Positions 1-64,000 of a stretch of DNA of 64,000 nucleotides are shown here, piece by piece. Positions within the stretch are counted from its first letter, which is position 1. Each line of letters starts with the position of its first letter. The notes under the pieces were generated by a model. It did no database searches, was not told the DNA's origin, and was given only the letters and a program-made list of their open reading frames with translations. The position numbers and the translations under genes were made by a program. The stretch comes from Cellulomonas sp. WB94 (GTDB taxonomy: Bacteria; Actinomycetota; Actinomycetes; Actinomycetales; Cellulomonadaceae), in the NCBI RefSeq assembly GCF_003115775.1, contig NZ_QEES01000002.1, positions 2,480,001 through 2,544,000 of the forward strand, written 5' to 3'.

Positions 1-885
1 CTCGGGTTCGTCCGGGTGCCCGAGCGCGACTGGCACCACGAGGAGATCGTGCTGCACGTGCTCACCTGGACCGTTCCGGAGGCACCTGGTGCCACTGTCG
101 AGACGGCCACCTGGCGTCCGCTCGTCGTGCACGACGTCGCGGGGTGGCAGGCGGGTGCCTCTGGCGGGTTCACGCGCCGCGCGAACAGCGTCGTGGCGAC
201 GGACGAGCCCGAGGACGTCGCCGCCCGCATCGCCGAGGTCGAGGACCTGTACGCGCGTGCCGGCCGGCCGAGCATCTTCCGGATCGGGCGCGAGTCGCGG
301 CCGGCCGGGCTCGGCACGATCCTCGGGGCGCGCGGCTACGACCGCGTGTCGGGGGCGATCGTCATGGTGCGCACCGATCTGGCTGCGCTCGCGGACGCGC
401 CGGTCGACGCGTCCGGATCGTCCCTGGTGACGGTGCGCGCGGCCGACGAGCCCGACGACGACTGGGTGCGCTGCTGGCTCGACGTGAAGGCCGGTGGGTC
501 GGCCCCCGACCGCTCGACGGCAGTCGCGATCCTCGCGGGCAGCCCAGCGCTCTACCTCACGGCGTACGCGCCCACGGACCCCTCGGGGTCGGATCCCGAC
601 GGGGAGCCCGTCGGGGTGATCCGCGCCGCGTTCGCCGACGACTGGGTCGCGCTCGCGTGCCTGGTCGTGGCCGGGCACGCGCGTCGGCGTGGCGTCGCGC
701 AGACGTTGACTCGCGCGGCGGTGCGCGCCGCGACCGCCCGCGGTGCGCGCCGGGCGTTCCTCCAGGTCGAGCACGCCAACGCCGGTGCGATCGCGCTCTA
801 CGAGGCGCTCGGGTTCAGCCCGGCCGAGTCGTACGACTACGTGGCACGCCCTGTGCGGAAGCTCGCGGGCGCGGTGCTCGGGTAG
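1..885 (+). CDS. GNAT N-acetyltransferase, probable tandem-domain protein, 5' end outside the window
   Basis: The reading frame is open from base 1 and ends at TAG 883-885. Bases 1-33 encode LGFVRVPERDW, the C-terminal beta-strand signature that closes a GNAT fold, so a first acetyltransferase domain probably lies upstream. A second domain follows: residues FTRRANSV near its start, then the acetyl-CoA loop region (VAGHARRRGVAQTLTRAA) and a closing ALYEALGF motif. GNAT enzymes transfer acetyl from acetyl-CoA to an amine; the substrate cannot be read from the sequence. A GTG at 16 could be called as start, but it falls inside the conserved end of the first domain, so I treat the gene as partial. 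Family call firm, tandem structure likely. Confidence 0.8.
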   Translation, partial: LGFVRVPERDWHHEEIVLHVLTWTVPEAPGATVETATWRPLVVHDVAGWQAGASGGFTRRANSVVATDEPEDVAARIAEVEDLYARAGRPSIFRIGRESRPAGLGTILGARGYDRVSGAIVMVRTDLAALADAPVDASGSSLVTVRAADEPDDDWVRCWLDVKAGGSAPDRSTAVAILAGSPALYLTAYAPTDPSGSDPDGEPVGVIRAAFADDWVALACLVVAGHARRRGVAQTLTRAAVRAATARGARRAFLQVEHANAGAIALYEALGFSPAESYDYVARPVRKLAGAVLG

Positions 886-1001
886 TCGCGACCCGCCGCG
901 CGCGCCGGTTGCCGACTCTGCTCCCGTCGGGAGCCGGCCGGACCGGACCGCTCGGGTCTGTGCCGCGTGCGGTCGGGGGCGTCCGGGAAGATGATGTCGG
1001 C

Positions 1002-1421
1002 ATGATCTCCGCGGACCGCGCAGAGCAGCTCAGGGCCGCCGGCCTGCGCTGGCACCCGCGGTCGGGCGACCGGTTCACGATCCGACGCCCCGGGCTCCTC
1101 GGTGAGGTCTTCACGATCAGCGAGATGACGATCGAGGCGCACGAGTTCCCGACGGGGACGGTGCTGGGGTTCAACGGCACGACCGAGTGGGCCCTGGACT
1201 CGGTCTCGCAGGAGGACGCGGTCTGGCTGCCGGGCGAGGACCAGCTGCGCGAGCTGCTCGGCGGGACGTTTCGCAGCCTGGCGCGCGTGGACGACGGGTA
1301 CGAGGTGACTGTCGACCTGCCCGGTCGGGGCCCACGAGGGTTCCGGGCGAGCGTCGCGGGCGACGCGTACGCGGACGCGTTGCTCGCGCTGGTGATGGCG
1401 GCGGTCGACCGCACCGGCTGA
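1002..1421 (+). CDS. conserved actinobacterial hypothetical protein, 139 aa
   Basis: Starts at ATG 1002 (MISADRAEQLRAAGLRW) and ends at TGA 1419-1421. It is a soluble acidic protein without signal peptide or membrane segment. The central stretch EVFTISEMTIEAHEF...GFNGTTEWALDS is of a kind I recall from small Micrococcales proteins sometimes labelled pilus assembly protein CpaE; nothing here (no P-loop, no receiver domain) supports that label. It precedes gatC by 48 bp on the same strand, but gatC has its own promoter-like hexamer. Function unknown. Confidence 0.75.
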   Translation: MISADRAEQLRAAGLRWHPRSGDRFTIRRPGLLGEVFTISEMTIEAHEFPTGTVLGFNGTTEWALDSVSQEDAVWLPGEDQLRELLGGTFRSLARVDDGYEVTVDLPGRGPRGFRASVAGDAYADALLALVMAAVDRTG

Positions 1422-1456
1422 CGCGGACCGCGCAGCCCGGTGGCGACCGCACGCTC

Positions 1457-1462
1457 TAGACT
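1457..1462 (+). promoter_or_regulatory. -10 hexamer TAGACT for leaderless gatC
   Basis: TAGACT matches TANNNT and ends 7 nt before ATG 1470, so transcription would begin at or next to the start codon. No Shine-Dalgarno sequence fits between them. Confidence 0.6.
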
Positions 1463-1469
1463 GCAGGCC

Positions 1470-1766
1470 ATGTCCACCCTCTCTCGCGACGAGGTCGCGC
1501 GCGTGGCAGCCCTGGCCCGGATCGACCTGACGCCTGCGGAGCTCGATCGACTCGCGGGCGAGCTCCGCGTGATCGTCGACGCCGTGGCGAGCGTCAGCCA
1601 GGTCGCGACGGCCGACGTGCCCGCCACCAGCCACCCGCTCCCGCTGACGAACGTGTTCCGCGCGGACGTCCCCGAGCCGTCGCTGCCGGTGGCCGACGTG
1701 CTCGCCGGTGCGCCCGCGGCGATGGACGGCAAGTTCCTCGTCCCGCAGATCCTGGAGGAGGACTGA
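1470..1766 (+). CDS. gatC: Asp-tRNA(Asn)/Glu-tRNA(Gln) amidotransferase subunit C
   Basis: 98 aa small subunit of the GatCAB complex, which converts Glu-tRNA(Gln) and/or Asp-tRNA(Asn) to the amidated forms; GatC stabilises GatA and wraps between GatA and GatB. The family signature [17 protein letters not shown] opens the protein and the C-terminus has the usual PQILEED end. The start at ATG 1470 is chosen over an in-frame GTG at 1440 because the family begins at LSRDEV and because TAGACT lies 7 nt upstream. The stop overlaps the gatA start (TGATG), indicating coupled translation. Confidence 0.95.
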
Positions 1767-3280
1767 TGACCGACCTCACGCGGCTGACCGCCGCCGAGCT
1801 CGCGGAGCGGCTGACCTCGCGCGAGGTGTCGAGCGTCGAGGCCACCCAGGCCCACCTCGACCGCATCGCCGACGTCGAGCCCGCACTGCACTCGTTCCTG
1901 TTCGTCAACGGGGCCGAGGCGCTCGCGACGGCGCGCGACATCGACGCCCGACGCGCCGCCGGCGAACAGCTGCACGTGCTCGCGGGGGTGCCCATCGCGG
2001 TCAAGGACATCGTCGTCACGAAGGGCATGCCGACGACCGCAGGCTCGAAGATCCTCGAGGGCTGGATCCCGCCGTACGACGCGACGATCACCACGCGGAT
2101 CCGGGCGGCGGGTCTGCCGATCCTCGGCAAGACCAACATGGACGAGTTCGCCATGGGGTCGAGCACCGAGCACTCCGCCTACGGCAACACGCACAACCCG
2201 TGGGACCTCGACCGGATCCCCGGTGGTTCCGGTGGCGGGTCCGCCGCGGCGGTGGCCGCGTACGAGGCGCCGCTCGCGATCGGCACGGACACCGGTGGGT
2301 CGATCCGTCAGCCTGCCGCCGTCACCGGCACGGTCGGCGTCAAGCCGACCTATGGCAGCGTGTCGCGCTACGGCCTCATCGCGCTCGCGTCGAGCCTCGA
2401 CCAGGCGGGCCCGGTGACCCGGACGGTTCTCGACTCGGCGCTGCTGCACGAGCTCATCGGCGGCCACGACCCCCGCGACTCGACCTCGATCGACGAGCCG
2501 CTGCCCGGGCTGGTCGCCGCGGCGCGTCAGGGGCAGTCGGGCGACCTGACCGGCCTGCGCGTCGGCGTCATCACCGAGCTGACGGGGGAGGGCTACCAGG
2601 CGGGCGTGAGCGCCCGGTTCACCGAGTCGCTCGACGTGCTGCGCGGCGCCGGCGCCGAGATCGTCGAGGTGTCGTGCCCGCACTTCAAGTACGCGCTGGG
2701 CGCCTACTACCTGATCCTCCCGAGCGAGGCGTCGAGCAACCTCGCGAAGTTCGACGGCATGCGGTTCGGCCTGCGGGTCGAGCCGTCCGAGGGGAACGTC
2801 ACTGCCGAGCGCGTCATGGCCGCGACCCGCGGCGCAGGATTCGGCGACGAGGTCAAGCGCCGGATCATCCTCGGTACCTACGCCCTGTCGGCCGGGTACT
2901 ACGACGCGTACTACGGCAGCGCCCAGAAGGTGCGCACGCTGATCCAGCGTGACTTCGCGGCAGCGTTCGCGCAGGCGGACGTCCTCGTGTCGCCGACGGC
3001 GCCGACCACGGCGTTCAAGCTCGGCGAGAAGCTCGACGACCCGCTCGCGATGTACCTCAACGACGTCGCGACGATCCCCGCGAACCTTGCCGGGATCCCG
3101 GGCCTGTCGGTGCCGAACGGCCTTTCCGACGACGGCCTGCCGGTCGGCTTCCAGGTCCTCGCGCCGGCGAAGGCCGACGACCGGCTGTACCGGGTGGGTG
3201 CGGCGCTCGAGGCGCTGCTCGAGGCGCAGTGGGGCGGCCCCATCCTCGCGAAGGCCCCCGAGCTGGAGGTGGCACGGTGA
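1766..3280 (+). CDS. gatA: Asp-tRNA(Asn)/Glu-tRNA(Gln) amidotransferase subunit A
   Basis: 504 aa amidase-signature glutaminase that releases ammonia from glutamine for transamidation in GatB. The Lys-cisSer-Ser triad is visible: K80 (IAVKDI), S155 ([10 protein letters not shown]) and the nucleophile S179 ([10 protein letters not shown]). The glycine-rich loop reads GGSGGGS where many homologues have GGSSGGS; the catalytic first serine is kept. Translation begins at ATG 1766, overlapping the gatC stop, with GGAGGAG just upstream. The stop overlaps the gatB start (GTGA). Length is normal for the family. Confidence 0.97.
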
Positions 3281-4800
3281 CGACGACGAACGGCACACGC
3301 GAGGTCGACCTGGTCGACTACGACGACGCGGTCGCCCGTTACGACCCGGTCTTCGGCATCGAGGTCCACGTCGAGCTGGGCACGCGCACCAAGATGTTCT
3401 GCCCGTCGATCGCGGTGTTCGGCGACGAGCCCAACACCGCGGTCTCGCCGGTGTCGCTTGGCCTGCCGGGTGCGCTCCCGGTCGTCAACGGTACGGCGGT
3501 CGAGTACGCGATCCGCATCGGGCTCGCGCTGAACTGCTCCATCGCCGAGACGTGCCGGTTCGCGCGCAAGAACTACTTCTACCCGGACGTCCCGAAGAAC
3601 TTCCAGACGTCGCAGTTCGACGAGCCGATCGCCTTCGACGGGTGGCTCGACGTCGAGCTCGACGACGGCTCGGTCTTCCGCGTCGAGATCGAGCGCGCGC
3701 ACATGGAGGAGGACGCCGGCAAGAACACCCATGTCGGCGGGGCCACCGGGCGCATCCAGGGCGCTGAGTACTCGCTGATCGACTACAACCGCGCGGGGAT
3801 CCCGCTCGTCGAGGTCGTGACCCGACCCATCACCGGTGCGGGCGAGCGGACACCGGAGGTCGCGCGCGCCTACGTGCAGACGTTGCGGGACATCTTCCGT
3901 GCGCTCGACGTGTCCGAGGCGCGCATGGAGCGCGGCAACGTGCGGGCGGACGTCAACCTCTCGCTGCGGGCGACGTCCGACTCGCCGCTCGGCACACGTA
4001 CCGAGACGAAGAATGTCAACTCGTTCCGCTCGGTCGAGCGTGCGGTGCGCTACGAGATCTCGCGGCAGGCCGCGATCCTCGACGCGGGTGGCTCGATCAC
4101 CCAGGAGACCCGGCACTGGCACGAGGACACCGGCATCACCACGGCCGGTCGCATCAAGTCCGACTCGGACGACTACCGCTACTTCCCGGAGCCGGACCTC
4201 GCGCCGGTCTCGCCGGACCTCGCGTGGGTCGAGCAGATCCGCGCCGCGCTGCCGGAGATGCCCGCGGCACGCCGCCGCCGGCTCCAGGGCGACTGGGGCT
4301 TCGCGGACGCCGAGATGCGCGACGTCATCAACGCGTCGGCGATCGACATCATCGCGTCGACCATCGAGGCGGGCTCGAGCCCGGCCGCTGCGCGCAAGTG
4401 GTGGATGGGTGAGCTGGCCCGGACGGCCAAGCAGCTGGACGTCGAGCTGGCCGACCTGCCGATCACCCCGACCCAGGTCGGCGAGCTGCAGTCGCTCGTC
4501 GATGCCGGACGCATCAACGACAAGCTCGCTCGCCAGGTCCTCGAGGGTGTGCTCGCGGGTGAGGGCGGCCCCGAGCAGGTCCTCGTCGCGCGGGGCCTCG
4601 AGGTCGTGTCCGACGACGGTCCCCTTCTGGCCGCGATCGACGCCGCGCTGGCCGCGCAGCCCGACATCGCCGAGAAGATCCGGTCGGGCAACCTCGGACC
4701 GGTCGGCTCGATCATCGGCGCGGTCATGAAGACCACCCGCGGGCAGGCCGACGCCGGACGCGTCCGGGAGCTCGTGCTGGAGCGCGTCGCCTCGGCGTGA
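3277..4800 (+). CDS. gatB: Asp-tRNA(Asn)/Glu-tRNA(Gln) amidotransferase subunit B
   Basis: 507 aa kinase/transamidase subunit that phosphorylates the misacylated aminoacyl group and receives ammonia from GatA. Conserved GatB blocks are present: [16 protein letters not shown], the segment [27 protein letters not shown] and [13 protein letters not shown], then the helical and YqeY-like tail. GTG 3277 is taken as start because it overlaps the gatA stop and has GGAGG 7 nt upstream; an in-frame GTG at 3229 would add residues unlike the family. With gatC and gatA this completes a three-gene operon. Confidence 0.97.
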
Positions 4801-4857
4801 GCCGTCCGCGCGCGGTGCAGGGCGCTGTGCTCGATCTGTTACATGATGGTCACAGGT

Positions 4858-4882
4858 GCTCCCTAGGCTCGCCCTAGGGAGC
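4858..4882 (+). promoter_or_regulatory. 10-bp inverted repeat overlapping a -10 hexamer upstream of the RimJ-like gene
   Basis: GCTCCCTAGG and CCTAGGGAGC are perfect complements separated by 5 nt. The promoter-like TAGGCT (4864-4869) lies inside the repeat. Unlike most genes here the start codon is about 35 nt downstream and preceded by AGAAGGG, so this mRNA has a leader. The site could be an operator or a 5' mRNA hairpin. Confidence 0.5.
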
Positions 4883-4903
4883 AACGACCAGAAGGGCTGA
4901 TCG

Positions 4904-5449
4904 ATGGAGAAGCCGACGCTCGAGGGCGAGATGATCCGACTCCGGCCGGTGCGTGCGACGGATGCCGACGCGATGTGGGAGATGGTCCAGGACCCGCAGA
5001 GCAACCGGCTCACGGGCACGACCGCCGTCTTCACCCGACCGGAGATCGACGCCTGGTGCGCCGGTGTGTCGGCGCGCGACGGCCGCGTCGACCTCGCCGT
5101 GACCGCGAACGGCTCGGACGAGTACCTCGGGGAGATCGTGCTCAAGGAGATCGACGAGGTCGTGAGCAGCGCGAACATCCGGCTGGTCATGCGGCCCGCC
5201 TACCGCGGTCGGGGGTACGGCACGGAGGCGATCGCGCTGGTTCTCGGCCTGGCGTTCGACGGCATCGGGCTGCACCGGGTCGGTCTCGACGTGCTGAGCA
5301 TCAACACCCGGGCCCGCGCGATCTACGAGAACATCGGCTTCCAGGTCGAGGGGCGGTTGCGTGATGCCGCCCGCGACGGCGAGCGGTGGTGCGACGTGAT
5401 CGCGATGGGGCTGCTCGAGGACGAGTTCCGCGCGGCCCAGCTCGGCTAG
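4904..5449 (+). CDS. RimJ/RimL-family GNAT acetyltransferase
   Basis: 181 aa single GNAT domain of the ribosomal-protein-alanine acetyltransferase type: N-terminal IRLRPVRATDADAMWEM, acetyl-CoA loop MRPAYRGRGYGTEAI, and the closing NTRARAIYENIGFQVEGRLRDAA block typical of RimJ/RimL-like enzymes. These acetylate N-terminal or side-chain amines; the substrate is not predictable. Start ATG 4904 follows AGAAGGG. A palindrome covers its promoter hexamer. It follows gatB by 103 bp and is probably transcribed separately. Confidence 0.85.
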   Translation: MEKPTLEGEMIRLRPVRATDADAMWEMVQDPQSNRLTGTTAVFTRPEIDAWCAGVSARDGRVDLAVTANGSDEYLGEIVLKEIDEVVSSANIRLVMRPAYRGRGYGTEAIALVLGLAFDGIGLHRVGLDVLSINTRARAIYENIGFQVEGRLRDAARDGERWCDVIAMGLLEDEFRAAQLG

Positions 5450-5664
5450 GAGCGGCGGCGCCTGGCTCACCGAGCGCTGTGGCCCGACCGGACGGTCTCG
5501 GACATGGGGCCGGGGCGCCCCCCAACCGTGTCGAGCGGTCGGAGAACGCCCCGGTGGGGGTACCAGGTTGCGGATCGGCGCGACCAGGTACCTCCAGCGT
5601 TCCTTGGGCCGGTCGTCGATGTGTGGGCCGTTGGTCCCGCGGACGCGAGACGCGCGGGCGTCGG

Positions 5665-6468
5665 TCAGGTGAGCTGGGCAGCGGCGAACACGGCCATCGC
5701 GTCGCGCAGGTACGGAGCGAGCCCGGGCGCGAACGCGTCGTACGTCGCAGTGAAGCGCGGGTCGTCGACGTACATCTGGCCCAGGCCGGTGTACGACTCG
5801 CGGTTCGGGACCCAGAACAGCGCGACCTGCGCGTGGTGCCGGGCGACGAGCGACTGGACGCGGGGGTCGTCGACACCGAGCCCGTCGGCCAGGCACGCCG
5901 CGAGCCCCTCGCCGATCGCTGTGGCCTCGGCCTGGTGCTCGGCCTGACCGCTCTTGCCGAGCCGCTCCCACGCCGAGGCGCCTCGGTCGACCGCCTCGGT
6001 GCCCCAGCGCTCGCGCGCCTCGACCTCGTACTCGCTGTTGTCGAAGCCTGCGTACAGGTCCTTCGCTGCCATGGTTCGTCCTCCGTCCAGAGACTGCAGG
6101 GTGCTGGCGACCGTCGCTGCGAGCCGGTCGTACCGGTCGCGCTCGGCGAGCAGCCGTTCGTGGTGCTGCCGCAGCACAGCGAGCTGCGCGCGGCGGTCGT
6201 CGCCGGATCGCACGACGCGACCGATCGACGGCAGGTCGACGCCCAGCTCACGCAGGACGAGGATCTGCTGGAGCCTGACCAGCTCGTCGCGCCCGTAGAG
6301 CCGACGCCCACCGGGAGCGGTCCCGACGGGCGTCAGGAGCCCGATGCTGTCGTAGTGCCGCAGCGTGCGCGACGTGACGCCCGAGAGCCGTGCGACGTCA
6401 CCGATGCTCCATGCCTCGTCGAGCACGGCACCCACCTCCACCTCCGACGGCGGGCGGTCCGCCGTCAC
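5665..6468 (-). CDS. MerR-family regulator with TipAS ligand-binding domain
   Basis: 267 aa. Residues about 20-90 form a MerR winged helix-turn-helix (WSIGDVARLSGVTSRTLRHYD, then GRDELVRLQQILVLRELG), followed by a coiled linker. From about residue 145 the TipAS fold begins (YAGFDNSEYEVEARERWG ... GVDDPRVQSLVARHHAQVALFW). TipA proteins bind drugs such as thiopeptides in this all-helical domain and activate their own promoter. GTG 6468 is chosen because TAGCGT lies 6 nt upstream. A perfect palindrome lies just beyond, between this gene and the divergent fusion gene. Confidence 0.92.
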   Translation of the reverse strand: MTADRPPSEVEVGAVLDEAWSIGDVARLSGVTSRTLRHYDSIGLLTPVGTAPGGRRLYGRDELVRLQQILVLRELGVDLPSIGRVVRSGDDRRAQLAVLRQHHERLLAERDRYDRLAATVASTLQSLDGGRTMAAKDLYAGFDNSEYEVEARERWGTEAVDRGASAWERLGKSGQAEHQAEATAIGEGLAACLADGLGVDDPRVQSLVARHHAQVALFWVPNRESYTGLGQMYVDDPRFTATYDAFAPGLAPYLRDAMAVFAAAQLT

Positions 6469-6474
6469 GATCCG

Positions 6475-6480
6475 ACGCTA
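6475..6480 (-). promoter_or_regulatory. -10 hexamer TAGCGT for the MerR/TipAS gene
   Basis: Reads TAGCGT on the minus strand, six bases before GTG 6468, giving a leaderless arrangement. Confidence 0.55.
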
Positions 6481-6482
6481 CA

Positions 6483-6501
6483 AGTTGACGCTACGTCAAC
6501 T
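6483..6501. promoter_or_regulatory. perfect palindrome, candidate MerR operator
   Basis: AGTTGACG-CTA-CGTCAACT is an 8-bp perfect inverted repeat with a 3-bp centre, 15-33 bp upstream of the MerR start codon and in the shared region with the divergent gene. The position and symmetry fit a MerR-family autoregulatory site. Confidence 0.55.
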
Positions 6502-6559
6502 GCAACCCTGTTCCGACGGCGCCGCGCGGATGTCGGCGGCGGGTGCCACGCTGAGGGTC

Positions 6560-7231
6560 ATGACGACCATGCTGACTTCTTCGCAAGCCACCGATCAGGT
6601 CGACGCCAGGCACTGGCGCGTCCTGCTGAACCGGCTGCACGCGTCGTTCCGCACGGGCTCGTTCGAGCGCGGGCTCGAGCTGACGACGCGGATCGGTGCT
6701 GCCGCAGAGACCGCCGGTCACCATCCGGACGTCCACCTGAGCTACCCGTCCGTCCAGGTGTCGGTGACCACCCATGACGCCGGCGGGCTCACGAGCAAGG
6801 ACGTGGCCCTGGCCGCAGCCATCACGGCGATCGCGGACGAGCTCGGGATCACGTCGGACACCGGAGTCCTCGCGACCCTCGAGATCGCGATCGATGCGCT
6901 CGACATCCCGGGCGTCTACCCGTTCTGGCAGGCGGTCCTCGGGTACGCGCCCGAGGAGCTGCCGAACGCGGACGACCCGTCACCGGCACTCGTCGACCCC
7001 GCGGGCCTCGGGCCGTCCGTGTGGTTCCAGCAGATGGACGTCCCGCGCCCTCAGCGCAACCGCATCCACCTCGACCTCACGGTCCCGCACGACCTCGCCG
7101 AGCACCGTGTCGCAGCGGCGATCGCCGCAGGTGGACACCTGGTCAGCGACCGCCGAGCGCCCGCGTTCTGGGTCCTCGCGGACAGCGAGGGCAACGAGGT
7201 GTGCATCTGCACGTGGCAGGCGCGCGACTGA
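6560..7231 (+). CDS. 4a-hydroxytetrahydrobiopterin dehydratase-like domain fused to a VOC/glyoxalase-like domain
   Basis: 223 aa. Residues about 15-100 match pterin-4a-carbinolamine dehydratase, with the [27 protein letters not shown] block that carries the histidine pair of the active site. Residues about 108-223 form a glyoxalase-like VOC domain ([10 protein letters not shown] ... [24 protein letters not shown] ... [14 protein letters not shown]). This fusion is common in actinomycetes; its substrate is not known to me. ATG 6560 is chosen; a second ATG at 6569 is possible. It is divergent from the TipAS regulator, so it may be a target of it. Confidence 0.85.
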
Positions 7232-7288
7232 CAGCAGCGCCGCGCCCGGCCGTCCCCGCCCGCCAGGCGCAGGGGTTGAGGGCCGACC

Positions 7289-7294
7289 TAGACT
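7289..7294 (+). promoter_or_regulatory. -10 hexamer TAGACT for leaderless ilvD
   Basis: TAGACT ends 7 nt before ATG 7302, with no Shine-Dalgarno sequence between them. I saw no leader peptide or terminator here, unlike ilvB and cimA. Confidence 0.6.
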
Positions 7295-7301
7295 CGCCAC
7301 C

Positions 7302-9035
7302 ATGACCGTGACCTCCGACTCTGCCTCCGGATCCGCCGCAGCACCCGGCATCGACATCAAGCCCCGCTCGCGAACCGTCACCGACGGCATCGAGGCCACG
7401 GCGTCGCGCGGCATGCTCCGCGCCGTCGGCCTCGGCGACGACGACTTCGCGAAGCCGCAGATCGGCGTCGCGAGCTCGTGGAACGAGATCACGCCCTGCA
7501 ACCTGTCGCTCCAGCGGTTGGCCCAGGCGGCCAAGGAGGGGGTCCACGCGGCGGGCGGCTACCCGCTCGAGTTCGGCACCATCTCGGTCTCCGACGGCAT
7601 CTCGATGGGCCACGAGGGCATGCACTTCTCGCTCGTGAGCCGCGACATCATCGCGGACAGCGTCGAGACGGTCATGCAGGCCGAGCGCCTCGACGGGTCG
7701 GTGCTCCTCGCGGGCTGCGACAAGTCCCTGCCGGGCATGCTGATGGCGGCCGCGCGGCTCGACCTCGCGAGCGTGTTCCTGTACGCGGGCACGATCATGC
7801 CGGGCTGGGTCAAGTACGAGGACGGCACCGAGAAGGACGTCACGCTCATCGACGCGTTCGAGGCCGTCGGCGCGTGCGCCAAGGGGCTCATGAGCCGCGG
7901 CGACTTGGACCGCCTCGAGCGGGCGATCTGTCCGGGGGAGGGCGCGTGCGGCGGCATGTACACCGCCAACACGATGGCGTCGGTCGCCGAGGCCATCGGG
8001 ATGTCGCTGCCCGGGTCCGCCGCGCCGCCGTCGGCCGACCGCCGCCGGGACGCGTTCGCGCATCGTTCGGGTGAGGCGGTCGTCGAGCTGTTGCGCCAGG
8101 GGATCACCGCGCGGCAGATCATGACCAAGCCGGCGTTCGAGAATGCCATCGCCGTCGTGATGGCGTTCGGCGGCTCCACCAACGCGGTGCTGCACCTGCT
8201 GGCGATCGCGCACGAGGCCGAGGTCGACCTCACGCTCGACGACTTCACCCGCGTGGCCGCCAAGGTGCCGCACCTGGGTGACCTCAAGCCGTTCGGCCGC
8301 TACGTGATGGCCGACGTCGACCGGGTCGGCGGCGTGCCGGTCGTGATGAAGGCGCTGCTCGACGCCGGACTCATCAACGGCGACTGCCTGACCGTGACGG
8401 GCAGGACGGTCGCGGAGAACCTCGCGGACATCGCGCCGCCCGACCCGGACGGCAAGATCTTGCGGGCGCTCGACAACCCGATCCACCGCACGGGCGGCAT
8501 CACGATCCTGCACGGCTCGCTCGCGCCCGACGGCGCGGTCGTGAAGTCGGCGGGCTTCGACTCGGAGGTGTTCGAGGGCACGGCGCGCGTGTTCACGCGG
8601 GAGCGTGCCGCGATGGATGCGCTCGAGGACGGCACGATCGTGGCCGGTGACGTCGTCGTCATCCGCTACGAGGGACCCAAGGGCGGCCCGGGGATGCGGG
8701 AGATGCTGGCCATCACCGGGGCCATCAAGGGTGCGGGGCTCGGCAAGGACGTGCTCCTGCTGACCGACGGGCGCTTCTCCGGAGGAACGACCGGTCTGTG
8801 CGTCGGCCACATCGCCCCCGAGGCGGTCGACGCGGGTCCGATCGCCTTCATCGCCGACGGCGACCGCATCCGTCTCGACGTCGCGAACGCCCGGCTCGAC
8901 CTGCTGGTCGACGACGCCGAGCTCGAGGCGCGCAAGGTCGGCTGGGAGCCGTTGCCGCCCGTCTACACCCGTGGCGTGCTCGCCAAGTACGTCAAGCTCG
9001 TGCAGTCGGCGTCCAAGGGTGCCGTGCTGATCTGA
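7302..9035 (+). CDS. ilvD: dihydroxy-acid dehydratase
   Basis: 577 aa Fe-S enzyme that dehydrates 2,3-dihydroxy-isovalerate and -methylvalerate to the 2-oxo acids, the third common step of valine and isoleucine synthesis. Cluster and active-site motifs are present: NEITPCN, the [10 protein letters not shown] block and [16 protein letters not shown], plus the C-terminal [19 protein letters not shown] block with its catalytic serine. Length is normal. The start at ATG 7302 fits TAGACT 7 nt upstream. It stands apart from ilvBNC by the remnant and alpha-glucosidase genes. A GC-rich hairpin without a T-run follows the stop (about 9059-9075). Confidence 0.97.
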
Positions 9036-9104
9036 GGTGCAGGTCCGGCACGGGCGGGTCGCCGGGACCCGGCGAGGCGCATCCCAGCGAGACGGAGCGG
9101 AGCG

Positions 9105-9344
9105 ATGAGCAAGGTTCACCCGGAGATCGGCGCTCGGCTGTCGGCATTCATCGAAGCGCAGCCGGTCTTCTTCGTCGGGACCGCCCCCCTCGCGTCGGAC
9201 GGTCACGTGAATGTCTCCCCCCAGGGTGGCTCCGGCGCGACCGACGCGGAGCTCGCGGCCTACCGCGCGACGCGCAACGCCACGAGCATCGACGGGCTGC
9301 CGGCGCTCGACCAGCGGGTCGCCGCCGCTGAGGAGGCCCTGTGA
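9105..9344 (+). CDS. internally deleted pyridoxamine-phosphate-oxidase-like protein (remnant, 79 aa)
   Basis: Residues 1-40 (MSKVHPEIGARLSAFIEAQP ... HVNVSPQG) match the start of a PPOx/FMN-binding split-barrel family whose members are, from memory, about 180-200 aa. Residues 47-70 (ELAAYRATRNATSIDGLPAL) match the very end of the same family. The middle, which holds the flavin site, is absent, as if about 110-120 residues were removed in frame. The ORF is intact and its TGA overlaps the GTG of the alpha-glucosidase, so translation may still be coupled. I expect no oxidase activity. Family assignment is from recalled homologues, not a search. Confidence 0.7.
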   Translation: MSKVHPEIGARLSAFIEAQPVFFVGTAPLASDGHVNVSPQGGSGATDAELAAYRATRNATSIDGLPALDQRVAAAEEAL

Positions 9345-11068
9345 CGTTCACCCCCGAGAACGCGCCCTGGTGGACCCGCGCGGTCGTCTACCAGGTGTAC
9401 CCGCGCTCGTTCCAGGACTCGAACGGCGACGGCATCGGGGACCTGCGCGGGATCCTCGACCGGCTCGACCACCTCGCCGAGCTGGGCGTCGACGTCCTGT
9501 GGCTCTCGCCGGTGTACCGCTCGCCGCAGGACGACAACGGCTACGACACCAGCGACTACCAGGACATCGACCCGGTGTTCGGGACGCTCGCGGACCTCGA
9601 CGCCCTGGTCGCCGCCCTGCACGCGCGCGGCATGCGCCTCGTGATGGACCTCGTCGTCAACCACACGTCAGACGAGCACCCGTGGTTCGTCGAGTCGCGG
9701 TCGTCGACGGACAACCCGAAGCGCGACTGGTACTGGTGGCGGCCGCCGCGTGCCGGCATGACGGCGGGGGCCCCGGGCGCCGAGCCGACGAACTGGGCGT
9801 CGTTCTTCTCGGGCCCGGCGTGGGAGCTCGACCCGTCGAGCGGCGAGTACTACCTGCACCTGTTCAGCCGCAAGCAGCCGGACCTCAACTGGGAGAACCC
9901 CGACGTGCGCCGAGCGGTGCACGCCATGATGCGCTGGTGGCTCGACAGGGGCGTCGACGGGTTCCGCATGGACGTCATCAACCTGGTCTCCAAGGACACG
10001 TCGTTGCCCGACGGCCCCGTGACGACCGGTGCGTACGGCGACGGCAGCGCCGCGTACACGTGCGGGCCACGGATCCACGAGTTCCTCGCCGAGATGCACC
10101 GGGAGGTGTTCGCCGGCCGTCCCGACCGTCTGCTCACGGTGGGGGAGATGCCCGGCGTGACCATCGGCGACGCGCGCCTGTTCACCGACCCCGCCCGGGC
10201 GGAGGTCGACATGGTGTTCCAGTTCGAGCACGTCGGGCTCGACCACCGCCCCGGCGACAAGTTCGACGTGCGACCGCTTCGCCTGACCGATCTCAAGGCG
10301 TCGTTCGGGCGCTGGCAGGTGGGGCTCGCGGACGTCGGCTGGAACTCGCTCTACTGGGACAACCACGACCAGCCGCGGATCGTGTCGAGGTTCGGCGACG
10401 ACACCGTGTACCGCCGCGAGTCGGCCACGATGCTCGCCACCGTCCTCCACCTGCACCGCGGCACGCCGTACGTCTACCAGGGCGAGGAGCTCGGGATGAC
10501 GAACGCGCACTTCACGCGGCTGGACCAGTACCGGGACATCGAGTCGCTGCGGTATGTCGAGCAGTCCCGCGCGTCGGGTCACCTGACGGACGACGCGCTC
10601 CTGTCCGGGCTGGCGGCGATGAGCCGCGACAACGCGCGGACGCCGGTCCAGTGGGACGGGTCGCCGCGTGCGGGGTTCACGACGGGCACGCCGTGGCTCG
10701 CCGTGAACGTGAACCACGAGAGCATCAATGCCGAGGCCGAGTGGGCGGACCCTCGGTCCGTGCTCCACCACTACCGGCGGCTGATCGCGCTCCGGCACGA
10801 CGACCCGGTCGTGGCGTTCGGCGACTTCACGATGCTGCTGCCGGACGACGAGTCGGTCTACGCGTTCACTCGTTCGCTGGACGGGGTCGAGCTCCTGGTG
10901 CTCGGCAGCTTCTGCCGCGAGGAGCGGACGGTGTCGCTCGAGGACTGGGGTGCGGACGTGCGCGGCGACCTGGTGCTCGGCAACTACGCCGAGGTGCCGG
11001 ACGGCGACATCGTCCTGCGGCCGTGGGAGACGCGGGTGTACCGCCGTGTCCGAACTGCGGTCACGTGA
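9341..11068 (+). CDS. GH13 alpha-glucosidase (oligo-1,6-glucosidase/trehalose-hydrolase-like)
   Basis: 575 aa cytoplasmic glycoside hydrolase; no signal peptide. The GH13 regions are intact: VVYQVYPRSFQDSNGDGIGDLRGI at the N-terminus, DLVVNHTS, GFRMDVIN with nucleophile D211, TVGEM with acid/base E269, and DNHDQPR with D343. The QPDLNWENP segment and overall length place it among the alpha-glucosidase/oligo-1,6-glucosidase group that cleaves alpha-glucosyl oligosaccharides from maltodextrin uptake. GTG 9341 overlaps the stop of the remnant upstream (GTGA). No sugar transporter is next to it. Exact linkage specificity cannot be assigned. Confidence 0.93.
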   Translation: MTFTPENAPWWTRAVVYQVYPRSFQDSNGDGIGDLRGILDRLDHLAELGVDVLWLSPVYRSPQDDNGYDTSDYQDIDPVFGTLADLDALVAALHARGMRLVMDLVVNHTSDEHPWFVESRSSTDNPKRDWYWWRPPRAGMTAGAPGAEPTNWASFFSGPAWELDPSSGEYYLHLFSRKQPDLNWENPDVRRAVHAMMRWWLDRGVDGFRMDVINLVSKDTSLPDGPVTTGAYGDGSAAYTCGPRIHEFLAEMHREVFAGRPDRLLTVGEMPGVTIGDARLFTDPARAEVDMVFQFEHVGLDHRPGDKFDVRPLRLTDLKASFGRWQVGLADVGWNSLYWDNHDQPRIVSRFGDDTVYRRESATMLATVLHLHRGTPYVYQGEELGMTNAHFTRLDQYRDIESLRYVEQSRASGHLTDDALLSGLAAMSRDNARTPVQWDGSPRAGFTTGTPWLAVNVNHESINAEAEWADPRSVLHHYRRLIALRHDDPVVAFGDFTMLLPDDESVYAFTRSLDGVELLVLGSFCREERTVSLEDWGADVRGDLVLGNYAEVPDGDIVLRPWETRVYRRVRTAVT

Positions 11069-11121
11069 ACCACGATGTGAGACGACAGGGGTGGAAGGTG
11101 ACATCGCGGTGACGGGCGGCG

Positions 11122-11127
11122 TAGAGT
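11122..11127 (+). promoter_or_regulatory. -10 hexamer TAGAGT for the ilvBNC leader
   Basis: TAGAGT ends 7 nt before the GTG of the leader peptide at 11135, so the leader itself would be translated from a leaderless transcript. Confidence 0.6.
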
Positions 11128-11134
11128 CCCTCGC

Positions 11135-11179
11135 GTGCAGACGATCCTCCTCGTAGTAGTTACCGGGCGCGCCGACTGA
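11135..11179 (+). CDS. ilvBNC leader peptide (14 aa, MQTILLVVVTGRAD)
   Basis: A 14-codon ORF (GTG 11135 to TGA 11177) contains six consecutive branched-chain codons: Ile, Leu, Leu, Val, Val, Val. It lies immediately downstream of a -10 hexamer and 31 bp before a terminator hairpin that precedes ilvB. This is the layout of an amino-acid attenuator: ribosome stalling when Ile/Leu/Val-tRNAs are scarce would let transcription continue into acetohydroxy acid synthase. Known actinobacterial ilvBNC operons use the same principle. The peptide itself probably has no other role. Confidence 0.8.
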   Translation: MQTILLVVVTGRAD

Positions 11180-11210
11180 GGCATCGCGTCAGGCCTCGTC
11201 AGCGCGCTCA

Positions 11211-11248
11211 CCCCTCGACCAGCCCGTGCCAGGGCCGAGGGGCTTTTT
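11211..11248 (+). terminator. ilvBNC attenuator terminator
   Basis: CCCCTCG (11211-11217) pairs with CGAGGGG (11236-11242), and inside them GCCC (11222-11225) pairs with GGGC (11232-11235). CTTTTT follows directly. It sits between the leader ORF and ilvB, as expected for an attenuator. Confidence 0.8.
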
Positions 11249-11315
11249 CATGCAGGCACCCAGCCAGGCAGGTAGCACCACCCGAGCTCCACCAGCAGCG
11301 AAGCCAGGGAGAAAC

Positions 11316-13198
11316 ATGGTCCAGGTCCCCCACCCGGCGCCCCCACGCACGCCGACCTCGGCGCAGGCGTCCCCCGCCCGACCGTCGAGGCGCGTCCCGT
11401 CGAGCCGAGCATCTCGGCCGCGCCGACGTCCGTCACGGCGATCGGGCCCGAGAGCCTCACTGGCGCGCAGTCGGTCGTCCGCTCGCTCGAGGAGGCCGGG
11501 GTCGAGGTCGTCTTCGGGATCCCCGGCGGGGCGATCCTGCCGATCTACGACCCGCTCATGGACTCCACCCGGCTGCGGCACATCCTCGTGCGGCACGAGC
11601 AGGGCGGCGGCCACGCCGCGTCCGGCTACGCGCACGCCACAGGGCGCGTCGGGGTCTGCATGGCGACGTCGGGTCCGGGCGCGACGAACCTGGTCACGCC
11701 GATCGCCGACGCCAACATGGACTCGATCCCCATGGTCGCGATCACCGGCCAGGTCGGCGCGTCGATGATCGGCACGGACGCCTTCCAGGAGGCGGACATC
11801 GTCGGCATCACCCTGCCGGTGACCAAGCACAACTTCCTCGTCACGAACGCGGACGACATCCCGCGCGTGATCGCCGAGGCGTTCCACATCGCCGCGAGCG
11901 GCCGCCCGGGACCCGTGCTCGTGGACATCGCGAAGTCCGCGATGCAGGCGGACACGACGTTCAGCTGGCCGCAGACGCTCGACCTGCCCGGCTACCACCC
12001 CGTGACCAAGCCGCACGCCAAGCAGATCCGTGAGGCAGCGCGGCTGCTTGCGACGGCACGCCGCCCGGTGCTGTACGTCGGGGGCGGCGTGATCCGGTCG
12101 GGCGCCTCGGCCGAGCTGCGCAAGCTCGTCGACGCGTCGGGCGCGGCCGTCGTCACGACGCTCATGGCCCGTGGCGCGCTGCCCGACTCGCACCCCCAGA
12201 ACCTCGGGATGCCCGGGATGCACGGCACGGTCGCAGCCGTCGCGGCGCTGCAGAAGGCCGATCTCGTCGTGTCGCTCGGTGCGCGCTTCGACGACCGCGT
12301 GACGGGCAAGCTGTCGAGCTTCGCGCCGCTCGCGACGATCGTGCACGCCGACATCGACCCTGCCGAGATCGGGAAGAACCGGGCCGTCGACGTCCCGATC
12401 GTCGGTGACCTCCGCGAGGTCCTCGCGGACCTCCTGCCCGAGCTGGCGCGCGAGCACGTGCAGCACGGCAAGCCGGACCTCGGTGCCTGGTGGAAGCAGA
12501 TCGACGACTGGCGCGAGACGTTCCCGCTCGGCTACGACGAGCCGGCGGACGGCCACCTCGCGCCGCAGCACGTGATCCAGCGCATCAGCGAGCTGTCCGG
12601 GCCGGAGTCGATCTTCGTCGCGGGCGTGGGGCAGCACCAGATGTGGGCCTCGCAGTTCATCCGGTTCGAGCGGCCGAACTCGTGGCTCAACTCCGGCGGG
12701 CTCGGCACGATGGGCTACGCGGTGCCTGCCGCGATGGGCGCGAAGGTCGGCCAGCCCGACCGGACCGTCTGGGCGATCGACGGCGACGGCTGCTTCCAGA
12801 TGACCAACCAGGAGCTCGCGACCTGCACGATCAACGACATCCCGATCAAGGTCGCGGTCATCAACAACTCGTCGCTCGGCATGGTCCGCCAGTGGCAGAC
12901 GCTCTTCTACTCCGAGCGGTACTCCAACACGGACCTCCACACCGGCCACGGCACCGTGCGGATCCCGGACTTCGTCAAGCTCGCGGACGCCTACGGCTGC
13001 GTGGGACTGCGCTGCGAGACGAAGACCGACGTGGACGCGACCATCAAGCGCGCGCTCGAGATCAACGACCAGCCCGTCGTCATCGACTTCACCGTCTCGC
13101 GCGACGCGATGGTGTGGCCGATGGTCGCCGCCGGCGTGAGCAACGACAAGATCCAGTACGCGCGGGGCATCAGCCCGGCGTGGGACCGCGAGGACTGA
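11316..13198 (+). CDS. ilvB: acetohydroxy acid synthase large subunit, with apparent frameshift near the N-terminus
   Basis: ThDP- and FAD-dependent enzyme that condenses pyruvate with pyruvate or 2-oxobutyrate, the first common step of Val/Leu and Ile synthesis. The body is complete: [23 protein letters not shown], catalytic Glu in [18 protein letters not shown] region and the ThDP motif [14 protein letters not shown]. The only good start is ATG 11316 (AGGGAGA five bases upstream), but it is in a different frame from the body. The body frame is open from a TAG at 11273 and has no ATG, GTG or TTG before 11558, which lies inside the conserved domain. One missing base in the C-runs at about 11327-11375 would restore the frame. 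Enzyme identity is certain; the 5' structure is not. Confidence 0.88.
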
Positions 13199-13209
13199 GA
13201 GGACCCGTC

Positions 13210-13734
13210 ATGACCCGCCACACCCTGTCCGTCCTCGTCGAGAACAAGCCCGGCGTGCTGACGCGCGTCGCGGGGCTGTTCGCCCGGCGCGCGTTCAACA
13301 TCCACTCGCTCGCGGTCGGCCCCACCGAGCACGACGACGTCTCGCGCATCACCGTCGTCGTCGACGTCGACGCGCTTCCCCTCGAGCAGGTCACGAAGCA
13401 GCTCAACAAGCTGATCAACGTCCTGAAGATCGTCGAGCTCGAGGACGCGTCTTCGGTCCAGCGCGAGCTCATGCTCGTCAAGGTCCGTGCCGACACGACG
13501 CAACGCACGCACGTCCTCGAGGTCGTGACGCTGTTCCGGGCGCATGTCGTCGACGTGGTCCCCGACGCGGTCACGGTCGAGGCCACGGGCAGCCCCGCCA
13601 AGCTCGCCGCGCTGCTCGCCGCGCTCGAGCCGTTCGGCGTCCGTGAGATCGTGCAGTCCGGCACCGTCGCGATCGGCCGTGGCGCGCGGTCGATCACCGA
13701 TCGCACGCTCGAACGGGTCGCCCGCACCGCCTGA
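13210..13734 (+). CDS. ilvN: acetohydroxy acid synthase small (regulatory) subunit
   Basis: 174 aa regulatory subunit that activates IlvB and confers valine feedback inhibition. The N-terminal ACT domain is clear (HTLSVLVENKPGVLTRVAGLFARRAFNIHSLAVG, residues about 4-75), followed by the conserved C-terminal half (RELMLVKVRAD ... VTVEATG). ATG 13210 lies 11 bp after the ilvB stop with AGAGGA just upstream, so it is cotranscribed with ilvB. A short 15-bp direct repeat and the ilvC gene follow. Confidence 0.97.
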   Translation: MTRHTLSVLVENKPGVLTRVAGLFARRAFNIHSLAVGPTEHDDVSRITVVVDVDALPLEQVTKQLNKLINVLKIVELEDASSVQRELMLVKVRADTTQRTHVLEVVTLFRAHVVDVVPDAVTVEATGSPAKLAALLAALEPFGVREIVQSGTVAIGRGARSITDRTLERVARTA

Positions 13735-13755
13735 AGACCCGCCCCCGCACGTCAC

Positions 13756-14832
<1,077 letters not shown>

Positions 14833-14853
14833 ACCCGGCTCCTCGTTCGACCT

Positions 14854-14892
14854 CCGCGTGGGGCGTCCCGTTCGTCGGGGCGCCCCACGCGG
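14854..14892 (+). terminator. strong GC hairpin after ilvC
   Basis: CCGCGTGGGGCG (14854-14865) pairs perfectly with CGCCCCACGCGG (14881-14892); inside, CCCG pairs with CGGG around TTCGT, with one T-G wobble between. It is a 17-bp stem 22 bp after the ilvC stop. No T-run follows, so termination is likely but not of the classical form. Confidence 0.6.
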
Positions 14893-14960
14893 CGTCCCGA
14901 CGGCGCACGCGGCCATCGTCGGGCAGGATGGGCGGCGGCGGTCGACGAGAGGACTCAGGG

Positions 14961-15482
14961 ATGAGCGAGACGGTGGATGACGGCGAGCTCTCGAGGTTCT
15001 GGGCCGCAGCCCAGGGCCATGAGGGTCTGGGCAGCTTCGACGTCGTGATGGGGGAGACCCCGTCGGGCGCCGTGCCGCCGCCGGCGTGGTCGTTCGGCGA
15101 CTCGCCCCAGCTGGCCGACGAGCTGCTCGCGCACGTCCTGAGCGGGGCCAAGACCGCGACGTCGACCGCGCTGTGGGAGTTCGAGGCGGGCGGCGAGGAG
15201 CTGCCGGAGGTCGGCAGCGCCGCGATCCTGCTCGACGGCGGGGGACATCCGCGGGCGTTCATCCGGACCACGTCGGTGCGGGTCGTGCCGTTCGGTGAGG
15301 TCGACGAGGAGTTCGCTGCGGCCGAGGGGGAGGGCGACGGCTCGCTCGCAGCTTGGCGGACGAGTCATGAGGAGTACTTCCGGCGGCGCGCCGCGGACGA
15401 CGGCGGTCAGCCGTTCAGCGAGGACCTGCCCGTCGTGCTCGAGGAGTTCGAGCTGCGCTACCCGGATGCGTCCACCCGCTGA
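14961..15482 (+). CDS. ASCH domain-containing protein
   Basis: 173 aa soluble protein. The ASCH fold is seen in the segment LADELLAHVLSGAKTATSTALWEFE, then GSAAILLDGGGHPRAFIRTTSVRVVPFGEVDEEFAAAEGEGDGSLAAWRTSHEEYFRR, which carries the DEEFA...EG..S...W...H..YF pattern of the family. ASCH proteins are thought to bind RNA, and some hydrolyse modified nucleosides; the role here is unknown. ATG 14961 is the first start in the conserved frame. The gene sits between ilvC and leuB, where several related genomes, as I recall, have serA. Confidence 0.85.
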   Translation: MSETVDDGELSRFWAAAQGHEGLGSFDVVMGETPSGAVPPPAWSFGDSPQLADELLAHVLSGAKTATSTALWEFEAGGEELPEVGSAAILLDGGGHPRAFIRTTSVRVVPFGEVDEEFAAAEGEGDGSLAAWRTSHEEYFRRRAADDGGQPFSEDLPVVLEEFELRYPDASTR

Positions 15483-15488
15483 GATAAC

Positions 15489-15507
15489 CGTCCCGACCCT
15501 TGGGACG
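15489..15507. promoter_or_regulatory. inverted repeat upstream of leuB -10
   Basis: CGTCCC (15489-15494) and GGGACG (15502-15507) are perfect complements 7 nt apart, ending 5 bp before the leuB -10 hexamer. It could be an operator or the hairpin of a weak terminator for the ASCH gene. Confidence 0.35.
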
Positions 15508-15512
15508 AGCGG

Positions 15513-15518
15513 TAGCCT
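15513..15518 (+). promoter_or_regulatory. -10 hexamer TAGCCT for leaderless leuB
   Basis: TAGCCT ends 6 nt before ATG 15525. Confidence 0.6.
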
Positions 15519-15524
15519 TTCGAC

Positions 15525-16592
15525 ATGGTCGAGAACAGCGCAGCCCGTGACATCCGCCTCGCCGTCGTGGCGGGTGACGGCATCGGCACCGAGGTCGTCG
15601 AGCAGGGTCTGCGGGTGCTCGACGCGGCGCTGGTCGGGACAGGGGTCCGGGTGCTGCCGACCGAGTTCGACCTCGGGGCGCGGCGCTGGCACGCCACGGG
15701 GGAGACCCTCACGGACACGGACCTCGACGCGATCCGCACCCACGACGCGATCCTGCTCGGCGCCATCGGCGACCCGGGCGTGCCGTCGGGCGTGCTCGAG
15801 CGCGGGCTGCTGCTGAGGCTGCGGTTCGCCCTCGACCAGTACGTGAACCTGCGCCCCAGCCGCCTGTACCCGGGCGTGACGTCCCCGCTCGCGCAGCCCG
15901 GGGAGATCGACTTCGTCGTCGTCCGCGAGGGCACCGAGGGACCGTACGTGGGCAACGGCGGCGCGATCCGCGCCGGCACCCCGCACGAGGTCGCCAACGA
16001 GGTCAGCGTCAACACGGCGTTCGGCGTCGAGCGGGTCGTGCGGGACGCGTTCGCCCGCGCGGCGGCCCGCCCCCGCAAGAAGCTCACGCTCGTGCACAAG
16101 CACAACGTGCTCGTGTACGCCGGACACCTGTGGCGGCGCACGGTCGACGCGGTGAACGCCGAGTTCACCGACGTGACCGTCGACTACCTGCACGTGGACG
16201 CAGCGACGATCTTCATGGTGACGAACCCGTCGCGCTTCGACGTGATCGTCACGGACAACCTGTTCGGCGACATCATCACCGACCTCGCCGCCGCGATCAC
16301 CGGCGGCATCGGTCTCGCCGCCTCGGCCAACATCAACCCGGACCGCACCGCACCGAGCATGTTCGAGCCCGTGCACGGCTCGGCCCCGGACATCGCCGGC
16401 CAGGGCAAGGCCGACCCGACGGCCACCGTGCTCTCGGTCGCCATGCTGCTCGACCACCTGGGCCTGCCCGAGGCCGCCGCGAAGGTCGAGGCTGCGGTCG
16501 CCGCCGACCTGGTCGACCGCGGCGCCGGAGCGGGGCGAGTACGGTCGACGGCCGAGGTGGGCACCGACCTGGCGGCACGCGTCGCCGGCTGA
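15525..16592 (+). CDS. leuB: 3-isopropylmalate dehydrogenase
   Basis: 355 aa NAD-dependent decarboxylating dehydrogenase, third step of leucine synthesis (it may also act on methylmalate in the citramalate route). Motifs: [46 protein letters not shown], and the Mg-binding [15 protein letters not shown] plus [15 protein letters not shown] near the NAD site. Length is normal. It is the first gene after the ASCH protein and has its own leaderless promoter; ilvE follows after 66 bp. Confidence 0.96.
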
Positions 16593-16658
16593 CCCCTGAC
16601 TCCTCGGCCGTCCTCACCGGTAACGTCAGCATCCGCACCTGGTGAAAGGCCTCCGATC

Positions 16659-17765
16659 ATGAGCACGACATCTACACCCGCGACGTCGACCTTCGAGATC
16701 CGTCGCAGCGACACCCCGGTCCCGGCTGCTGAGCGCGCCGAGGCCATGGCAGCACCGACGTTCGGCACGGTCTTCACCGACCACATGGCCCGCGTGTCGT
16801 GGTCCCTGGCCGACGGCTGGCACGACCGCCGCGTCGAGAAGTACGGGCCGCTGCTGCTCGACCCGGCGACCGCCGTGCTGCACTACGCGCAGGAGATCTT
16901 CGAGGGGCTCAAGGCGTATCGGCACGCCGACGGCTCCGTCTGGACGTTCCGGCCGTCGGCCAACGCCGCACGGTTCGCGCGCTCGGCGCACCGGCTCGCG
17001 CTGCCCGAGCTCACCGAGGCGGACTTCCTGGGCGCCATCACGGCGCTCGTGTCGACCGACGTGGACTGGGTCCCGTCGGGCGAGGAGACGAGCCTGTACC
17101 TTCGCCCGTTCATGTACGGGTCCGAGCGGTTCCTCGGGGTGCGGCCGTCGCTCGAGGCCGAGTTCCTCGTCATCGCCTCGCCGGTCGGCCCGTACTTCGC
17201 CCACGGCGTGCAGCCGGTGTCGATCTGGGTCGCGCAGGACTACCACCGTGTGGGCGCCGGCGGAACGGGCGCGGCCAAGTGCGGCGGCAACTACGCAGCG
17301 AGCCTGCTGCCGCAGCAGGAGGCCTACGGGCACGGCTGCGAGCAGGTGTGCTTCCTCGACGCCGCGACGAACTCGGTCCTCGAAGAGCTCGGCGGGATGA
17401 ACGTGTTCCTCGTGCACGCGGACGGCAGCGTGTCGACCCCCGAGCTGACGGGGTCGATCCTCGAGGGCGTGACGCGCTCATCGGTCATCCGGCTGCTGAC
17501 CGACGCCGGTCACGAGGTGTCCGAGCGTCGGATCACGCTCGCGGAGCTGCTGGGCGGGCTCGCGGACGGCTCTGTCGCCGAGGTGTTCGCGTGCGGGACC
17601 GCCGCGGTCATCACGCCGATCGGGCGCCTCGCGGGCGAGGGCTTCGACACGACCGTCGCGGACGGCGCCGCGGGAGGCGTCACGATGCGGGTGCGCGCCG
17701 AGCTGACCGACATCCAGTACGGCCGGGCGACCGACCGGCACGGGTGGCTCCACCGCCTCGTCTGA
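16659..17765 (+). CDS. ilvE: branched-chain amino acid aminotransferase
   Basis: 368 aa class IV PLP aminotransferase that makes Val, Leu and Ile from their 2-oxo acids with glutamate. K207 in GGTGAAKCGGNYAAS is the Schiff-base lysine, and EQVCFLDAATNSVLEELGGMN and FACGTAAVITPIG are family motifs. The N-terminal TDHMARVSWSLADGWHD region is typical of the long IlvE form. ATG 16659 is preceded by GAAAGG. The gene shares direction with leuB. After its stop comes a leader ORF and attenuator for cimA. Confidence 0.96.
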   Translation: MSTTSTPATSTFEIRRSDTPVPAAERAEAMAAPTFGTVFTDHMARVSWSLADGWHDRRVEKYGPLLLDPATAVLHYAQEIFEGLKAYRHADGSVWTFRPSANAARFARSAHRLALPELTEADFLGAITALVSTDVDWVPSGEETSLYLRPFMYGSERFLGVRPSLEAEFLVIASPVGPYFAHGVQPVSIWVAQDYHRVGAGGTGAAKCGGNYAASLLPQQEAYGHGCEQVCFLDAATNSVLEELGGMNVFLVHADGSVSTPELTGSILEGVTRSSVIRLLTDAGHEVSERRITLAELLGGLADGSVAEVFACGTAAVITPIGRLAGEGFDTTVADGAAGGVTMRVRAELTDIQYGRATDRHGWLHRLV

Positions 17766-17839
17766 CGGCTCGAGCACCCTCTCACCACGTATGCCGCGCG
17801 GCCCGTGGACCGGCGTGCGACCCCCCGCGGGCCGTGTGG

Positions 17840-17845
17840 CATGAT
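17840..17845 (+). promoter_or_regulatory. candidate -10 hexamer CATGAT for the cimA leader
   Basis: CATGAT differs from TANNNT only in the first base and ends 7 nt before the GTG of the leader ORF at 17853. Confidence 0.4.
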
Positions 17846-17852
17846 GTGGCCT

Positions 17853-17891
17853 GTGACACACCTTCACTCGCTCCACCTCATTATCGAGTAG
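17853..17891 (+). CDS. cimA leader peptide (MTHLHSLHLIIE)
   Basis: A 12-codon ORF from GTG 17853 to TAG 17889 encodes three Leu, two adjacent Ile and three His codons. In-frame ATGs at 17841 and 17844 would extend it to MMWPVTHLHSLHLIIE. A terminator with a T-run follows 25 bp later, and the next gene is citramalate synthase, which commits pyruvate to isoleucine. The adjacent Ile-Ile codons near the stop are where control would be expected. I infer an attenuator; no homologous leader was compared. Confidence 0.7.
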   Translation: MTHLHSLHLIIE

Positions 17892-17916
17892 CGCGCCTGC
17901 ACATCGCAGACGCGCA

Positions 17917-17945
17917 GACCTCCCGCACCCTCGGGGGGTCTTTTT
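17917..17945 (+). terminator. cimA attenuator terminator
   Basis: GACCTCCCG (17917-17925) pairs with CGGGGGGTC (17932-17940), one T-G wobble, loop CACCCT, followed by TTTTT. It lies 132 bp before the cimA start. The rest of the 17766-18077 gap shows no other gene. Confidence 0.8.
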
Positions 17946-18077
17946 GTTGTCGGGCACCACCCCCGCCCGCCAACGACGTCGTCCCCGCACAGACCCGCCC
18001 GCCGGCACCACCCCCTCGCCGGTACGGAGGTCGCCGCGGAACCAGGACGGCGAACGGCCCCAGCACCGCCCCCGGAA

Positions 18078-19712
18078 ATGAGCGCCCACGTGACCAGCCA
18101 GACCGCACGTCCGTTCCACGTGTACGACACCACGCTGCGCGACGGCGCCCAGCAGGAGGGCATGAACCTGTCCGTCGGGGACAAGCTCGCGATCGCGCCC
18201 CTGCTCGACGAGGTCGGGGTCGGGTTCATCGAGGGCGGCTGGCCGGGCGCGATCCCGAAGGACACCGAGTTCTTCGCCCGCGCGGCCAAGGAGCTCGACC
18301 TGAAGAACGCCGTGCTCGCGGCGTTCGGCGCGACCCGCAAGGCTGGTGCGGTCGCCTGGCAGGACCCGCAGGTCAGGGCGCTGCTCGACGCGCAGGCGCC
18401 GGTCGTGACGCTCGTGGCGAAGAGCGACCTGCGGCACGTCGAGCGGGCGCTGCGCACGACGGGCGAGGAGAACCTCGCGATGATCACGGACACCGTCGAG
18501 CTGCTGGTGCGCGAGGGGCGTCGCGTCGTCGTGGACGCCGAGCACTTCTTCGACGGGTACCGCGACAACCCGGCGTACTCCCGGTCCGCTGTGCTCGCGG
18601 CGTTCGAGGCGGGCGCCGAGGTCGTGGCCCTCTGCGACACCAACGGCGGGATGCTGCCCGACGGCGTCACCCAGGTCGTCACCGAGATCTGCGCCGCGGT
18701 CGGCCCGAACGCGATCCTCGGCATCCATGCGCACAACGACTCGGGGTGCGCGATCGCCAACTCGCTCGCGGCGGTCGGAGCCGGCTGCACGCACGTCCAG
18801 GGCACGGTCAACGGCTACGGCGAACGCACCGGCAACGCCGACCTGCTCGCGGTGGTCGCGAACCTCGAGCTGAAGGGGGGGCGCCAGCTGCTCGCGAAGG
18901 GCCCGGACGGCCAGGGCGGCCTGCGTGAGATGACCCGGATCGCGCACGCGATCAGCGAGATCACCAACATCGCGCCCTTCGCTCGGCAGCCGTACGTCGG
19001 GGCCAGCGCGTTCGCGCACAAGGCGGGCCTGCACGCGAGCGCGATCAAGGTCGACCCGGACCTGTACCAGCACGCCGACCCGCTCGCGGTCGGCAACGAC
19101 ATGCGGATGCTCATCTCCGACATGGCCGGACGGGCCACGATCGAGCTCAAGGGTCGTGAGCTGGGCTTCGACCTGGCCGGACAGGGCGAGCTCCTGACGC
19201 GTGTCACCAACCGCGTCAAGGACGCGGAGGCCAACGGGTACACGTACGATGCCGCGGACGCCTCGTTCGAGCTGCTGCTGGTCGAGGAGCTCAACGGTGG
19301 GCGGCCCGAGTACTTCCAGGTCGAGAGCTGGCGCTCGATCGTCGAACGCCATGGCAGCCGGGGAGCTGCGGCGACCGCTGAGGCGACAGTCAAGCTGCAC
19401 GCGGGGGGCCGGCGGTTCGTCACGACCGGTGAGGGCAACGGCCCGGTCAACGCACTCGACCACGCCCTCCGGCAGGCGCTCGTCCACGTGTACCCCGAGG
19501 TCGAGAAGTTCGAGCTCATCGACTTCAAGGTGCGCATCCTCGACGCGATGCACGGGACCGATGCCGTGACGCGCGTCCTCATCGAGACGAGCGACGGCAA
19601 GACGTCGTGGAGCACCGTCGGGGTCGGCCCGAACCTGCTCGAGGCGTCGTGGGAGGCGCTCACCGACTCGACGATCTGGGGCCTGCACCACCTCGGCATC
19701 GCGCCGCGCTGA
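18078..19712 (+). CDS. cimA: citramalate synthase
   Basis: 544 aa. It belongs to the HMGL/LeuA superfamily and is predicted to condense pyruvate with acetyl-CoA to (R)-citramalate, giving 2-oxobutyrate for isoleucine without threonine deaminase. The catalytic barrel begins VYDTTLRDGAQQEGMNLSV; metal and base motifs include GIHAHNDSGCAIANSLAAVGAG and VQGTVNGYGERTGNADL. The C-terminal LeuA-type allosteric domain (about 410-544) is present. The TLRDGAQQEG variant and length fit CimA rather than LeuA or homocitrate synthase. A leader peptide and attenuator precede it. Start ATG 18078 is chosen; the next in-frame GTG (18090) is possible. Confidence 0.93.
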   Translation: MSAHVTSQTARPFHVYDTTLRDGAQQEGMNLSVGDKLAIAPLLDEVGVGFIEGGWPGAIPKDTEFFARAAKELDLKNAVLAAFGATRKAGAVAWQDPQVRALLDAQAPVVTLVAKSDLRHVERALRTTGEENLAMITDTVELLVREGRRVVVDAEHFFDGYRDNPAYSRSAVLAAFEAGAEVVALCDTNGGMLPDGVTQVVTEICAAVGPNAILGIHAHNDSGCAIANSLAAVGAGCTHVQGTVNGYGERTGNADLLAVVANLELKGGRQLLAKGPDGQGGLREMTRIAHAISEITNIAPFARQPYVGASAFAHKAGLHASAIKVDPDLYQHADPLAVGNDMRMLISDMAGRATIELKGRELGFDLAGQGELLTRVTNRVKDAEANGYTYDAADASFELLLVEELNGGRPEYFQVESWRSIVERHGSRGAAATAEATVKLHAGGRRFVTTGEGNGPVNALDHALRQALVHVYPEVEKFELIDFKVRILDAMHGTDAVTRVLIETSDGKTSWSTVGVGPNLLEASWEALTDSTIWGLHHLGIAPR

Positions 19713-19736
19713 CGGCGGAGCAGAAGGGAGGTCGGG

Positions 19737-20618
19737 GTGTCGCGCGACGCGGACGCACCGGCGGGCCACCGCGCGCGCCGACGTGTCACGTGGCCGTGGT
19801 GGGTCGTCGCCGCCGTCGTCGTCATCGCGGGTGCTGTCGCGAGCACCCAGCCCTGGGCTGCCGAGAGGCCACCAGGCGCGGATGACGCGCGAACCTCGGT
19901 TACGCCGACCGCCGGCCGGGCGACGCCGACCCCCGTCACGACCCCGAGCCCCGGCACCGCCGCGACGGCCCGCCCGCTGCCGCCGGTCTTCGACGCGACG
20001 ACGCTCGCCCTGCTCTTCGCCTCGCAGGAGGAGGTCGTCGGTGCGATCCCTGCCGCCGCGGCCGGCCTTGCCCCGGCCATCACCTCGGGCCAGCTCGCCT
20101 GGGGGCTGCCTGCCGGATCGACGATCGAGCCCGCGACCTGCACGGTCGCGAGCACCGTCGTGGCCGAGCCGCCCGCAGCGTTCGACGCACGGTCGTGGTC
20201 AGCGACGCTCGTCGAGCTCTCCCAGCAGGTCACGGTGCTGCCGGACGTACCGAGCGCCGAGGCCGCCTTCCGGACCCTCGTCACGACCGTCGACGCGTGC
20301 GGCGTGTACAGCCAGGTGGATGCCGGCGTCGCGACCTCGACCACGACGGCGTCACCCGCGACCGAGGCGCAGGGCGTGTACCCCTCGCTCGTCCAGCGCA
20401 CCGAGCTGGCCGCCGGGGGCGTCGTCGAGCCACAGCTCCACGGGCACATCCTCGTCGGCAACGCGATCGTGACCTGGACCGCGAGCGCCCGGCCGCAGAA
20501 CGGTGCGCAGGCGGACGTCGGCGTCCTGGGCTCCGGCGGGACGATCGATGCGGCCCTCCAGGCGGTCGCGGCCCGCGCGGCCTCGACCCTCGGCCCCCCG
20601 GTGACCGCCACCCCCTGA
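19737..20618 (+). CDS. membrane-anchored secreted protein of unknown function
   Basis: 293 aa. A positively charged N-terminus (RARRRVTWPW) leads into one membrane segment (about residues 20-42), followed by a Thr/Pro/Ala-rich linker to about 82 and an extracellular domain of about 210 residues with two cysteines (ATCTVAS and VDACGVYS) that could form a disulfide. The layout resembles the extracellular sensor domains of PknH-like proteins, but I see no kinase and cannot assign a function. GTG 19737 has AAGGGAGG upstream. The 3' end runs into a tandem repeat that supplies the stop codon. Confidence 0.8.
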   Translation: MSRDADAPAGHRARRRVTWPWWVVAAVVVIAGAVASTQPWAAERPPGADDARTSVTPTAGRATPTPVTTPSPGTAATARPLPPVFDATTLALLFASQEEVVGAIPAAAAGLAPAITSGQLAWGLPAGSTIEPATCTVASTVVAEPPAAFDARSWSATLVELSQQVTVLPDVPSAEAAFRTLVTTVDACGVYSQVDAGVATSTTTASPATEAQGVYPSLVQRTELAAGGVVEPQLHGHILVGNAIVTWTASARPQNGAQADVGVLGSGGTIDAALQAVAARAASTLGPPVTATP

Positions 20619-20685
20619 CCGCCACCCCCTGACCGCCACCCCCTGACCGGCACCCCCTGACCGCGGCCCTCTGACCGGCACCTAG
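20602..20685 (+). repeat. 14-bp tandem repeat, six units, spanning a stop codon
   Basis: Unit TGACCGCCACCCCC occurs three times exactly (20602, 20616, 20630), then as TGACCGGCACCCCC (20644), TGACCGCGGCCCTC (20658) and TGACCGGCACCTAG (20672). The TGA of the second unit is the stop codon of the upstream gene, and the last unit runs into the -10 hexamer of the lipoate ligase gene. Confidence 0.9.
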
Positions 20686-20688
20686 GCT
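20683..20688 (+). promoter_or_regulatory. -10 hexamer TAGGCT for the leaderless lipoate ligase gene
   Basis: TAGGCT ends 6 nt before GTG 20695; its first three bases are the end of the tandem repeat. Confidence 0.6.
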
Positions 20689-20694
20689 GGAGCC

Positions 20695-21771
20695 GTGCGC
20701 GGAGAATACAAGGTGCCCGGTGGGAAGCTCGTCGCTGCGGAGGTCGAGGTCGTCGACGGCCTGTTGGCCGCCGTCGCGGTGAGCGGCGACTTCTTCCTCG
20801 ACCCGGACGAGGCGTTGGCCGTCATGGACGCGGCGCTCGTCGGGCAGGCGGCTGACGCGCGTGTGCCGCAGCTGGCGAGCGCGATCGAGCAGGCGCTCGC
20901 GGCCGCCGACGCCGACGGCACCCTGTCTGCGCCCGTCACGATGGTCGGCTTCACCCCGGAGGCGGTCGCGATCGCGGTCCGCCGGGCTCTTGGCCACGCG
21001 ACCTCCTGGCAGGACCTGACGTTCGAGCTCATCCACTCAGGTCCCCTGCCCCCGGCGGTCCATGCCGCGCTCGACCAGGTCCTGAGCGAGGAGATGGTCG
21101 CCGGCAGGCGTGGTCCGACGCTGCGGTTCTGGGAGTGGGTCGAGCCCGCGGTCGTCATCGGCTCGTTCCAGTCGCTGCGCAACGAGGTGGACCCCGAAGG
21201 TGCAGCACGGCACGGCATCACGGTGGTCCGGCGCATCTCGGGTGGCGGCGCGATGTTCATGGAGGCCGGGAACTGCATCACGTTCTCCCTCGTGGTCCCG
21301 GCGTCCCTGGTCGACGGGCTGTCGTTCGAGCAGTCCTACGCGTTCCTGGACGACTGGGTGCTGGGCGCGCTCGCCGACATGGGCGTCACGGCTGCCTACG
21401 CGGGACTCAACGACATCGCCTCGCCCGCGGGCAAGATCGCCGGAGCAGCGCAGAAGCGCCTCGCCGGGGGCGCGGTGCTCCATCACGTGACCATGGCGTA
21501 CGACATCGACGCCGACAAGATGCTCGAGGTGCTGCGGATCGGTCGCGAGAAGCTGTCCGACAAGGGCACGACGAGCGCGAACAAGCGCGTCGACCCCGTG
21601 CGCTCGCAGACCGGGCTCCCGCGCGAACAGGTCATCGAGGCGTTCAAGGCGCACTTCCGGTCCCGGTACGCCACGGTCGACGGCGCGTTGAGCGACGACG
21701 AGCTGGCGCGCGCGTCCGAGCTGGTCGCCACGAAGTTCGGCACCCCGGAGTGGACCGCACGCGTCCCCTGA
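20695..21771 (+). CDS. lipoate-protein ligase A family protein with N-terminal accessory domain
   Basis: 358 aa. Residues about 1-100 (GEYKVPGGKLVAAEVEVVDGLLAAVAVSGDFFLDP) resemble the small accessory domain that in E. coli LplA is at the C-terminus; here it precedes the catalytic domain. The BPL/LplA domain carries RRISGGGAMFMEAGNC for lipoyl-AMP binding and GKIAGAAQKR with the conserved lysine. Such enzymes attach lipoate, directly or by transfer, to 2-oxoacid dehydrogenase and glycine cleavage proteins. No lipoylated target is encoded nearby. Start GTG 20695 is fixed by the hexamer upstream. Confidence 0.9.
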   Translation: MRGEYKVPGGKLVAAEVEVVDGLLAAVAVSGDFFLDPDEALAVMDAALVGQAADARVPQLASAIEQALAAADADGTLSAPVTMVGFTPEAVAIAVRRALGHATSWQDLTFELIHSGPLPPAVHAALDQVLSEEMVAGRRGPTLRFWEWVEPAVVIGSFQSLRNEVDPEGAARHGITVVRRISGGGAMFMEAGNCITFSLVVPASLVDGLSFEQSYAFLDDWVLGALADMGVTAAYAGLNDIASPAGKIAGAAQKRLAGGAVLHHVTMAYDIDADKMLEVLRIGREKLSDKGTTSANKRVDPVRSQTGLPREQVIEAFKAHFRSRYATVDGALSDDELARASELVATKFGTPEWTARVP

Positions 21772-21845
21772 CCGGCCGCGACCGGGCGCACCGCATCTTC
21801 ACGGTCCGTCCACAGCAACGAGGCCCGCGCCGGTCGTCGGTCTCC

Positions 21846-21851
21846 TAGCGT
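21846..21851 (+). promoter_or_regulatory. -10 hexamer TAGCGT for the leaderless LCP gene
   Basis: TAGCGT ends 6 nt before ATG 21858. Confidence 0.55.
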
Positions 21852-21857
21852 GTCGCC

Positions 21858-23183
21858 ATGCCCGATCTGGCGCGGTCCCGCCCGTCCCACACCCCGCGCC
21901 ACTCGCACGCCCGGCGCGACCGCTCGGCGGCGGGGCGTCGCGTCGCGCTCGTGGTCGTCGCGGTGCTCGCGTTCGGCGGGTCAGCGACCGCGGTCGCCGT
22001 GTCCCGGCTGCGCGGGAACGTCGGCACCGTCGGATCGCTCGACGGACTCATCGCCGCGCCGACGGGGTCGCCGACGGACCTGCCCGCGACGGACCTGTCG
22101 GCGGGGCGAGCCGTGACGTTCGTGATGGTCGGCTCGGACACGCGCTCGGGTGAGAACGCGGCGATCGGTGGCGAGGTCGACGGGATGCGCGCCGACACGA
22201 CGATCGTCGTCCACATCGCAGCCGACCGCAGCCGGGTCGACGCGGTGTCGATCCCGCGCGACTCGGAGGCGAGCATCCCCGCGTGCCATCTCGATCGCGA
22301 CCCCGCGGGCAGGATGTCGCGTCCCCGCACGGACAAGTTCAACGCGGCGTTCTCGATCGGGGGGAGCACCGGGGACGTCGGCCTGGCCGCGGCGTGCACG
22401 ATGTCCACCATGGCCGCCACGACGGGCCTGGCGGTCACGGAGTTCGCCCTGGTCGACTTCGCCGGCTTCCAGGGCATGGTCGAGGCGATCGGCGGGATCC
22501 GCGTGTGCGTCCCGACGGCGCTCAAGGACTACAAGGACAACACCGAGCTGGACCTGGCCGCCGGCTGGCACGACCTCGACGGGCCGCAGGCGCTCGACTA
22601 CGTGCGTGCGCGGTACGTCACCGGCAGTGACGGCTCCGACGTCCAGCGCATCGCGCGCCAGCAGGACTTCATCGCGGCCGTGGTGCGCAAGGCCCTGTCG
22701 GCAGACGTCCTGACGAGCCCGGTCAGCCTCGCCCGCTTTCTCGACGCGGGTACTCGCTCCCTGACGATGTCCGACGGGCTGGCGGCGGGGCTGCCCGGGC
22801 TGGCGTGGGGGCTGCGCGGCATCGATCCGTCGACGGTGACGTTCGTGACGGTGCCGTGGGGGTCGGGCACGAAGGGGCGGATCGTGTTGACCGACGACGC
22901 GACGACGTTGTGGGAGCGGATCGCGGCCGACGAGCCGATCACCGGAGCGGTCGACGCGCCGGTGGGTGGACCGGTCGTCGAGCCGACGGCGGGGGCGGCG
23001 GCTGCACCGGCCCCCGTCCCCGCCCCGACACCGGCGGCTGTCGGGAGTGGCGCGGCCCCGGCCCCGGTGCCTGACGGTGCCGCAGCGGCGGGCGCACCTG
23101 CCCTGCCGGCGCCTGTCCCAGGCGTGACCCCGCGGACCGGCGTCGACCCGGACGAGGCACTCTGCGGGCCCTCCTCGTCCTGA
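21858..23183 (+). CDS. LytR-CpsA-Psr (LCP) family cell-wall glycopolymer transferase
   Basis: 441 aa membrane-anchored enzyme. A basic N-terminus precedes one membrane helix (about 27-49). The extracellular LCP domain contains VTFVMVGSDTRSGEN, GMRADTTIVVHI with the conserved Arg/Asp, VDAVSIPRDSEASIP, the VTEFALVDFAGFQGMVEAIGGI block and LDYVRARYVTGSDGSDVQRIARQQDFI. LCP proteins attach teichoic-acid-like or arabinogalactan-type polymers to peptidoglycan. The C-terminus (about 365-441) is a Pro/Ala-rich tail ending DEALCGPSSS, with one cysteine. Start ATG 21858 follows a leaderless hexamer. Confidence 0.93.
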   Translation: MPDLARSRPSHTPRHSHARRDRSAAGRRVALVVVAVLAFGGSATAVAVSRLRGNVGTVGSLDGLIAAPTGSPTDLPATDLSAGRAVTFVMVGSDTRSGENAAIGGEVDGMRADTTIVVHIAADRSRVDAVSIPRDSEASIPACHLDRDPAGRMSRPRTDKFNAAFSIGGSTGDVGLAAACTMSTMAATTGLAVTEFALVDFAGFQGMVEAIGGIRVCVPTALKDYKDNTELDLAAGWHDLDGPQALDYVRARYVTGSDGSDVQRIARQQDFIAAVVRKALSADVLTSPVSLARFLDAGTRSLTMSDGLAAGLPGLAWGLRGIDPSTVTFVTVPWGSGTKGRIVLTDDATTLWERIAADEPITGAVDAPVGGPVVEPTAGAAAAPAPVPAPTPAAVGSGAAPAPVPDGAAAAGAPALPAPVPGVTPRTGVDPDEALCGPSSS

Positions 23184-23230
23184 TAGCGTGCCAGAGCGCG
23201 GCATCGTGGCCGCGCCTCGGAGGGAGTGCG

Positions 23231-23686
23231 ATGAAGGGGACCGTCGAGGGGCGCGACCGCGCGACACGAGTCGCGGCCTACGCGCTCTGTGTCGATGACG
23301 GCCGGGTGCTGCTCGAGCGGTGGCGCAGCCCCAACGGACCCGCGTGGACGCTGCCTGGCGGTGCGCTCCAGTTCGGGGAAGACCCGCCGACCGCGGTCCG
23401 GCGCGAGGTCCTGACCCGGACGTCGCTCGTCGTGGAGGTCAGGGACGTGCTCGGGGTCGACTCGTGGCGTGCCTCACTCGTCCCGTCGAACCGGCGCTCG
23501 GCGTCGACCGACACCCACGCGATCCGCATCGTCTATGCAGGTCGCATCGTCGGCGGGCTGCTCGGCGACGTCGATGCGGCCGCCGAGCGGTTCGGATGGG
23601 TCGCCGTGGAAGCGCTCCCGCATCAGCTGAGAGCCGAGCTCGTCGACAGTGCGCTGGCGTGGGCGGCGGTCGGAGCCCTGCGGTGA
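23231..23686 (+). CDS. Nudix-like protein with degenerate Nudix box
   Basis: 151 aa. The fold is recognisable: VAAYALCVDDGRVLLERWRSPNGPAWTLPGGALQFGEDP. The Nudix box should read Gx5Ex7REUxEExGU; here G44, E50, R58 and E59 are in place but the metal-binding E-E pair is T62-R63 and the glycine is S65. Loss of both glutamates should abolish or strongly reduce Mg2+-dependent pyrophosphohydrolase activity. ATG 23231 has GGAGGG upstream. A TAGCGT near 23184 could drive it with a short leader. The stop codon lies in a 29-bp tandem repeat. Confidence 0.85.
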   Translation: MKGTVEGRDRATRVAAYALCVDDGRVLLERWRSPNGPAWTLPGGALQFGEDPPTAVRREVLTRTSLVVEVRDVLGVDSWRASLVPSNRRSASTDTHAIRIVYAGRIVGGLLGDVDAAAERFGWVAVEALPHQLRAELVDSALAWAAVGALR

Positions 23687-23756
23687 CCGCGCGGCTGGTC
23701 GGGGCCCTGCGGTGACCGCGCGGCTGGTCGGGGCCCTGCGGTGACCGCGCGGCTGG
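23670..23756 (+). repeat. 29-bp tandem repeat, three units, spanning a stop codon
   Basis: Units begin at 23670, 23699 and 23728; units two and three are identical and unit one differs at one base (TCGGA versus TCGGG). Each contains CCCTGCGGTGACCGCG. The first copy of that segment supplies the end and TGA of the Nudix gene; a partial fourth copy follows. Confidence 0.9.
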
Positions 23757-23806
23757 TCGGGCCGCGTGCGCAGCCGGTCGGCCCGTGAGGAACAGCTCCA
23801 GCCGCG

Positions 23807-24577
23807 TCAGCGCGGCCGGGTGCCGAACACCGCGGTCCCGGTCCTCACGATCGTCGCGCCCTCGGTGATCGCCAGCTCCAGGTCTCGGCTCATGCCCATC
23901 GACAGCTCGGTCGCGCCAGAGGTGCTGGCTCCTCCGGTGCGGACGATCTCCTCGCTGAGCTCGCGCAGCAGCGCGTAGCCGGCCCGGACGGCTGACTCGT
24001 CGGGCGTGTTGGCGCCGACCGTCATGAGGCCGCGCAGCCGCAGGCCTCCGAGTGCCGCGACCTGTACGGCGAGCTCGACAGCGTGCCGGGGAGCCACGCC
24101 GTGCTTGGTCGCCTCGCCCGAGACGTTGACCTGGACGAAGACCTCGAGGACGCGCCCGGACACCACGGCACGGCCGGCGAGACGGCCTGCGAGCGCGAAG
24201 GTGTCGACCGACTCGATGCACGACGCCCAGCGGGACGCCGCGGCGACCTTGTTCGACTGGAGCGGACCGATGAGGTGCAGCTCGGGGGAGAGGTCGGCGA
24301 GGTGCGGCGCCTTGGCCACGAGCTCCTGGACGCGGTTCTCCCCGAGGATCACGGCCTCGACGGGGGGGTGCCCGCCGTCGCGGGTCACCAGGGCAGCCCG
24401 GGCGACGCTGTCCGCCTCGAGCGCTGCCCGGACCAGCTCGACGGGCACGGTCTTGGTCGCGAGCAGCAGACGCACCGACCCCGCCGGGCGACCGGCGGCG
24501 ACCTCGGCGGCGGCGATCCGGTCGCGGACCCGCGCGAGGCGGCGCGCGACCTCGGCGCGTTCGTCGTCGGAGATCAC
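23807..24577 (-). CDS. YggS/PROSC-family PLP homeostasis protein
   Basis: 256 aa single-domain PLP-binding barrel. LLLATKTVP carries the PLP lysine (K42), followed by LGENRVQELVAKA, HLIGPLQSNKV, the GLRLRGLMTVG block and the phosphate-binding ELSMGMSRDLELAI. These proteins buffer pyridoxal phosphate; no catalysis is known. Actinomycetes usually carry this gene next to ftsZ and sepF; this copy lies outside that cluster, between a Nudix-like gene and yccF. GTG 24577 is fixed by TAGGGT six bases upstream. Confidence 0.93.
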   Translation of the reverse strand: MISDDERAEVARRLARVRDRIAAAEVAAGRPAGSVRLLLATKTVPVELVRAALEADSVARAALVTRDGGHPPVEAVILGENRVQELVAKAPHLADLSPELHLIGPLQSNKVAAASRWASCIESVDTFALAGRLAGRAVVSGRVLEVFVQVNVSGEATKHGVAPRHAVELAVQVAALGGLRLRGLMTVGANTPDESAVRAGYALLRELSEEIVRTGGASTSGATELSMGMSRDLELAITEGATIVRTGTAVFGTRPR

Positions 24578-24583
24578 GAGGCG

Positions 24584-24589
24584 ACCCTA
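24584..24589 (-). promoter_or_regulatory. -10 hexamer TAGGGT for the leaderless yggS-like gene
   Basis: Minus-strand TAGGGT with 6 nt to GTG 24577. Confidence 0.6.
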
Positions 24590-24673
24590 CCGGGGTGATC
24601 CCTGGGGTGGTCGGCGCCAGGTTCAGGGCGATCCCCGATGTCGGAGGCGTCGCCGGTGGTGGACAGTGGGGGC

Positions 24674-25072
24674 GTGAAGACTCTCCTCAACCTGATCTGG
24701 CTCGTGCTCGCGGGATTCTGGCTCGCGGTCGGGTACGCGCTGGCCGGCGTCCTGTGCTGCGTGCTGATCGTGACGATCCCCTTCGGCATCGCCTCGTTCC
24801 GGATCGCCAACTACGTGCTGTGGCCGTTCGGTCGGACGATCGTGGACAAGCCGAACGCCGGTGGCTGGTCGGCCCTCGGCAACATCATCTGGGTCCTCGT
24901 CGCCGGGGTGTGGATCGCGATCGCGCACCTCACGACCGCAGCCGCGCTCGCCGTGACGATCGTCGGCATCCCGCTCGCCATCGCGAACCTCAAGCTCATC
25001 CCGATCTCGTTGATGCCGCTCGGCAAGGAGATCGTGCCGACGGACCGCGCGTTCGCGGCGTACGGCCGCTGA
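24674..25072 (+). CDS. YccF-family inner membrane protein
   Basis: 132 aa hydrophobic protein with two YccF repeats: LNLIWLVLAGFWLAVGYALAGVLCCVLIVTIPFGIASFRIANYVLWPFGR and ALGNIIWVLVAGVWIAIAHLTTAAALAVTIVGIPLAIANLKLIPISLMPLGKEI. Each contributes membrane helices and ends in the P(F/L)G motif. Function is unknown. GTG 24674 is preferred to an upstream ATG at 24638 because GACAGT stands 6 nt before it and the family begins close to this point. Confidence 0.85.
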   Translation: MKTLLNLIWLVLAGFWLAVGYALAGVLCCVLIVTIPFGIASFRIANYVLWPFGRTIVDKPNAGGWSALGNIIWVLVAGVWIAIAHLTTAAALAVTIVGIPLAIANLKLIPISLMPLGKEIVPTDRAFAAYGR

Positions 25073-25099
25073 CGGAGCGCGAGCCGGCGGCGGGCGAGC

Positions 25100-25597
25100 T
25101 CAGCCGCGGGCGATGTCCGCGACGGTCGCGCCGGTCAGGCGCACGAGGTCGTCGGGCGGCAGCTCGACGTCGAGGCCGCGCCGACCGCCCGAGACGAACA
25201 CCGTGTCGAACAGCCACACCGTCTCGTCCACCACCGTCGGATGTGCGGTCTTCTGCCCGAGCGGGGAGATCCCCCCGACGACGTACCCGGTGGCCCGCTC
25301 CGCGGCGCTCTTGTCGGCCATCGCGGCCTTCTTGCCGCCGACGGCCTGGGCGAGCGCCTTGAGGTCGAGCATGCCCGTCACGGGCACGACCGCGACCGTG
25401 AGCGCGCCGTCGACCGTGGTCATGAGGGTCTTGTAGACCTGCTCGGGCGGGATGCCGAGCACCTGAGCCGCCTCGAGGCCGTAGCCCACCGGGGTCGAGG
25501 GGTCGTGCTCGTAGACGTGCGCGGTGTGGGGCACGCCCGCAGCGGCGAGCGCGACGAGGGCGGGGGTGCCCGAAGGGGTGTGGTGCGGCTTGCTCAC
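25100..25597 (-). CDS. ybaK: YbaK/EbsC-type Cys-tRNA(Pro) deacylase
   Basis: 165 aa editing protein that hydrolyses Cys-tRNA(Pro) formed by prolyl-tRNA synthetase. Family segments: GTPALVALAAAGVPHTAHVYEHDP, the catalytic-lysine region EQVYKTLMTTVDGALTVAVVPVTG, LDLKALAQAVGGKKAAMADK and GYVVGGISPLGQK. GTG 25597 follows TAGCCT by 6 nt. It is convergent with yccF. Confidence 0.92.
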   Translation of the reverse strand: MSKPHHTPSGTPALVALAAAGVPHTAHVYEHDPSTPVGYGLEAAQVLGIPPEQVYKTLMTTVDGALTVAVVPVTGMLDLKALAQAVGGKKAAMADKSAAERATGYVVGGISPLGQKTAHPTVVDETVWLFDTVFVSGGRRGLDVELPPDDLVRLTGATVADIARG

Positions 25598-25603
25598 CGG
25601 AGC

Positions 25604-25609
25604 AGGCTA
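25604..25609 (-). promoter_or_regulatory. -10 hexamer TAGCCT for leaderless ybaK
   Basis: Minus-strand TAGCCT, 6 nt before GTG 25597. Confidence 0.6.
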
Positions 25610-25634
25610 CGGCGCCGCGGTGCCGCCCCGTGCG

Positions 25635-26222
25635 TCAGAACGCCAGGCCGACGAGGTTGCCGACGCCATAGGTGATGGCCATGGCGAGCCCGCCGCCGAC
25701 GACGTTGCGCGCCATCGCGCGGGCGACGGGCGCGCCACCGAGCCGCGCGCTGACGTACCCGGTGAGCGTGAGCGCGACGACGACGGCGACGAACGTCGCG
25801 ACGACCCGTGCGGCCGCTGGGGTCGCGAGCACCGCGACGAGCGGGATGATCCCGCCGACGAAGAACGCCGCGAGCGACGCCCCGGCCGCGTGCCAGGCGT
25901 TGGTGAGGTGGTGCTCGCCCGAGCCGCCGCCCTCCTTGGCGCGCTGGACCAGGACCCGCTCGGCGTCGCGCTGGCTGCTGACTGACACGTACTCGCCCGA
26001 GGCCATCGACAGGGCGCCGGCGACGAGCCCCGCGACCCCCGAGATCGCGATGGCCGACAGCGACGACGAGGCAGCCGCCACACCGACGACCAGCGCGGCG
26101 ATGGAGACGATGCCGTCGTTGGCGCCCAGCACGGCGGCGCGCAGCCAGTTGAGGCGTGTGGCGCTCGCGCCGTCGATCACCATGCGCGTGGGACCAAGGT
26201 CCGGGATCGTCTGAGTGGTCAC
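25635..26222 (-). CDS. VIT1/CCC1-family iron/manganese transporter
   Basis: 195 aa membrane protein. After a short N-terminus comes LNWLRAAVLGANDGIVSIAALVVGVAAA (helix 1 with the family GANDGIVS motif), GVAGLVAGALSMASGEYVSVSSQRDAE (helix 2 with the SMASGEYVS motif), a soluble acidic and His-containing loop, and three further helices. VIT/CCC1 proteins move Fe2+ or Mn2+ out of the cytosol. GTG 26222 is chosen because TACCTT lies 6 nt upstream; the open frame upstream is not protein-like. Two DtxR-like boxes lie upstream and suggest iron control. Confidence 0.9.
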   Translation of the reverse strand: MTTQTIPDLGPTRMVIDGASATRLNWLRAAVLGANDGIVSIAALVVGVAAASSSLSAIAISGVAGLVAGALSMASGEYVSVSSQRDAERVLVQRAKEGGGSGEHHLTNAWHAAGASLAAFFVGGIIPLVAVLATPAAARVVATFVAVVVALTLTGYVSARLGGAPVARAMARNVVGGGLAMAITYGVGNLVGLAF

Positions 26223-26228
26223 GGGGTA

Positions 26229-26234
26229 AAGGTA
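26229..26234 (-). promoter_or_regulatory. -10 hexamer TACCTT for the leaderless VIT transporter gene
   Basis: Minus-strand TACCTT, 6 nt before GTG 26222. Confidence 0.55.
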
Positions 26235-26258
26235 GAGGCCGCCCGCGGATCTGTCATC

Positions 26259-26277
26259 GCAGGTTTGGCTGCCCTGA
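26259..26277. promoter_or_regulatory. DtxR/IdeR-like box 1
   Basis: GCAGGTTTGGCTGCCCTGA agrees with the DtxR/IdeR consensus (TTAGGTTAGGCTAACCTAA, recalled) at 13 of 19 positions by eye, including the AGGTT and GGCT core. It is 37-55 bp upstream of the transporter start. Confidence 0.5.
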
Positions 26278-26288
26278 CCTGCGCAAAC

Positions 26289-26307
26289 GCAGGATTGGCT
26301 TACCTTG
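26289..26307. promoter_or_regulatory. DtxR/IdeR-like box 2
   Basis: GCAGGATTGGCTTACCTTG agrees with the same consensus at 12 of 19 positions. It is spaced 30 bp from box 1, about three helical turns, and in the same orientation. Confidence 0.5.
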
Positions 26308-26350
26308 CCGAGCCGCCTGGGAGCGCGTCGGTCGACGTCGGGACGTGGGC

Positions 26351-28912
26351 TCAGAGCGCCCCGACGGCGGCGATCCGCAGCACGACCTCGCCGGCCGCGT
26401 CCGAGGCCGCGAGGTCGACGACGGCGTCGATACGCCAGTCGTGGTCGCGTGCCGGGTCGTCCAGCAGCTGGCGGACCTCCCACGTCGCGGCCCGTTCGGT
26501 GACCTGGAACAGGCCCGGCCCGCGCGCTGGCGAGCCGGTGAGGATCTCGTCGTGGTCGTCGTAGTACGGGTCGAGGGCGTCCGCCCAGCGGTCCGTGTCC
26601 CAGGCCGCGCCCTCGGTGTCGAGGTCGCCCAGGGCGCCGAGGGCCGCGTAGCGCTCGCGGGCCGCCAGCTCGACGCGACGGAAGAGCGCGCCGCGCACGA
26701 GCGCCCGGAACGCGCGCGGGTTGGTGGTGATGGGCGGCGGGGTGTCGTCGTCGATCCCGCCGGGAGCGTCCGCGCCGGTCTCGTCGAGCGGGTTGCGCAG
26801 CCGCTCCCACTCGTCGAGCAGGCTCGAGTCGGTGCGCCGGACGAGCTCGCCGAGCCACTCGATCAGCTCGCTCAGCTCCTCGGTGCGCGCCTCCTCGGGG
26901 ACCGTCTGGCGCAGCGCCCGGTACGCGTCCGCGAGATAGCGCAGCAGCACGCCCTCGGTCCGGTCGAGCGAGTAGACCTGCACGTACTCGGCGAAGGTCA
27001 TCGCCTTCTCGTGCATCTCGCGGACGATCGACTTAGGGGAGAGCTCCTGGTCGGCGACCCACGGGTTGGTGCGGCGATAGGTGAAGAACGCCGCGCCGAG
27101 CAGCTCGGCGAGCGGCCGCGGGTACGTCACGCCCTCGAGCAGCGCCATGCGCTCGTCGTACTCGAGGCCATCGGCCTTCATCGCCGCGACCGCCTCACCG
27201 CGGGCCTTGTTCTCCTGCGCGGACAGCACCTGGCGCGGGTCGTCGAGCGTCGCCTCGATGACCGAGACGACGTCGTGCGCGTAGGCGGGGTCCTCGGGGT
27301 TGAGCAGGTCGAGCGCCGCGAACGCGAACGGCGACAGGGGCTGGTTGAGCGCGAAGTTCGCCGGGACGTCGACCGTGAGATGGACCGTGCGGCGCACATG
27401 CCCGGTCCCGTCGTCGGGCAGAGCGACGCGTTCGACGACGCCCGCCGTGCGCAGCGAGCGGTAGACGGCCACCGCCTGGCGGACGTGCAGGCCGCGCGCC
27501 CCCTCGGGCTCATGGTTGTCGGTGAGCAGGCGCGTCATGGCCGCCACGGGGTCGCCCGGGCGCACGAGCACGTTGAGGACCATCGCGTGGGTCACGCTGA
27601 AGCTCGACGTCAGCGGTTCCGGGGGTGCGTCACGCAGCCGCTCGAAGGTCTTGTCGGTCCAGTTGACCGCGCCCTCCGGGGCCTTCTTGCGGACGATCTT
27701 CTTGATCTTCTTCGGGTCGTCGCCCGCGCGGGCGAGCAGCTTGCGGTTCTCGATGACGTGCTCGGGGGCGAGCACGATGACCTCGCCGACGGTGTCGAAG
27801 CCGGCCCGGCCCGCCCGCCCGGCGATCTGGTGGAACTCGCGCGCCGAGAGGTGCCGCATGCGCACGCCGTCGTACTTCACGAGGGACGTGAGGACGACCG
27901 TGCGGATCGGGACGTTGATGCCGACGCCGAGCGTGTCGGTGCCGCACACGACCTGCAGCAGGCCCTTCTGGGTCAGGCGCTCGACGACGCGCCGGTACTT
28001 GGGCAGCATCCCGGCGTGGTGGACGCCGATCCCGTGGCGCAGCAGCCGCGACAGCGTCTTGCCGAACCCTGGGCCGAACCGGAACGCGCCGAGCTCGTCG
28101 GAGATCTGGTCGCGCTGCTCGCGGCTCGCGAGGGTCATCGACATGAGCGCCTGAGCCCGCTCGACGGCCTCGCGCTGGGTGAAGTGCACGACGTACACGG
28201 GCGAGCGCCGGGTCCGGACGAGCTCCTCGAGCAGCTCGTGGAGGGGCTCGACCGCGTAGGAGAACGTCAGGGGGACCGGCCGTTCGGCGTCCGCGATGAC
28301 CGCCACCGGCACGCCGGTGCGGCGCACGATGTCCTCGGCGAAGAAGCCGACGTCGCCGAGCGTCGCGGACATCAGGATGAACTGCGCGTGCGTCAGCTCG
28401 AGCAGCGGGACCTGCCACGCCCAGCCCCGCTGCGGGTCGGCGTAGAAGTGGAACTCGTCCATGACGACCTGGCCGACGTCCGCGTCGTCGCCGTGCCGCA
28501 GCGTGATGTTCGCGAGGATCTCCGCCGTGCAGCAGATGATGGGCGCGCCGGGGTTGACCGCCGAGTCGCCCGTCATCATGCCGACGTTCTGCGATCCGAA
28601 GGCCGCGACGAGCGAGAAGAACTTCTCGCTCACGAGGGCCTTGAGCGGCGCGGTGTAGTACGTGCGCCGACCCTGCGCGAGCGCGATGAAGTGCGCCGCG
28701 ATCGCGACGAGCGACTTCCCGGACCCCGTGGGGGTCGACAGGATGACGTGCGAGCCCGTGACGAGCTCGAGCAGCGACTCCGCCTGGTGCGGGTACAGCG
28801 CGAGGCCCTGGTCGGTCGCCCAGCCCACGAACGCGTCGTAGAGCGCGTCGGGGTCGGAGGGGTCGGCGGGGATCCGCTCGGCGAGGTTCAACGGGCGTTG
28901 GGGAGCGGGCAC
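26351..28912 (-). CDS. DEAD/DEAH-box helicase of the Ski2/Mtr4-like group with DUF3516 C-terminus
   Basis: 853 aa superfamily-2 helicase. Motif I is STPTGSGKS (residues 59-67), motif II DEFH, motif III MSATLGD, then the second RecA domain with YVVHFTQREAVERA, GVGINVPIRTVVLTSLVKYDG and the QIAGRAGRAGFDTVGEVIVLAPE motif VI. The roughly 400-residue C-terminal half corresponds to DUF3516, found in actinobacterial helicases of this kind. RNA unwinding is the likely activity; the target is unknown. GTG 28912 (MPAPQRPLNLAERIPAD) is preceded by GAGAAT at 6 nt, a weak match to the leaderless pattern. Divergent from ppk2. Confidence 0.92.
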   Translation of the reverse strand: MPAPQRPLNLAERIPADPSDPDALYDAFVGWATDQGLALYPHQAESLLELVTGSHVILSTPTGSGKSLVAIAAHFIALAQGRRTYYTAPLKALVSEKFFSLVAAFGSQNVGMMTGDSAVNPGAPIICCTAEILANITLRHGDDADVGQVVMDEFHFYADPQRGWAWQVPLLELTHAQFILMSATLGDVGFFAEDIVRRTGVPVAVIADAERPVPLTFSYAVEPLHELLEELVRTRRSPVYVVHFTQREAVERAQALMSMTLASREQRDQISDELGAFRFGPGFGKTLSRLLRHGIGVHHAGMLPKYRRVVERLTQKGLLQVVCGTDTLGVGINVPIRTVVLTSLVKYDGVRMRHLSAREFHQIAGRAGRAGFDTVGEVIVLAPEHVIENRKLLARAGDDPKKIKKIVRKKAPEGAVNWTDKTFERLRDAPPEPLTSSFSVTHAMVLNVLVRPGDPVAAMTRLLTDNHEPEGARGLHVRQAVAVYRSLRTAGVVERVALPDDGTGHVRRTVHLTVDVPANFALNQPLSPFAFAALDLLNPEDPAYAHDVVSVIEATLDDPRQVLSAQENKARGEAVAAMKADGLEYDERMALLEGVTYPRPLAELLGAAFFTYRRTNPWVADQELSPKSIVREMHEKAMTFAEYVQVYSLDRTEGVLLRYLADAYRALRQTVPEEARTEELSELIEWLGELVRRTDSSLLDEWERLRNPLDETGADAPGGIDDDTPPPITTNPRAFRALVRGALFRRVELAARERYAALGALGDLDTEGAAWDTDRWADALDPYYDDHDEILTGSPARGPGLFQVTERAATWEVRQLLDDPARDHDWRIDAVVDLAASDAAGEVVLRIAAVGAL

Positions 28913-28968
28913 CCGTCCATTCTCCCAGCCTCACGCGCCGCAGGGGCGCGGCGGGACGCCGCGAGCGC

Positions 28969-28974
28969 TACCGT
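28969..28974 (+). promoter_or_regulatory. -10 hexamer TACCGT for leaderless ppk2
   Basis: TACCGT ends 6 nt before ATG 28981. Confidence 0.6.
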
Positions 28975-28980
28975 CCCGTC

Positions 28981-29826
28981 ATGGGGAAGAAGAAGTCGGG
29001 CGCGCGCCAGGGTCCACAGCTCTCCGACAAGGTCTACGAGGCCGAGCTGTTCCGGCTGCAGTCGGAGCTCGTCAAGGTCCAGCTGTGGGCCCGGGCGACG
29101 GGCGCACGGATCGTCGTGATCTTCGAGGGCCGGGACGCCGCCGGCAAGGGCGGCACGATCAAGAGGATCACCCAGTACCTGAGCCCTCGCGTCGCGCGCA
29201 TCGCTGCGCTGCCGACCCCGACCGAGCGCGAACGCGGCGAGTGGTACTACCAGCGCTACATCGCGCACCTGCCGGCCGCGGGGGAGATGGTCCTGTTCGA
29301 CCGGTCCTGGTACAACCGCGCCGGGGTCGAGCGCGTCATGGGCTTCTGCACCCCGCAGGAGTACACGCGGTTCATGCGCCAGACGCCGATCTTCGAGCAG
29401 ATGCTCATCGACGACGGGATCCTGCTGCGCAAGTACTGGTTCTCCGTCTCGGACGCCGAGCAGCTGCGGCGCTTCCGCTCCCGCCTGCACGACCCGGCGC
29501 GGCAGTGGAAGCTCAGCCCGATGGACCTCGAGTCGATCAACCGCTGGGAGGACTACTCGCGCGCGAAGGACGAGATGCTGGTGCACACCGACGTGCCGGC
29601 GAGCCCGTGGTTCATCGTGGAGTCCGACGTCAAGAAGAACGCGCGGCTCAACATGATGGCGCACCTGCTCTCGACGATCCCGTACACCGACGTGCCTCAC
29701 GAGAAGGTCGTCCTGCCCGACCGTCCGCCCCCCTCGAGCGGCTACGTGCGCCCCCCGCGCGAGCTCACGACGACGGTGCCCGACCATGTCGCGATGCTGC
29801 TGGGCGACCCGGAGAGGAACATCTGA
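28981..29826 (+). CDS. ppk2: polyphosphate kinase 2 (PPK2 family)
   Basis: 281 aa nucleotide kinase using polyphosphate to phosphorylate nucleoside di- or monophosphates. The P-loop is EGRDAAGKGGTIKR (Walker A 49-58), Walker B is MVLFDRSWYNRAGVERVMGFC, and the lid region FRSRLHDPARQWKLSPMDLES is conserved. A single domain of this length is typical of class I enzymes acting on diphosphates; that subclass is inferred. Start ATG 28981 is set by the hexamer. It is convergent with the methyltransferase downstream. Confidence 0.93.
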   Translation: MGKKKSGARQGPQLSDKVYEAELFRLQSELVKVQLWARATGARIVVIFEGRDAAGKGGTIKRITQYLSPRVARIAALPTPTERERGEWYYQRYIAHLPAAGEMVLFDRSWYNRAGVERVMGFCTPQEYTRFMRQTPIFEQMLIDDGILLRKYWFSVSDAEQLRRFRSRLHDPARQWKLSPMDLESINRWEDYSRAKDEMLVHTDVPASPWFIVESDVKKNARLNMMAHLLSTIPYTDVPHEKVVLPDRPPPSSGYVRPPRELTTTVPDHVAMLLGDPERNI

Positions 29827-29884
29827 GGCGGTTCGGGGGCGGTGCTGCAGGACCGCGGTGGCGCCAGCACGCCGAGCGGTGACG

Positions 29885-30529
29885 TCAGGTGGTCCGGACG
29901 GCCACGACGACGGCGTCGAGCGCGGGTCGCACGGCTCCCTCGACGGTCCGCGGGCGACGCTGGGCGAGCCGCACCTCGATCCCGGGTTCTCCGGCCAGGT
30001 CGGCAGCGACGTCGTGCGCCGTGAACAGCACCGTCGCGTCGGACGGGCCGCCGGTCCCCTCGGCAGGGTTGGTCAGGTCGTGGCCGACGACGAGGAGGGT
30101 GCCGCCCGGTGCGAGCGCGCGCGCCGCGGACCGGACGAGCGCACGTCGGTCGGGAGCGAGCAGGTGGATGTACATCAGCAGGACCGCGTCCTGCGACCCG
30201 GCCGCAGGCGTGTACGTCAGCAGGTCGGCGTGGACCCACTCGATGTGCGCGGTCGTTCCAGGAGCGTCGGCACCCTGGACCGCGCGGGCGGTGCGGAGCG
30301 CCTCGGCCGAGAAGTCGACAGCCGTCACGTCCCAGCCGAGCCCGGCGAGCCACAGCGCGTGGCGGCCCTCACCCGTGCCGAGGTCGAGCGCGGTGCCGGG
30401 CGTGAGGTCACCGAAGGCCTCGACCGCCCACAGGTTGGGCTGCGGCGTCCAGACGCGGCCACCCGCGGCATACCGCGCATCCCAGGCGGCCGCGTCCATG
30501 CCGGGAGCGCTCATGCCCGGAGAGCTCAT
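29885..30529 (-). CDS. class I SAM-dependent methyltransferase (TehB-like), coupled to a CsoR-family gene
   Basis: 214 aa. Motif I is ALDLGTGEGRHALWLAGLGWDVTAVDFS, followed by WVHADLLTYTP and the LAPGGTLLVVGHDL post-motifs. This arrangement resembles TehB/thiol-type methyltransferases that detoxify chalcogens or thiols. ATG 30529 overlaps the stop of the upstream CsoR-type gene (ATGA), so the two are translationally coupled. In-frame ATGs at 30514 and 30499 are alternatives; the N-terminal MSSPGMSAPGMDAAAWD shows all three. It is likely under control of the repressor with which it is cotranscribed. Confidence 0.85.
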   Translation of the reverse strand: MSSPGMSAPGMDAAAWDARYAAGGRVWTPQPNLWAVEAFGDLTPGTALDLGTGEGRHALWLAGLGWDVTAVDFSAEALRTARAVQGADAPGTTAHIEWVHADLLTYTPAAGSQDAVLLMYIHLLAPDRRALVRSAARALAPGGTLLVVGHDLTNPAEGTGGPSDATVLFTAHDVAADLAGEPGIEVRLAQRRPRTVEGAVRPALDAVVVAVRTT

Positions 30530-30789
30530 GCCAGGGACAGGAACAGCTTCTCGAGCTTGTCGACGTCGAGCTTGTCCTCGCCGTCCGTCTGCGTGAGGCA
30601 CTGCCGCATCCCGGTGGCGATGATCGCGAACCCCGCGCGGTCGAGCGCGCGGCTCACCGCGGCGAGCTGCATGACGATGTCCTCGCAGTCGCGGCCCTCC
30701 TCGAGCATGCGCTGGACGCCGGCGAGCTGGCCCTGGGCGCGCTTGAGCCGGTTGATGACCTTGCCCATCTCGGTGCGGTCGAGCTCCAT
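30526..30789 (-). CDS. CsoR/RcnR-family repressor lacking the copper histidine (CstR-like)
   Basis: 87 aa all-helical repressor (KVINRLKRAQGQLAGVQRMLEEGRDCEDIVMQLAAVSRALDRAGFAIIATGMRQCL). The two sensing cysteines are C35 and C64. Copper-binding CsoR has His four residues before the second Cys; here that residue is G60. The C-C pair without His is the pattern of CstR persulfide sensors. ATG 30789 has AGAGGAA upstream. A TACCC-N4-GGGTA palindrome lies 32 bp before the start and a second one lies before the DUF302 gene, so it probably controls both. Sulfur sensing is inference. Confidence 0.9.
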   Translation of the reverse strand: MELDRTEMGKVINRLKRAQGQLAGVQRMLEEGRDCEDIVMQLAAVSRALDRAGFAIIATGMRQCLTQTDGEDKLDVDKLEKLFLSLA

Positions 30790-30820
30790 GGGAGTTCCTC
30801 TTCTCTCGTGCAGGTCAGGT

Positions 30821-30834
30821 TACCCGCCCGGGTA
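30821..30834. promoter_or_regulatory. CsoR/CstR-type operator 1 (TACCCGCCCGGGTA)
   Basis: Inverted repeat TACCC-GCCC-GGGTA upstream of the repressor gene. G/C tracts flanked by TA are typical of CsoR-family operators. Confidence 0.65.
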
Positions 30835-30852
30835 TCGCGCGACCTGGGACGA

Positions 30853-31251
30853 TCACGCCGTGGTCTTCAGGCTGCGCAGCGCTTCGCCGAGTCGAGCTGC
30901 CGCGTCGTCGGCCACGGCCGCCAGCGCGGCGTTGCCGGTCATCGTCACCATGACCTGCGGGTCGATCGCGGCGACCTCGGTGCGGCCGTCGGGCAGCGAC
31001 CGGACGACGACGTTGCACGGCAGCAGCAGGCCGATCTGGTCCTCCGCCTGCAGCGCGCGATAGGCGAGCGGCGGGTTGCACGCGCCGAGGATGACCTGGG
31101 CGGCGATGTCGACGTCGAGCTTCGCCTTCAGGGTGGCCGCCATGTCGATCTCGGTCAGGACGCCGAAGCCCTGGGCCTTGAGCGCGTCCTTGACGGCCGC
31201 GAGGGTCGGGCCGAAGGGCTCGTCGACCGTGGTGGTGATGCCGTAGCTCAT
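30853..31251 (-). CDS. DUF302 domain protein
   Basis: 132 aa soluble protein. The DUF302 fold is recognised from YGITTTVDEPFGPTLAAVKDALKAQGFGVLTEIDMAATLKAKL, ILGACNPPLAYRALQAEDQIGLLLPCNVVVRSLPDGRTEVAAIDP. The two cysteines (GACNPP and LPCNV) are conserved in many members. DUF302 genes often occur near sulfur or metal handling genes; function is unknown. ATG 31251 is the family start. An operator identical in form to that of the adjacent repressor gene lies 34 bp upstream, and the genes follow each other on the minus strand. Confidence 0.9.
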   Translation of the reverse strand: MSYGITTTVDEPFGPTLAAVKDALKAQGFGVLTEIDMAATLKAKLDVDIAAQVILGACNPPLAYRALQAEDQIGLLLPCNVVVRSLPDGRTEVAAIDPQVMVTMTGNAALAAVADDAAARLGEALRSLKTTA

Positions 31252-31284
31252 CTGCGGGCCTCTCGTCAGCGGGTGCGGCCAGAT

Positions 31285-31298
31285 TACCCGCGGGGGTA
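31285..31298. promoter_or_regulatory. CsoR/CstR-type operator 2 (TACCCGCGGGGGTA)
   Basis: TACCC-GCGG-GGGTA, same arms and same spacing as operator 1, upstream of the DUF302 gene. Confidence 0.65.
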
Positions 31299-31318
31299 TA
31301 GCGCGAGGAAGGGGAGAC

Positions 31319-32197
31319 CTATTCCGCCGGCACGAGCACCGCGCACGCGGCGACGAGCCGAGCGCGGAGGGATGTGGCGCGCTCGGCGAAGGCGCGCTGC
31401 CGCGCGACGTACTCGGCCTTGCCCTCGGGGGTCTCGATCGCCACGGCGGTCTCGCCGAGCGACGAGACGTCGTACGGCGACGCCTGCATGTCGAGGGTCC
31501 GGATGTCGCGAGCGAGCTGGAAGCAGTCGAGCAGGAGGTCGCCCGGCGTGAGCGGGCCCAGCTTCGACGCCCATTTGAACAGGTCCATGTTCGCGTGCAG
31601 GCACCCGGGCTGCTCGTGTCCCACCTGGTCGGCGCGCGTGAGCTGGACGCGGTTGCGCGGGACGGCGCCGGGCGTGAAGAAGCGGAACGCGTCGAAGTGC
31701 GTGCAGCGCAGCGGGTGCGCCTCGACGACGGCGTCGGTGCCGTCCCGGCCCAGGCGCAGGGGGAGGGTGTGCCGGCGTCGGGCGTCGTCCTGGCGGTAGA
31801 CCATCGCCCACTCGTGCAGGCCGAGGCAGCCGGTGTGCGCGGGGCGGTCCGCCGTCGCGGTGAGCAGCGAGTGCACGTACCGCACGGTGTCGCCGCGGTC
31901 CGCGAGGAGCTCCTGGACGTCGAGGACGACCGTGCCGTCGTCGTCGGTCGTGTACCAGCGCCACTCCGCGTGCTCCGCCGGGCCGTCGGGCGTCGGGCCG
32001 AGCGCGACGCCTGCGCCCGGGTGCCAGCGCCGAAGGAGGGAGGGCTTGGTCCCGTAGTAGTCGTAGAGGAAGTCGTCGATCGGATGGCGCTCGCGGGCGG
32101 CCTTGCGGGCACGGTGCGCGGCCGTCAGCGCGTCCGCCCGGGCTGCGTGCGCCTCGGCGAGGGGCAGCCACGCGGCGGCGGGGACGACGAGGTTCAC
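31319..32197 (-). CDS. conserved actinobacterial protein, often annotated 3-methyladenine DNA glycosylase
   Basis: 292 aa. I recognise it from high-GC Gram-positive genomes, where it carries the name 3-methyladenine DNA glycosylase; the sequence shows no helix-hairpin-helix or AlkA motif that I can point to. Distinct blocks: HPIDDFLYDYYGTKPSLLRRWHPG, CLGLHEWAMVYR, LRCTHFDAFRFFTP, GCLHANMDLFKWASKLGPL and SYDVSSLGE-like SPYDVSSLGETAVAIETPEG. GTG 32197 is chosen over 32218 because TACCCT lies 6 nt before it. The activity should be treated as unproven. Confidence 0.8.
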   Translation of the reverse strand: MNLVVPAAAWLPLAEAHAARADALTAAHRARKAARERHPIDDFLYDYYGTKPSLLRRWHPGAGVALGPTPDGPAEHAEWRWYTTDDDGTVVLDVQELLADRGDTVRYVHSLLTATADRPAHTGCLGLHEWAMVYRQDDARRRHTLPLRLGRDGTDAVVEAHPLRCTHFDAFRFFTPGAVPRNRVQLTRADQVGHEQPGCLHANMDLFKWASKLGPLTPGDLLLDCFQLARDIRTLDMQASPYDVSSLGETAVAIETPEGKAEYVARQRAFAERATSLRARLVAACAVLVPAE

Positions 32198-32203
32198 CCG
32201 ACC

Positions 32204-32209
32204 AGGGTA
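32204..32209 (-). promoter_or_regulatory. -10 hexamer TACCCT for the leaderless gene at 31319-32197
   Basis: Minus-strand TACCCT, 6 nt before GTG 32197; it decides the start codon. Confidence 0.55.
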
Positions 32210-32291
32210 GGTCGGCACGGCGCTTCCCCTCGCGATCTCACAGACCGGACGATCCCGGCTCGCGGGCTGGAACGGCGCGACGTTCGCCGTC

Positions 32292-32297
32292 TACAGT
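32292..32297 (+). promoter_or_regulatory. -10 hexamer TACAGT for the leaderless methyltransferase gene
   Basis: TACAGT ends 5 nt before GTG 32303. Confidence 0.55.
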
Positions 32298-32302
32298 GGC
32301 GC

Positions 32303-33130
32303 GTGAGCATCAGCACGGGGTCTCCCGACGACGTCTACACGCACGGCCACCACGAGAGCGTCCTGCGCTCCCACCGGTGGCGCACGGCCGAGAACTCGGC
32401 CGCCTACCTGCTCCCCGCGCTCGCGCCGGGGGCGCGGCTGCTCGACGTCGGCTGCGGACCGGGCACCATCACGATCGACCTCGCGGCGCGCGTCCTCCCG
32501 GGCGAGGCCATCGGTCTCGACCGCTCGGAGCGGGTCATCGAGGCGGCCCGCGAGGCGGCGCTCGAGGCCGGTGCGCTCAACGTGACCTTCGAGGTCGGCG
32601 ACCTGTACGCGCTGCCGTACGACGACGCGAGCTTCGACGTCGTCCACGCCCACCAGGTGCTGCAGCACCTCTCCGACCCGGTCGCCGGGCTGCGGGAGAT
32701 GAAGCGCGTCACGCGTCCCGGCGGTCTCGTCGCGGTCCGCGACTCCGACTACTCCGCGATGACCTGGTACCCGCCCAACGCCGGACTCGACGAGTGGCTC
32801 GCGCTCTACCGCGAGGTGACCCAGGCCAACCGGGCCGAGTCCGACGCGGGACGCCGCCTGCTCGGCTGGGTGCGCGAGGCCGGGTTCGACCCGGCAGGCA
32901 TCCAGCCCGGCGCCGGCGTGTGGTGCTACGCGACGCCCGAGGACCGTCGGTGGTGGTCCGAGCTCTGGGCCGACCGCGCCGTCGCCTCCCACTTCGCGGC
33001 CCAGGCGATCGAGTACGGCCTGGCCGACGACGTCGCGCTCGAGCACCTCGCCGACGCGTGGCGCGAGTGGGGCCGCGCCGAGGACGGCTGGTTCGCGATC
33101 CTGCACGGCGAGGTGCTCGCCCGCGTCTGA
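32303..33130 (+). CDS. class I SAM-dependent methyltransferase (UbiE-like)
   Basis: 275 aa. Motif I is LLDVGCGPGTITIDLAARVLPGEAIGLDRSE, with DLYALPYDDASFDVVHAHQVLQHLSDPVAGLREMKRVTRPGGLVAVRDSD covering motifs II-III; this is the Methyltransf_11/UbiE arrangement. The remaining C-terminal 110 residues are helical. The substrate cannot be predicted. Start GTG 32303 follows TACAGT. FAH-family and gltX genes follow on the same strand, but each has its own hexamer. Confidence 0.9.
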   Translation: MSISTGSPDDVYTHGHHESVLRSHRWRTAENSAAYLLPALAPGARLLDVGCGPGTITIDLAARVLPGEAIGLDRSERVIEAAREAALEAGALNVTFEVGDLYALPYDDASFDVVHAHQVLQHLSDPVAGLREMKRVTRPGGLVAVRDSDYSAMTWYPPNAGLDEWLALYREVTQANRAESDAGRRLLGWVREAGFDPAGIQPGAGVWCYATPEDRRWWSELWADRAVASHFAAQAIEYGLADDVALEHLADAWREWGRAEDGWFAILHGEVLARV

Positions 33131-33134
33131 CGAT

Positions 33135-33140
33135 TAGGGT
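33135..33140 (+). promoter_or_regulatory. -10 hexamer TAGGGT for the leaderless FAH-family gene
   Basis: TAGGGT ends 6 nt before GTG 33147. Confidence 0.6.
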
Positions 33141-33146
33141 TGCCGG

Positions 33147-33929
33147 GTGCGCATCGCGAGATTCACGACCGGAGACGACCCCCGCTACGCCCTCGTCGAG
33201 GGCGCGCCCGGCTCGGAGGAGCTCGTCGTCATCACCGGCGACCCGATCTACACCACCATCCAGCCGACGGGGGAGCGCGTCCCGCTGTCGGACGACGCGG
33301 TCCGGCTGCTCGCGCCGGTCATCCCGCGCTCGAAGATCATCGGCGTCGGGCGCAACTACGCCGCGCACGCGGCCGAGATGGGCAACGACCTGCCCGTCGT
33401 GCCCCTGCTCTTCCTCAAGCCCAACACCTCGGTGATCGGGCCCGACGACCCGATCGTCCTGCCCGCGTGGACCGAGGAGGTCGAGCACGAGGCCGAGCTC
33501 GCGGTCGTGATCGGCAAGGTCACCAAGAACGTGACGGTCGCACGGGCGCTCGACCACGTGTTCGGCTACACCGTCGCCAACGACGTGACCGCGCGCGACG
33601 CGCAGCGTGCCGAACCGCAGTGGACCCGCGCCAAGGGGTTCGACACGTCGTGCCCGATCGGGCCGTGGATCGTGCCAGGGCTCGACGTCTCCGACCTCGC
33701 CGTGCGGGCCCGGGTCAACGGCCGGCCGCGCCAGGACGGCCGTACCTCGCAGCTGATCTTCGACGTCGCGTACCTCGTCTCGTACATCTCCGAGGTCTTC
33801 ACCCTGCTCCCGGGCGACGTCATCCTCACGGGGACCCCGGCGGGCGTCGGGCCGATCGTGGACCGCGACATCGTCGAGGTCGAGGTCGAGGACATCGGCG
33901 TCCTGCGCAACCCGGTGCTGCGCCGCTGA
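33147..33929 (+). CDS. fumarylacetoacetate hydrolase family protein
   Basis: 260 aa. An N-terminal small domain precedes the FAH core, which starts at KIIGVGRNYAAHAAEMG. The metal-binding acidic residues are in EEVEHEAELAVVIGK (ExE) and DVTARDAQ, with DTSCPIGPWIV and LLPGDVILTGTPAGVGP closing the site. Members cleave or hydrate acylpyruvates and related 2-oxo acids, or decarboxylate oxaloacetate; the specific substrate is open. In actinomycetes this gene commonly precedes gltX, as here. Confidence 0.93.
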   Translation: MRIARFTTGDDPRYALVEGAPGSEELVVITGDPIYTTIQPTGERVPLSDDAVRLLAPVIPRSKIIGVGRNYAAHAAEMGNDLPVVPLLFLKPNTSVIGPDDPIVLPAWTEEVEHEAELAVVIGKVTKNVTVARALDHVFGYTVANDVTARDAQRAEPQWTRAKGFDTSCPIGPWIVPGLDVSDLAVRARVNGRPRQDGRTSQLIFDVAYLVSYISEVFTLLPGDVILTGTPAGVGPIVDRDIVEVEVEDIGVLRNPVLRR

Positions 33930-34000
33930 GAGGTGCAGGAACCCGTCCCTGACCTGCCGCTCGCTCGACGGGCACGGGCAGGGTGGCCGCGGCGCGCCGT

Positions 34001-34006
34001 TAGGGT
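34001..34006 (+). promoter_or_regulatory. -10 hexamer TAGGGT for leaderless gltX
   Basis: TAGGGT ends 6 nt before GTG 34013. Confidence 0.6.
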
Positions 34007-34012
34007 GGGATC

Positions 34013-35518
34013 GTGACCGATGCTGCTGCCGGGTCTGCGACCCGTGTTCGTTTCTGCCCCTCGCCGACCGGGACCCCGCACGTCGGGCTCATCCGGACCG
34101 CGCTGTTCAACTGGGCGTACGCGCGCCACGTCGGCGGGACCTTCGTGTTCCGGATCGAGGACACCGACCCCGCGCGGGACTCCGAGGAGAGCTACCAGCA
34201 GCTGCTCGACGCGCTGCGGTGGCTCGGCCTCGACTGGGACGAGGGCGTCGAGGTCGGCGGACCCCACGAGCCGTACCGCCAGTCCCAGCGGATGGACCTC
34301 TACCGCGACGTCGCACGCCGGCTCCTCGAGGGCGGGTACGCCTACGAGTCGTACTCCACCCCCGAGGAGGTCGAGCGGCGCCACCTCGCGGCGGGTCGCG
34401 ACCCGAAGCTCGGCTACGACGGCTTCGACCGGGCGCTCACCGACGATCAGAAGGCCGTGTTCCGCGCCGAGGGCCGCGAGCCCGTCCTGCGCCTGCGGAT
34501 GCCCGACGAGGACGTGACGTTCACCGACCTCGTCCGCGGCGACGTGACGTTCAAGGCCGGCTCGGTCCCCGACTACGTCATCGTGCGCGGCAACGGCCAC
34601 CCGCTGTACACGCTGGTCAACCCGATCGACGACGCCCTCATGGGCATCACGCACGTCCTGCGCGGCGAGGACCTGCTGTCCTCGACCCCGCGGCAGGTCG
34701 TGCTCTACCGCGCGCTCCTCGAGCTCGGTGTCGCGACCGTCATGCCGGCGTTCGGACACCTCCCGTACGTCATGGGCGAGGGCAACAAGAAGCTGTCGAA
34801 GCGCGACCCGGAGTCCAACCTGTTCCTGCACCGGGAGCGCGGCTTCACCCCGGAGGGGCTGCTCAACTACCTGTCCCTGCTGGGCTGGTCCATCGCGGCC
34901 GACCGCGACATCTTCACGGTCGACGAGCTCGTCGCCGCGTTCGACATCACGGACGTCAACCCCAACCCGGCTCGGTTCGACCTCAAGAAGGCCGAGGCGA
35001 TCAACGCGGCTCACGTGCGGCTGCTCGGCCCGGAGGACTTCCGCGACCGGCTCGTGCCGTACCTGCACAAGGCAGGTCTCGTGCCGGCGGTCTCGTTCGC
35101 GGACCTCTCGCCCGAGCACCGCGCGCTGCTCACGGCGGCCGCTCCGCTCGTCCAGGAGCGCATGACGCTGCTCGGCGAGTCCGTCGGGATGCTGGGGTTC
35201 CTCTTCGTGGCCGACGACGCGGTCACGGTCGAGGACGACGCCCGGACCGGCCTGCGCGAGGAGGCTCCCGCGGTGCTCGACGCCGCCGCGGCGGCGCTCG
35301 AGGAGATCCCGACCGACGGCTTCACGACGGAGGCGACGCAGAGCGCCCTGCAGGCCGCCCTGGTCGACGGGCTCGGGATCAAGCCCCGCTTCGCCTACAC
35401 CCCGCTGCGCACGGCTCTCACGGGCCGACGCGTCTCGCCGCCGCTGTTCGAGTCGATGGAGATCCTCGGCAAGGTCTCGACGCTGGCCAGGATCGCGGCG
35501 CTGCGCGGAACGCTGTGA
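34013..35518 (+). CDS. gltX: glutamyl-tRNA synthetase
   Basis: 501 aa class I synthetase. The HIGH-equivalent is [18 protein letters not shown] and the KMSKS-equivalent is [11 protein letters not shown]; the C-terminal anticodon-binding domain is full length. Because a complete GatCAB lies in the same window, this enzyme is probably non-discriminating and also charges tRNA(Gln), with GatCAB amidating the product; no glnS is visible here, so that is inference. tRNA-Gln and tRNA-Glu genes lie about 1 kb downstream. The stop is embedded in a 17-bp repeat. Confidence 0.96.
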
Positions 35519-35564
35519 CCGCATGAGGGCTGTGTCCGCATGGGTGCGGTGACCGCATGAAGGT
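35514..35564 (+). repeat. 17-bp imperfect tandem repeat, three units, joining gltX stop to HAD start
   Basis: TGTGACCGCATGAGGGC, TGTGTCCGCATGGGTGC and GGTGACCGCATGAAGGT follow each other without gaps. Unit one contains the gltX TGA, unit three the ATG of the next gene; units one and two carry decoy ATGs at 35523 and 35540 in other frames. Confidence 0.8.
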
Positions 35565-36285
35565 CGACGGTGTCCTGTTCGACATCGACGACACGCTCGT
35601 CGACACCCGTGCCGCGTTCTCCCATGCGCTCGCAGCGGTGGCGCGCTGGTACCTGCCGGACGTCGGCCCCGAGCGTGACCACGAGGTGCTCGCGCACTGG
35701 CGTGCCGACGTCGAGGGTCACTACGGCGCGTACACGCGCGGGGACGAGACCTACCGCGAGCAGAGGATGCTGCGCGCCAACGCCTTGCACTCGGCGTTCG
35801 GCGGGCCCGCGCTCGACGACGCGGGGTACGACATCTGGAACGCGCTGTTCGAGGAGAGCTTCGTGGGCGCCTGGTCGCCGCACGACGACGCGTCGTCGGC
35901 CGTCGACCGCCTCCTCGCGGCGGGCATCGTGATCGGTGCGCTGTCCAACGCGTCGGTCGCCTACCAGACGCGCAAGCTCGCCCGGGTCGGCCTCGTCGAG
36001 CGCGTGCCGATGCTCGTCGGCGTCGACACGCTCGGCGTCGGCAAGCCCGATCCGCGCGTCTTCGTCGAGGCGTGCCGGTTGCTCGGGACCGAGCCCGCGC
36101 GCACCGCGTACGTCGGTGACGAGCTCGACGTCGACGCGTGGGCTGCCCGTGACGCGGGGCTCGTCGGCGTGTGGATCGACCGGCCGGGCGGGCGCCGCAA
36201 CGCCCTGCCCGACGCGCACGAGCATGCACCGGGGGTCGTCGTCGTCCGATCGCTCACCGAGCTGGCGGACCTCGTCGGCGTCTGA
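35557..36285 (+). CDS. HAD-superfamily hydrolase
   Basis: 242 aa phosphatase-like protein. Motif I is FDIDDTLVDT with the nucleophile Asp, motif II ALSNAS, motif III lysine in GVGKPDPRVF and motif IV YVGDELDVDAWAARDAG; an all-helical cap lies between motifs I and II. This is the subclass I haloacid dehalogenase/phosphoglycolate phosphatase-like layout. Substrate unknown. The start ATG 35557 lies in the third unit of a tandem repeat, 38 bp after gltX; no clear Shine-Dalgarno sequence is seen. Confidence 0.9.
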   Translation: MKVDGVLFDIDDTLVDTRAAFSHALAAVARWYLPDVGPERDHEVLAHWRADVEGHYGAYTRGDETYREQRMLRANALHSAFGGPALDDAGYDIWNALFEESFVGAWSPHDDASSAVDRLLAAGIVIGALSNASVAYQTRKLARVGLVERVPMLVGVDTLGVGKPDPRVFVEACRLLGTEPARTAYVGDELDVDAWAARDAGLVGVWIDRPGGRRNALPDAHEHAPGVVVVRSLTELADLVGV

Positions 36286-36456
36286 GCCGGCGGCGTCACC
36301 GTGCGCCGTGAGGTCCCGTCCAGGGGCGTGCGGGGGAGCCGTGGTTTGGAGGCGACGGTGCAGTCAGGTAGTGTTCCCCCGCGGTACGACGTCCGGTGAC
36401 GTTGCCGAATCCGATGGTCACGCAGGTGTCCGCAGGTTCGGGCGACTCCGGAGGTT

Positions 36457-36472
36457 ATACCCCATGGGGTAT
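36457..36472. promoter_or_regulatory. 16-bp perfect palindrome at the 5' end of tRNA-Gln
   Basis: ATACCCCATGGGGTAT is its own reverse complement. Its right half is the 5' acceptor strand of tRNA-Gln; its left half repeats the sequence of the 3' acceptor strand (TACCCCA). Details in the findings. Confidence 0.6.
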
Positions 36473-36536
36473 GGTGTAATTGGCAGCACGACTGATTCTG
36501 GTTCAGTTAGTCTAGGTTCGAGTCCTGGTACCCCAG
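36465..36536 (+). tRNA. tRNA-Gln (anticodon CTG)
   Basis: 72 nt cloverleaf. Acceptor TGGGGTA (36465-36471) pairs with TACCCCA (36529-36535), discriminator G. The anticodon stem ACTGA/TCAGT encloses TTCTGGT with anticodon CTG. The T-loop GGTTCGAGTCC is canonical. CCA is not encoded. It reads CAG codons; its partner for charging is likely GltX plus GatCAB. Confidence 0.95.
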
Positions 36537-36561
36537 CGGTGTGAATGCTCCGGAGATCCGG

Positions 36562-36567
36562 TAGACT
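36562..36567 (+). promoter_or_regulatory. candidate -10 hexamer TAGACT upstream of tRNA-Glu
   Basis: TAGACT lies 68 bp before the mature tRNA-Glu 5' end, in the spacer between the tRNAs; it may give tRNA-Glu its own promoter. Confidence 0.35.
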
Positions 36568-36635
36568 CACCACCCGGCAACGCGTGAGGCGACTCGCGAG
36601 CTGCAGGTTCAAGGCAGTGGTTCTTGGCAGTACAG

Positions 36636-36708
36636 GCCCCCGTTGTGTAGCGGCCTAGCACGCCGCCCTCTCACGGCGGTAGCGCCGGTTCGAATCCGGT
36701 CGGGGGTA
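36636..36708 (+). tRNA. tRNA-Glu (anticodon CTC)
   Basis: 73 nt cloverleaf. Acceptor GCCCCCG (36636-36642) pairs with CGGGGGT (36701-36707, one G-T pair), discriminator A. The anticodon stem CCGCC/GGCGG encloses CTCTCAC with anticodon CTC. The T-arm GCCGGTTCGAATCCGGT is canonical. CCA is not encoded. A terminator follows 7 nt later. Confidence 0.95.
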
Positions 36709-36714
36709 CGAGCA

Positions 36715-36747
36715 AGGCCCGGACACCTCACGGTGACCGGGCCTTTC
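36715..36747 (+). terminator. intrinsic terminator after the tRNA genes
   Basis: AGGCCCGG-A-CACC and GGTG-A-CCGGGCCT form a stem of 8 plus 4 bp with an A-A mismatch and a TCAC loop, followed by TTTCT. Confidence 0.85.
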
Positions 36748-36792
36748 TGCTGTGCTCGCCCGAGCGGTTGCGCCGCGCGGGGCGGGTCGCGC

Positions 36793-37512
36793 TCATTCAC
36801 CCGATCGGCGCAAGACCTCCGTCAACCGGTTGGCCGCAGACACGACGGCGCCGGCGTGCAGCCTGCCGGGCTGACGCGACAGCCGCTCGAGCGGCCCCGA
36901 GATCGACACGGCGGCGACGATGCGACCGGACGGGCCACGGACGGGCGCGGACACCGACGCCACGCCCACCTCGCGCTCGGACACCGACTGCGCCCACCCG
37001 CGGCGTCGCACGCCGGACAGGATCGTCGCGGTGAACTTCGCCCCCTGGAGCCCGCGGTGGAGCCGGTCCGGCTCCTCCCACGCAAGCAGGATCTGCGCGG
37101 CCGAGCCGGCCTGCATGGTCAGCGTGGCACCGACCGGGATCGAGTCGCGCAAGCCGACCGGGCGCTCGGCCGCGGCGACGCAGATGCGCATGTCGCCCTG
37201 CCGGCGGTACAGCTGTGCGCTCTCGCCGGTGTGGTCGCGCAGGGCCGCCAGGACGGGCCCTGCGGCGGCGAGCAGACGGTCCTCACCGGCGGCGGTCGAC
37301 AGCTCGGAGAGGCGGGGGCCGAGCACGAACCGGCCCTGCATGTCGCGGGCGACGAGGCGGTGGTGCTCGAGCGCGACGGCGAGCCGGTGGGCGGTCGGGC
37401 GAGCAAGATGGGTGGCGGTGACGAGCTGCGCGAGCGTCGCAGGTCCGGCCTCGAGAGCACTGAGCACGGATGCCGCCTTGTCGAGCACGCCGACTCCGCT
37501 AGAGTTGTCCAT
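36793..37512 (-). CDS. IclR-family regulator, NdgR/AreB type
   Basis: 239 aa. Residues about 10-65 are a winged helix-turn-helix (VLDKAASVLSALEAGPATLAQLVTATHLARPTAHRLAVALE); residues about 80-235 are the IclR effector domain (AQLYRRQGDMRICVAAAERPVGLRDSIPVG ... VASVSAPVRGPSGRIVAAVSISGP). Divergent placement next to leuC is the conserved position of NdgR/AreB, which in Streptomyces controls leuCD and other amino-acid genes. ATG 37512 has CAGTAT six bases upstream. A CGTCTC/GAGACG inverted repeat lies in the intergenic region. Confidence 0.93.
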   Translation of the reverse strand: MDNSSGVGVLDKAASVLSALEAGPATLAQLVTATHLARPTAHRLAVALEHHRLVARDMQGRFVLGPRLSELSTAAGEDRLLAAAGPVLAALRDHTGESAQLYRRQGDMRICVAAAERPVGLRDSIPVGATLTMQAGSAAQILLAWEEPDRLHRGLQGAKFTATILSGVRRRGWAQSVSEREVGVASVSAPVRGPSGRIVAAVSISGPLERLSRQPGRLHAGAVVSAANRLTEVLRRSGE

Positions 37513-37518
37513 AGGTCG

Positions 37519-37524
37519 ATACTG
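37519..37524 (-). promoter_or_regulatory. candidate -10 hexamer CAGTAT for the IclR gene
   Basis: Minus-strand CAGTAT, 6 nt before ATG 37512. Confidence 0.4.
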
Positions 37525-37525
37525 A

Positions 37526-37544
37526 CGTCTCGCAGGCTGAGACG
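37526..37544. promoter_or_regulatory. inverted repeat between iclR-type gene and leuC, candidate operator
   Basis: CGTCTC (37526-37531) and GAGACG (37539-37544) are perfect complements around 7 bp. The site lies 14-32 bp upstream of the regulator start and 66-84 bp before leuC, so one bound protein could affect both. Confidence 0.45.
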
Positions 37545-37609
37545 CAAGTGCATCCGGCTAGCTCTTGCCCGTCGAACACCCGACCGGGCGACTCGAGAGG
37601 ACCACAGAC

Positions 37610-39064
37610 ATGGCAGGCACGTTGGCAGAGAAGGTGTGGGAGAACCACATCGTGCGGCGCGGCACCGACGGCGCGCCCGACCTGCTCTACATCGACCTCC
37701 ACCTCGTGCACGAGGTCACGAGCCCCCAGGCGTTCGAGGGACTGCGGCTCGCGGGCCGCACGGTACGCCGCCCGGACCTGACGTTGGCGACCGAGGACCA
37801 CAACACGCCGACGCTCGACATCGACCTGCCGATCGCCGACGTCACGAGCCGCACGCAGATCCAGACGCTGCGGAACAACGCCGCCGAGTTCGGTGTCCGG
37901 ATCCACTCGCTCGGCGACGCGGACCAGGGCATCGTGCACCAGGTCGGCCCTCAGCTCGGCCTGACGATGCCCGGCCTGACGGTCGTCTGCGGCGACTCGC
38001 ACACCTCGACGCACGGCGCGTTCGGCGCGCTGGCCTTCGGGATCGGCACGAGCGAGGTCGAGCACGTGCTGGCGACCCAGACGCTCCCGCTCGTGCCCTT
38101 CAAGACCATGGCCGTCACCGTCGACGGCGAGCTGCCCGCGGGCGCGACCTCGAAGGACATCATCCTGGCGATCATCGCCAAGATCGGGACCGGCGGCGGC
38201 CAGGGCTACGTGCTGGAGTACCGCGGCGAGGCCATCCGGGCGCTGTCCATGGAAGCCCGCATGACGGTCTGCAACATGTCGATCGAGGCGGGCGCGCGCG
38301 CCGGCATGATCGCGCCCGACGAGACCACGTTCGCCTACCTCAAGGGCCGCCCGCATGCGCCCGAGGGCGCGGACTGGGACGCGGCCGTCGAGTACTGGCG
38401 CACGCTGCGCTCGGACGACGACGCGACGTTCGACACCGAGGTCGTCCTGCACGCGGCCGACCTCGAGCCGTTCGTCACGTGGGGCACCAACCCGGGTCAG
38501 GGTCTGCCGCTGTCGGGTCGCGTGCCCGTCCCGGCCGAGATCGCCGACGAGAACGAGCGTCAGTCCGCCGAGCGTGCGATCGAGTACATGGGCCTGACCC
38601 CGGGCGCCCCGCTGCGCGACATCGCCGTCGACACCGTCTTCATCGGCTCGTGCACGAACGGTCGCATCGAGGACCTGCGCTCCGTCGCCAAGCTCGTCAA
38701 GGGCCGCACGAAGGCCGACTCGGTCCGCGTCCTCGTCGTGCCGGCGTCGGCCCGCGTGCGCCTGCAGGCCGAGGCCGAGGGGCTCGACCGGATCTTCCTC
38801 GACTTCGGGGCCGAGTGGCGCAACGCCGGCTGCTCGATGTGCCTGGGCATGAACCCGGACCAGCTCGCACCGGGGGAGCGCAGCGCGTCGACCTCCAACC
38901 GCAACTTCGAGGGCCGTCAGGGCAAGGGCGGACGCACGCACCTCGTGTCGCCGCTCGTCGCAGCCGCGACCGCGATCCGCGGGACGCTGTCGTCGGTCGC
39001 GGACCTCGGGCCGGACGTCGTCGCGCCCGACGGCTCGCCGCTGACCGACCTGCAGACCGCCTGA
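37610..39064 (+). CDS. leuC: 3-isopropylmalate dehydratase large subunit
   Basis: 484 aa aconitase-family subunit that isomerises 2- to 3-isopropylmalate with LeuD (it may also serve citramalate to methylmalate). The [4Fe-4S] cysteines are in [13 protein letters not shown] and [13 protein letters not shown]. Other markers: [46 protein letters not shown] 37610 ([13 protein letters not shown]) is preceded by GAGAGGA; an in-frame ATG at 37565 would add residues absent from the family. leuD follows after 28 bp. Confidence 0.97.
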
Positions 39065-39092
39065 GCCCCCGACACCGGAAGAGAGAACGACC

Positions 39093-39764
39093 ATGGAGAA
39101 GTTCAGCCAGCACACCGGCGTCGGGGTGCCGCTGCGACGCGGCAACGTCGACACCGACCAGATCATCCCGGCCGTCTACCTCAAGCGCGTCACGCGGACG
39201 GGCTTCGAGGACGCGCTGTTCGCCGCATGGCGCGGCGACCCGGAGTTCGTCCTCAACCAGCCCGCCTACGCCGCCGGCTCCGTGCTGGTCGCGGGTCCCG
39301 ACTTCGGCACCGGCTCGTCGCGTGAGCACGCCGTCTGGGCGCTCAAGGACTACGGCTTCCGCGTCGTGATCTCGGCCCGCTTCGCCGACATCTTCCGCGG
39401 CAACTCCGGCAAGCAGGGGCTCCTCGCCGCGCAGGTCGCGCAGGAGGACATCGAGCTCATCTGGAAGGTCCTCGAGACCCGCCCGGGCACCGAGGTGACG
39501 GTCGACCTCGTGAGCCGCACGGTCACGTGCGACGACGTCGTGGCGTCCTTCCACGTCGACGACTACACGCGCTGGCGCCTCCTCGAGGGCCTCGACGACA
39601 TCGGCCTCACGCTGCAGCACGAGCCCGAGATCACCGCGTTCGAGGCGACGCGCGAGGCCTGGCGTCCCCGGACGCTTCCGGCCAAGCACCTCCCCTCGGT
39701 CGAGATCAAGGCCGCCCGACCTGCGGGTGTGCCCGTCGAGCTCGGCGCGACCCGCACGTCCTGA
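39093..39764 (+). CDS. leuD: 3-isopropylmalate dehydratase small subunit
   Basis: 223 aa swivelling domain that completes the LeuCD active site. Markers: [61 protein letters not shown]. Length and spacing to leuC are standard. ATG 39093 has AGAGAGA upstream. A long inverted repeat follows the stop. Confidence 0.97.
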
Positions 39765-39772
39765 CACCTGCG

Positions 39773-39830
39773 ACCGGATCGCCGTCGTGTGAAGGTTTTG
39801 CACGACGCGCACGCCCGACGGCGATCCGGT
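39773..39830. repeat. 15-bp perfect inverted repeat between leuD and murA
   Basis: ACCGGATCGCCGTCG (39773-39787) and CGACGGCGATCCGGT (39816-39830) are exact complements 28 nt apart. An alternative inner hairpin CGTCGTG (39783-39789) with CACGACG (39801-39807) shares bases of the left arm. No T-run follows, so it is not a classical terminator. Confidence 0.8.
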
Positions 39831-39865
39831 ACGAAGCACCCGCCCCGGTGAGCGACGATGGAGTC

Positions 39866-41182
39866 ATGAGCGACCTCCTCTACGTCAACGGCGGCAACCC
39901 CCTGTCCGGGGAGATCACCGTCCGCGGCGCCAAGAACTTCGTGTCGAAGGCCATGGTGGCCGCCCTCCTCGGGGAGGGCCCGAGCGTCCTGCGCAACGTC
40001 CCGCAGATCAAGGACGTCGCCGTCGTGACCGGCCTGCTCGAGCTGCACGGCGTCAGCGTCCAGGTCGACGACGTCGCCGGCACGCTCCACCTCGACCCGT
40101 CGAACGTCGAGTCCGCGCACGTCGCCGACATCGACGCGCACGCCGGGTCGAGCCGCATCCCCATCCTGTTCTGCGGCCCGCTGCTGCACCGGCTGGGCGA
40201 GGCGTTCATCCCCGACCTCGGCGGCTGCCGCATCGGCGACCGGCCGATCAACTTCCACCTCGACATCCTGCGGCAGTTCGGCGCCGTCGTGGAGAAGCGC
40301 GAGGGCGGCATCCACCTGCAGGCGCCGCGCCGGCTGCAGGGCACGAAGATCGCCCTGCCGTACCCCAGCGTCGGCGCGACCGAGCAGCTGCTGCTCACGG
40401 CCGTGCGCGCCGAGGGCATCACGGAGCTGTCGAACGCCGCGATCGAGCCCGAGATCATGGACCTCATCAACGTCCTGCAGAAGATGGGCGCGATCATCTC
40501 GGTCGACACCGACCGCGTCATCCGCATCGAGGGCGTCGACCGGCTCATCGGCTTCCAGCACACCGCGCTCTCGGACCGCATCGAGGCCGCGTCCTGGGCC
40601 TCGGCGGCGCTTGCGACGGGCGGCGACATCTACGTGCGCGGCGCCACGCAGCCCGAGATGACGGCGTTCCTCAACACGTTCCGCAAGGTCGGCGGCGAGT
40701 TCACCGTGGACGACGACGGCATCCGCTTCTTCCACCCCGGCGGAGACCTCAGCTCGATCGTCCTCGAGACCGACGTCCACCCCGGCTTCATGACCGACTG
40801 GCAGCAGCCGCTCGTCGTCGCGCTGACCCAGGCCAAGGGCCTGTCGATCGTCCACGAGACCGTCTACGAGAACCGGTTCGGGTTCACCGACGCCCTGCGC
40901 GGCATGGGCGCGACGATCCAGGTCTACAAGGAGTGCCTGGGCGGTCGTCCGTGCCGGTTCGGCCAGCGGAACTTCTACCACTCGGCCGTCATCTCGGGAC
41001 CGACGCCGCTCGCGGCGGCCGACATCGAGGTCCCCGACCTGCGCGGCGGGTTCAGCCATCTGATCGCAGCGCTCACCGCGAAGGGCACGTCGTCCGTGCG
41101 GGGCATCAGCCTGATCGACCGCGGCTACGAGCACTTCACCGACAAGCTGACGGCGCTCGGCGCCGAGTTCAGCCGCGACTGA
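39866..41182 (+). CDS. murA: UDP-N-acetylglucosamine 1-carboxyvinyltransferase
   Basis: 438 aa enzyme of the first committed step of peptidoglycan synthesis, adding enolpyruvate from PEP to UDP-GlcNAc. The EPSP-synthase-like inside-out barrel is full length. The active-site cysteine is C121 in DLGGCRIGDRPINFH, and the N-terminal RGAKNFVSKAMVAALL replaces the usual GAKNA(S/A). A GACGAT hexamer lies 6 nt before ATG 39866, a weak leaderless match. No peptidoglycan neighbours; it stands alone after leuCD. Confidence 0.94.
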   Translation: MSDLLYVNGGNPLSGEITVRGAKNFVSKAMVAALLGEGPSVLRNVPQIKDVAVVTGLLELHGVSVQVDDVAGTLHLDPSNVESAHVADIDAHAGSSRIPILFCGPLLHRLGEAFIPDLGGCRIGDRPINFHLDILRQFGAVVEKREGGIHLQAPRRLQGTKIALPYPSVGATEQLLLTAVRAEGITELSNAAIEPEIMDLINVLQKMGAIISVDTDRVIRIEGVDRLIGFQHTALSDRIEAASWASAALATGGDIYVRGATQPEMTAFLNTFRKVGGEFTVDDDGIRFFHPGGDLSSIVLETDVHPGFMTDWQQPLVVALTQAKGLSIVHETVYENRFGFTDALRGMGATIQVYKECLGGRPCRFGQRNFYHSAVISGPTPLAAADIEVPDLRGGFSHLIAALTAKGTSSVRGISLIDRGYEHFTDKLTALGAEFSRD

Positions 41183-41224
41183 GACCTCGCGGCTCCGGCG
41201 TCGAGATCGCGCCGGGGCCGGGCG

Positions 41225-42238
41225 CTACCTGTTGCCACCCGCGGAGGTGAACCGCCGCGCACGGCGCAGGATCCGGTAGCCGATGCGGCGTTCGCGCGCG
41301 CCGACGGTCGCCCGCGCCGGCGCCGGGGGAGCCGCTCGGTAGAACCAGCGCTTGCCGAGCTCGATGAGGGCCAGGTAGCACGCGGCGAGCAGGACGAGCA
41401 CGAGGAAGAACCCGGTCGGCAGCGCGCCGAACCCGAGGGCCGAGGCGAAGGGCATCGAGGGCACGAGCGCCCCGATGACGACGATGCCGAGTGCGGAGGC
41501 CAGCAGCGGGGCGCTCGGCCGGCTGCTGAAGGACGGGATCCTGCGCGTGCGGACCGCGAAGATGACGAGCGTCTGCGTCGCGAGCGACTCGACGAACCAC
41601 CCCGACCGGAACTGCGCCGGTCCCGCATGGAAGACGCCGAGCATGATGGCGAAGGTCGCGAAGTCGAAGAGCGAGCTGATCGGGCCGAAGAACAGCATGA
41701 AGCGGCGAATGAAGTGGATGTCCCAGGCCTCGAGGAGCCGGAGGTCGGCCGGGACGATCTCGCCGAGCTGGAGGTCCACGACGTCACCGGGCACCAGCGC
41801 CGTGACGTCGACGGCCACCGGGTGGCCGCCCCGGACGACGACGCACGTGTGCCTGATCTGGCTGTGGAGCGCCTCGGCCGCGCGCACCGCGCGGTACTCG
41901 TTGACGAAGCCGAGGCCCACGGACACGACGAGGATCGCGCCGATGATGACCGCCGAGGTCCGCTCGCCCACGAAGTAGGACGCGATCGCAGCGACGACGA
42001 GCAGGACGAGCAGGGGCGACCGGACCTGACGGACCAGGACGGGGAGCCAACGGGCCTCGTCCGAGCGCACGGCATTCGGACCGAGCTCCGCGAACCGGGC
42101 AGCCGCCTGCGTGTCGGACAGGCCCCCGCGCGCCGAGTCGAGCCGCCGCAGGACGTCGTCCGCCGTCAGTGCGGATGCGCGGACGACGTCGAGGCCGGGT
42201 TCCGCGGTGCCCGCTGGCAGCACGTGGTCGGACGCCAT
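41225..42238 (-). CDS. Mg2+-transport P-type ATPase with large internal deletion (lacks P and N domains)
   Basis: 337 aa. Residues 22-70 match the cation-ATPase N-terminal domain, 72-112 the first two membrane helices and 130-170 the actuator domain (HPVAVDVTALVPGDVVDLQLGEIVPADLRLLE). At about residue 171 (near 41726) the sequence passes directly into WDIHFIRRFMLFFGPISSLFDFATFAIM and the C-terminal helices typical of MgtA/MgtB. The DKTGT phosphorylation loop, nucleotide domain and intervening helices, roughly 500 residues, are absent, so ATP-driven transport is impossible. The ORF is intact and in frame. ATG 42238 has GAGGTAG upstream. Probably a deletion remnant. Confidence 0.85.
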   Translation of the reverse strand: MASDHVLPAGTAEPGLDVVRASALTADDVLRRLDSARGGLSDTQAAARFAELGPNAVRSDEARWLPVLVRQVRSPLLVLLVVAAIASYFVGERTSAVIIGAILVVSVGLGFVNEYRAVRAAEALHSQIRHTCVVVRGGHPVAVDVTALVPGDVVDLQLGEIVPADLRLLEAWDIHFIRRFMLFFGPISSLFDFATFAIMLGVFHAGPAQFRSGWFVESLATQTLVIFAVRTRRIPSFSSRPSAPLLASALGIVVIGALVPSMPFASALGFGALPTGFFLVLVLLAACYLALIELGKRWFYRAAPPAPARATVGARERRIGYRILRRARRFTSAGGNR

Positions 42239-42354
42239 CGGGCTACCTCGCGTGTCACCGGTCGTCAGAGCCACGCTAGTCCCGAGCGGCCGGCCGGGTG
42301 CGGGGATGGTCTGTCGAAACCTGCCCCGAACCGCCGTCGCGAGGCTGGTGCGGG

Positions 42355-42360
42355 TAGCAT
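42355..42360 (+). promoter_or_regulatory. -10 hexamer TAGCAT for the leaderless plsC-like gene
   Basis: TAGCAT ends 8 nt before GTG 42369. Confidence 0.45.
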
Positions 42361-42368
42361 CCGTGACC

Positions 42369-43133
42369 GTGCCAGCACCGCAGCGCTCCAACCGCGCCTA
42401 CCGCGTCGTCGCCCGGATCGTGCGACCGGTCCTGTTCGCGATGATGCGTCGCGACTGGCGCGGGGCGGAGCACCTGCCTGCGAGCGGGGGCTTCATCGCC
42501 GCGGCGAACCACATGACGAACCTCGACCCGCTCACGTTCGCGCACTACCTGTACGACCACGGCTTCGCGCCGAAGATCCTTGCGAAGGCCTCGCTGTTCA
42601 AGTACCCGGTGCTCGGTGCGACCCTGCGGGCGACGGGCCAGATCCCCGTCTTCCGCAACACCTCGCAGGCCGGCCAGTCGCTCGACTCGGCGGTCCAGGC
42701 GCTGCGTGACGGCGAGTGCGTCGCGGTGTTCCCCGAAGGCACGCTGACCCGTGACCCGGACCTGTGGCCGATGGTCGGCAAGACGGGCGTCGCGCGGCTC
42801 GCGCTGATGACGCGCGCGCCGGTGATCCCCGTCGCCCAGTGGGGTCCCCAGGACATCCTCGGCCGGTACTCCAAGGTCCTCAAGCCGTTCCCGCGCAAGA
42901 AGGTCTCGGTCGTCGCGGGGCCGCCCGTCGTGCTCGACGACCTGTACGACCGCCCGCTGGACACCGCGACGCTGCGTGAGGCCACGGAGCGCGTCTTGGC
43001 GGCCATCACGGTGATCCTCGAGGACCTCCGCGGCGAGCCCGCCCCCGAGGTCCGGTTCGACGTGCGCCGGGCCAAGCCGGCGGGCGAGCGACCCGACGAC
43101 GGCGATCGGCCCACGACGCCGACGAACGCGTGA
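42369..43133 (+). CDS. plsC: 1-acyl-sn-glycerol-3-phosphate acyltransferase family protein
   Basis: 254 aa acyltransferase of phospholipid synthesis. Block I is NHMTNLD (HX4D), block III VAVFPEGTLTRDP, and the later VPIVAQ-type strand VIPVAQWGPQDIL is present. Membrane association is likely through the N-terminal helix and basic surface. GTG 42369 is preferred to GTG 42363 because of hexamer spacing; both are in frame. The stop overlaps the gpsA start (GTGA), linking two consecutive glycerophospholipid genes. Confidence 0.9.
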   Translation: MPAPQRSNRAYRVVARIVRPVLFAMMRRDWRGAEHLPASGGFIAAANHMTNLDPLTFAHYLYDHGFAPKILAKASLFKYPVLGATLRATGQIPVFRNTSQAGQSLDSAVQALRDGECVAVFPEGTLTRDPDLWPMVGKTGVARLALMTRAPVIPVAQWGPQDILGRYSKVLKPFPRKKVSVVAGPPVVLDDLYDRPLDTATLREATERVLAAITVILEDLRGEPAPEVRFDVRRAKPAGERPDDGDRPTTPTNA

Positions 43134-44155
43134 CGGCCGTCCCGCCGGTCCCACGCCTGCGCGCCGCAGTCCTCGGCGCCGGGAGCTGGGGCACGACGTT
43201 CGCCGCGGTGCTGTCCGACGCGGGGTGCGACGTCACGATCTGGGGCCGCAGCGCACAGACCTGCGACGAGATCACCCGGACGCACCGCAACGAGGCCTAC
43301 CTGCCCGGTGTCGAGCTGCCCCCCGGCATCAGCGCCTCGACGGACGCGGCCGGCGTGGTGTCCGGCGCGGACCTGGTGGCGATCGCGATCCCCTCGCAGA
43401 ACGCCCGGGCCACGCTCGAGCCGCTGCGTGACACGTTCGGCCCGCGCGCCGTGGCAGTCTCGCTCATGAAGGGCGTCGAGCTCGCGACGGACCGGCGGAT
43501 GAGCCAGGTCGTCGCCGAGGCGCTCGGGATCGACGCCGACCGAGTGGCCGTCGTGTCCGGCCCGAACCTCGCGAAGGAGATCGCCCAGCACCAGCCGACG
43601 GCCACCGTCGTGGCCTCGACGAGCGAGGAGACGGCCCGCCTCGTCGCACGAGCCTGCGCGTCCTCGTACTTCCGTCCGTACACGAACGACGACGTCGTCG
43701 GCGTCGAGCTGTGCGGTGCGGTCAAGAACGTCATCGCGATCGCGGTCGGCATCTCGCAGGGGCGCGGGCTGGGCTACAACACGATGGCCACGGTCATTAC
43801 GCGCGGGCTCGTGGAGATCACGCGGCTCGGGCTCGCGCTGGGCGCGGACGCGGAGACGTTCCCGGGCCTGGCGGGTCTGGGTGACCTCATGGCGACCTGC
43901 GCGTCGCCCGACTCGCGCAACCACACCCTGGGGGTGCACCTGGGTCAGGGGATGGCGCTCGACGACGCGATCCGCGCGACGGGCGGCACCGCCGAGGGTG
44001 TCAAGAGCTCGCGATCGGTGCTCGAGCTGGCGGCCAAGGTCGGCGTCGAGATGCCCATCACGGCGGCGGTCGTCGCGGTCCTCCACGAGGGTCTCCCGGT
44101 GGACCAGCTCGCGCCCCTGCTGCTCGCGCGCCCGCACAAGGCCGAGGGCCTCTGA
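43130..44155 (+). CDS. gpsA: NAD(P)-dependent glycerol-3-phosphate dehydrogenase
   Basis: 341 aa dehydrogenase making sn-glycerol-3-phosphate from dihydroxyacetone phosphate for phospholipids. The NAD(P) motif is VLGAGSWGTTFAAVL; SLMKGVE, VSGPNLAKEIA and the catalytic-lysine block VELCGAVKNVIAIAVGI are present, then GLAGLGDLMATC. GTG 43130 overlaps the plsC stop. Convergent with the trans-sulfuration gene. Confidence 0.96.
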   Translation: MTAVPPVPRLRAAVLGAGSWGTTFAAVLSDAGCDVTIWGRSAQTCDEITRTHRNEAYLPGVELPPGISASTDAAGVVSGADLVAIAIPSQNARATLEPLRDTFGPRAVAVSLMKGVELATDRRMSQVVAEALGIDADRVAVVSGPNLAKEIAQHQPTATVVASTSEETARLVARACASSYFRPYTNDDVVGVELCGAVKNVIAIAVGISQGRGLGYNTMATVITRGLVEITRLGLALGADAETFPGLAGLGDLMATCASPDSRNHTLGVHLGQGMALDDAIRATGGTAEGVKSSRSVLELAAKVGVEMPITAAVVAVLHEGLPVDQLAPLLLARPHKAEGL

Positions 44156-44212
44156 CCCCGACGCACCCGCGTCCGACGGCCCCCGACCCGCGCGCGGCCG
44201 ACCCGGGCCCGA

Positions 44213-45367
44213 CTAGCCGGCGGAGCGGCTCAGTGCCCGCTCGAGGTCGGACCACAGGTCCTCGACGTCCTCGATGCCCACCGACAGGCGGATGAGGTCC
44301 TCGGGCACCGTGGGGGACTCGGTCGCGAAGCGACGGCGACGTTCGAGCGTCGACTCGACGCCGCCGAGGCTCGTCGCCGGGACCCACAGCCGAACGGCGT
44401 CGACGACCGCGTCCGCCGCGTCCGCACCTCCGCGCGGTCGCACGCCCACGATCGACCCGTAGCCGTCCATGAGCGCCGAGGCGCGTGCGTGACCCGGGTC
44501 GGCCGGAAGGCTCGGGTGGCGCACCTCGAGCACGGCGGGGTGCTCGGACAGGCGCCGGGCCAGCTCGGCCGCGCTCGCCTGTGAGCGCGCGACCCGCAGC
44601 GCGAGCGTCCGCAGCCCCCGCAGGGCGAGCCAGACCTCGAACGGTCCGGCGACCGAACCGTGCAGCGTGCGGTACGCGTGGAGACGTGCGTGCAGGTCGG
44701 GGTCGTCGGCGAGGGCCGCACCGAGCACCACGTCGCTGTGCCCGGCGAGGTACTTCGTCACCGAGTGCACGACGACGTCGACGCCGTGGGCGAACGGGCG
44801 CTGCACGAGCGGGGTGGCGAACGTGTTGTCGACCACGACGAGTGCGCCGGCCTCGTGCGCGACGGCGACCAGCGCGGGCAGGTCGGCGACCTCGAGCATC
44901 GGGTTCGTCGGGGTCTCGACCCACAGCATCGATGCCGGGCGACCGGCGCGCAGCGCCGCCGTGACTGCGGCGGTGTCGGCGATGTCGACGGAGGTCACCT
45001 CGATCCCTGAGCGAGCCGTGAGGTCGTGCGCGTACGCGAGCGTCACCCCGTAGGCGTGCCGGGGCAGGACCACCCGCCCCCCGGGCGGCACCAGCGAGAG
45101 GGCGGCCGCGATCGCCGCCATCCCTGAGCCGAACACGAGCGCCGGGCGGGCTGACTGCTCGAGCGCGCCGAGCGCCAGCTCGAACGGGTGCCAGGTCGGG
45201 GTGTCGTTGCGTCCGTAGAACAGCTCGCCCGCGGGCGGCACGCCCGTCGAGACGAACGTCGAGGAGAGCACGACGGGCGGGTTGACCGGTGCACCCGGTG
45301 ACCGCTCCGGCCGACCGGCGGTGACGACAACGGTCGACGGGTCCAGGGGCAGCGACGGGTCCGGCAT
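44213..45367 (-). CDS. PLP-dependent trans-sulfuration enzyme (cystathionine gamma-synthase/lyase family)
   Basis: 384 aa Cys/Met-metabolism enzyme. Family motifs: RPALVFGSGMAAIAAAL, the PLP-stacking and phosphate-binding regions, SMLWVETPTNPMLEVADLPALV, VVVDNTFATPLVQRPFAHGVDVVVHSVTKYLAGHSDVVLG with the Schiff-base lysine in SVTKY, and LRLSVGIED near the C-terminus. Whether it synthesises or cleaves cystathionine, or acts on methionine, cannot be settled from motifs. ATG 45367 has TAGGCT 6 nt upstream. It is divergent from ddl. Confidence 0.9.
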   Translation of the reverse strand: MPDPSLPLDPSTVVVTAGRPERSPGAPVNPPVVLSSTFVSTGVPPAGELFYGRNDTPTWHPFELALGALEQSARPALVFGSGMAAIAAALSLVPPGGRVVLPRHAYGVTLAYAHDLTARSGIEVTSVDIADTAAVTAALRAGRPASMLWVETPTNPMLEVADLPALVAVAHEAGALVVVDNTFATPLVQRPFAHGVDVVVHSVTKYLAGHSDVVLGAALADDPDLHARLHAYRTLHGSVAGPFEVWLALRGLRTLALRVARSQASAAELARRLSEHPAVLEVRHPSLPADPGHARASALMDGYGSIVGVRPRGGADAADAVVDAVRLWVPATSLGGVESTLERRRRFATESPTVPEDLIRLSVGIEDVEDLWSDLERALSRSAG

Positions 45368-45373
45368 GGCCGC

Positions 45374-45379
45374 AGCCTA
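45374..45379 (-). promoter_or_regulatory. -10 hexamer TAGGCT for the leaderless trans-sulfuration gene
   Basis: Minus-strand TAGGCT, 6 nt before ATG 45367. Confidence 0.6.
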
Positions 45380-45403
45380 GCGAGGTCGTGTCCGTCGCCG
45401 CGG

Positions 45404-45409
45404 TAGGGT
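45404..45409 (+). promoter_or_regulatory. -10 hexamer TAGGGT for leaderless ddl
   Basis: TAGGGT ends 8 nt before ATG 45418; 24 bp separate it from the divergent hexamer. Confidence 0.55.
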
Positions 45410-45417
45410 CGGGCGCG

Positions 45418-46569
45418 ATGGACACGACACCGACGACCTCGACCGTCAGGCCCGACTCCGGTGCGCGACCCCGCGTGCTGCTGCTGTTCGGCGGACGCTC
45501 GGGTGAGCACGCGATCAGCTGCGCGACGGCGGGCGGCGTGCTGCGGGCGATCGACCGCACGCGCTACGACGTGCTGCCCGTCGGGATCACCCCGTCGGGC
45601 CGCTGGGTCCTGGTCGAGGACGACCCCGACCGCTGGTCGATCGTCGACGGCCACCTCCCCGAGGTCGAGGACGGGCCGCTCGAGGTCCTCCTGCCGCAGG
45701 GCTCCGACGAGCGCGCGGTCACCGTCCTCGAGGCGGGGGTCCTGCCGCGGCAGATCGGTGCGGTCGACGTGGTGTTCCCCTTGCTGCACGGGCCGTTCGG
45801 TGAGGACGGCACGCTCCAGGGCCTGCTCGAGCTGGCCGACGTCCGCTACGTGGGCGCGGGAGTCCTGGCCTCTGCGGTCGGCATGGACAAGCACTTCATG
45901 AAGCTCGTGCTCGCGGGGCAGGGCCTGCCGATCGGTGAGTTCACCGTGCTGCGACCGGGCGCCTTCGCGCGCAACCCGGCGGCATGGACCGAGACGATCC
46001 GCGGCCTGGGTCTGCCGGTGTTCGTCAAGCCCGCGCGGGCCGGCTCGAGCCTGGGGATCTCACGGGTCGACGATCTTGCTGACCTGCCGGCTGCGATCGC
46101 CGCCGCCGAGCTCCACGACCCGAAGATCGTCGTGGAGGCCGGCATCGTCGGCCGTGAGATCGAGTGCGCGGTGCTCGGCGGCCGCGACGGCGCCCGACCG
46201 CGAGCGTCGCTGCCCGGCGAGATCGTCGTCACCGACACCCGGCACGGCTTCTACGACTTCGAGGCCAAGTACCTCGACGAGGCCGGGGTCACGCTCTCGT
46301 GCCCCGCCGACCTGCCCGACGCGCTCGTCCGCGAGATCCGCGAGGTGGCCGTGCGGACGTTCGAGGCCGTCGGCTGCGAGGGCCTCGCCCGGGTCGACGT
46401 CTTCGTGACCCCGGACGGCGACGTCATCGTCAACGAGATCAACACGATGCCCGGGTTCACGCCGTTCTCGATGTACCCCCGGATGTGGCAGGCGACCGGG
46501 CTCTCCTACGCCGACCTGATCGACGAGCTGCTGCAGCTCGCGCTGCACCGGCCCACCGGCCTGCGCTGA
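45418..46569 (+). CDS. ddl: D-alanine-D-alanine ligase
   Basis: 383 aa ATP-grasp enzyme making the D-Ala-D-Ala terminus of peptidoglycan precursors. N-terminal domain LLLFGGRSGEHAISCATA; VVFPLLHGPFGEDGTLQGLLELADVRYVGAGVLASAVGMDKHFMK; ATP-grasp VFVKPARAGSSLGISRVD; metal site VNEINTMPGFTPFSMYPRMW. The extended size and the YDFEAKYLDE loop fit the VanA-like/D-Ala-D-Ala ligase family; a Tyr/Ser-type omega loop indicates a D-Ala enzyme by inference. ATG 45418 is supported by the hexamer; GTG 45388 is rejected. Confidence 0.94.
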   Translation: MDTTPTTSTVRPDSGARPRVLLLFGGRSGEHAISCATAGGVLRAIDRTRYDVLPVGITPSGRWVLVEDDPDRWSIVDGHLPEVEDGPLEVLLPQGSDERAVTVLEAGVLPRQIGAVDVVFPLLHGPFGEDGTLQGLLELADVRYVGAGVLASAVGMDKHFMKLVLAGQGLPIGEFTVLRPGAFARNPAAWTETIRGLGLPVFVKPARAGSSLGISRVDDLADLPAAIAAAELHDPKIVVEAGIVGREIECAVLGGRDGARPRASLPGEIVVTDTRHGFYDFEAKYLDEAGVTLSCPADLPDALVREIREVAVRTFEAVGCEGLARVDVFVTPDGDVIVNEINTMPGFTPFSMYPRMWQATGLSYADLIDELLQLALHRPTGLR

Positions 46570-46592
46570 AGCGTCTGCTCCGGCAGGCAGGC

Positions 46593-47147
46593 TCAGAGGC
46601 AGGCCCGCGTCGGCTCGACCTGCGCGAGGGCCGGGCCGAGCCGGTCGAGGAACGACGTCGAGTGCGAGCTCGCGACAGCAGCGGGCACGCGGACCTCGAC
46701 GGCCGGGTCGCGACCGTACGTGGTGAAGGTCCAGCTCGTCGCCCCCTGCGCGTCGGGGTCGTCGGCGAGCGCGAGCCAGTCGATGCTCGGGCCGTCGGGC
46801 GTCTCCACGCTGACGCAGTGCACCGTCGTGGGCCCCGGGACCTCGACGCCGCACCGGAGCACGACCGGTGCCGCCGCCGTGCCCCAGGCCGCACTGGCCT
46901 GGCTCGTCGTGCGTAGACGCGGCAGGTCGCCCAGCTGGTCCGGGAGAGCGAGCACGACGCTCGCGCAGACGGGGTCGGCGCCGTGCGGGGCCTCGGCGAC
47001 CGACACCCCCGGGGCGCACGCGGCGAGGGTCACCAGGAGTCCCGCAGCGGTCGCTGCGCGACACCCGCGCCGGGGACGTGGACCCGAGCCCCGACGGCGC
47101 CCTGACACGCGCTGCGTCGAGGCAGTGCGGATCACCAGGTCGGTCAC
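46593..47147 (-). CDS. DUF3515 family lipoprotein
   Basis: 184 aa. A basic N-terminal stretch precedes a hydrophobic segment with lipobox LLVTLAAC (acylated Cys44). The mature part has DPVCASVVLALPDQLGDLPRLRT, TAAPVVLRCGVEVPGPTTVHCVSVETPDGPSIDWL and TWTFTTYGRDPAVEVRVP-like SWTFTTYGRDPAVEVRVPA, the DUF3515 pattern, with cysteines that may pair outside the membrane. Function unknown. Its place between ddl and thiL is conserved in actinomycetes. GTG 47147 follows TAGCGT by 6 nt. Confidence 0.9.
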   Translation of the reverse strand: MTDLVIRTASTQRVSGRRRGSGPRPRRGCRAATAAGLLVTLAACAPGVSVAEAPHGADPVCASVVLALPDQLGDLPRLRTTSQASAAWGTAAAPVVLRCGVEVPGPTTVHCVSVETPDGPSIDWLALADDPDAQGATSWTFTTYGRDPAVEVRVPAAVASSHSTSFLDRLGPALAQVEPTRACL

Positions 47148-47153
47148 GCTGTC

Positions 47154-47159
47154 ACGCTA
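47154..47159 (-). promoter_or_regulatory. -10 hexamer TAGCGT for the leaderless DUF3515 gene
   Basis: Minus-strand TAGCGT, 6 nt before GTG 47147. Confidence 0.6.
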
Positions 47160-47193
47160 ACGCGTCGCGTGCCGGGCGCGTGCGTCTCTCGGC

Positions 47194-47270
47194 CGCAGGG
47201 CCGGGACTGGTTGTCGCAGGGCCGGGACAGGTTGTCGCAGGGCGGGGACCGGTTGTCGCAGGGCCGGGGC
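47194..47270 (+). repeat. 21-bp tandem repeat, three units plus a partial fourth
   Basis: Units start at 47194, 47215 and 47236, with a 14-bp partial unit at 47257. Each reads CGCAGGGC(C/G)GGGAC, one variable base, then GGTTGT. The repeat occupies the gap between the DUF3515 promoter and the thiL promoter. Confidence 0.9.
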
Positions 47271-47329
47271 GGGGTGGCTGCAGCGCCGCGGGCAGGGCGG
47301 GACCGGCCGGCGCGAGGTCGACGGCGGGA

Positions 47330-47335
47330 TACGGT
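47330..47335 (+). promoter_or_regulatory. -10 hexamer TACGGT for leaderless thiL
   Basis: TACGGT ends 7 nt before GTG 47343. Confidence 0.55.
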
Positions 47336-47342
47336 GGCGGAC

Positions 47343-48395
47343 GTGAGTTCCCCTGACGAGCCGACCGTCGCCGACCTGTCCGAGGATGCCCTGCTCGCCC
47401 TGATCTTCCCGCAGCTGCCGCTCGGCGACGCCACGCTGGTCCCGCCCGGGGACGACGCCGCGGTCGTGGCCGCGCCGGACGGTCGCGTGGTCGTGTCGAC
47501 CGACGTGCTCGTCGAGGACCGACACTTCCGCCGGCGCTGGTCGACCGGCGAGGACGTCGGCCGGCGGGCGGCCGCTCAGAACCTGGCCGACATCGCGGCG
47601 ATGGGCGCGCGCCCGACGGCTCTCGTGGTGGCGTTCGTGGCACCGGCCGACCTGCCCGCGTCGTGGGTCGAAGGGCTTGCGCGGGGCCTCGCGGCCGTCT
47701 GCGCACCTCTCGGTGTCGGGGTCGTGGGTGGCGACCTGTCCTCCGGGCCGGTCGCGGTCGTCGCCGTGACGGTGCACGGCGACCTGGCCGGCCGAGAACC
47801 CGTGCTCCGGTCCGGCGCCCGGCCGGGCGACGTCGTCGCGCATGCGGGGGTGCGGGGGTGGTCCGCTGCGGGGCTGGCCCTGCTCGAGGCCGGGCGGGGC
47901 GACCTCGATGCCGGCCTCGTCGGCGCGTACCTGCGGCCCGAGCCACCGTTGGCGGCGGGGCCTCTCGCGGCGCGCGGCGGCGCCACCGCGATGCTCGACG
48001 TGTCCGACGGCCTGCTGCGCGACGCCGGCCGGATCGCGCGCGCGAGCGACGTCGTGCTCGACCTCGACGAACCGGCCGTGGCGTTCGCGGTCGACCTCGA
48101 GCGGCTGTCGGGCGCGGCTGGCGCGCTCGGGGCCGAGGCGCGCGACTGGGTCCTGACCGGGGGAGAGGATCACGGGCTGCTCGCGACCTTCCCCGCCGAT
48201 GCTCAGCTCCCGGAGCCGTTCCGCGTGGTGGGTCGGGTGCGCGCGGCTCCCGCGGACCACGGCACCGGGGCGCAGGTCACGCGGGTGCTCGTCGGGGGCG
48301 TCGACCCTGGACCGGGCTCACCGGGATGGGATCACTTCGCGCGGCAGGCCGCGTCGGGTCGGGCGGTGCCGGCTGCCGGTCAGCCGCGGCGGTAG
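47343..48395 (+). CDS. thiL: thiamine-monophosphate kinase
   Basis: 350 aa PurM-fold kinase converting thiamine phosphate to the diphosphate. N-terminal GDDAAVV ATP/Mg motif in PPGDDAAVVAAPDGRVVVSTDVLVEDRHF, then GRRAAAQNLADIAAMGARPTALVV, VGGDLSSGPVAVVAVTVHGDL, MLDVSDGLLRDAGRIA and VLTGGEDHGLLATF. The start GTG 47343 is supported by the hexamer and by loss of similarity upstream. The stop overlaps the convergent acetyltransferase gene by 16 bp. Confidence 0.94.
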   Translation: MSSPDEPTVADLSEDALLALIFPQLPLGDATLVPPGDDAAVVAAPDGRVVVSTDVLVEDRHFRRRWSTGEDVGRRAAAQNLADIAAMGARPTALVVAFVAPADLPASWVEGLARGLAAVCAPLGVGVVGGDLSSGPVAVVAVTVHGDLAGREPVLRSGARPGDVVAHAGVRGWSAAGLALLEAGRGDLDAGLVGAYLRPEPPLAAGPLAARGGATAMLDVSDGLLRDAGRIARASDVVLDLDEPAVAFAVDLERLSGAAGALGAEARDWVLTGGEDHGLLATFPADAQLPEPFRVVGRVRAAPADHGTGAQVTRVLVGGVDPGPGSPGWDHFARQAASGRAVPAAGQPRR

Positions 48396-48904
48396 CGCAC
48401 CTCGAGGAGCTCGGCGCCGCCGACGTCCTCGAAGCGCTCCGTGCCGTCGGCCTGGAAGCCGTTGCGGCGGTAGAAGTGGCGTGCCCGGTCGTTCGCCGCG
48501 AGCACCCACAGCGTCAGGGCCGACCGGCCGCCGACCTCGGTGATGACCGTCCGCAGCAGGTCGCGCGCGACGCCGTGCCCCCAGGCTCCGGGCTCGAGGT
48601 AGATCGAATAGATCTCGTGGTCGCCGCGGTTCGCGTCCTCGTCCCGGGCCGGTCCCAGCGTGACGAAGCCGAGCACGCCCGACGGCGACTCGGCCAGCCA
48701 GGTCCGGACGTGGTCGTGCGGACCGTTCCGCAGGAACTGCGTCCACTCGGCGGCGCGTGCCACCGGGTCGAGAGCTGCCAGGTGCTCGGCGGGGACGATG
48801 CCCTCGTACGCCTCCTGCCAGGAGTGCACGTGGACGCTCGCGATCGCCGCGGCGTCGGCCTCGGCAGCGGTGCGGATCGTCACTTCGTCGAGCTGTTCGA
48901 CCAT
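48380..48904 (-). CDS. GNAT-family N-acetyltransferase
   Basis: 174 aa single GNAT domain: TIRTAAEADAAAIASVHVHSWQEAYEGIVP, YSIYLEPGAWGHGVARDLLRTVI (acetyl-CoA loop) and WVLAANDRARHFYRRNGFQADGTERF at the end. Substrate unknown. ATG 48904 is chosen over 48946 because CATCGT lies 6 nt upstream and the fold begins there. Its 3' end overlaps thiL tail to tail. Confidence 0.85.
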   Translation of the reverse strand: MVEQLDEVTIRTAAEADAAAIASVHVHSWQEAYEGIVPAEHLAALDPVARAAEWTQFLRNGPHDHVRTWLAESPSGVLGFVTLGPARDEDANRGDHEIYSIYLEPGAWGHGVARDLLRTVITEVGGRSALTLWVLAANDRARHFYRRNGFQADGTERFEDVGGAELLEVRYRRG

Positions 48905-48933
48905 GCCCTCACGATGCCACACCGGGTGGGCAG

Positions 48934-48973
48934 CCCGAAGGCCCACGAGGAACGAACCTCGTGGGCCTTCGGG
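48934..48973. terminator. 17-bp perfect hairpin between rpmB and the acetyltransferase gene
   Basis: CCCGAAGGCCCACGAGG (48934-48950), loop AACGAA, CCTCGTGGGCCTTCGGG (48957-48973). It begins 19 bp past the rpmB stop on the minus strand. No T-run on either side, so it is a GC-type terminator or processing signal. Confidence 0.7.
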
Positions 48974-48991
48974 TAGAGAGTGGGGCGGCGG

Positions 48992-49183
48992 TCAGACCGC
49001 GCGCTGCACCTTGCCGGCCTTGAGGCAGGACGTGCAGACGTTCAGGCGCTTCGGGGTGCCGGCGACGACGGCACGCACGCGCTGGATGTTCGGGTTCCAG
49101 CGGCGGCGCGTCCGCTGGTGAGAGTGCGAGACGCTGTTCCCGAAGCTCGGGCCCTTGGCGCAGACGTCGCAGTTAGCAGCCAC
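48992..49183 (-). CDS. rpmB: ribosomal protein bL28, zinc-binding (C+) form
   Basis: 63 aa ribosomal protein. MAANCDVCAKGPSFGNSVSHSHQRTRRRWNPN is the L28 signature, and CxxC pairs at C5/C8 and C50/C53 (NVCTSC) form a zinc ribbon, marking the C+ paralogue. Actinomycetes often keep a zinc-free C- copy under Zur; this is the zinc form. GTG 49183 is preceded by AGGAGA. Divergent from the fakA-recG genes, a conserved arrangement. Confidence 0.96.
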   Translation of the reverse strand: MAANCDVCAKGPSFGNSVSHSHQRTRRRWNPNIQRVRAVVAGTPKRLNVCTSCLKAGKVQRAV

Positions 49184-49349
49184 GGTCTTCTCCTGGTTCG
49201 GTCATGCACGCCGCAGAGCGGCCTGTCTTGGTCTGGGGTGGGGCGCGGCACGCTGCCGTCCAGCTGATGCTGTCCGTCAAGCACGGGTGCGCCACCTGCG
49301 CCCGGACACGGCCGGGCAACCTGGAAAGACTAGCCCATGGGAACGGCGC

Positions 49350-49365
49350 GACCCAAATGTGGGTC
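49350..49365. promoter_or_regulatory. inverted repeat in the rpmB-fakA intergenic region
   Basis: GACCCA-AATG-TGGGTC, six perfect base pairs around 4 nt, about 170 bp from rpmB and 50 bp from the DAK2 gene start. Possible operator; no regulator can be named. Confidence 0.35.
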
Positions 49366-49414
49366 CGATGCGGCATCGTGTGGGGACGTACGACGAGACG
49401 AGGACGGGAACGCG

Positions 49415-50956
49415 GTGCAACGCCTGGACGGGACGGATGTGCGCGCCTGGGCGCACGCAGCCACGGCGGCGCTGGGCGCAGCGCGCGGACGTATCGACGC
49501 CGTCAACGTGTTCCCCGTCGCCGACTCGGACACCGGGACCAACGCGCTCCTCACCGTCGCGGGTGGCGCCGATGCCGTGGCGGCACTCGAGGGCCCGGCG
49601 GGGGCCGACGCCGTCGCCCGCGTGTTCGCGAGCGGCGCGCTCCTGTCGGCCCGCGGCAACTCGGGCGTCATCCTGAGCCAGTACCTCGAGGGGCTGGCTG
49701 GGGCGTTGCCGTCGTCCGCCGGTCCGGTCGACCTCGCCGACGCGCTGGCCGCGGCCGGCCAGGCGGCGCTCGGTGCGGTGGCTGATCCCCAGGAGGGGAC
49801 GGTCCTGACCCTCGCGCGCGTCGTCGCGGACTCCGCGCTGCGCGCCGCGGGAGCGGGCGCCGACCTTGCCGGCGTGCTGGCCGCCGTGTCCACGCAGGCG
49901 CACGCGGCACTCGTGCGGATCAGCGCGCAGCACCCGGTCCTGGCCGCAGCCCACGTCGTCGACGCGGGTGCCTGCGCGCTGATCGTCCTGCTCGACGCCC
50001 TCCGGGACGTGGTCGCCAGGGACGGCGCACCCGCCGACGCCGGGAGCGACCTGTCCTGGCTGCCTGAGCCGATCGACCTGGTCGCGACGCACCTGGCACC
50101 CGAAGGCGGTGGGGCGTTCGAGGTCATGCTGCTCGTGCGAACCCCCGGCGGGCCGGGCGACCGGGCTGATCTCGGGCCGACCCTGATCGCCGGCATGCAG
50201 GCGCTCGGCGACTCCGTGGCCGTCGTCGGCGCGGACGGCGTGTGGCAGGTCCACGTGCACACCGACCACCCCGGCCGGGCGGTCGAGGCCGCGGCGGTCG
50301 GTGCTCGTGAGCAGGTCGTCGTGCGACTGCTGGGCGCTCGCCTCGCCGACGGCGTGCCGCTCGAGCTGGGTGTGGTCGCCTGCACCGGGTCGCCCGACCT
50401 CGGGGCTGCGCACGCTCTCGCGGGGGCCGTCACTCTGGTGCGCTGCGACGGTGCCGCCCTGGAGGCGCGTCACCTCGTCCGGGCGATCACCGACACGGGG
50501 ACGCGTCACGTCGTCGTGCTCCCCGGAGACGCGTCGGGTGCGCACGCGGCCCGTGAGGCAGCGCGCTCCCTTGCCCCCAGCGGGACGACGGTCGACGTGC
50601 TCGACGCGCACGACGACCTGCGCGTCACGGTCGCCGTCATCGCGCTCGCCGGTGCCGCGGACCCGGCGCGCCAGGTCGCCGGGGCAACGGCGGCGTTGGG
50701 CCGCCTCCGGACGACGGTCGTCGAGCAGGCTGACCTCGCCGCGGCGCTCGCCGCGGTCGACTCCCTCCTCGCCGGGGTCGCCGTCGGGGCAGGCGCTGCA
50801 GCCCGGCAGACCCTGACCGTTCTCACGGGCCCGGCTGTCGACCACGACCTGCGTGGGGCTCTCGAGGCCGAGCTCGCGCAGCGGTGGCCTGACCTCGCCG
50901 TGCTCGGCACCGGTCCGGTGCCGGGACTCCCGGCGTTCTGGCTGGGCCTGGACTGA
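49415..50956 (+). CDS. DAK2/FakA-like fatty-acid kinase ATP-binding protein
   Basis: 513 aa. The DhaL-like kinase domain (residues about 5-190) has NVFPVADSDTGTNALLTV with the Mg-binding aspartates, GALLSARGNSGVILSQYLEG and HVVDAGACALIVLLDAL. The middle domain (about 210-310) has VHVHTDHPGRAVEAA, and the C-terminal DegV-like portion completes the YloV/FakA architecture. FakA phosphorylates fatty acids presented by a FakB protein; no fakB is seen here. GTG 49415 is chosen since the first residues QRLDGTDVRAW match the family; 49337 is an alternative. Position between rpmB and recG is conserved. Confidence 0.9.
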   Translation: MQRLDGTDVRAWAHAATAALGAARGRIDAVNVFPVADSDTGTNALLTVAGGADAVAALEGPAGADAVARVFASGALLSARGNSGVILSQYLEGLAGALPSSAGPVDLADALAAAGQAALGAVADPQEGTVLTLARVVADSALRAAGAGADLAGVLAAVSTQAHAALVRISAQHPVLAAAHVVDAGACALIVLLDALRDVVARDGAPADAGSDLSWLPEPIDLVATHLAPEGGGAFEVMLLVRTPGGPGDRADLGPTLIAGMQALGDSVAVVGADGVWQVHVHTDHPGRAVEAAAVGAREQVVVRLLGARLADGVPLELGVVACTGSPDLGAAHALAGAVTLVRCDGAALEARHLVRAITDTGTRHVVVLPGDASGAHAAREAARSLAPSGTTVDVLDAHDDLRVTVAVIALAGAADPARQVAGATAALGRLRTTVVEQADLAAALAAVDSLLAGVAVGAGAAARQTLTVLTGPAVDHDLRGALEAELAQRWPDLAVLGTGPVPGLPAFWLGLD

Positions 50957-50981
50957 TGCGTCGATCGACCGGAGGTTGCCG

Positions 50982-53354
50982 GTGAGCGTCCCCGATGATG
51001 CCGTCGTGCGCCCCGGTGCCCGGGTGGACGAGGCTCTTGCCCGCGTGCTGGGAGAGCGGACCGCAGCCCCTCTCGCCAAGCTTGGCCTGCGGACGACGGG
51101 CGACCTGCTGCGGCACTACCCGCGCCGCTACACCGAGCCGGGGACCTTCACGAACCTCACCGACCTCGCCGTCGGCGAGCACGTGACCGTGCAGGCGGAG
51201 GTCCGTCAGGTCACGGTCCGCGAGATGCGCTCACGCGGAGGCGCGATGCTCCAGGCGGTCGTCACGGACGGCGTGCGGACCTTGCAGCTCACGTTCTTCG
51301 CGAAGCGCCGGGGAGTGCTGCGCGTGCACGAGCAACGCCTCGTGCCGGGTCGCACGGGTCTGTTCACGGGCGTCGTGTCCGACTACCGCGGCCAGCGCCA
51401 GCTCACGCACCCCGACTACCAGCTCATCGGCGTGGACGCGGACGACGAGGCGGCGGCGCTCGTCGAGGCGTCGCGCCCCATCCCGCTGTACCCGGCCTCA
51501 GCCGCCGTCCCCACCTGGCGCATCCAACGCTGCGTGCGCACGGTGCTGGACCCCCTGACCGACGACGACCTGCCCGACCCGATCCCGGTAGAGGTCCGGT
51601 CGGCGCGCGGTCTCGTGGGGCTGCGCGAGGCGCTCACCGACGTGCACGAGCCGTTCACCGACGAGCAGTGGCGTCGGGGCCGTGACCGGCTGCGCTACGA
51701 GGAGGCGTTCGTGCTCCAGGCCGAGCTGGCGCGCCGCCGACAGCTGGCCGCGGGCTCCCCGGCTGTCGCTCGTCCGCGGGTCGCGGGCGGACTCCTCGAC
51801 GCGTTCGACGCCCGCCTGCCGTTCACGCTCACCGACGGTCAGCGAGCCGTCGGCGGGGAGCTCGAGGTCGAGCTCGCGGCCGCGCATCCCATGCAACGGC
51901 TGCTGCAGGGCGAGGTCGGCTCCGGCAAGACCGTCGTGGCGCTCCGGGCGATGCTCCAGGTCGTCGACGCGCGCGGACAGGCGGCGCTGCTGGCTCCGAC
52001 CGAGGTTCTCGCGGCGCAGCACGTGCGCACGCTGCGTGCCCTGCTGGGCGACCTCGCGGAGGGCGGGTTCCTGGGCGGCGACGACCTGAGCACGCGCGTC
52101 GCGCTGCTCACGGGCTCCCAGGGTGCGTCAGCGCGACGCGAGAACCTGCTCGACGCCGCGAGCGGTCGCGCGGGCATCGTCGTGGGGACGCACGCGCTCC
52201 TCTCGGAGACGGTGCAGTTCGCCGACCTCGGGCTCGTGGTCGTCGACGAGCAGCACCGGTTCGGTGTGGAGCAGCGCGACACGCTGCGCGCCAAGGCCGC
52301 CCAGCTGCCGCACCTGCTGGTCATGACCGCGACCCCGATCCCTCGCACCGTCGCGATGACGGTCTTCGGAGACCTCGAGACCTCGACGCTCTCGGAGATC
52401 CCGGCGGGCCGCAGCGGCGTCACCACGGTCGTCGTGCCGGCCGACAACGCGACCTGGGTTGCCCGGACGTGGCAACGCGTGCGCGAGGAGGTCGAGAAGG
52501 GCGGCCGTGCCTACGTCGTGTGCCCGCGGATCGACCCGGACGACGACCAGGCGGGGTCCCGTCGCCGCACCGCCTCGAGCCGGGGACCGGCGGACGACGA
52601 CGGAGCCGACCTGCTCTCGTGGGACGCCACGGCTGCCGCCGGCGGCTTGGACGCCGACGAGCCGAGCGCCGACGAGCCGAGCATCGACGACATGGGTGTC
52701 GACGGGCAGGGCCTCGTCGCGGGGGCGCCGCCGCGTCGGCCCCTGCGCGCGGTGCTCGAGGTCGCCGACGAGCTGCGCGCCCTGCCGGCGCTCGCCGGGA
52801 TCGAGATCGGGACGCTGCACGGGCGCATGGCGGCCGACGAGAAGGACCGGGTGCTCGCGGACTTCACGTCGGGGCGCGTGCCCGTCCTGGTGTCGACCAC
52901 GGTGATCGAGGTCGGGGTGGACGTCACGGCCGCGACGGCGATGGTCGTCCTCGACGCCGACAGGTTCGGCATCTCCCAGCTGCACCAGCTGCGCGGCCGG
53001 GTCGGTCGCGGCGCTGCACCCGGGCTGTGCCTCCTGGTCGCGGACGCGCCCGACGGCAGCCCGGCCGCCACGCGCCTCGCCACGCTGGCGGCGACCACCG
53101 ACGGGTTCGAGCTCGCTGCCGTCGACCTCGAGCTGCGCCGCGAGGGTGACGTCCTTGGCGCCGCGCAGTCAGGCGGGGCGAGCTCGCTGCGCCTGCTGCG
53201 GGTGGCTCGGGACGGCGCGGTCATCGAGCGGGCCAGGGCCGACGCGCGCGAGGTCGTCGGGGCCGATCCTGACCTGCGCGAGCACCCGGTGCTGCGCGCG
53301 GCGATCGACCGGCTGCTCGTCGGTGAGCGCGAGGAGTTCCTCGACCGCGCGTGA
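50982..53354 (+). CDS. recG: ATP-dependent DNA helicase RecG
   Basis: 790 aa branch-migration helicase for stalled forks and recombination. The N-terminal wedge/OB domain includes GLRTTGDLLRHYPRRY and EVRQVTVREMRSRGGAML; Walker A is LQGEVGSGKTVVALRAML, motif II VVVDEQHRFGVEQR, motif III VMTATPIPRT, and the C-terminal QLHQLRGRVGRG. Between the walls of the second helicase lobe lies an acidic low-complexity insert (about residues 528-590: DPDDDQ ... ADEPSADEPSIDD) not present in the enteric protein. GTG 50982 has GGAGG upstream. Confidence 0.95.
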   Translation: MSVPDDAVVRPGARVDEALARVLGERTAAPLAKLGLRTTGDLLRHYPRRYTEPGTFTNLTDLAVGEHVTVQAEVRQVTVREMRSRGGAMLQAVVTDGVRTLQLTFFAKRRGVLRVHEQRLVPGRTGLFTGVVSDYRGQRQLTHPDYQLIGVDADDEAAALVEASRPIPLYPASAAVPTWRIQRCVRTVLDPLTDDDLPDPIPVEVRSARGLVGLREALTDVHEPFTDEQWRRGRDRLRYEEAFVLQAELARRRQLAAGSPAVARPRVAGGLLDAFDARLPFTLTDGQRAVGGELEVELAAAHPMQRLLQGEVGSGKTVVALRAMLQVVDARGQAALLAPTEVLAAQHVRTLRALLGDLAEGGFLGGDDLSTRVALLTGSQGASARRENLLDAASGRAGIVVGTHALLSETVQFADLGLVVVDEQHRFGVEQRDTLRAKAAQLPHLLVMTATPIPRTVAMTVFGDLETSTLSEIPAGRSGVTTVVVPADNATWVARTWQRVREEVEKGGRAYVVCPRIDPDDDQAGSRRRTASSRGPADDDGADLLSWDATAAAGGLDADEPSADEPSIDDMGVDGQGLVAGAPPRRPLRAVLEVADELRALPALAGIEIGTLHGRMAADEKDRVLADFTSGRVPVLVSTTVIEVGVDVTAATAMVVLDADRFGISQLHQLRGRVGRGAAPGLCLLVADAPDGSPAATRLATLAATTDGFELAAVDLELRREGDVLGAAQSGGASSLRLLRVARDGAVIERARADAREVVGADPDLREHPVLRAAIDRLLVGEREEFLDRA

Positions 53355-53375
53355 CGCCGGCCCGGCGGGGATGCG

Positions 53376-53381
53376 TACGCT
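53376..53381 (+). promoter_or_regulatory. -10 hexamer TACGCT for the leaderless ABC ATPase gene
   Basis: TACGCT ends 7 nt before GTG 53389. Confidence 0.5.
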
Positions 53382-53388
53382 GTCGGGC

Positions 53389-54081
53389 GTGTCGAAGACC
53401 CCCGCGATCCGCGCCAAAGACCTCCTCGTCGGATACGGCGGTGAGCCGGTGTGCGCGCCGGTGTCGTTCACGCTCGCGCCCGGGCGGGTGATCGCGCTCG
53501 TGGGTGCCAACGGATCGGGCAAGTCCACCGTCCTGCGTGCCGTGCTCGGGCTGCTCGACCCCGCCGGCGGCTCGGTCGAGGTGTTCGGTGCTGCCGTGGA
53601 CGAGCGCGAGGTCGGCTTCCGCACCAAGGTCGCGAGCGTGCTCGACGACGACGCGTACTTCCCGGCGCTGACCGTCGCCGAGCACCTCTACCTGACGGCG
53701 CGCGGCCACGGCGTGCGCGATGCCCAGACCGTCGTCGACGAGGTGCTCGACGAGTTCGGCCTCACCGAGCACGGCACGTCGCTCCCGGTCGCCCTGTCGT
53801 CCGGGCAGCGCCGCCGGCTGCTGCTGGCCGCCGGGTTCGTCCGCCCGCGGGCGCTGCTGGTGCTCGACGAGCCCGAGCAGCGGCTCGACCTGCGCATGCG
53901 CCAGCGGCTCGTGGAGCGGCTCCTCGCGGAGAAGGCGTCCGGCGGTGCCGTGCTGCTCGCGACCCACGACCCGGTGCTGCTGCGGGCGGTCGCCGACCGC
54001 GCCGTGCTGGTCGCCGACGACGTGTCGCGCCTCCTGAGCGCCGAGGAGGCCGCCGCGGCGATCGAGCAGGGGCCGCGATGA
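53389..54081 (+). CDS. ABC transporter ATP-binding protein
   Basis: 230 aa. Walker A ALVGANGSGKSTVLRAVLG, signature ALSSGQRRRLLLAAGF, Walker B ALLVLDEPEQRLD and H-loop LLATHDP are present; the Q-loop region is VASVLDDDAYFPALTVAEHL. In Walker B the following residue is E (LDEPE), normal. GTG 53389 is chosen by the hexamer rather than ATG 53371. It overlaps the membrane subunit by ATGA, forming an exporter pair inserted between recG and rsmD. Confidence 0.92.
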   Translation: MSKTPAIRAKDLLVGYGGEPVCAPVSFTLAPGRVIALVGANGSGKSTVLRAVLGLLDPAGGSVEVFGAAVDEREVGFRTKVASVLDDDAYFPALTVAEHLYLTARGHGVRDAQTVVDEVLDEFGLTEHGTSLPVALSSGQRRRLLLAAGFVRPRALLVLDEPEQRLDLRMRQRLVERLLAEKASGGAVLLATHDPVLLRAVADRAVLVADDVSRLLSAEEAAAAIEQGPR

Positions 54082-55757
54082 GCGACGACGCCGGACTGAC
54101 GGACGAGGTCGGCGAGTCGGGCGAGGCCGGCTCCGCGGTCCTGGTCGGTCCCGAGGCGACCGGGTCGTTCCCGACCGGCCGCTCGATCCGCCGGTACACC
54201 GCCGCCGCGACGAACCTGCGCAGCGGCGCGAGCGTCGGGGAGCTGCTCGGTGACGTGTACTACGTCGTCATCACGACGGCGATCGGCATCGGGATGGCGC
54301 TCGGCATCGCGGGCCAGCTGCGCGCCTCGCTGCCCGCCGGCGAGCAGACCACCGCCGGCGCGAGCAGCCTGAGCCTGCCGGGTCTCGTCGTGGTCCTCGT
54401 CGTCGGGCTCGCCGGAGTGCTGCTCTCGCTCGCAGGCCGGCTCGGTCCCGTCGGCTCGGCGGCCGCCGAGGCGACGTGGTGGCTCGGCCTGCCGGTCGAC
54501 CGACGCGGGCTGCTCCGTCCGTCCGCGCGTCGGCTGCCCCTGCTGGCGGCGGTCGTGGGCGCGGTCGTCGTCGGGGTCCTCGACGGCGGGCTGCTCGGTG
54601 ACCACCACGGCGGGCAGGTCCTGGTCGCGGCGCTTGCCGCCGGGCTCGTGTCGGCCGCGCTCGTGCTCGCGGCGAGCCTCGCGCAGACGTTCGACGCGCG
54701 GCGCGGCGCGACCTCCCTCGTGGGTGACCTGGTCCTCGCGGCCGCGCCGGTCCTCGCAGTGCTCGGTGTCGTGCTCGGCTGGCACCCCGCGAGGTTCCCC
54801 GCCATCCCGATCTGGTCGCTCGCGGTCCTCGCCGTCGCCGTGGCGGGTCTGGCCGTTGTCGTCGACCGCCGGCTCGACGACATCCCGTCGCGGTCCCTGC
54901 GGGTCAGCGGCTCCGTCGCGAGCCAGGCCGCGGGTGCGGTCGTGTCGATGGACTCGCGCGAGCTCGGCCGCGCGCTCACCGACAGCGCCGCGACGCCGCG
55001 ACGGCGCCGGTCGGCCCGGTTCGGGCTCGTGCGCGGTCCGGTGTCGGCGTTGGTCTCGGCCGATGCGACGGTGCTGCTCCGCTCCGTACGGCACCTCGTG
55101 CAGATCGTCGTCGCCGCGCTCGTGCCGGTGCTGGTCGGGGTCGTCCCTCAGCTCGCCGGTCGGCTCGGCTTCGCGATCGCCCTGGTCGTCGCCGGATCGG
55201 TGGCCATGACGGCGACCGGTGAGGGCGCGCGCCGGGCTGAGATGTCACCCGTGCTCGACCGGCTGCTGCCGCTCGCGGCACGTGAGGTTCGCCGGCTGCG
55301 CATGGTCGTGCCCGGCGTCGTCATGCTCGCGTGGTCGCTCGTCGCATTCGGCGCCGTGGGGGCCTGGGCGGGCGATCTGACGTCCTGGCTCACGCTCGCC
55401 GTCGTCTCGACGCCCGTCTGGGCCGGTGCGGCCGTGCGGGCCGCCTACCGCCCCGCTCCCGACTGGGGTGGCCCGCTGGTCTCGACACCCATGGGCGCGT
55501 TGCCCGCGGGCGTCACGATGGTGCTCGCGCGCGGGCCGGACGTCGTCGTGCTCGGCCTCGTCCCCGTCCTCATCGCCGTCGCGCTCGGCCACGTGCCGTC
55601 CGCGGTCGTCATCGCGCAGGTCGCGGTCAGTGCGATCGTCTTCGCGGTGTGCTCGAGCACGAGCACCAAGTCGATGATGGAGCGCATGACCGACGCGTCC
55701 GGGACGGCCGCACCGGGTGCGCCGGCCGCCGCGACCGGTCCGCAGAGCCGGCGATGA
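54078..55757 (+). CDS. ABC transporter membrane subunit (DUF6297-like)
   Basis: 559 aa with about ten to twelve predicted membrane segments (for example YYVVITTAIGIGMALGIAG, LVVVLVVGLAGVLLSLAG, LLAAVVGAVVVGVLDGGLL, VLVAALAAGLVSAALVLAASLA). A charged loop around 310-360 separates two halves. I believe it corresponds to the DUF6297 group of actinobacterial proteins always paired with an ABC ATPase, but this is from memory. Substrate unknown. ATG 54078 overlaps the ATPase stop; its own stop overlaps rsmD (GATGA), so three genes are coupled. Confidence 0.85.
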   Translation: MSDDAGLTDEVGESGEAGSAVLVGPEATGSFPTGRSIRRYTAAATNLRSGASVGELLGDVYYVVITTAIGIGMALGIAGQLRASLPAGEQTTAGASSLSLPGLVVVLVVGLAGVLLSLAGRLGPVGSAAAEATWWLGLPVDRRGLLRPSARRLPLLAAVVGAVVVGVLDGGLLGDHHGGQVLVAALAAGLVSAALVLAASLAQTFDARRGATSLVGDLVLAAAPVLAVLGVVLGWHPARFPAIPIWSLAVLAVAVAGLAVVVDRRLDDIPSRSLRVSGSVASQAAGAVVSMDSRELGRALTDSAATPRRRRSARFGLVRGPVSALVSADATVLLRSVRHLVQIVVAALVPVLVGVVPQLAGRLGFAIALVVAGSVAMTATGEGARRAEMSPVLDRLLPLAAREVRRLRMVVPGVVMLAWSLVAFGAVGAWAGDLTSWLTLAVVSTPVWAGAAVRAAYRPAPDWGGPLVSTPMGALPAGVTMVLARGPDVVVLGLVPVLIAVALGHVPSAVVIAQVAVSAIVFAVCSSTSTKSMMERMTDASGTAAPGAPAAATGPQSRR

Positions 55758-56317
55758 CCCGGATCGTCGCAGGCTCCGCCGGCGGCCGCACGCTCCAGGT
55801 CCCCCCGAAGGGGACTCGCCCGACGAGCGACCGCGTCCGCGAGGCGCTGTTCTCGCGGCTCGAGCACCTCGGCGCCGTCTCCCGTGCGCGCGTCCTCGAC
55901 CTGTACGCCGGGTCCGGTGCGCTGGGGCTCGAGGCTGCGAGCCGTGGTGCGGCGTCCGTCACGCTCGTCGAGTCGGCCCGGCTCGCGGCCGACGTGTGCC
56001 GACGCAACGTGGCGACCCTCGGGTTCGCCGGCACCGTGACGGTCGCCGTCGAACGCGTCGAGCGATTCGTCGCGCGCCCGGTTCTCGCGCCCTGGGACCT
56101 CGTGCTCGTCGATCCGCCGTACGACGTCCCGGACGACGAGCTCGCGGGGATGCTGGGCGACGTCGCCGGCGCGCTCGCGCCCGACGCGGTGCTCGTCGTC
56201 GAGCGCTCGACGCGCAGCCCCGAGCCGACCTGGCCCGCGGGCCTCGAACGCTTCGACGACCGGACCTACGGCGAGACGCGCGTGTGGTTCGCGCAGCCCG
56301 AGCGTGCCCTCGCGTAG
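55754..56317 (+). CDS. rsmD: 16S rRNA (guanine-966-N2)-methyltransferase
   Basis: 187 aa. MTRIVAGSAGGRTLQVPPKGTRPTSDRVREALFSRLEH is the RsmD N-terminus; motif I is VLDLYAGSGALGLEAASRGA and the catalytic motif DPPY is in LVLVDPPYDVPDD. It methylates G966 of 16S rRNA. ATG 55754 overlaps the preceding stop. Its TAG stop forms the first bases of the coaD -10 hexamer. Confidence 0.94.
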   Translation: MTRIVAGSAGGRTLQVPPKGTRPTSDRVREALFSRLEHLGAVSRARVLDLYAGSGALGLEAASRGAASVTLVESARLAADVCRRNVATLGFAGTVTVAVERVERFVARPVLAPWDLVLVDPPYDVPDDELAGMLGDVAGALAPDAVLVVERSTRSPEPTWPAGLERFDDRTYGETRVWFAQPERALA

Positions 56318-56320
56318 GTT
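56315..56320 (+). promoter_or_regulatory. -10 hexamer TAGGTT for leaderless coaD
   Basis: TAGGTT ends 6 nt before GTG 56327; its TAG is also the stop codon of rsmD. Confidence 0.6.
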
Positions 56321-56326
56321 GGCTGC

Positions 56327-56830
56327 GTGAGCACAGCCGTCTGCCCGGGGTCCTTCGACCCGATCACGCTCGGCCACATCGACATCGTGCGACGTGCCGC
56401 GTCGCTGTTCGACGAGGTCGTCGTCGGCGTCGCCCGGAACTCGTCCAAGGCGGCCCTCCTGGGCGTCGACGTCCGCGTCGAGCTGGCCCGCGCGGCGCTC
56501 GCGGACGTCCCCGGCGTCCGGGTCGAGCAGGTGACGGGTCTGCTCGCCGAGTTCGTCCGCTCGGTCGGCGCGGTGGCGATCGTCAAGGGGCTCCGCGGCG
56601 GCGCCGACTTCGATGCCGAGCTGCCGATGGCGCTCATGAACCGCCGCCTGACGGGCGTGGAGACGGTCTTCCTCGCCGGCGACCAGGCGCTCGCGCACAT
56701 CGCGTCGTCGCTGGTCAAGGACGTGGCGCGGTTCGGGGGCGACATCGATGATCTCGTCCCGCCCGGTGTCGGGCGGGTCGTGCGTGACGCGCTGGGCGCC
56801 AGCCCGGCCGGCGGAGGGAGCAGGGCATGA
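56327..56830 (+). CDS. coaD: phosphopantetheine adenylyltransferase
   Basis: 167 aa enzyme of coenzyme A synthesis. AVCPGSFDPITLGHIDIVRRAASLFD contains the T/HxGH nucleotidyl-transferase motif, and AIVKGLRGGADFDAELPMALMNRRLTGVETVFL, then ASSLVKDVARFGGDIDDLVP, complete the family. Start GTG 56327 fits the hexamer. The stop overlaps the next gene (ATGA). Confidence 0.96.
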   Translation: MSTAVCPGSFDPITLGHIDIVRRAASLFDEVVVGVARNSSKAALLGVDVRVELARAALADVPGVRVEQVTGLLAEFVRSVGAVAIVKGLRGGADFDAELPMALMNRRLTGVETVFLAGDQALAHIASSLVKDVARFGGDIDDLVPPGVGRVVRDALGASPAGGGSRA

Positions 56831-57339
56831 GCAACGACAGCTACAGCGACGACGACCTGGACCGGACGCGTCCGGAGGGCCTGACCGGCATCCTGGACGC
56901 GCTCTCGACCGCGATCTCGACGGCGCGTGCGATGCCGATGTCGTCCTCCGTCCTGGTCAACCGTGCGGAGATGCTCGACCTCGTCGACCAGGCGCGTGAC
57001 GCGCTGCCGACCCAGCTGGGCCGCGCCGACGAGCTGCTCGCGGACGCCGACTCGGCCCGCGCGGCCGCCCAGACGGAGGCCGAGGCCGTGCTCGCGCGCG
57101 CCCGCGAGCGCGCTTCGGAGCTCGTGGACACCGAGGCCGTCGTCGTCGCCGCGCGCGAGCGTGCCGCGGAGATCGTGCGCGAGGCCGAGGTGACCGCCGA
57201 GGGCCTGCGCCGCGACGCCGACGACTACTGCGACCGCCGCCTCGCCGACTTCGAGATCGACCTCGGCAAGCTGCTCAGCCAGGTGCAGGGCGGGCGGGCC
57301 AGGCTCGCCGACCGTCTCGGCGGTCCGGGCGAGGGCTGA
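56827..57339 (+). CDS. coiled-coil protein, DivIVA/ATP-synthase-b-like, unknown function
   Basis: 170 aa acidic, helical protein. After a short N-terminus (GILDALSTAISTARAMPMSSSVLVNRAEMLDLVDQARDALP) residues about 65-150 form a long coiled coil rich in Ala, Arg and Glu (ADSARAAAQTEAEAVLARARERASELVDTEA). The region AMPMSSSVLVNR is recurrent in actinobacterial genes at this locus. It resembles DivIVA-like scaffolds by composition only; function unknown. ATG 56827 overlaps the coaD stop, so it is cotranslated with coaD. Confidence 0.85.
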   Translation: MSNDSYSDDDLDRTRPEGLTGILDALSTAISTARAMPMSSSVLVNRAEMLDLVDQARDALPTQLGRADELLADADSARAAAQTEAEAVLARARERASELVDTEAVVVAARERAAEIVREAEVTAEGLRRDADDYCDRRLADFEIDLGKLLSQVQGGRARLADRLGGPGEG

Positions 57340-57388
57340 CGGATCGGCCGTCGTGTCGCGCCGTTTGGGCAGGTGGCCTCCAGTGCCG

Positions 57389-57394
57389 TAGGCT
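57389..57394 (+). promoter_or_regulatory. candidate -10 hexamer TAGGCT for the yceD-rpmF-rnc genes
   Basis: TAGGCT precedes the likely yceD start by about 60 nt, so this mRNA would have a 5' leader. No in-frame start lies at the usual 6-8 nt. Confidence 0.45.
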
Positions 57395-57453
57395 TGACCG
57401 TTGGTCCTGCCGGTCGTGGCGTGACCGAGAACCTGATGATGGGAACCTGGAAA

Positions 57454-58032
57454 GTGCAGCGCGCGCCTCACCTCGATCCCCGTTCGCCCCTCGTGCTCGA
57501 TACCCATGAGCTCGGTCGACGTCCGGGATCGATGCGGACGGTGCAGCGCACGGTCAAGGCTCCTGAGGATCTCGGTACCGTGGTGATCGGCGTCCCTCCC
57601 GGGACCGACCTGGAGCTGGATCTTCGGCTCGAGGCGGTCATGGAGGGTGTTCTGGTCTCCGGATCCGTCCGTGGCCGAGCAATCGGGGAGTGCATCCGCT
57701 GCCTGGACGAGACGGTCGAGGACCTCGACGTCACGATCCAGGAGCTGTACGTCTACCCTGAGCGCGCGGCTGTCGCGGTCGAGGACGGCGACGACGAAGA
57801 GGACGTGCGCAAGCTGGACGGCGACCTGGTCGACGTCGAGCCCGCGCTCCGGGACGCTGTGGTGACCGCGCTACCGTTCCAACCGCTGTGCCGGCCGGAC
57901 TGCCCGGGTCTGTGCTCCGAATGTGGAGCGCACCTCGCGGACGACCCCGACCATTCGCATGAGATCCTTGACCCTCGGTGGGCGGCCCTCGGTGGCCTGC
58001 AGAGCACGTACGACGAGACGAAAGAGAGCTAG
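57454..58032 (+). CDS. yceD: YceD/DUF177 family 23S rRNA accumulation protein
   Basis: 192 aa. HLDPRSPLVLDTHELGRRPGSMRTVQRTV opens the family; VSGSVRGRAIGECIRCLDETVEDLDVTIQELYVYP contains a CxxC, and CRPDCPGLCSECGAHLADDPDH gives the second zinc-type cysteine cluster near the end. YceD proteins are linked to 23S rRNA maturation and are nearly always next to rpmF, as here. The start is uncertain: GTG 57454 gives MQRAPHLDP, ATG 57439/57436 and GTG 57421 are also in frame. rpmF follows after 2 bp. Confidence 0.88.
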   Translation: MQRAPHLDPRSPLVLDTHELGRRPGSMRTVQRTVKAPEDLGTVVIGVPPGTDLELDLRLEAVMEGVLVSGSVRGRAIGECIRCLDETVEDLDVTIQELYVYPERAAVAVEDGDDEEDVRKLDGDLVDVEPALRDAVVTALPFQPLCRPDCPGLCSECGAHLADDPDHSHEILDPRWAALGGLQSTYDETKES

Positions 58033-58034
58033 CC

Positions 58035-58232
58035 GTGGCTGTTCCGAAGCGCAAGATGTCGCGCAGCAACACCCGTGCGCGTCGGTCGCAGTGGAAGACC
58101 ACTGCCACTGCGCTCACCACCTGCCCGCAGTGCAAGGCCAACAAGCAGCCGCACATGGCGTGCCCGACGTGCGGCGCGTACAACAACCGCCAGTACGCCG
58201 AGGCCGTGCGCACCGAGCACGAGGTCGGCTGA
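58035..58232 (+). CDS. rpmF: ribosomal protein bL32, zinc-binding form
   Basis: 65 aa. [53 protein letters not shown] has the L32 signature with two CxxC pairs forming the zinc site. GTG 58035 starts two bases after the yceD stop; GAGAG is the only Shine-Dalgarno candidate. rnc follows after 64 bp that hold a hairpin. Confidence 0.95.
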
Positions 58233-58262
58233 CGCTCAGCGCAGTGGCGATCGCGATCGTCG

Positions 58263-58301
58263 CTCATGCCCCGATCCCCTTCGGGGTGACCGGGGCATGA
58301 G
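58263..58301 (+). ncRNA. 5' hairpin A covering the rnc start codon
   Basis: CTCATGCCCCG (58263-58273) pairs perfectly with CGGGGCATGAG (58291-58301); inside, CCCC-TTC-GGGG forms a second helix. The rnc ATG at 58297 lies in the right arm, so the structure would hide the initiation region. It is a plausible double-stranded substrate for the encoded RNase III. Confidence 0.65.
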
Positions 58302-58989
58302 CATCGCGTCCGCTCAGCTTGTCGAGAAGCTCGGGATCCACCTGGATCCCGAGCTTCTCGTGCTGGCGCTCACGCATCGTTCGTTCGCGCACGAGGCCGG
58401 CGGCATCCCGACGAACGAGCGTCTCGAGTTCCTCGGGGACACGGTGCTCGGCCTGGCCGTGACCGAGGCGCTCTACCGCAACCACCCTGAGCTGCCCGAG
58501 GGTGAGCTCGCCAAGATGCGCGCCGCCACGGTGTCGCAGCGCGCGCTCGCCGCCGTGGCGCGCGACCTCGACCTGGGCTCGTACGTGCTGCTCGGCAAGG
58601 GCGAGCTGTCGACCGGTGGCCCGGACAAGGACTCGATCCTGTCCGACACGCTCGAGGCGCTGTTCGGCGCGGTCTACCTCGCCCACGGTCTCGAGCCCGC
58701 ACGTGAGCTCGTCATGGCGCTCGTCGGCCCTACCCTCGTGGCCGCGGCGGACCTCGGCGCGGGCCTCGACTGGAAGACGAGCCTCCAGGAGCTCTCGGCC
58801 GAGCTCGGTCTCGGTTCGCCGAGCTACGAGGTCGACGGCGTCGGACCCGACCACGCCCGCACGTTCACGGCTCGCGCCGTCGTCGGTGACGAGGTGCGCG
58901 GCAGCGGGACCGGCGCGGCCAAGAAGCTGGCCGAGCAGGAGGCCGCAGCGGACGCGTACCGGGCGTTGGACGCGCTCCGACCGTCCTGA
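58297..58989 (+). CDS. rnc: ribonuclease III
   Basis: 230 aa dsRNA-specific endonuclease for rRNA and mRNA processing. The signature [21 protein letters not shown] carries the catalytic Glu/Asp residues, and [15 protein letters not shown] the second metal-binding Asp-Glu pair. The C-terminal double-stranded RNA-binding domain ([16 protein letters not shown] ... [19 protein letters not shown]) is complete. ATG 58297 lies in hairpin A and codons 10-22 form hairpin B. Gene order yceD-rpmF-rnc-mutM is conserved in actinomycetes. Confidence 0.95.
58323..58360 (+). ncRNA. hairpin B, 17-bp perfect stem inside the rnc coding region
   Basis: CGAGAAGCTCGGGATCC (58323-58339), loop ACCT, GGATCCCGAGCTTCTCG (58344-58360). 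It is an uninterrupted 17-bp duplex 26 nt after the start codon, while also encoding [12 protein letters not shown]. Confidence 0.75.
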
Positions 58990-59028
58990 GCCTCAGCAGC
59001 CTGAGTGATCGCATGAGCGTGCCGCGCC

Positions 59029-59955
59029 GTGCCTGAGCTGCCCGAGGTCGAGACCGTCCGCGACGGGCTCGCACGCCACGTCCTGGACCGCACCGTGACC
59101 GCCGTCGACGTCCGGCGCGACTACAGCGTGCGACGCCACGAGGGCGGCCCGCTCGACTTCGCCGGTCGCCTGACCGGGCGGCGCCTGGCGGCAGCCGTCC
59201 GCCGCGGCAAGTTCCTGTGGCTTCCGCTCGACCCGGTCGTGGGCTCCGAGCCCGACGACGCGCTCATGGCGCACCTCGGGATGAGCGGTCAGCTGCTCGT
59301 GCGGACGACCCCGGACGAGGTGGCGGCCGGCGGGTCCCACCCGCACCTGCGGGTGCGTCTCGAGCTCACGGGCGGTGCCGCGCTGGACTTCGTGGACCAG
59401 CGCACCTTCGGGCACCTGTCGGTCACGGACCTCGAGCCGACGCCCGACGGGGCACCGGGCGGCGCCGGATCACCGCTCGCAGCCGTCCCCGGTCCCGTGG
59501 CCCACATCGCCCGCGACCTGCTCGACCCCGCGCTCGACCGCCGGGCGCTCGTGGCGGCGGTCCGCTCGCGCCGGACGGGTCTCAAGCGGGCCCTGCTCGA
59601 CCAGACGCTCGTGTCGGGGATCGGCAACATCTACGCCGACGAGACGCTGTGGCGCGCGCGCCTGCACTACGCGCGCCCGACGGACACGCTGCGCCGCACC
59701 GAGGTCGAGCGCGCGCTCGACGCCGCCGCCGAGGTGATGGCCGAGGCGCTCGCTCAGGGCGGCACGAGCTTCGACGCGCTGTACGTCAACGTCAACGGCC
59801 AGTCCGGGTACTTCGACCGGTCCCTGGCCGTCTACGGGCGTGCGGGCGAGCCCTGCCGGCGCTGCGGCGCGCCGGTGCGCCGCGACGAGTTCATGAACCG
59901 CTCGTCGTTCACGTGCCCGGTGTGCCAGCCGCGCCCGCGACACGGGCGCTGGTGA
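59029..59955 (+). CDS. mutM: formamidopyrimidine-DNA glycosylase
   Basis: 308 aa base-excision enzyme for 8-oxoguanine and formamidopyrimidines. The mature N-terminus [13 protein letters not shown] provides catalytic P2 and E3; [10 protein letters not shown] holds the conserved lysine (K61). [32 protein letters not shown] (helix-two-turn-helix) and the zinc finger [24 protein letters not shown] follow. GTG 59029 gives the required MPELPE start. Convergent with the dehydrogenase gene. Confidence 0.95.
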
Positions 59956-59981
59956 CCGCAGCGACCGGCGAGGGACCGGTC

Positions 59982-60926
59982 TCAGTGCTCGACGACGTTC
60001 CGCAGCGGGCGCCCGCCCTCGAACGCCGCCAGGTTGTGTGCGATCAGCTCTGATGCACCCTGCGGTCGACCACCCGCCGCGTGGGGGCTGATCAGGATGC
60101 GCGGGGAGTCCCACAGCGGCGAGTCGGCCGGGAGCGGCTCGGTCTCGAACACGTCGAGCGCCGCACCCGCGAGTTGCTCGGAGCGCAGGGCCTCGAGCAG
60201 GGCGTCCTCGTCGAGCGTCGACCCGCGCCCGACGTTGACGACCCACGCGCTCGGCGGCAGGAGACCGAGCACGTGCGTGCCGATCGCGTGGTGGGTCTCG
60301 GGCGTCGCCGGGAGCAGACCGATGAGGACGTCGGTGGTGGGGAGCTCGGCGGGGACGTCGGCGGTGGCCACGACGCGGACGCCGGCGCGCTCACCGGCCG
60401 TCCGGGCGACGCCGGTCACGCGTGCGCCGAGCGAGGTGAGCACCGGTGCGAGCCGTGCCGCGATCGAGCCGAAGCCCCAGATCAGGACGCGGGCGCCGTC
60501 CAGCGTGCGGAACGAGCCCGGCGGGTCGAGCTGCTGCGCGCCGCCGAGCTCGCGGGCCCACCGGTGGTCGTGCTGGGCCCGCACGAGGTCCGGGACGCGC
60601 CGGGCGGCAGCCAGCACGAGCGCGAGCGCGTGCTCGGCGACGGGTCCGTCGTGCAGACCGCGGCCGTTCGTGACCACGACGTGGGATCCGAAGCCGGCAT
60701 CGAGGACCGCGTCGGGCCCGGCCGCGAGCGTCTGGACCCAGCGCAGCCGGGTCAGTCGGCGTGCGCTGTCGGCGAGCTGGCCGGGCGTGTTCATCCACAC
60801 CACCAGCACGTCCGCGTCGGTGTGCTCGGCGGGAATGGGTGCTCGGACGTCGTAGCGGACGGCCCGCACACCCTCGGGGAGCGCAGGGTCGAGCTCGATG
60901 CCGAGGGGCAGCAGCACGGTCGTCAC
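59982..60926 (-). CDS. D-2-hydroxyacid dehydrogenase (NAD-dependent)
   Basis: 314 aa. The catalytic domain includes RWVQTLAAGPDAVLDAGF and VTNGRGLHDGPVAEHALALVLAAARR. The Rossmann motif is VLIWGFGSIAARLAPVLTSLGARVTGVART; VVNVGRGSTLDEDALLEAL, ALDVFETEPLPADSPLWDSPRILISPHAAG contains the catalytic Glu and His. Substrate unassigned (glyoxylate/hydroxypyruvate-like group). The usual GxGxxG is GFGSIA. GTG 60926 is preferred (GGAGGA upstream); an open frame to 61025 is not protein-like. Divergent from the response regulator. Confidence 0.9.
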   Translation of the reverse strand: MTTVLLPLGIELDPALPEGVRAVRYDVRAPIPAEHTDADVLVVWMNTPGQLADSARRLTRLRWVQTLAAGPDAVLDAGFGSHVVVTNGRGLHDGPVAEHALALVLAAARRVPDLVRAQHDHRWARELGGAQQLDPPGSFRTLDGARVLIWGFGSIAARLAPVLTSLGARVTGVARTAGERAGVRVVATADVPAELPTTDVLIGLLPATPETHHAIGTHVLGLLPPSAWVVNVGRGSTLDEDALLEALRSEQLAGAALDVFETEPLPADSPLWDSPRILISPHAAGGRPQGASELIAHNLAAFEGGRPLRNVVEH

Positions 60927-61006
60927 AGGTCGTCCTCCAGATAGGTCGCAGACGGGACAGCGCGTCCGGCGGGAGAGTCGGTGTCGGGTATCGGGCGCGC
61001 TCTGGA

Positions 61007-61012
61007 TACGAT
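61007..61012 (+). promoter_or_regulatory. -10 hexamer TACGAT for the leaderless response regulator gene
   Basis: TACGAT ends 6 nt before GTG 61019. Confidence 0.55.
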
Positions 61013-61018
61013 GCCACC

Positions 61019-61699
61019 GTGCCACCTACGACGCCCGCCCCGCAGGCCGACCGCACCGGTCCCATCACGGTCATGATCGTCGACGACCACGAGGTCGTCA
61101 GGCGAGGAATCGCCGAGGTGGTCGAACGGACCGAGGGGATGACGGTCGTCGCCGAGGCGGGCTCCGTCGCCGACGGTGTCCGCCGCGCCGCCCTCGTCCA
61201 CCCGCAGATCCTGCTCGTCGACCTCCAGCTGCCCGACGGCACGGGGATCGACCTCCTCAAGCGGACGCGGGAGACACTCCCCGACGCGCGTGCGATCGTC
61301 CTGACCTCGTTCGACGACGACGACGCGCTCGCCGAGGCGCTCGAGGCGGGCGCTGCCGCCTACCTGCTCAAGAGCGTCCGGGGCGCAGAGATCACCGACG
61401 TCATCCGCGCGGTCGCGTCGGGGCGCACGCTGCTCGACGAGCGCACGGTGACGCGCCGCCGGGCCGGCCACGACGACCCGACCGAGAACCTGACGCCGAG
61501 CGAGCTCAAGGTGCTCGACCTCATCGGCGAGGGCCTGTCGAACCGCGAGATCGCGGAGCGTCTCGGGGTTGCCGAGAAGACCGTGAAGAACCACATCACG
61601 TCGCTGCTGTCGAAGATGGGTCTGCAGCGCCGCACGCAGGTCGCCGCGTGGGTCTCGGCCCGCAAGCACTCGGGCTGGCGTGCCGAGACGAACCACTGA
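61019..61699 (+). CDS. NarL/FixJ-type response regulator
   Basis: 226 aa. The receiver domain has D22/D23, phosphoacceptor D68 (QILLVDLQLPDG), the T/S residue in IVLTSFDDD and lysine in AAYLLKSVRG. The LuxR-type helix-turn-helix (about 158-215) reads LTPSELKVLDLIGEGLSNREIAERLGVAEKTVKNHITSLLSKMG. DevR/DosR-like in both domains. GTG 61019 is set by the hexamer. It is convergent with the histidine kinase gene, its likely partner. Confidence 0.93.
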   Translation: MPPTTPAPQADRTGPITVMIVDDHEVVRRGIAEVVERTEGMTVVAEAGSVADGVRRAALVHPQILLVDLQLPDGTGIDLLKRTRETLPDARAIVLTSFDDDDALAEALEAGAAAYLLKSVRGAEITDVIRAVASGRTLLDERTVTRRRAGHDDPTENLTPSELKVLDLIGEGLSNREIAERLGVAEKTVKNHITSLLSKMGLQRRTQVAAWVSARKHSGWRAETNH

Positions 61700-61770
61700 C
61701 CCGCTGACCTCCGGCCGCATGCTCACCGGCTGAACGCTGCGCCGGCACCGCGGAGGCTGCACCCGCGGGA

Positions 61771-63486
61771 TCAGCCCAGCGGGGCCTCGAACGTCAGCAG
61801 GGCGCCGCGGCCTGCGGGCGAGGCGCCCAGGGTGAACGTCCCGCCGTGCTGCCGTGCCCGAGCCGCCAGGTTGCCGGTCCCGGAACGTCGCGCCCTCATC
61901 GCGGGCAGCCCGACGCCGTCGTCCTCGACCTCGACGATGACGGTCCCCGTCGGCCCCTGACCCTTGACGATGACCCTGACGGCGACCGATGACGCCTGCG
62001 CGTGCCGGGCGGCGTTCGCGAGGCCCTCCCGGACGACCGCGACGACGTCGTCGGTCAGGTCGGGGCCGATCCGTGCGTCGATCTGGTCGGCCTCGATGTA
62101 GTCGCCGTCGGGCACGCTCTCGCCGTCCAGCATGACCACGAATGACGGCGCGAAGCCGAGCCCGGTCCGCGCGAGCGACGCCTCGCGGCGCAGCCGCTCG
62201 ACGATGCCGTTCGCCGCGTCGGGGTCCCGCAGCGCGTAGACGATCTGGCGGATCTGTCGGACCGACGCATCGACGTTGTCGAGCGCGTCCTCGACGATGC
62301 TCGTGAGCTCGCTGGGGTCGACGCCGCGGGCCGCGCGCCGCCGGACCGTCTCGAGCTGCATGCCGGTCGCGAAGAGCTGCTGGATGGCGAGGTCGTGCAG
62401 GTCACGCGCGATCCGCTCACGCTCGTCGAGCAGGGCCGCGACGTCCTGGGCGTGCCGCGCCTCGGCCAGGACGAAGGCGAGCGCGGCCTGGGCGGCGAAC
62501 GACTCGGCGGTCACGAGGTCGCTCGACTCGAACGCCGAGCCGCCGATGCGGCGCATCAGGATGAGCACGCCGACGCCGCGCCCCGACGTCTGCAGCGGGG
62601 CGAACATCGCCGGGCCGAACGCCCGCATCGGCAGGACCCGCACCACGCGGGACTGCGACAGGGACTCCACGAGCAGCCCGTGGCCCTCTCCCATGACCGA
62701 CCACGACGGACCGTCGGACGGCATGACCGAGCCGATGAGGCTCTCGGCCGCGTGACCGTCGGCCAGCTCGATGACGAGCTCGCCGCCGACGCCGGGGAGC
62801 GCGAGCGCGGCCGTGTCGGCCCCGGCGACCTCACGGGCCGTGGCGGCGATGTGCGCGAGCGCCTCTTCCTCGTCGACGCCTGAGAGCAGCATCGTAGTGA
62901 TGTCCTGGCCGGCGCGGAGCCAGTGCTCACGGCGTGCCGCGTTCGCGTAGAGCTGGGCGTTCGCGAGCGCGACCCCGGCCGACAAGGCGAGCGCGATCAC
63001 GACGTCGGCGTCCGCCTCGGTGAACCCGCCCTGCTTGTCGGCGAGGTACAGATAGCCGTAGACCTTCTCGCGCACGCGGACGGCGGTGCCGAGGAACGCG
63101 CCCATCGGGGGGTGGTTGGCCGGGAAGCCGCGGAACGCCGGATGGTGCGTGAGGTCGTCGAGCGCGAGCACGCCTTCGTCAGGGATCTCGCCGAGGACCC
63201 CGATGTTGTGGGGCGCGTGCCGCAGCATCGCGGCGACGGCCGGGGACACGCCGACCTGCACGAAGGTCGTCGAGGCGCCGCGCGCGTCGAGCACGTTGAG
63301 CGCACCGAAGCTCGCCCCGGTCAGCTCGACGCTCGCCTCGACGAACCGCTCGAGGACGCCGGTCAGGTCGAGCCCGCTCGCGACGGACAGGACCGCGTCC
63401 AGGAGGTCGTCGCGACCCTTGTCGGCCTGGGTCGTGCCGCCGTCGACGGGCGGTACCGCGGTGCGGGCGTCGTCGCGCGTGGTCAT
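61771..63486 (-). CDS. GAF-GAF sensor histidine kinase (DevS/DosS-like)
   Basis: 571 aa without membrane segments. GAF-A spans about 42-180 and includes the NHPPMGAFLGTAVRVREKVYGYLYLADK block shared with DevS/DosS; GAF-B spans about 195-345. The HisKA_3 dimerisation helix carries phosphoacceptor H364 (ARDLHDLAIQQLFATG), and the ATPase domain has VREGLANAARHAQAS (N box), EDDGVGLP and SGTGNLAARA. Mycobacterial relatives bind heme in GAF-A; whether this one does cannot be decided here. It lies directly downstream of cydC, so redox input is plausible. Confidence 0.92.
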   Translation of the reverse strand: MTTRDDARTAVPPVDGGTTQADKGRDDLLDAVLSVASGLDLTGVLERFVEASVELTGASFGALNVLDARGASTTFVQVGVSPAVAAMLRHAPHNIGVLGEIPDEGVLALDDLTHHPAFRGFPANHPPMGAFLGTAVRVREKVYGYLYLADKQGGFTEADADVVIALALSAGVALANAQLYANAARREHWLRAGQDITTMLLSGVDEEEALAHIAATAREVAGADTAALALPGVGGELVIELADGHAAESLIGSVMPSDGPSWSVMGEGHGLLVESLSQSRVVRVLPMRAFGPAMFAPLQTSGRGVGVLILMRRIGGSAFESSDLVTAESFAAQAALAFVLAEARHAQDVAALLDERERIARDLHDLAIQQLFATGMQLETVRRRAARGVDPSELTSIVEDALDNVDASVRQIRQIVYALRDPDAANGIVERLRREASLARTGLGFAPSFVVMLDGESVPDGDYIEADQIDARIGPDLTDDVVAVVREGLANAARHAQASSVAVRVIVKGQGPTGTVIVEVEDDGVGLPAMRARRSGTGNLAARARQHGGTFTLGASPAGRGALLTFEAPLG

Positions 63487-63510
63487 GCGTCCTCCGGGTC
63501 GTCGTCCTGC

Positions 63511-64000
63511 TCAGTCGTCGTCGTGCTCACGGGCCAGCGACTCACGGTAGCCGTCGTGGGTGCAGAGCAGCTCGGCGTGGGTCCCGCGCGCCTCGACCCG
63601 TCCGTCCCGCAGCAGGACGACCTCGTCGGCCGCGTCGAGCGGGGTCAGTCGGTGCGTGACGACGACGACGCCGCGAGCGCGGTCCACCGCGGTGCGCGCA
63701 GCGGTCCCGGGTGCGGTGGCGCTCTGGTTCAGCAGGTCCCGGACGAGGAGGTCCGCGGTAGCCCGGTCGAGGTGCTCACCGGGCTCGTCGACGAGCAGCA
63801 GCGGTGCCGGCGCGACCAGGGCGCGGGCGAGCAGGAGGCGCCGCCGTTCGCCTCCGGAGACGTTCTGCGCGTCGGTGCCGAGCTGGGTGTCGACGCCGTC
63901 CGGCAGCCCGACGAGCCAGTCCGTCAGCCCGGCCCGGCGCAACGCGTCGAGCGCCTCGTCGGGGGAGACGTCGCCGCGGGCGACCCGGAGGTTCTCGAGC
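63511..64000 (-). CDS. cydC: thiol reductant ABC exporter subunit CydC, C-terminal part
   Basis: Open to the window edge; about 162 codons of the ATPase domain are seen. LENLRVARGDVSPDEALDALRRAGLTDWLVGLPDGVDTQLG, signature NVSGGERRRLLLARALVAPAPLLLVDEPGEHLD (with Walker B) and VVVVTHRL (H-loop) are diagnostic of CydC-type exporters, which with CydD move cysteine or glutathione and are needed for cytochrome bd. The stop at 63511 precedes the histidine kinase start by 24 bp, so both are probably cotranscribed. The membrane domain and partner cydD lie outside the window. Confidence 0.88.
   Translation of the reverse strand, partial: LENLRVARGDVSPDEALDALRRAGLTDWLVGLPDGVDTQLGTDAQNVSGGERRRLLLARALVAPAPLLLVDEPGEHLDRATADLLVRDLLNQSATAPGTAARTAVDRARGVVVVTHRLTPLDAADEVVLLRDGRVEARGTHAELLCTHDGYRESLAREHDDD

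Follow-up and report, generated by a model that had tools for sequence, protein, structure and literature searches.

In Escherichia coli, RNase III cleaves the transcript of its own operon near the 5' end, at the site known as rncO. This site is described as a 5' terminal stem-loop (PMC3386247). In Staphylococcus aureus, the enzyme is reported to autoregulate via a hairpin in its own coding sequence (hairpin III), where cutting by the enzyme lowers the level of its own mRNA, and this structured site is described as conserved among staphylococci (PMC3386247). According to a review, the RNase III of Streptomyces coelicolor cleaves a stem-loop inside the rnc cistron and another upstream of it, and both cuts are placed in loops rather than in stems (PMC10126417). 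In Streptomyces venezuelae, the 3' half of the rnc RNA is reported to rise when RNase J is missing, which the authors of that work link to internal cutting by RNase III (PMC12096830). The kind of mechanism discussed below is therefore already known from Streptomyces and Staphylococcus; a conserved palindrome of codons, in the reading frame of rnc, would on sequence evidence be new as a variant of it. No description of a conserved in-frame hairpin in rnc was found in the open-licence literature that was searched.

The locus considered here lies in a window of 64,000 nucleotides (i.e., the whole stretch of Cellulomonas sp. WB94 DNA that was analyzed), where the gene order is yceD - rpmF - rnc - fpg. 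The yceD-like gene (57415..58032, + strand; PF02620) is followed by a gene for a protein of 65 aa (58035..58232, + strand), which lies directly 5' of rnc and which we take, from its sequence and from the gene order, to be rpmF-like, encoding ribosomal protein L32. The rnc gene itself (58297..58989, + strand) encodes an RNase III of 230 aa with an RNase III domain and a dsRNA-binding motif (Pfam PF14622, PF00636, and PF00035). This layout resembles that of absB (rnc) in S. coelicolor, which is likewise described as lying downstream of the L32 gene and as having a stem-loop within the rnc cistron (PMC10126417, PMC3386247, PMC5775266).

Two hairpins are predicted around the start of rnc, which we will call hairpin 1 (over the start site) and hairpin 2 (within the coding sequence). 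The 171-nt region around both of them folds at -103.7 kcal/mol (z -8.0), and none of 200 shuffles was equally stable. A search with the curated covariance models of Rfam returned no match at E <= 1 in positions 56000-61000 of the window, nor in nine related loci. We also considered an intrinsic terminator and rejected it, as the region 57900-58700 holds no terminator-like site, that is, a G+C-rich stem followed by a T run.

The first-pass annotation had reported a 17-bp uninterrupted duplex with the loop ACCT in the rnc coding sequence, and this duplex is present. Hairpin 2 (58323..58360, + strand) has its arms at 58323-58339 and 58344-58360, which form 17 perfect pairs around the loop at 58340-58343. 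It takes in the last base of codon 9, all of codons 10-21, and the first base of codon 22, and in the source genome the duplex starts 26 nt past the A of the ATG. Codons 10 and 21, 11 and 20, 12 and 19, 13 and 18, and 14 and 17 are reverse complements of each other in frame; the mRNA can thus form a 17-bp GC-rich duplex while being read as protein.

That such a stem is improbable by chance had also been claimed, and here the nulls agree. With the protein held fixed and codons drawn at the usage of a 464-kb sample of the same genome, made up of the window and 400 kb more, none of 5000 synonymous recodings was as stable as hairpin 2 (z -4.4), the longest perfect stem among them was 12 bp, and the probability of obtaining exactly this stem given the protein was 4e-6. 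When the rnc of the source genome was scanned along its length, only windows holding much of codons 9-22 stood out. In 20 first-order Markov sequences of the size of the window, counting perfect hairpins of at least 10 bp with a loop of 3-10, the longest was 10-13 bp in 18 sequences and 16 bp in one, and one sequence had none; the window, in contrast, has two perfect hairpins of 17 bp. The other of these two (48934-48973, loop 6) has no T run after it, overlaps the first 13 nt of a minus-strand ORF (48380-48946), and is probably intergenic.

The 464-kb sample holds 12 perfect stems of at least 15 bp, of which only the one in rnc lies wholly in a convincing gene, while eight lie clear of every called ORF and three run partly into one. 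This tally (1, 8, and 3) should be read as the product of crude gene calling; a strict filter, under which 306,942 of 464,000 bases were coding, missed rnc, and a looser filter was then used. Perfect stems of 13 bp occur within two other ORFs of the sample.

For comparison within the family of the source genome, we used 118 rnc genes, taken from 199 genomes with a match and chosen by score and genus rather than at random. Rows left out ahead of any counting were L031 and L032 (self matches), L143 (a 10-base stretch), L202 (too short), and those in which the anchor motif was missing (L119, L226, L231, L232, L261, and L274). With G-U allowed, 113 of the 118 genes retain 13 pairs or more out of 17; by Watson-Crick pairing alone, 111 do. 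All 17 pairs are kept in 84 genes, 62 of which are Watson-Crick throughout, and fewer than 13 pairs are left in five (L147, L156, L165, L179, and L192).

The recoding fold test, run with L092 (too short in one of the other sets) and without L013 and L062 (which contain N), was applied to 117 family genes. The z value was -2.5 or lower in 94 genes and -2 or lower in 103, with a median of -3.3; the weak members number 23 above -2.5 and 14 above -2 (e.g., L051, z -0.7). Over 30 family loci, the mean z was -3.7 for the window that begins at codon 1, -4.1 for that at codon 7, and -2.7 for that at codon 13, so that the peak window is that of codons 7-28, and the 29 windows from codon 19 onward lie between -0.99 and +0.51. 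Codon choice can be followed at Leu20, for which 91 of the 117 genes use the rare CTT, versus 57 of 2254 Leu codons past codon 23 in the same genes; in the own-genome sample, CTT makes up 1.3% of 10,442 Leu codons.

Some caution is needed with the position of the stem relative to the start. A start codon with an SD-like candidate was found in only 34 of the 113 hairpin-positive family genes (and in 2 of 23 genes from families f6, f7, and f19, see below), and 20 of those 34 have 27 nt from the start to codon 10; a fixed start-to-stem distance therefore applies to a minority of genes. Many rnc starts in the family may be without an SD-like motif. The genes in which the stem is weak or lost (L051, L147, L156, L165, and L179), all of them from the same family, offer natural comparisons for anyone studying the regulation of rnc.

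The two arms of hairpin 2 change together. Codons 11 and 20 occur in the family as K11 AAG with L20 CTT and as Q11 CAG with L20 CTG, and a change of Lys11 (AAG) to Gln (CAG) is mostly accompanied by a change of Leu20 to CTG. An A as the first base of codon 11 goes with a T as the last base of codon 20 in 89 of 92 cases, and a C with a G in 18 of 20. Among 76 distinct family sequences, pairing is intact in 93.5% of cells. Both partners have changed in 40 cells, compared with 8.3 expected from shuffling (no shuffle out of 500 reaches the observed value) and with 8-18 when the register is displaced by 1-3. The number of pairs that show any such double change (6 versus 4.1, with 23 of 500 shuffles reaching 6) is only moderate evidence, and one should keep in mind that the relatedness of the sequences inflates pair-count covariation tests of this sort.

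Double changes were also placed on trees by parsimony. A family-only tree, built from codons 23-85, gave 19 double changes in the register of hairpin 2 versus 0-8 in 18 slid registers, and adding every gene sampled from f6, f7, and f19 (144 loci in total) gave 54 versus 0-20 in 18 other registers, though trees so short make these event counts approximate. Two further counts, 53 versus 2-18 (the 118 family loci mixed with 19 loci of other families, partly picked for their hairpins) and 47 versus 1-15 (hairpin-positive rows only), come from mixed or selected sets, and for this reason we use the unselected counts of 19 and 54 instead. Departures to G-U exceed those to A-C by 31 to 25 events overall, and by 20 to 13 events, or 53 to 16 cells, among hairpin-positive rows, an asymmetry that weakly favors the sense RNA. 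RNAalifold run over all 76 rows kept only eight inner pairs; we think that this short consensus is due to the rows without the hairpin among the 76.

Beyond the family, the register is shared by two other families of the same order, f6 and f7, where all sampled genes (11 of 11 and 9 of 9, respectively) retain 13 or more of the 17 pairs, as do 3 of 6 sampled genes from f19. The stems of these families use other residues, including R11 CGT with T20 ACG, S11 AGT with T20 ACT, and K10 AAG with L21 CTT, and the stem can be found rebuilt with a different set of amino acids, for example, KRLG...TGTL in place of EKLG...DPELL. At the level of sequence, these comparisons show the duplex of hairpin 2 to be under selection beyond that on the protein, to be held in one register in the family and in two other families, and to be restored by paired changes of codon and amino acid. 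Hairpin 2 has the stable stem and the conservation beyond protein constraint that one would expect of an RNase III autoregulatory site in the rnc coding sequence of the S. coelicolor and S. aureus kind.

Among 20 genes of these other families, z was -2.5 or lower in 17. A broader sample of order and class, hand-picked and mostly of one or two loci per family (60 loci fetched, five of them without the anchor, and 55 analyzed), reached this value at 8 of 55 loci, five from f6, f7, and f19 and three of Streptomyces type; the element is thus not general in the class. Across the same codons, the nine Streptomyces-type loci (one of which is Yinghuangia) have a differently registered hairpin of ~19 bp with a 1-nt bulge, and they hold just 8-10 of the 17 pairs of the hairpin 2 register. 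This hairpin is the strongest segment along the gene in the five loci that were scanned (mean z -3.3; the next is -2.6, near codon 37). Values of -2.8 or lower at these codons were obtained for 3 of 7 Demequina, 2 of 2 Enemella, and 1 of 4 Nocardioides loci, and no locus of Mycobacterium (three), Actinomyces (seven), or Kribbella (three) came as low. In Demequina, L094, L096, and L097 have a strong stem over codons 9-22 (z -4.3 to -4.7) and the other four loci have none; read by eye, this stem has a shifted register and a bulged U, and it uses the codons AGG and TTG, which are rare in the source genome.

Hairpin 1 behaves differently among the relatives. A perfect inverted repeat of 11 bp containing the rnc ATG had been noted at 58263-58301; it exists, and the predicted fold gives one pair more, that is, a 12-bp stem with a small apical helix (58262..58302, + strand; arms 58262-58273 and 58291-58302). 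Between its arms lies the SD-like GGGGTGA (58283-58289), and the ATG (58297-58299) sits in its 3' arm. In the predicted minimum-energy fold, six further pairs (58252-58257 with 58303-58308) lie beyond a 4-nt bulge, extending the structure to 58252..58308 (+ strand). Hairpin 1 could hide the ribosome site. Its z value is -5.0 in the source genome; in the nearest relative, whose pairing is offset by one base, it is -1.5, and the median over the 118 family loci, the source included, is -0.4.

We therefore rejected hairpin 1 as a conserved leader operator: a conserved stem in the 5' leader, of the kind expected from rncO, does not appear across those 118 loci. An apparent compensatory change between the source and its nearest relative was discounted, because the two helices, read by eye, are one base out of step. 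The 5' region matched at full length in only two of seven genus genomes (the source and the nearest relative), and a third had only a 27-nt match elsewhere. Judged from these comparisons, hairpin 1 is a lineage-specific structure of the source species, outside the conserved element. Conservation and covariation in relatives, which the first-pass annotation had named as the check on both stems, are accordingly seen for hairpin 2 and missing for hairpin 1. As to the sequence around it, GGCGATCGCGATCGTCGC, which stands 5' of rnc at 58246-58263, has 14 matches in the window with at most three mismatches (its own site and the reverse strand included), where 1.5 are expected. Pieces of the rnc 5' region also match elsewhere in two genomes of the same genus.

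We propose that hairpin 2 is a functional RNA element in the rnc frame which is cut by RNase III to limit its own synthesis, and we would put the probability of this reading at about 0.74. We infer the cutting because the gene encodes a dsRNA nuclease, no other gene in the genome sample holds such a stem, and the mechanism exists elsewhere. RNase III in excess would bind the duplex in its own message and cut it; the cut would part the ribosome binding site and the first codons from the remainder of rnc, and less RNase III would be made from a message cut in this way. Ribosomes engaged in translation would melt the duplex, competing with the cutting. The earlier suggestion of an autoregulatory element made up of both hairpins is thereby narrowed: it is kept, as a probable reading, for hairpin 2, the conserved element in 113 of 118 family genes, and finds no comparative support for hairpin 1.

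Several other explanations deserve attention. A skeptical reader might regard the stem as a coincidence, arising without selection from the protein motif EKLG...DPELL and GC-rich codon usage, and the first and second codon positions of this motif are indeed naturally complementary. The synonymous nulls, the rare CTT codon, the family double changes (19 versus 0-8), and the stems rebuilt from other amino acids in other families refute this idea, whose chance of being right we regard as negligible. It is, in our judgment, very improbable that the palindrome works outside the sense mRNA, whether as DNA (a protein-binding site or a cruciform) or via an antisense RNA. A perfect palindrome can serve on either strand, an as-rnc RNA has been reported in Streptomyces (PMC5775266), and the asymmetry between G-U and A-C is weak, but this asymmetry runs toward G-U among hairpin-positive rows, and codons 11 and 20 vary freely with their pairing kept (AAG/CTT, CAG/CTG, CGT/ACG, AGT/ACT, and GAG/CTC). 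A sequence that is free to change while its pairing stays is a poor fit for a sequence-specific binding site, which makes a role as DNA or through antisense RNA less likely.

The conserved hairpin may also act directly on translation or folding, for example, by slowing early elongation or by ordering ribosome traffic after initiation, without being cut by RNase III. This we consider unlikely, even though the stem lies just past the start, at the 27-nt distance in 20 of the 34 genes mentioned earlier. A generic role in elongation would be expected in other genes too, and the fact that rnc alone in 464 kb holds a stem of at least 15 bp wholly inside (subject to the crude gene calling) counts against it, as does the identity of the gene, which encodes the very enzyme that cuts such stems. 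It is quite unlikely, finally, that hairpins 1 and 2 form one operator in two parts, in which the ribosome site stays hidden in hairpin 1 until that hairpin is opened or destroyed by RNase III. The two stems do fold together, hairpin 1 lies over the SD-like motif and ATG with a strong z of its own in the source genome, and S. coelicolor is described as having one cut upstream of rnc and one inside (PMC10126417); against this, hairpin 1 is absent or shifted in register in the relatives.

Read as an autoregulatory site, hairpin 2 can be set beside the described systems. It differs from rncO of E. coli, which lies in the leader, in that the conserved stem is inside the coding sequence. It resembles hairpin III of S. 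aureus in being a structured site within the rnc coding sequence, yet the S. aureus cut is placed at U+296 in a long irregular helix (PMC3386247), whereas the stem of hairpin 2 is perfect over 17 bp and lies at +27 to +64. In position it is like the ~19-bp hairpin of the Streptomyces-type loci, which covers the same codons but has another register and a 1-nt bulge where hairpin 2, a putative cleavage site, is perfect. That this ~19-bp hairpin is the site cut within the Streptomyces cistron would be a guess. The placing of both S. coelicolor cuts in loops (PMC10126417) counts against a likeness to hairpin 2 in the cutting of a stem.

As for its history, we lean toward the reading that several families of the order have preserved the codon palindrome in a single register since they diverged, that it steers the evolution of the RNase III protein, and that the similar hairpins of Streptomyces, some Demequina, and others are the same site re-registered or re-invented. 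If so, residues 10, 11, and 13 would co-vary with residues 18, 20, and 21 because their codons must pair; the residue pairs observed at 11 and 20 are K-L, Q-L, E-L, R-T, and S-T. The residues of the palindrome presumably lie in the N-terminal helix alpha-1 of RNase III.

Hairpin 2 thus offers a precise candidate for the site of RNase III autoregulation in several actinobacterial families, and one that comes from comparative evidence rather than from a single transcript map. The comparison also suggests that the cut inside the rnc of Streptomyces may represent one form of a more widespread element. Here an RNA structure and a segment of protein appear to share the same bases in a clean natural case, with paired codons moving jointly through changes of amino acid; if the proposed reading is true, the substrate that RNase III carries in its own message constrains the amino acid sequence of RNase III itself.
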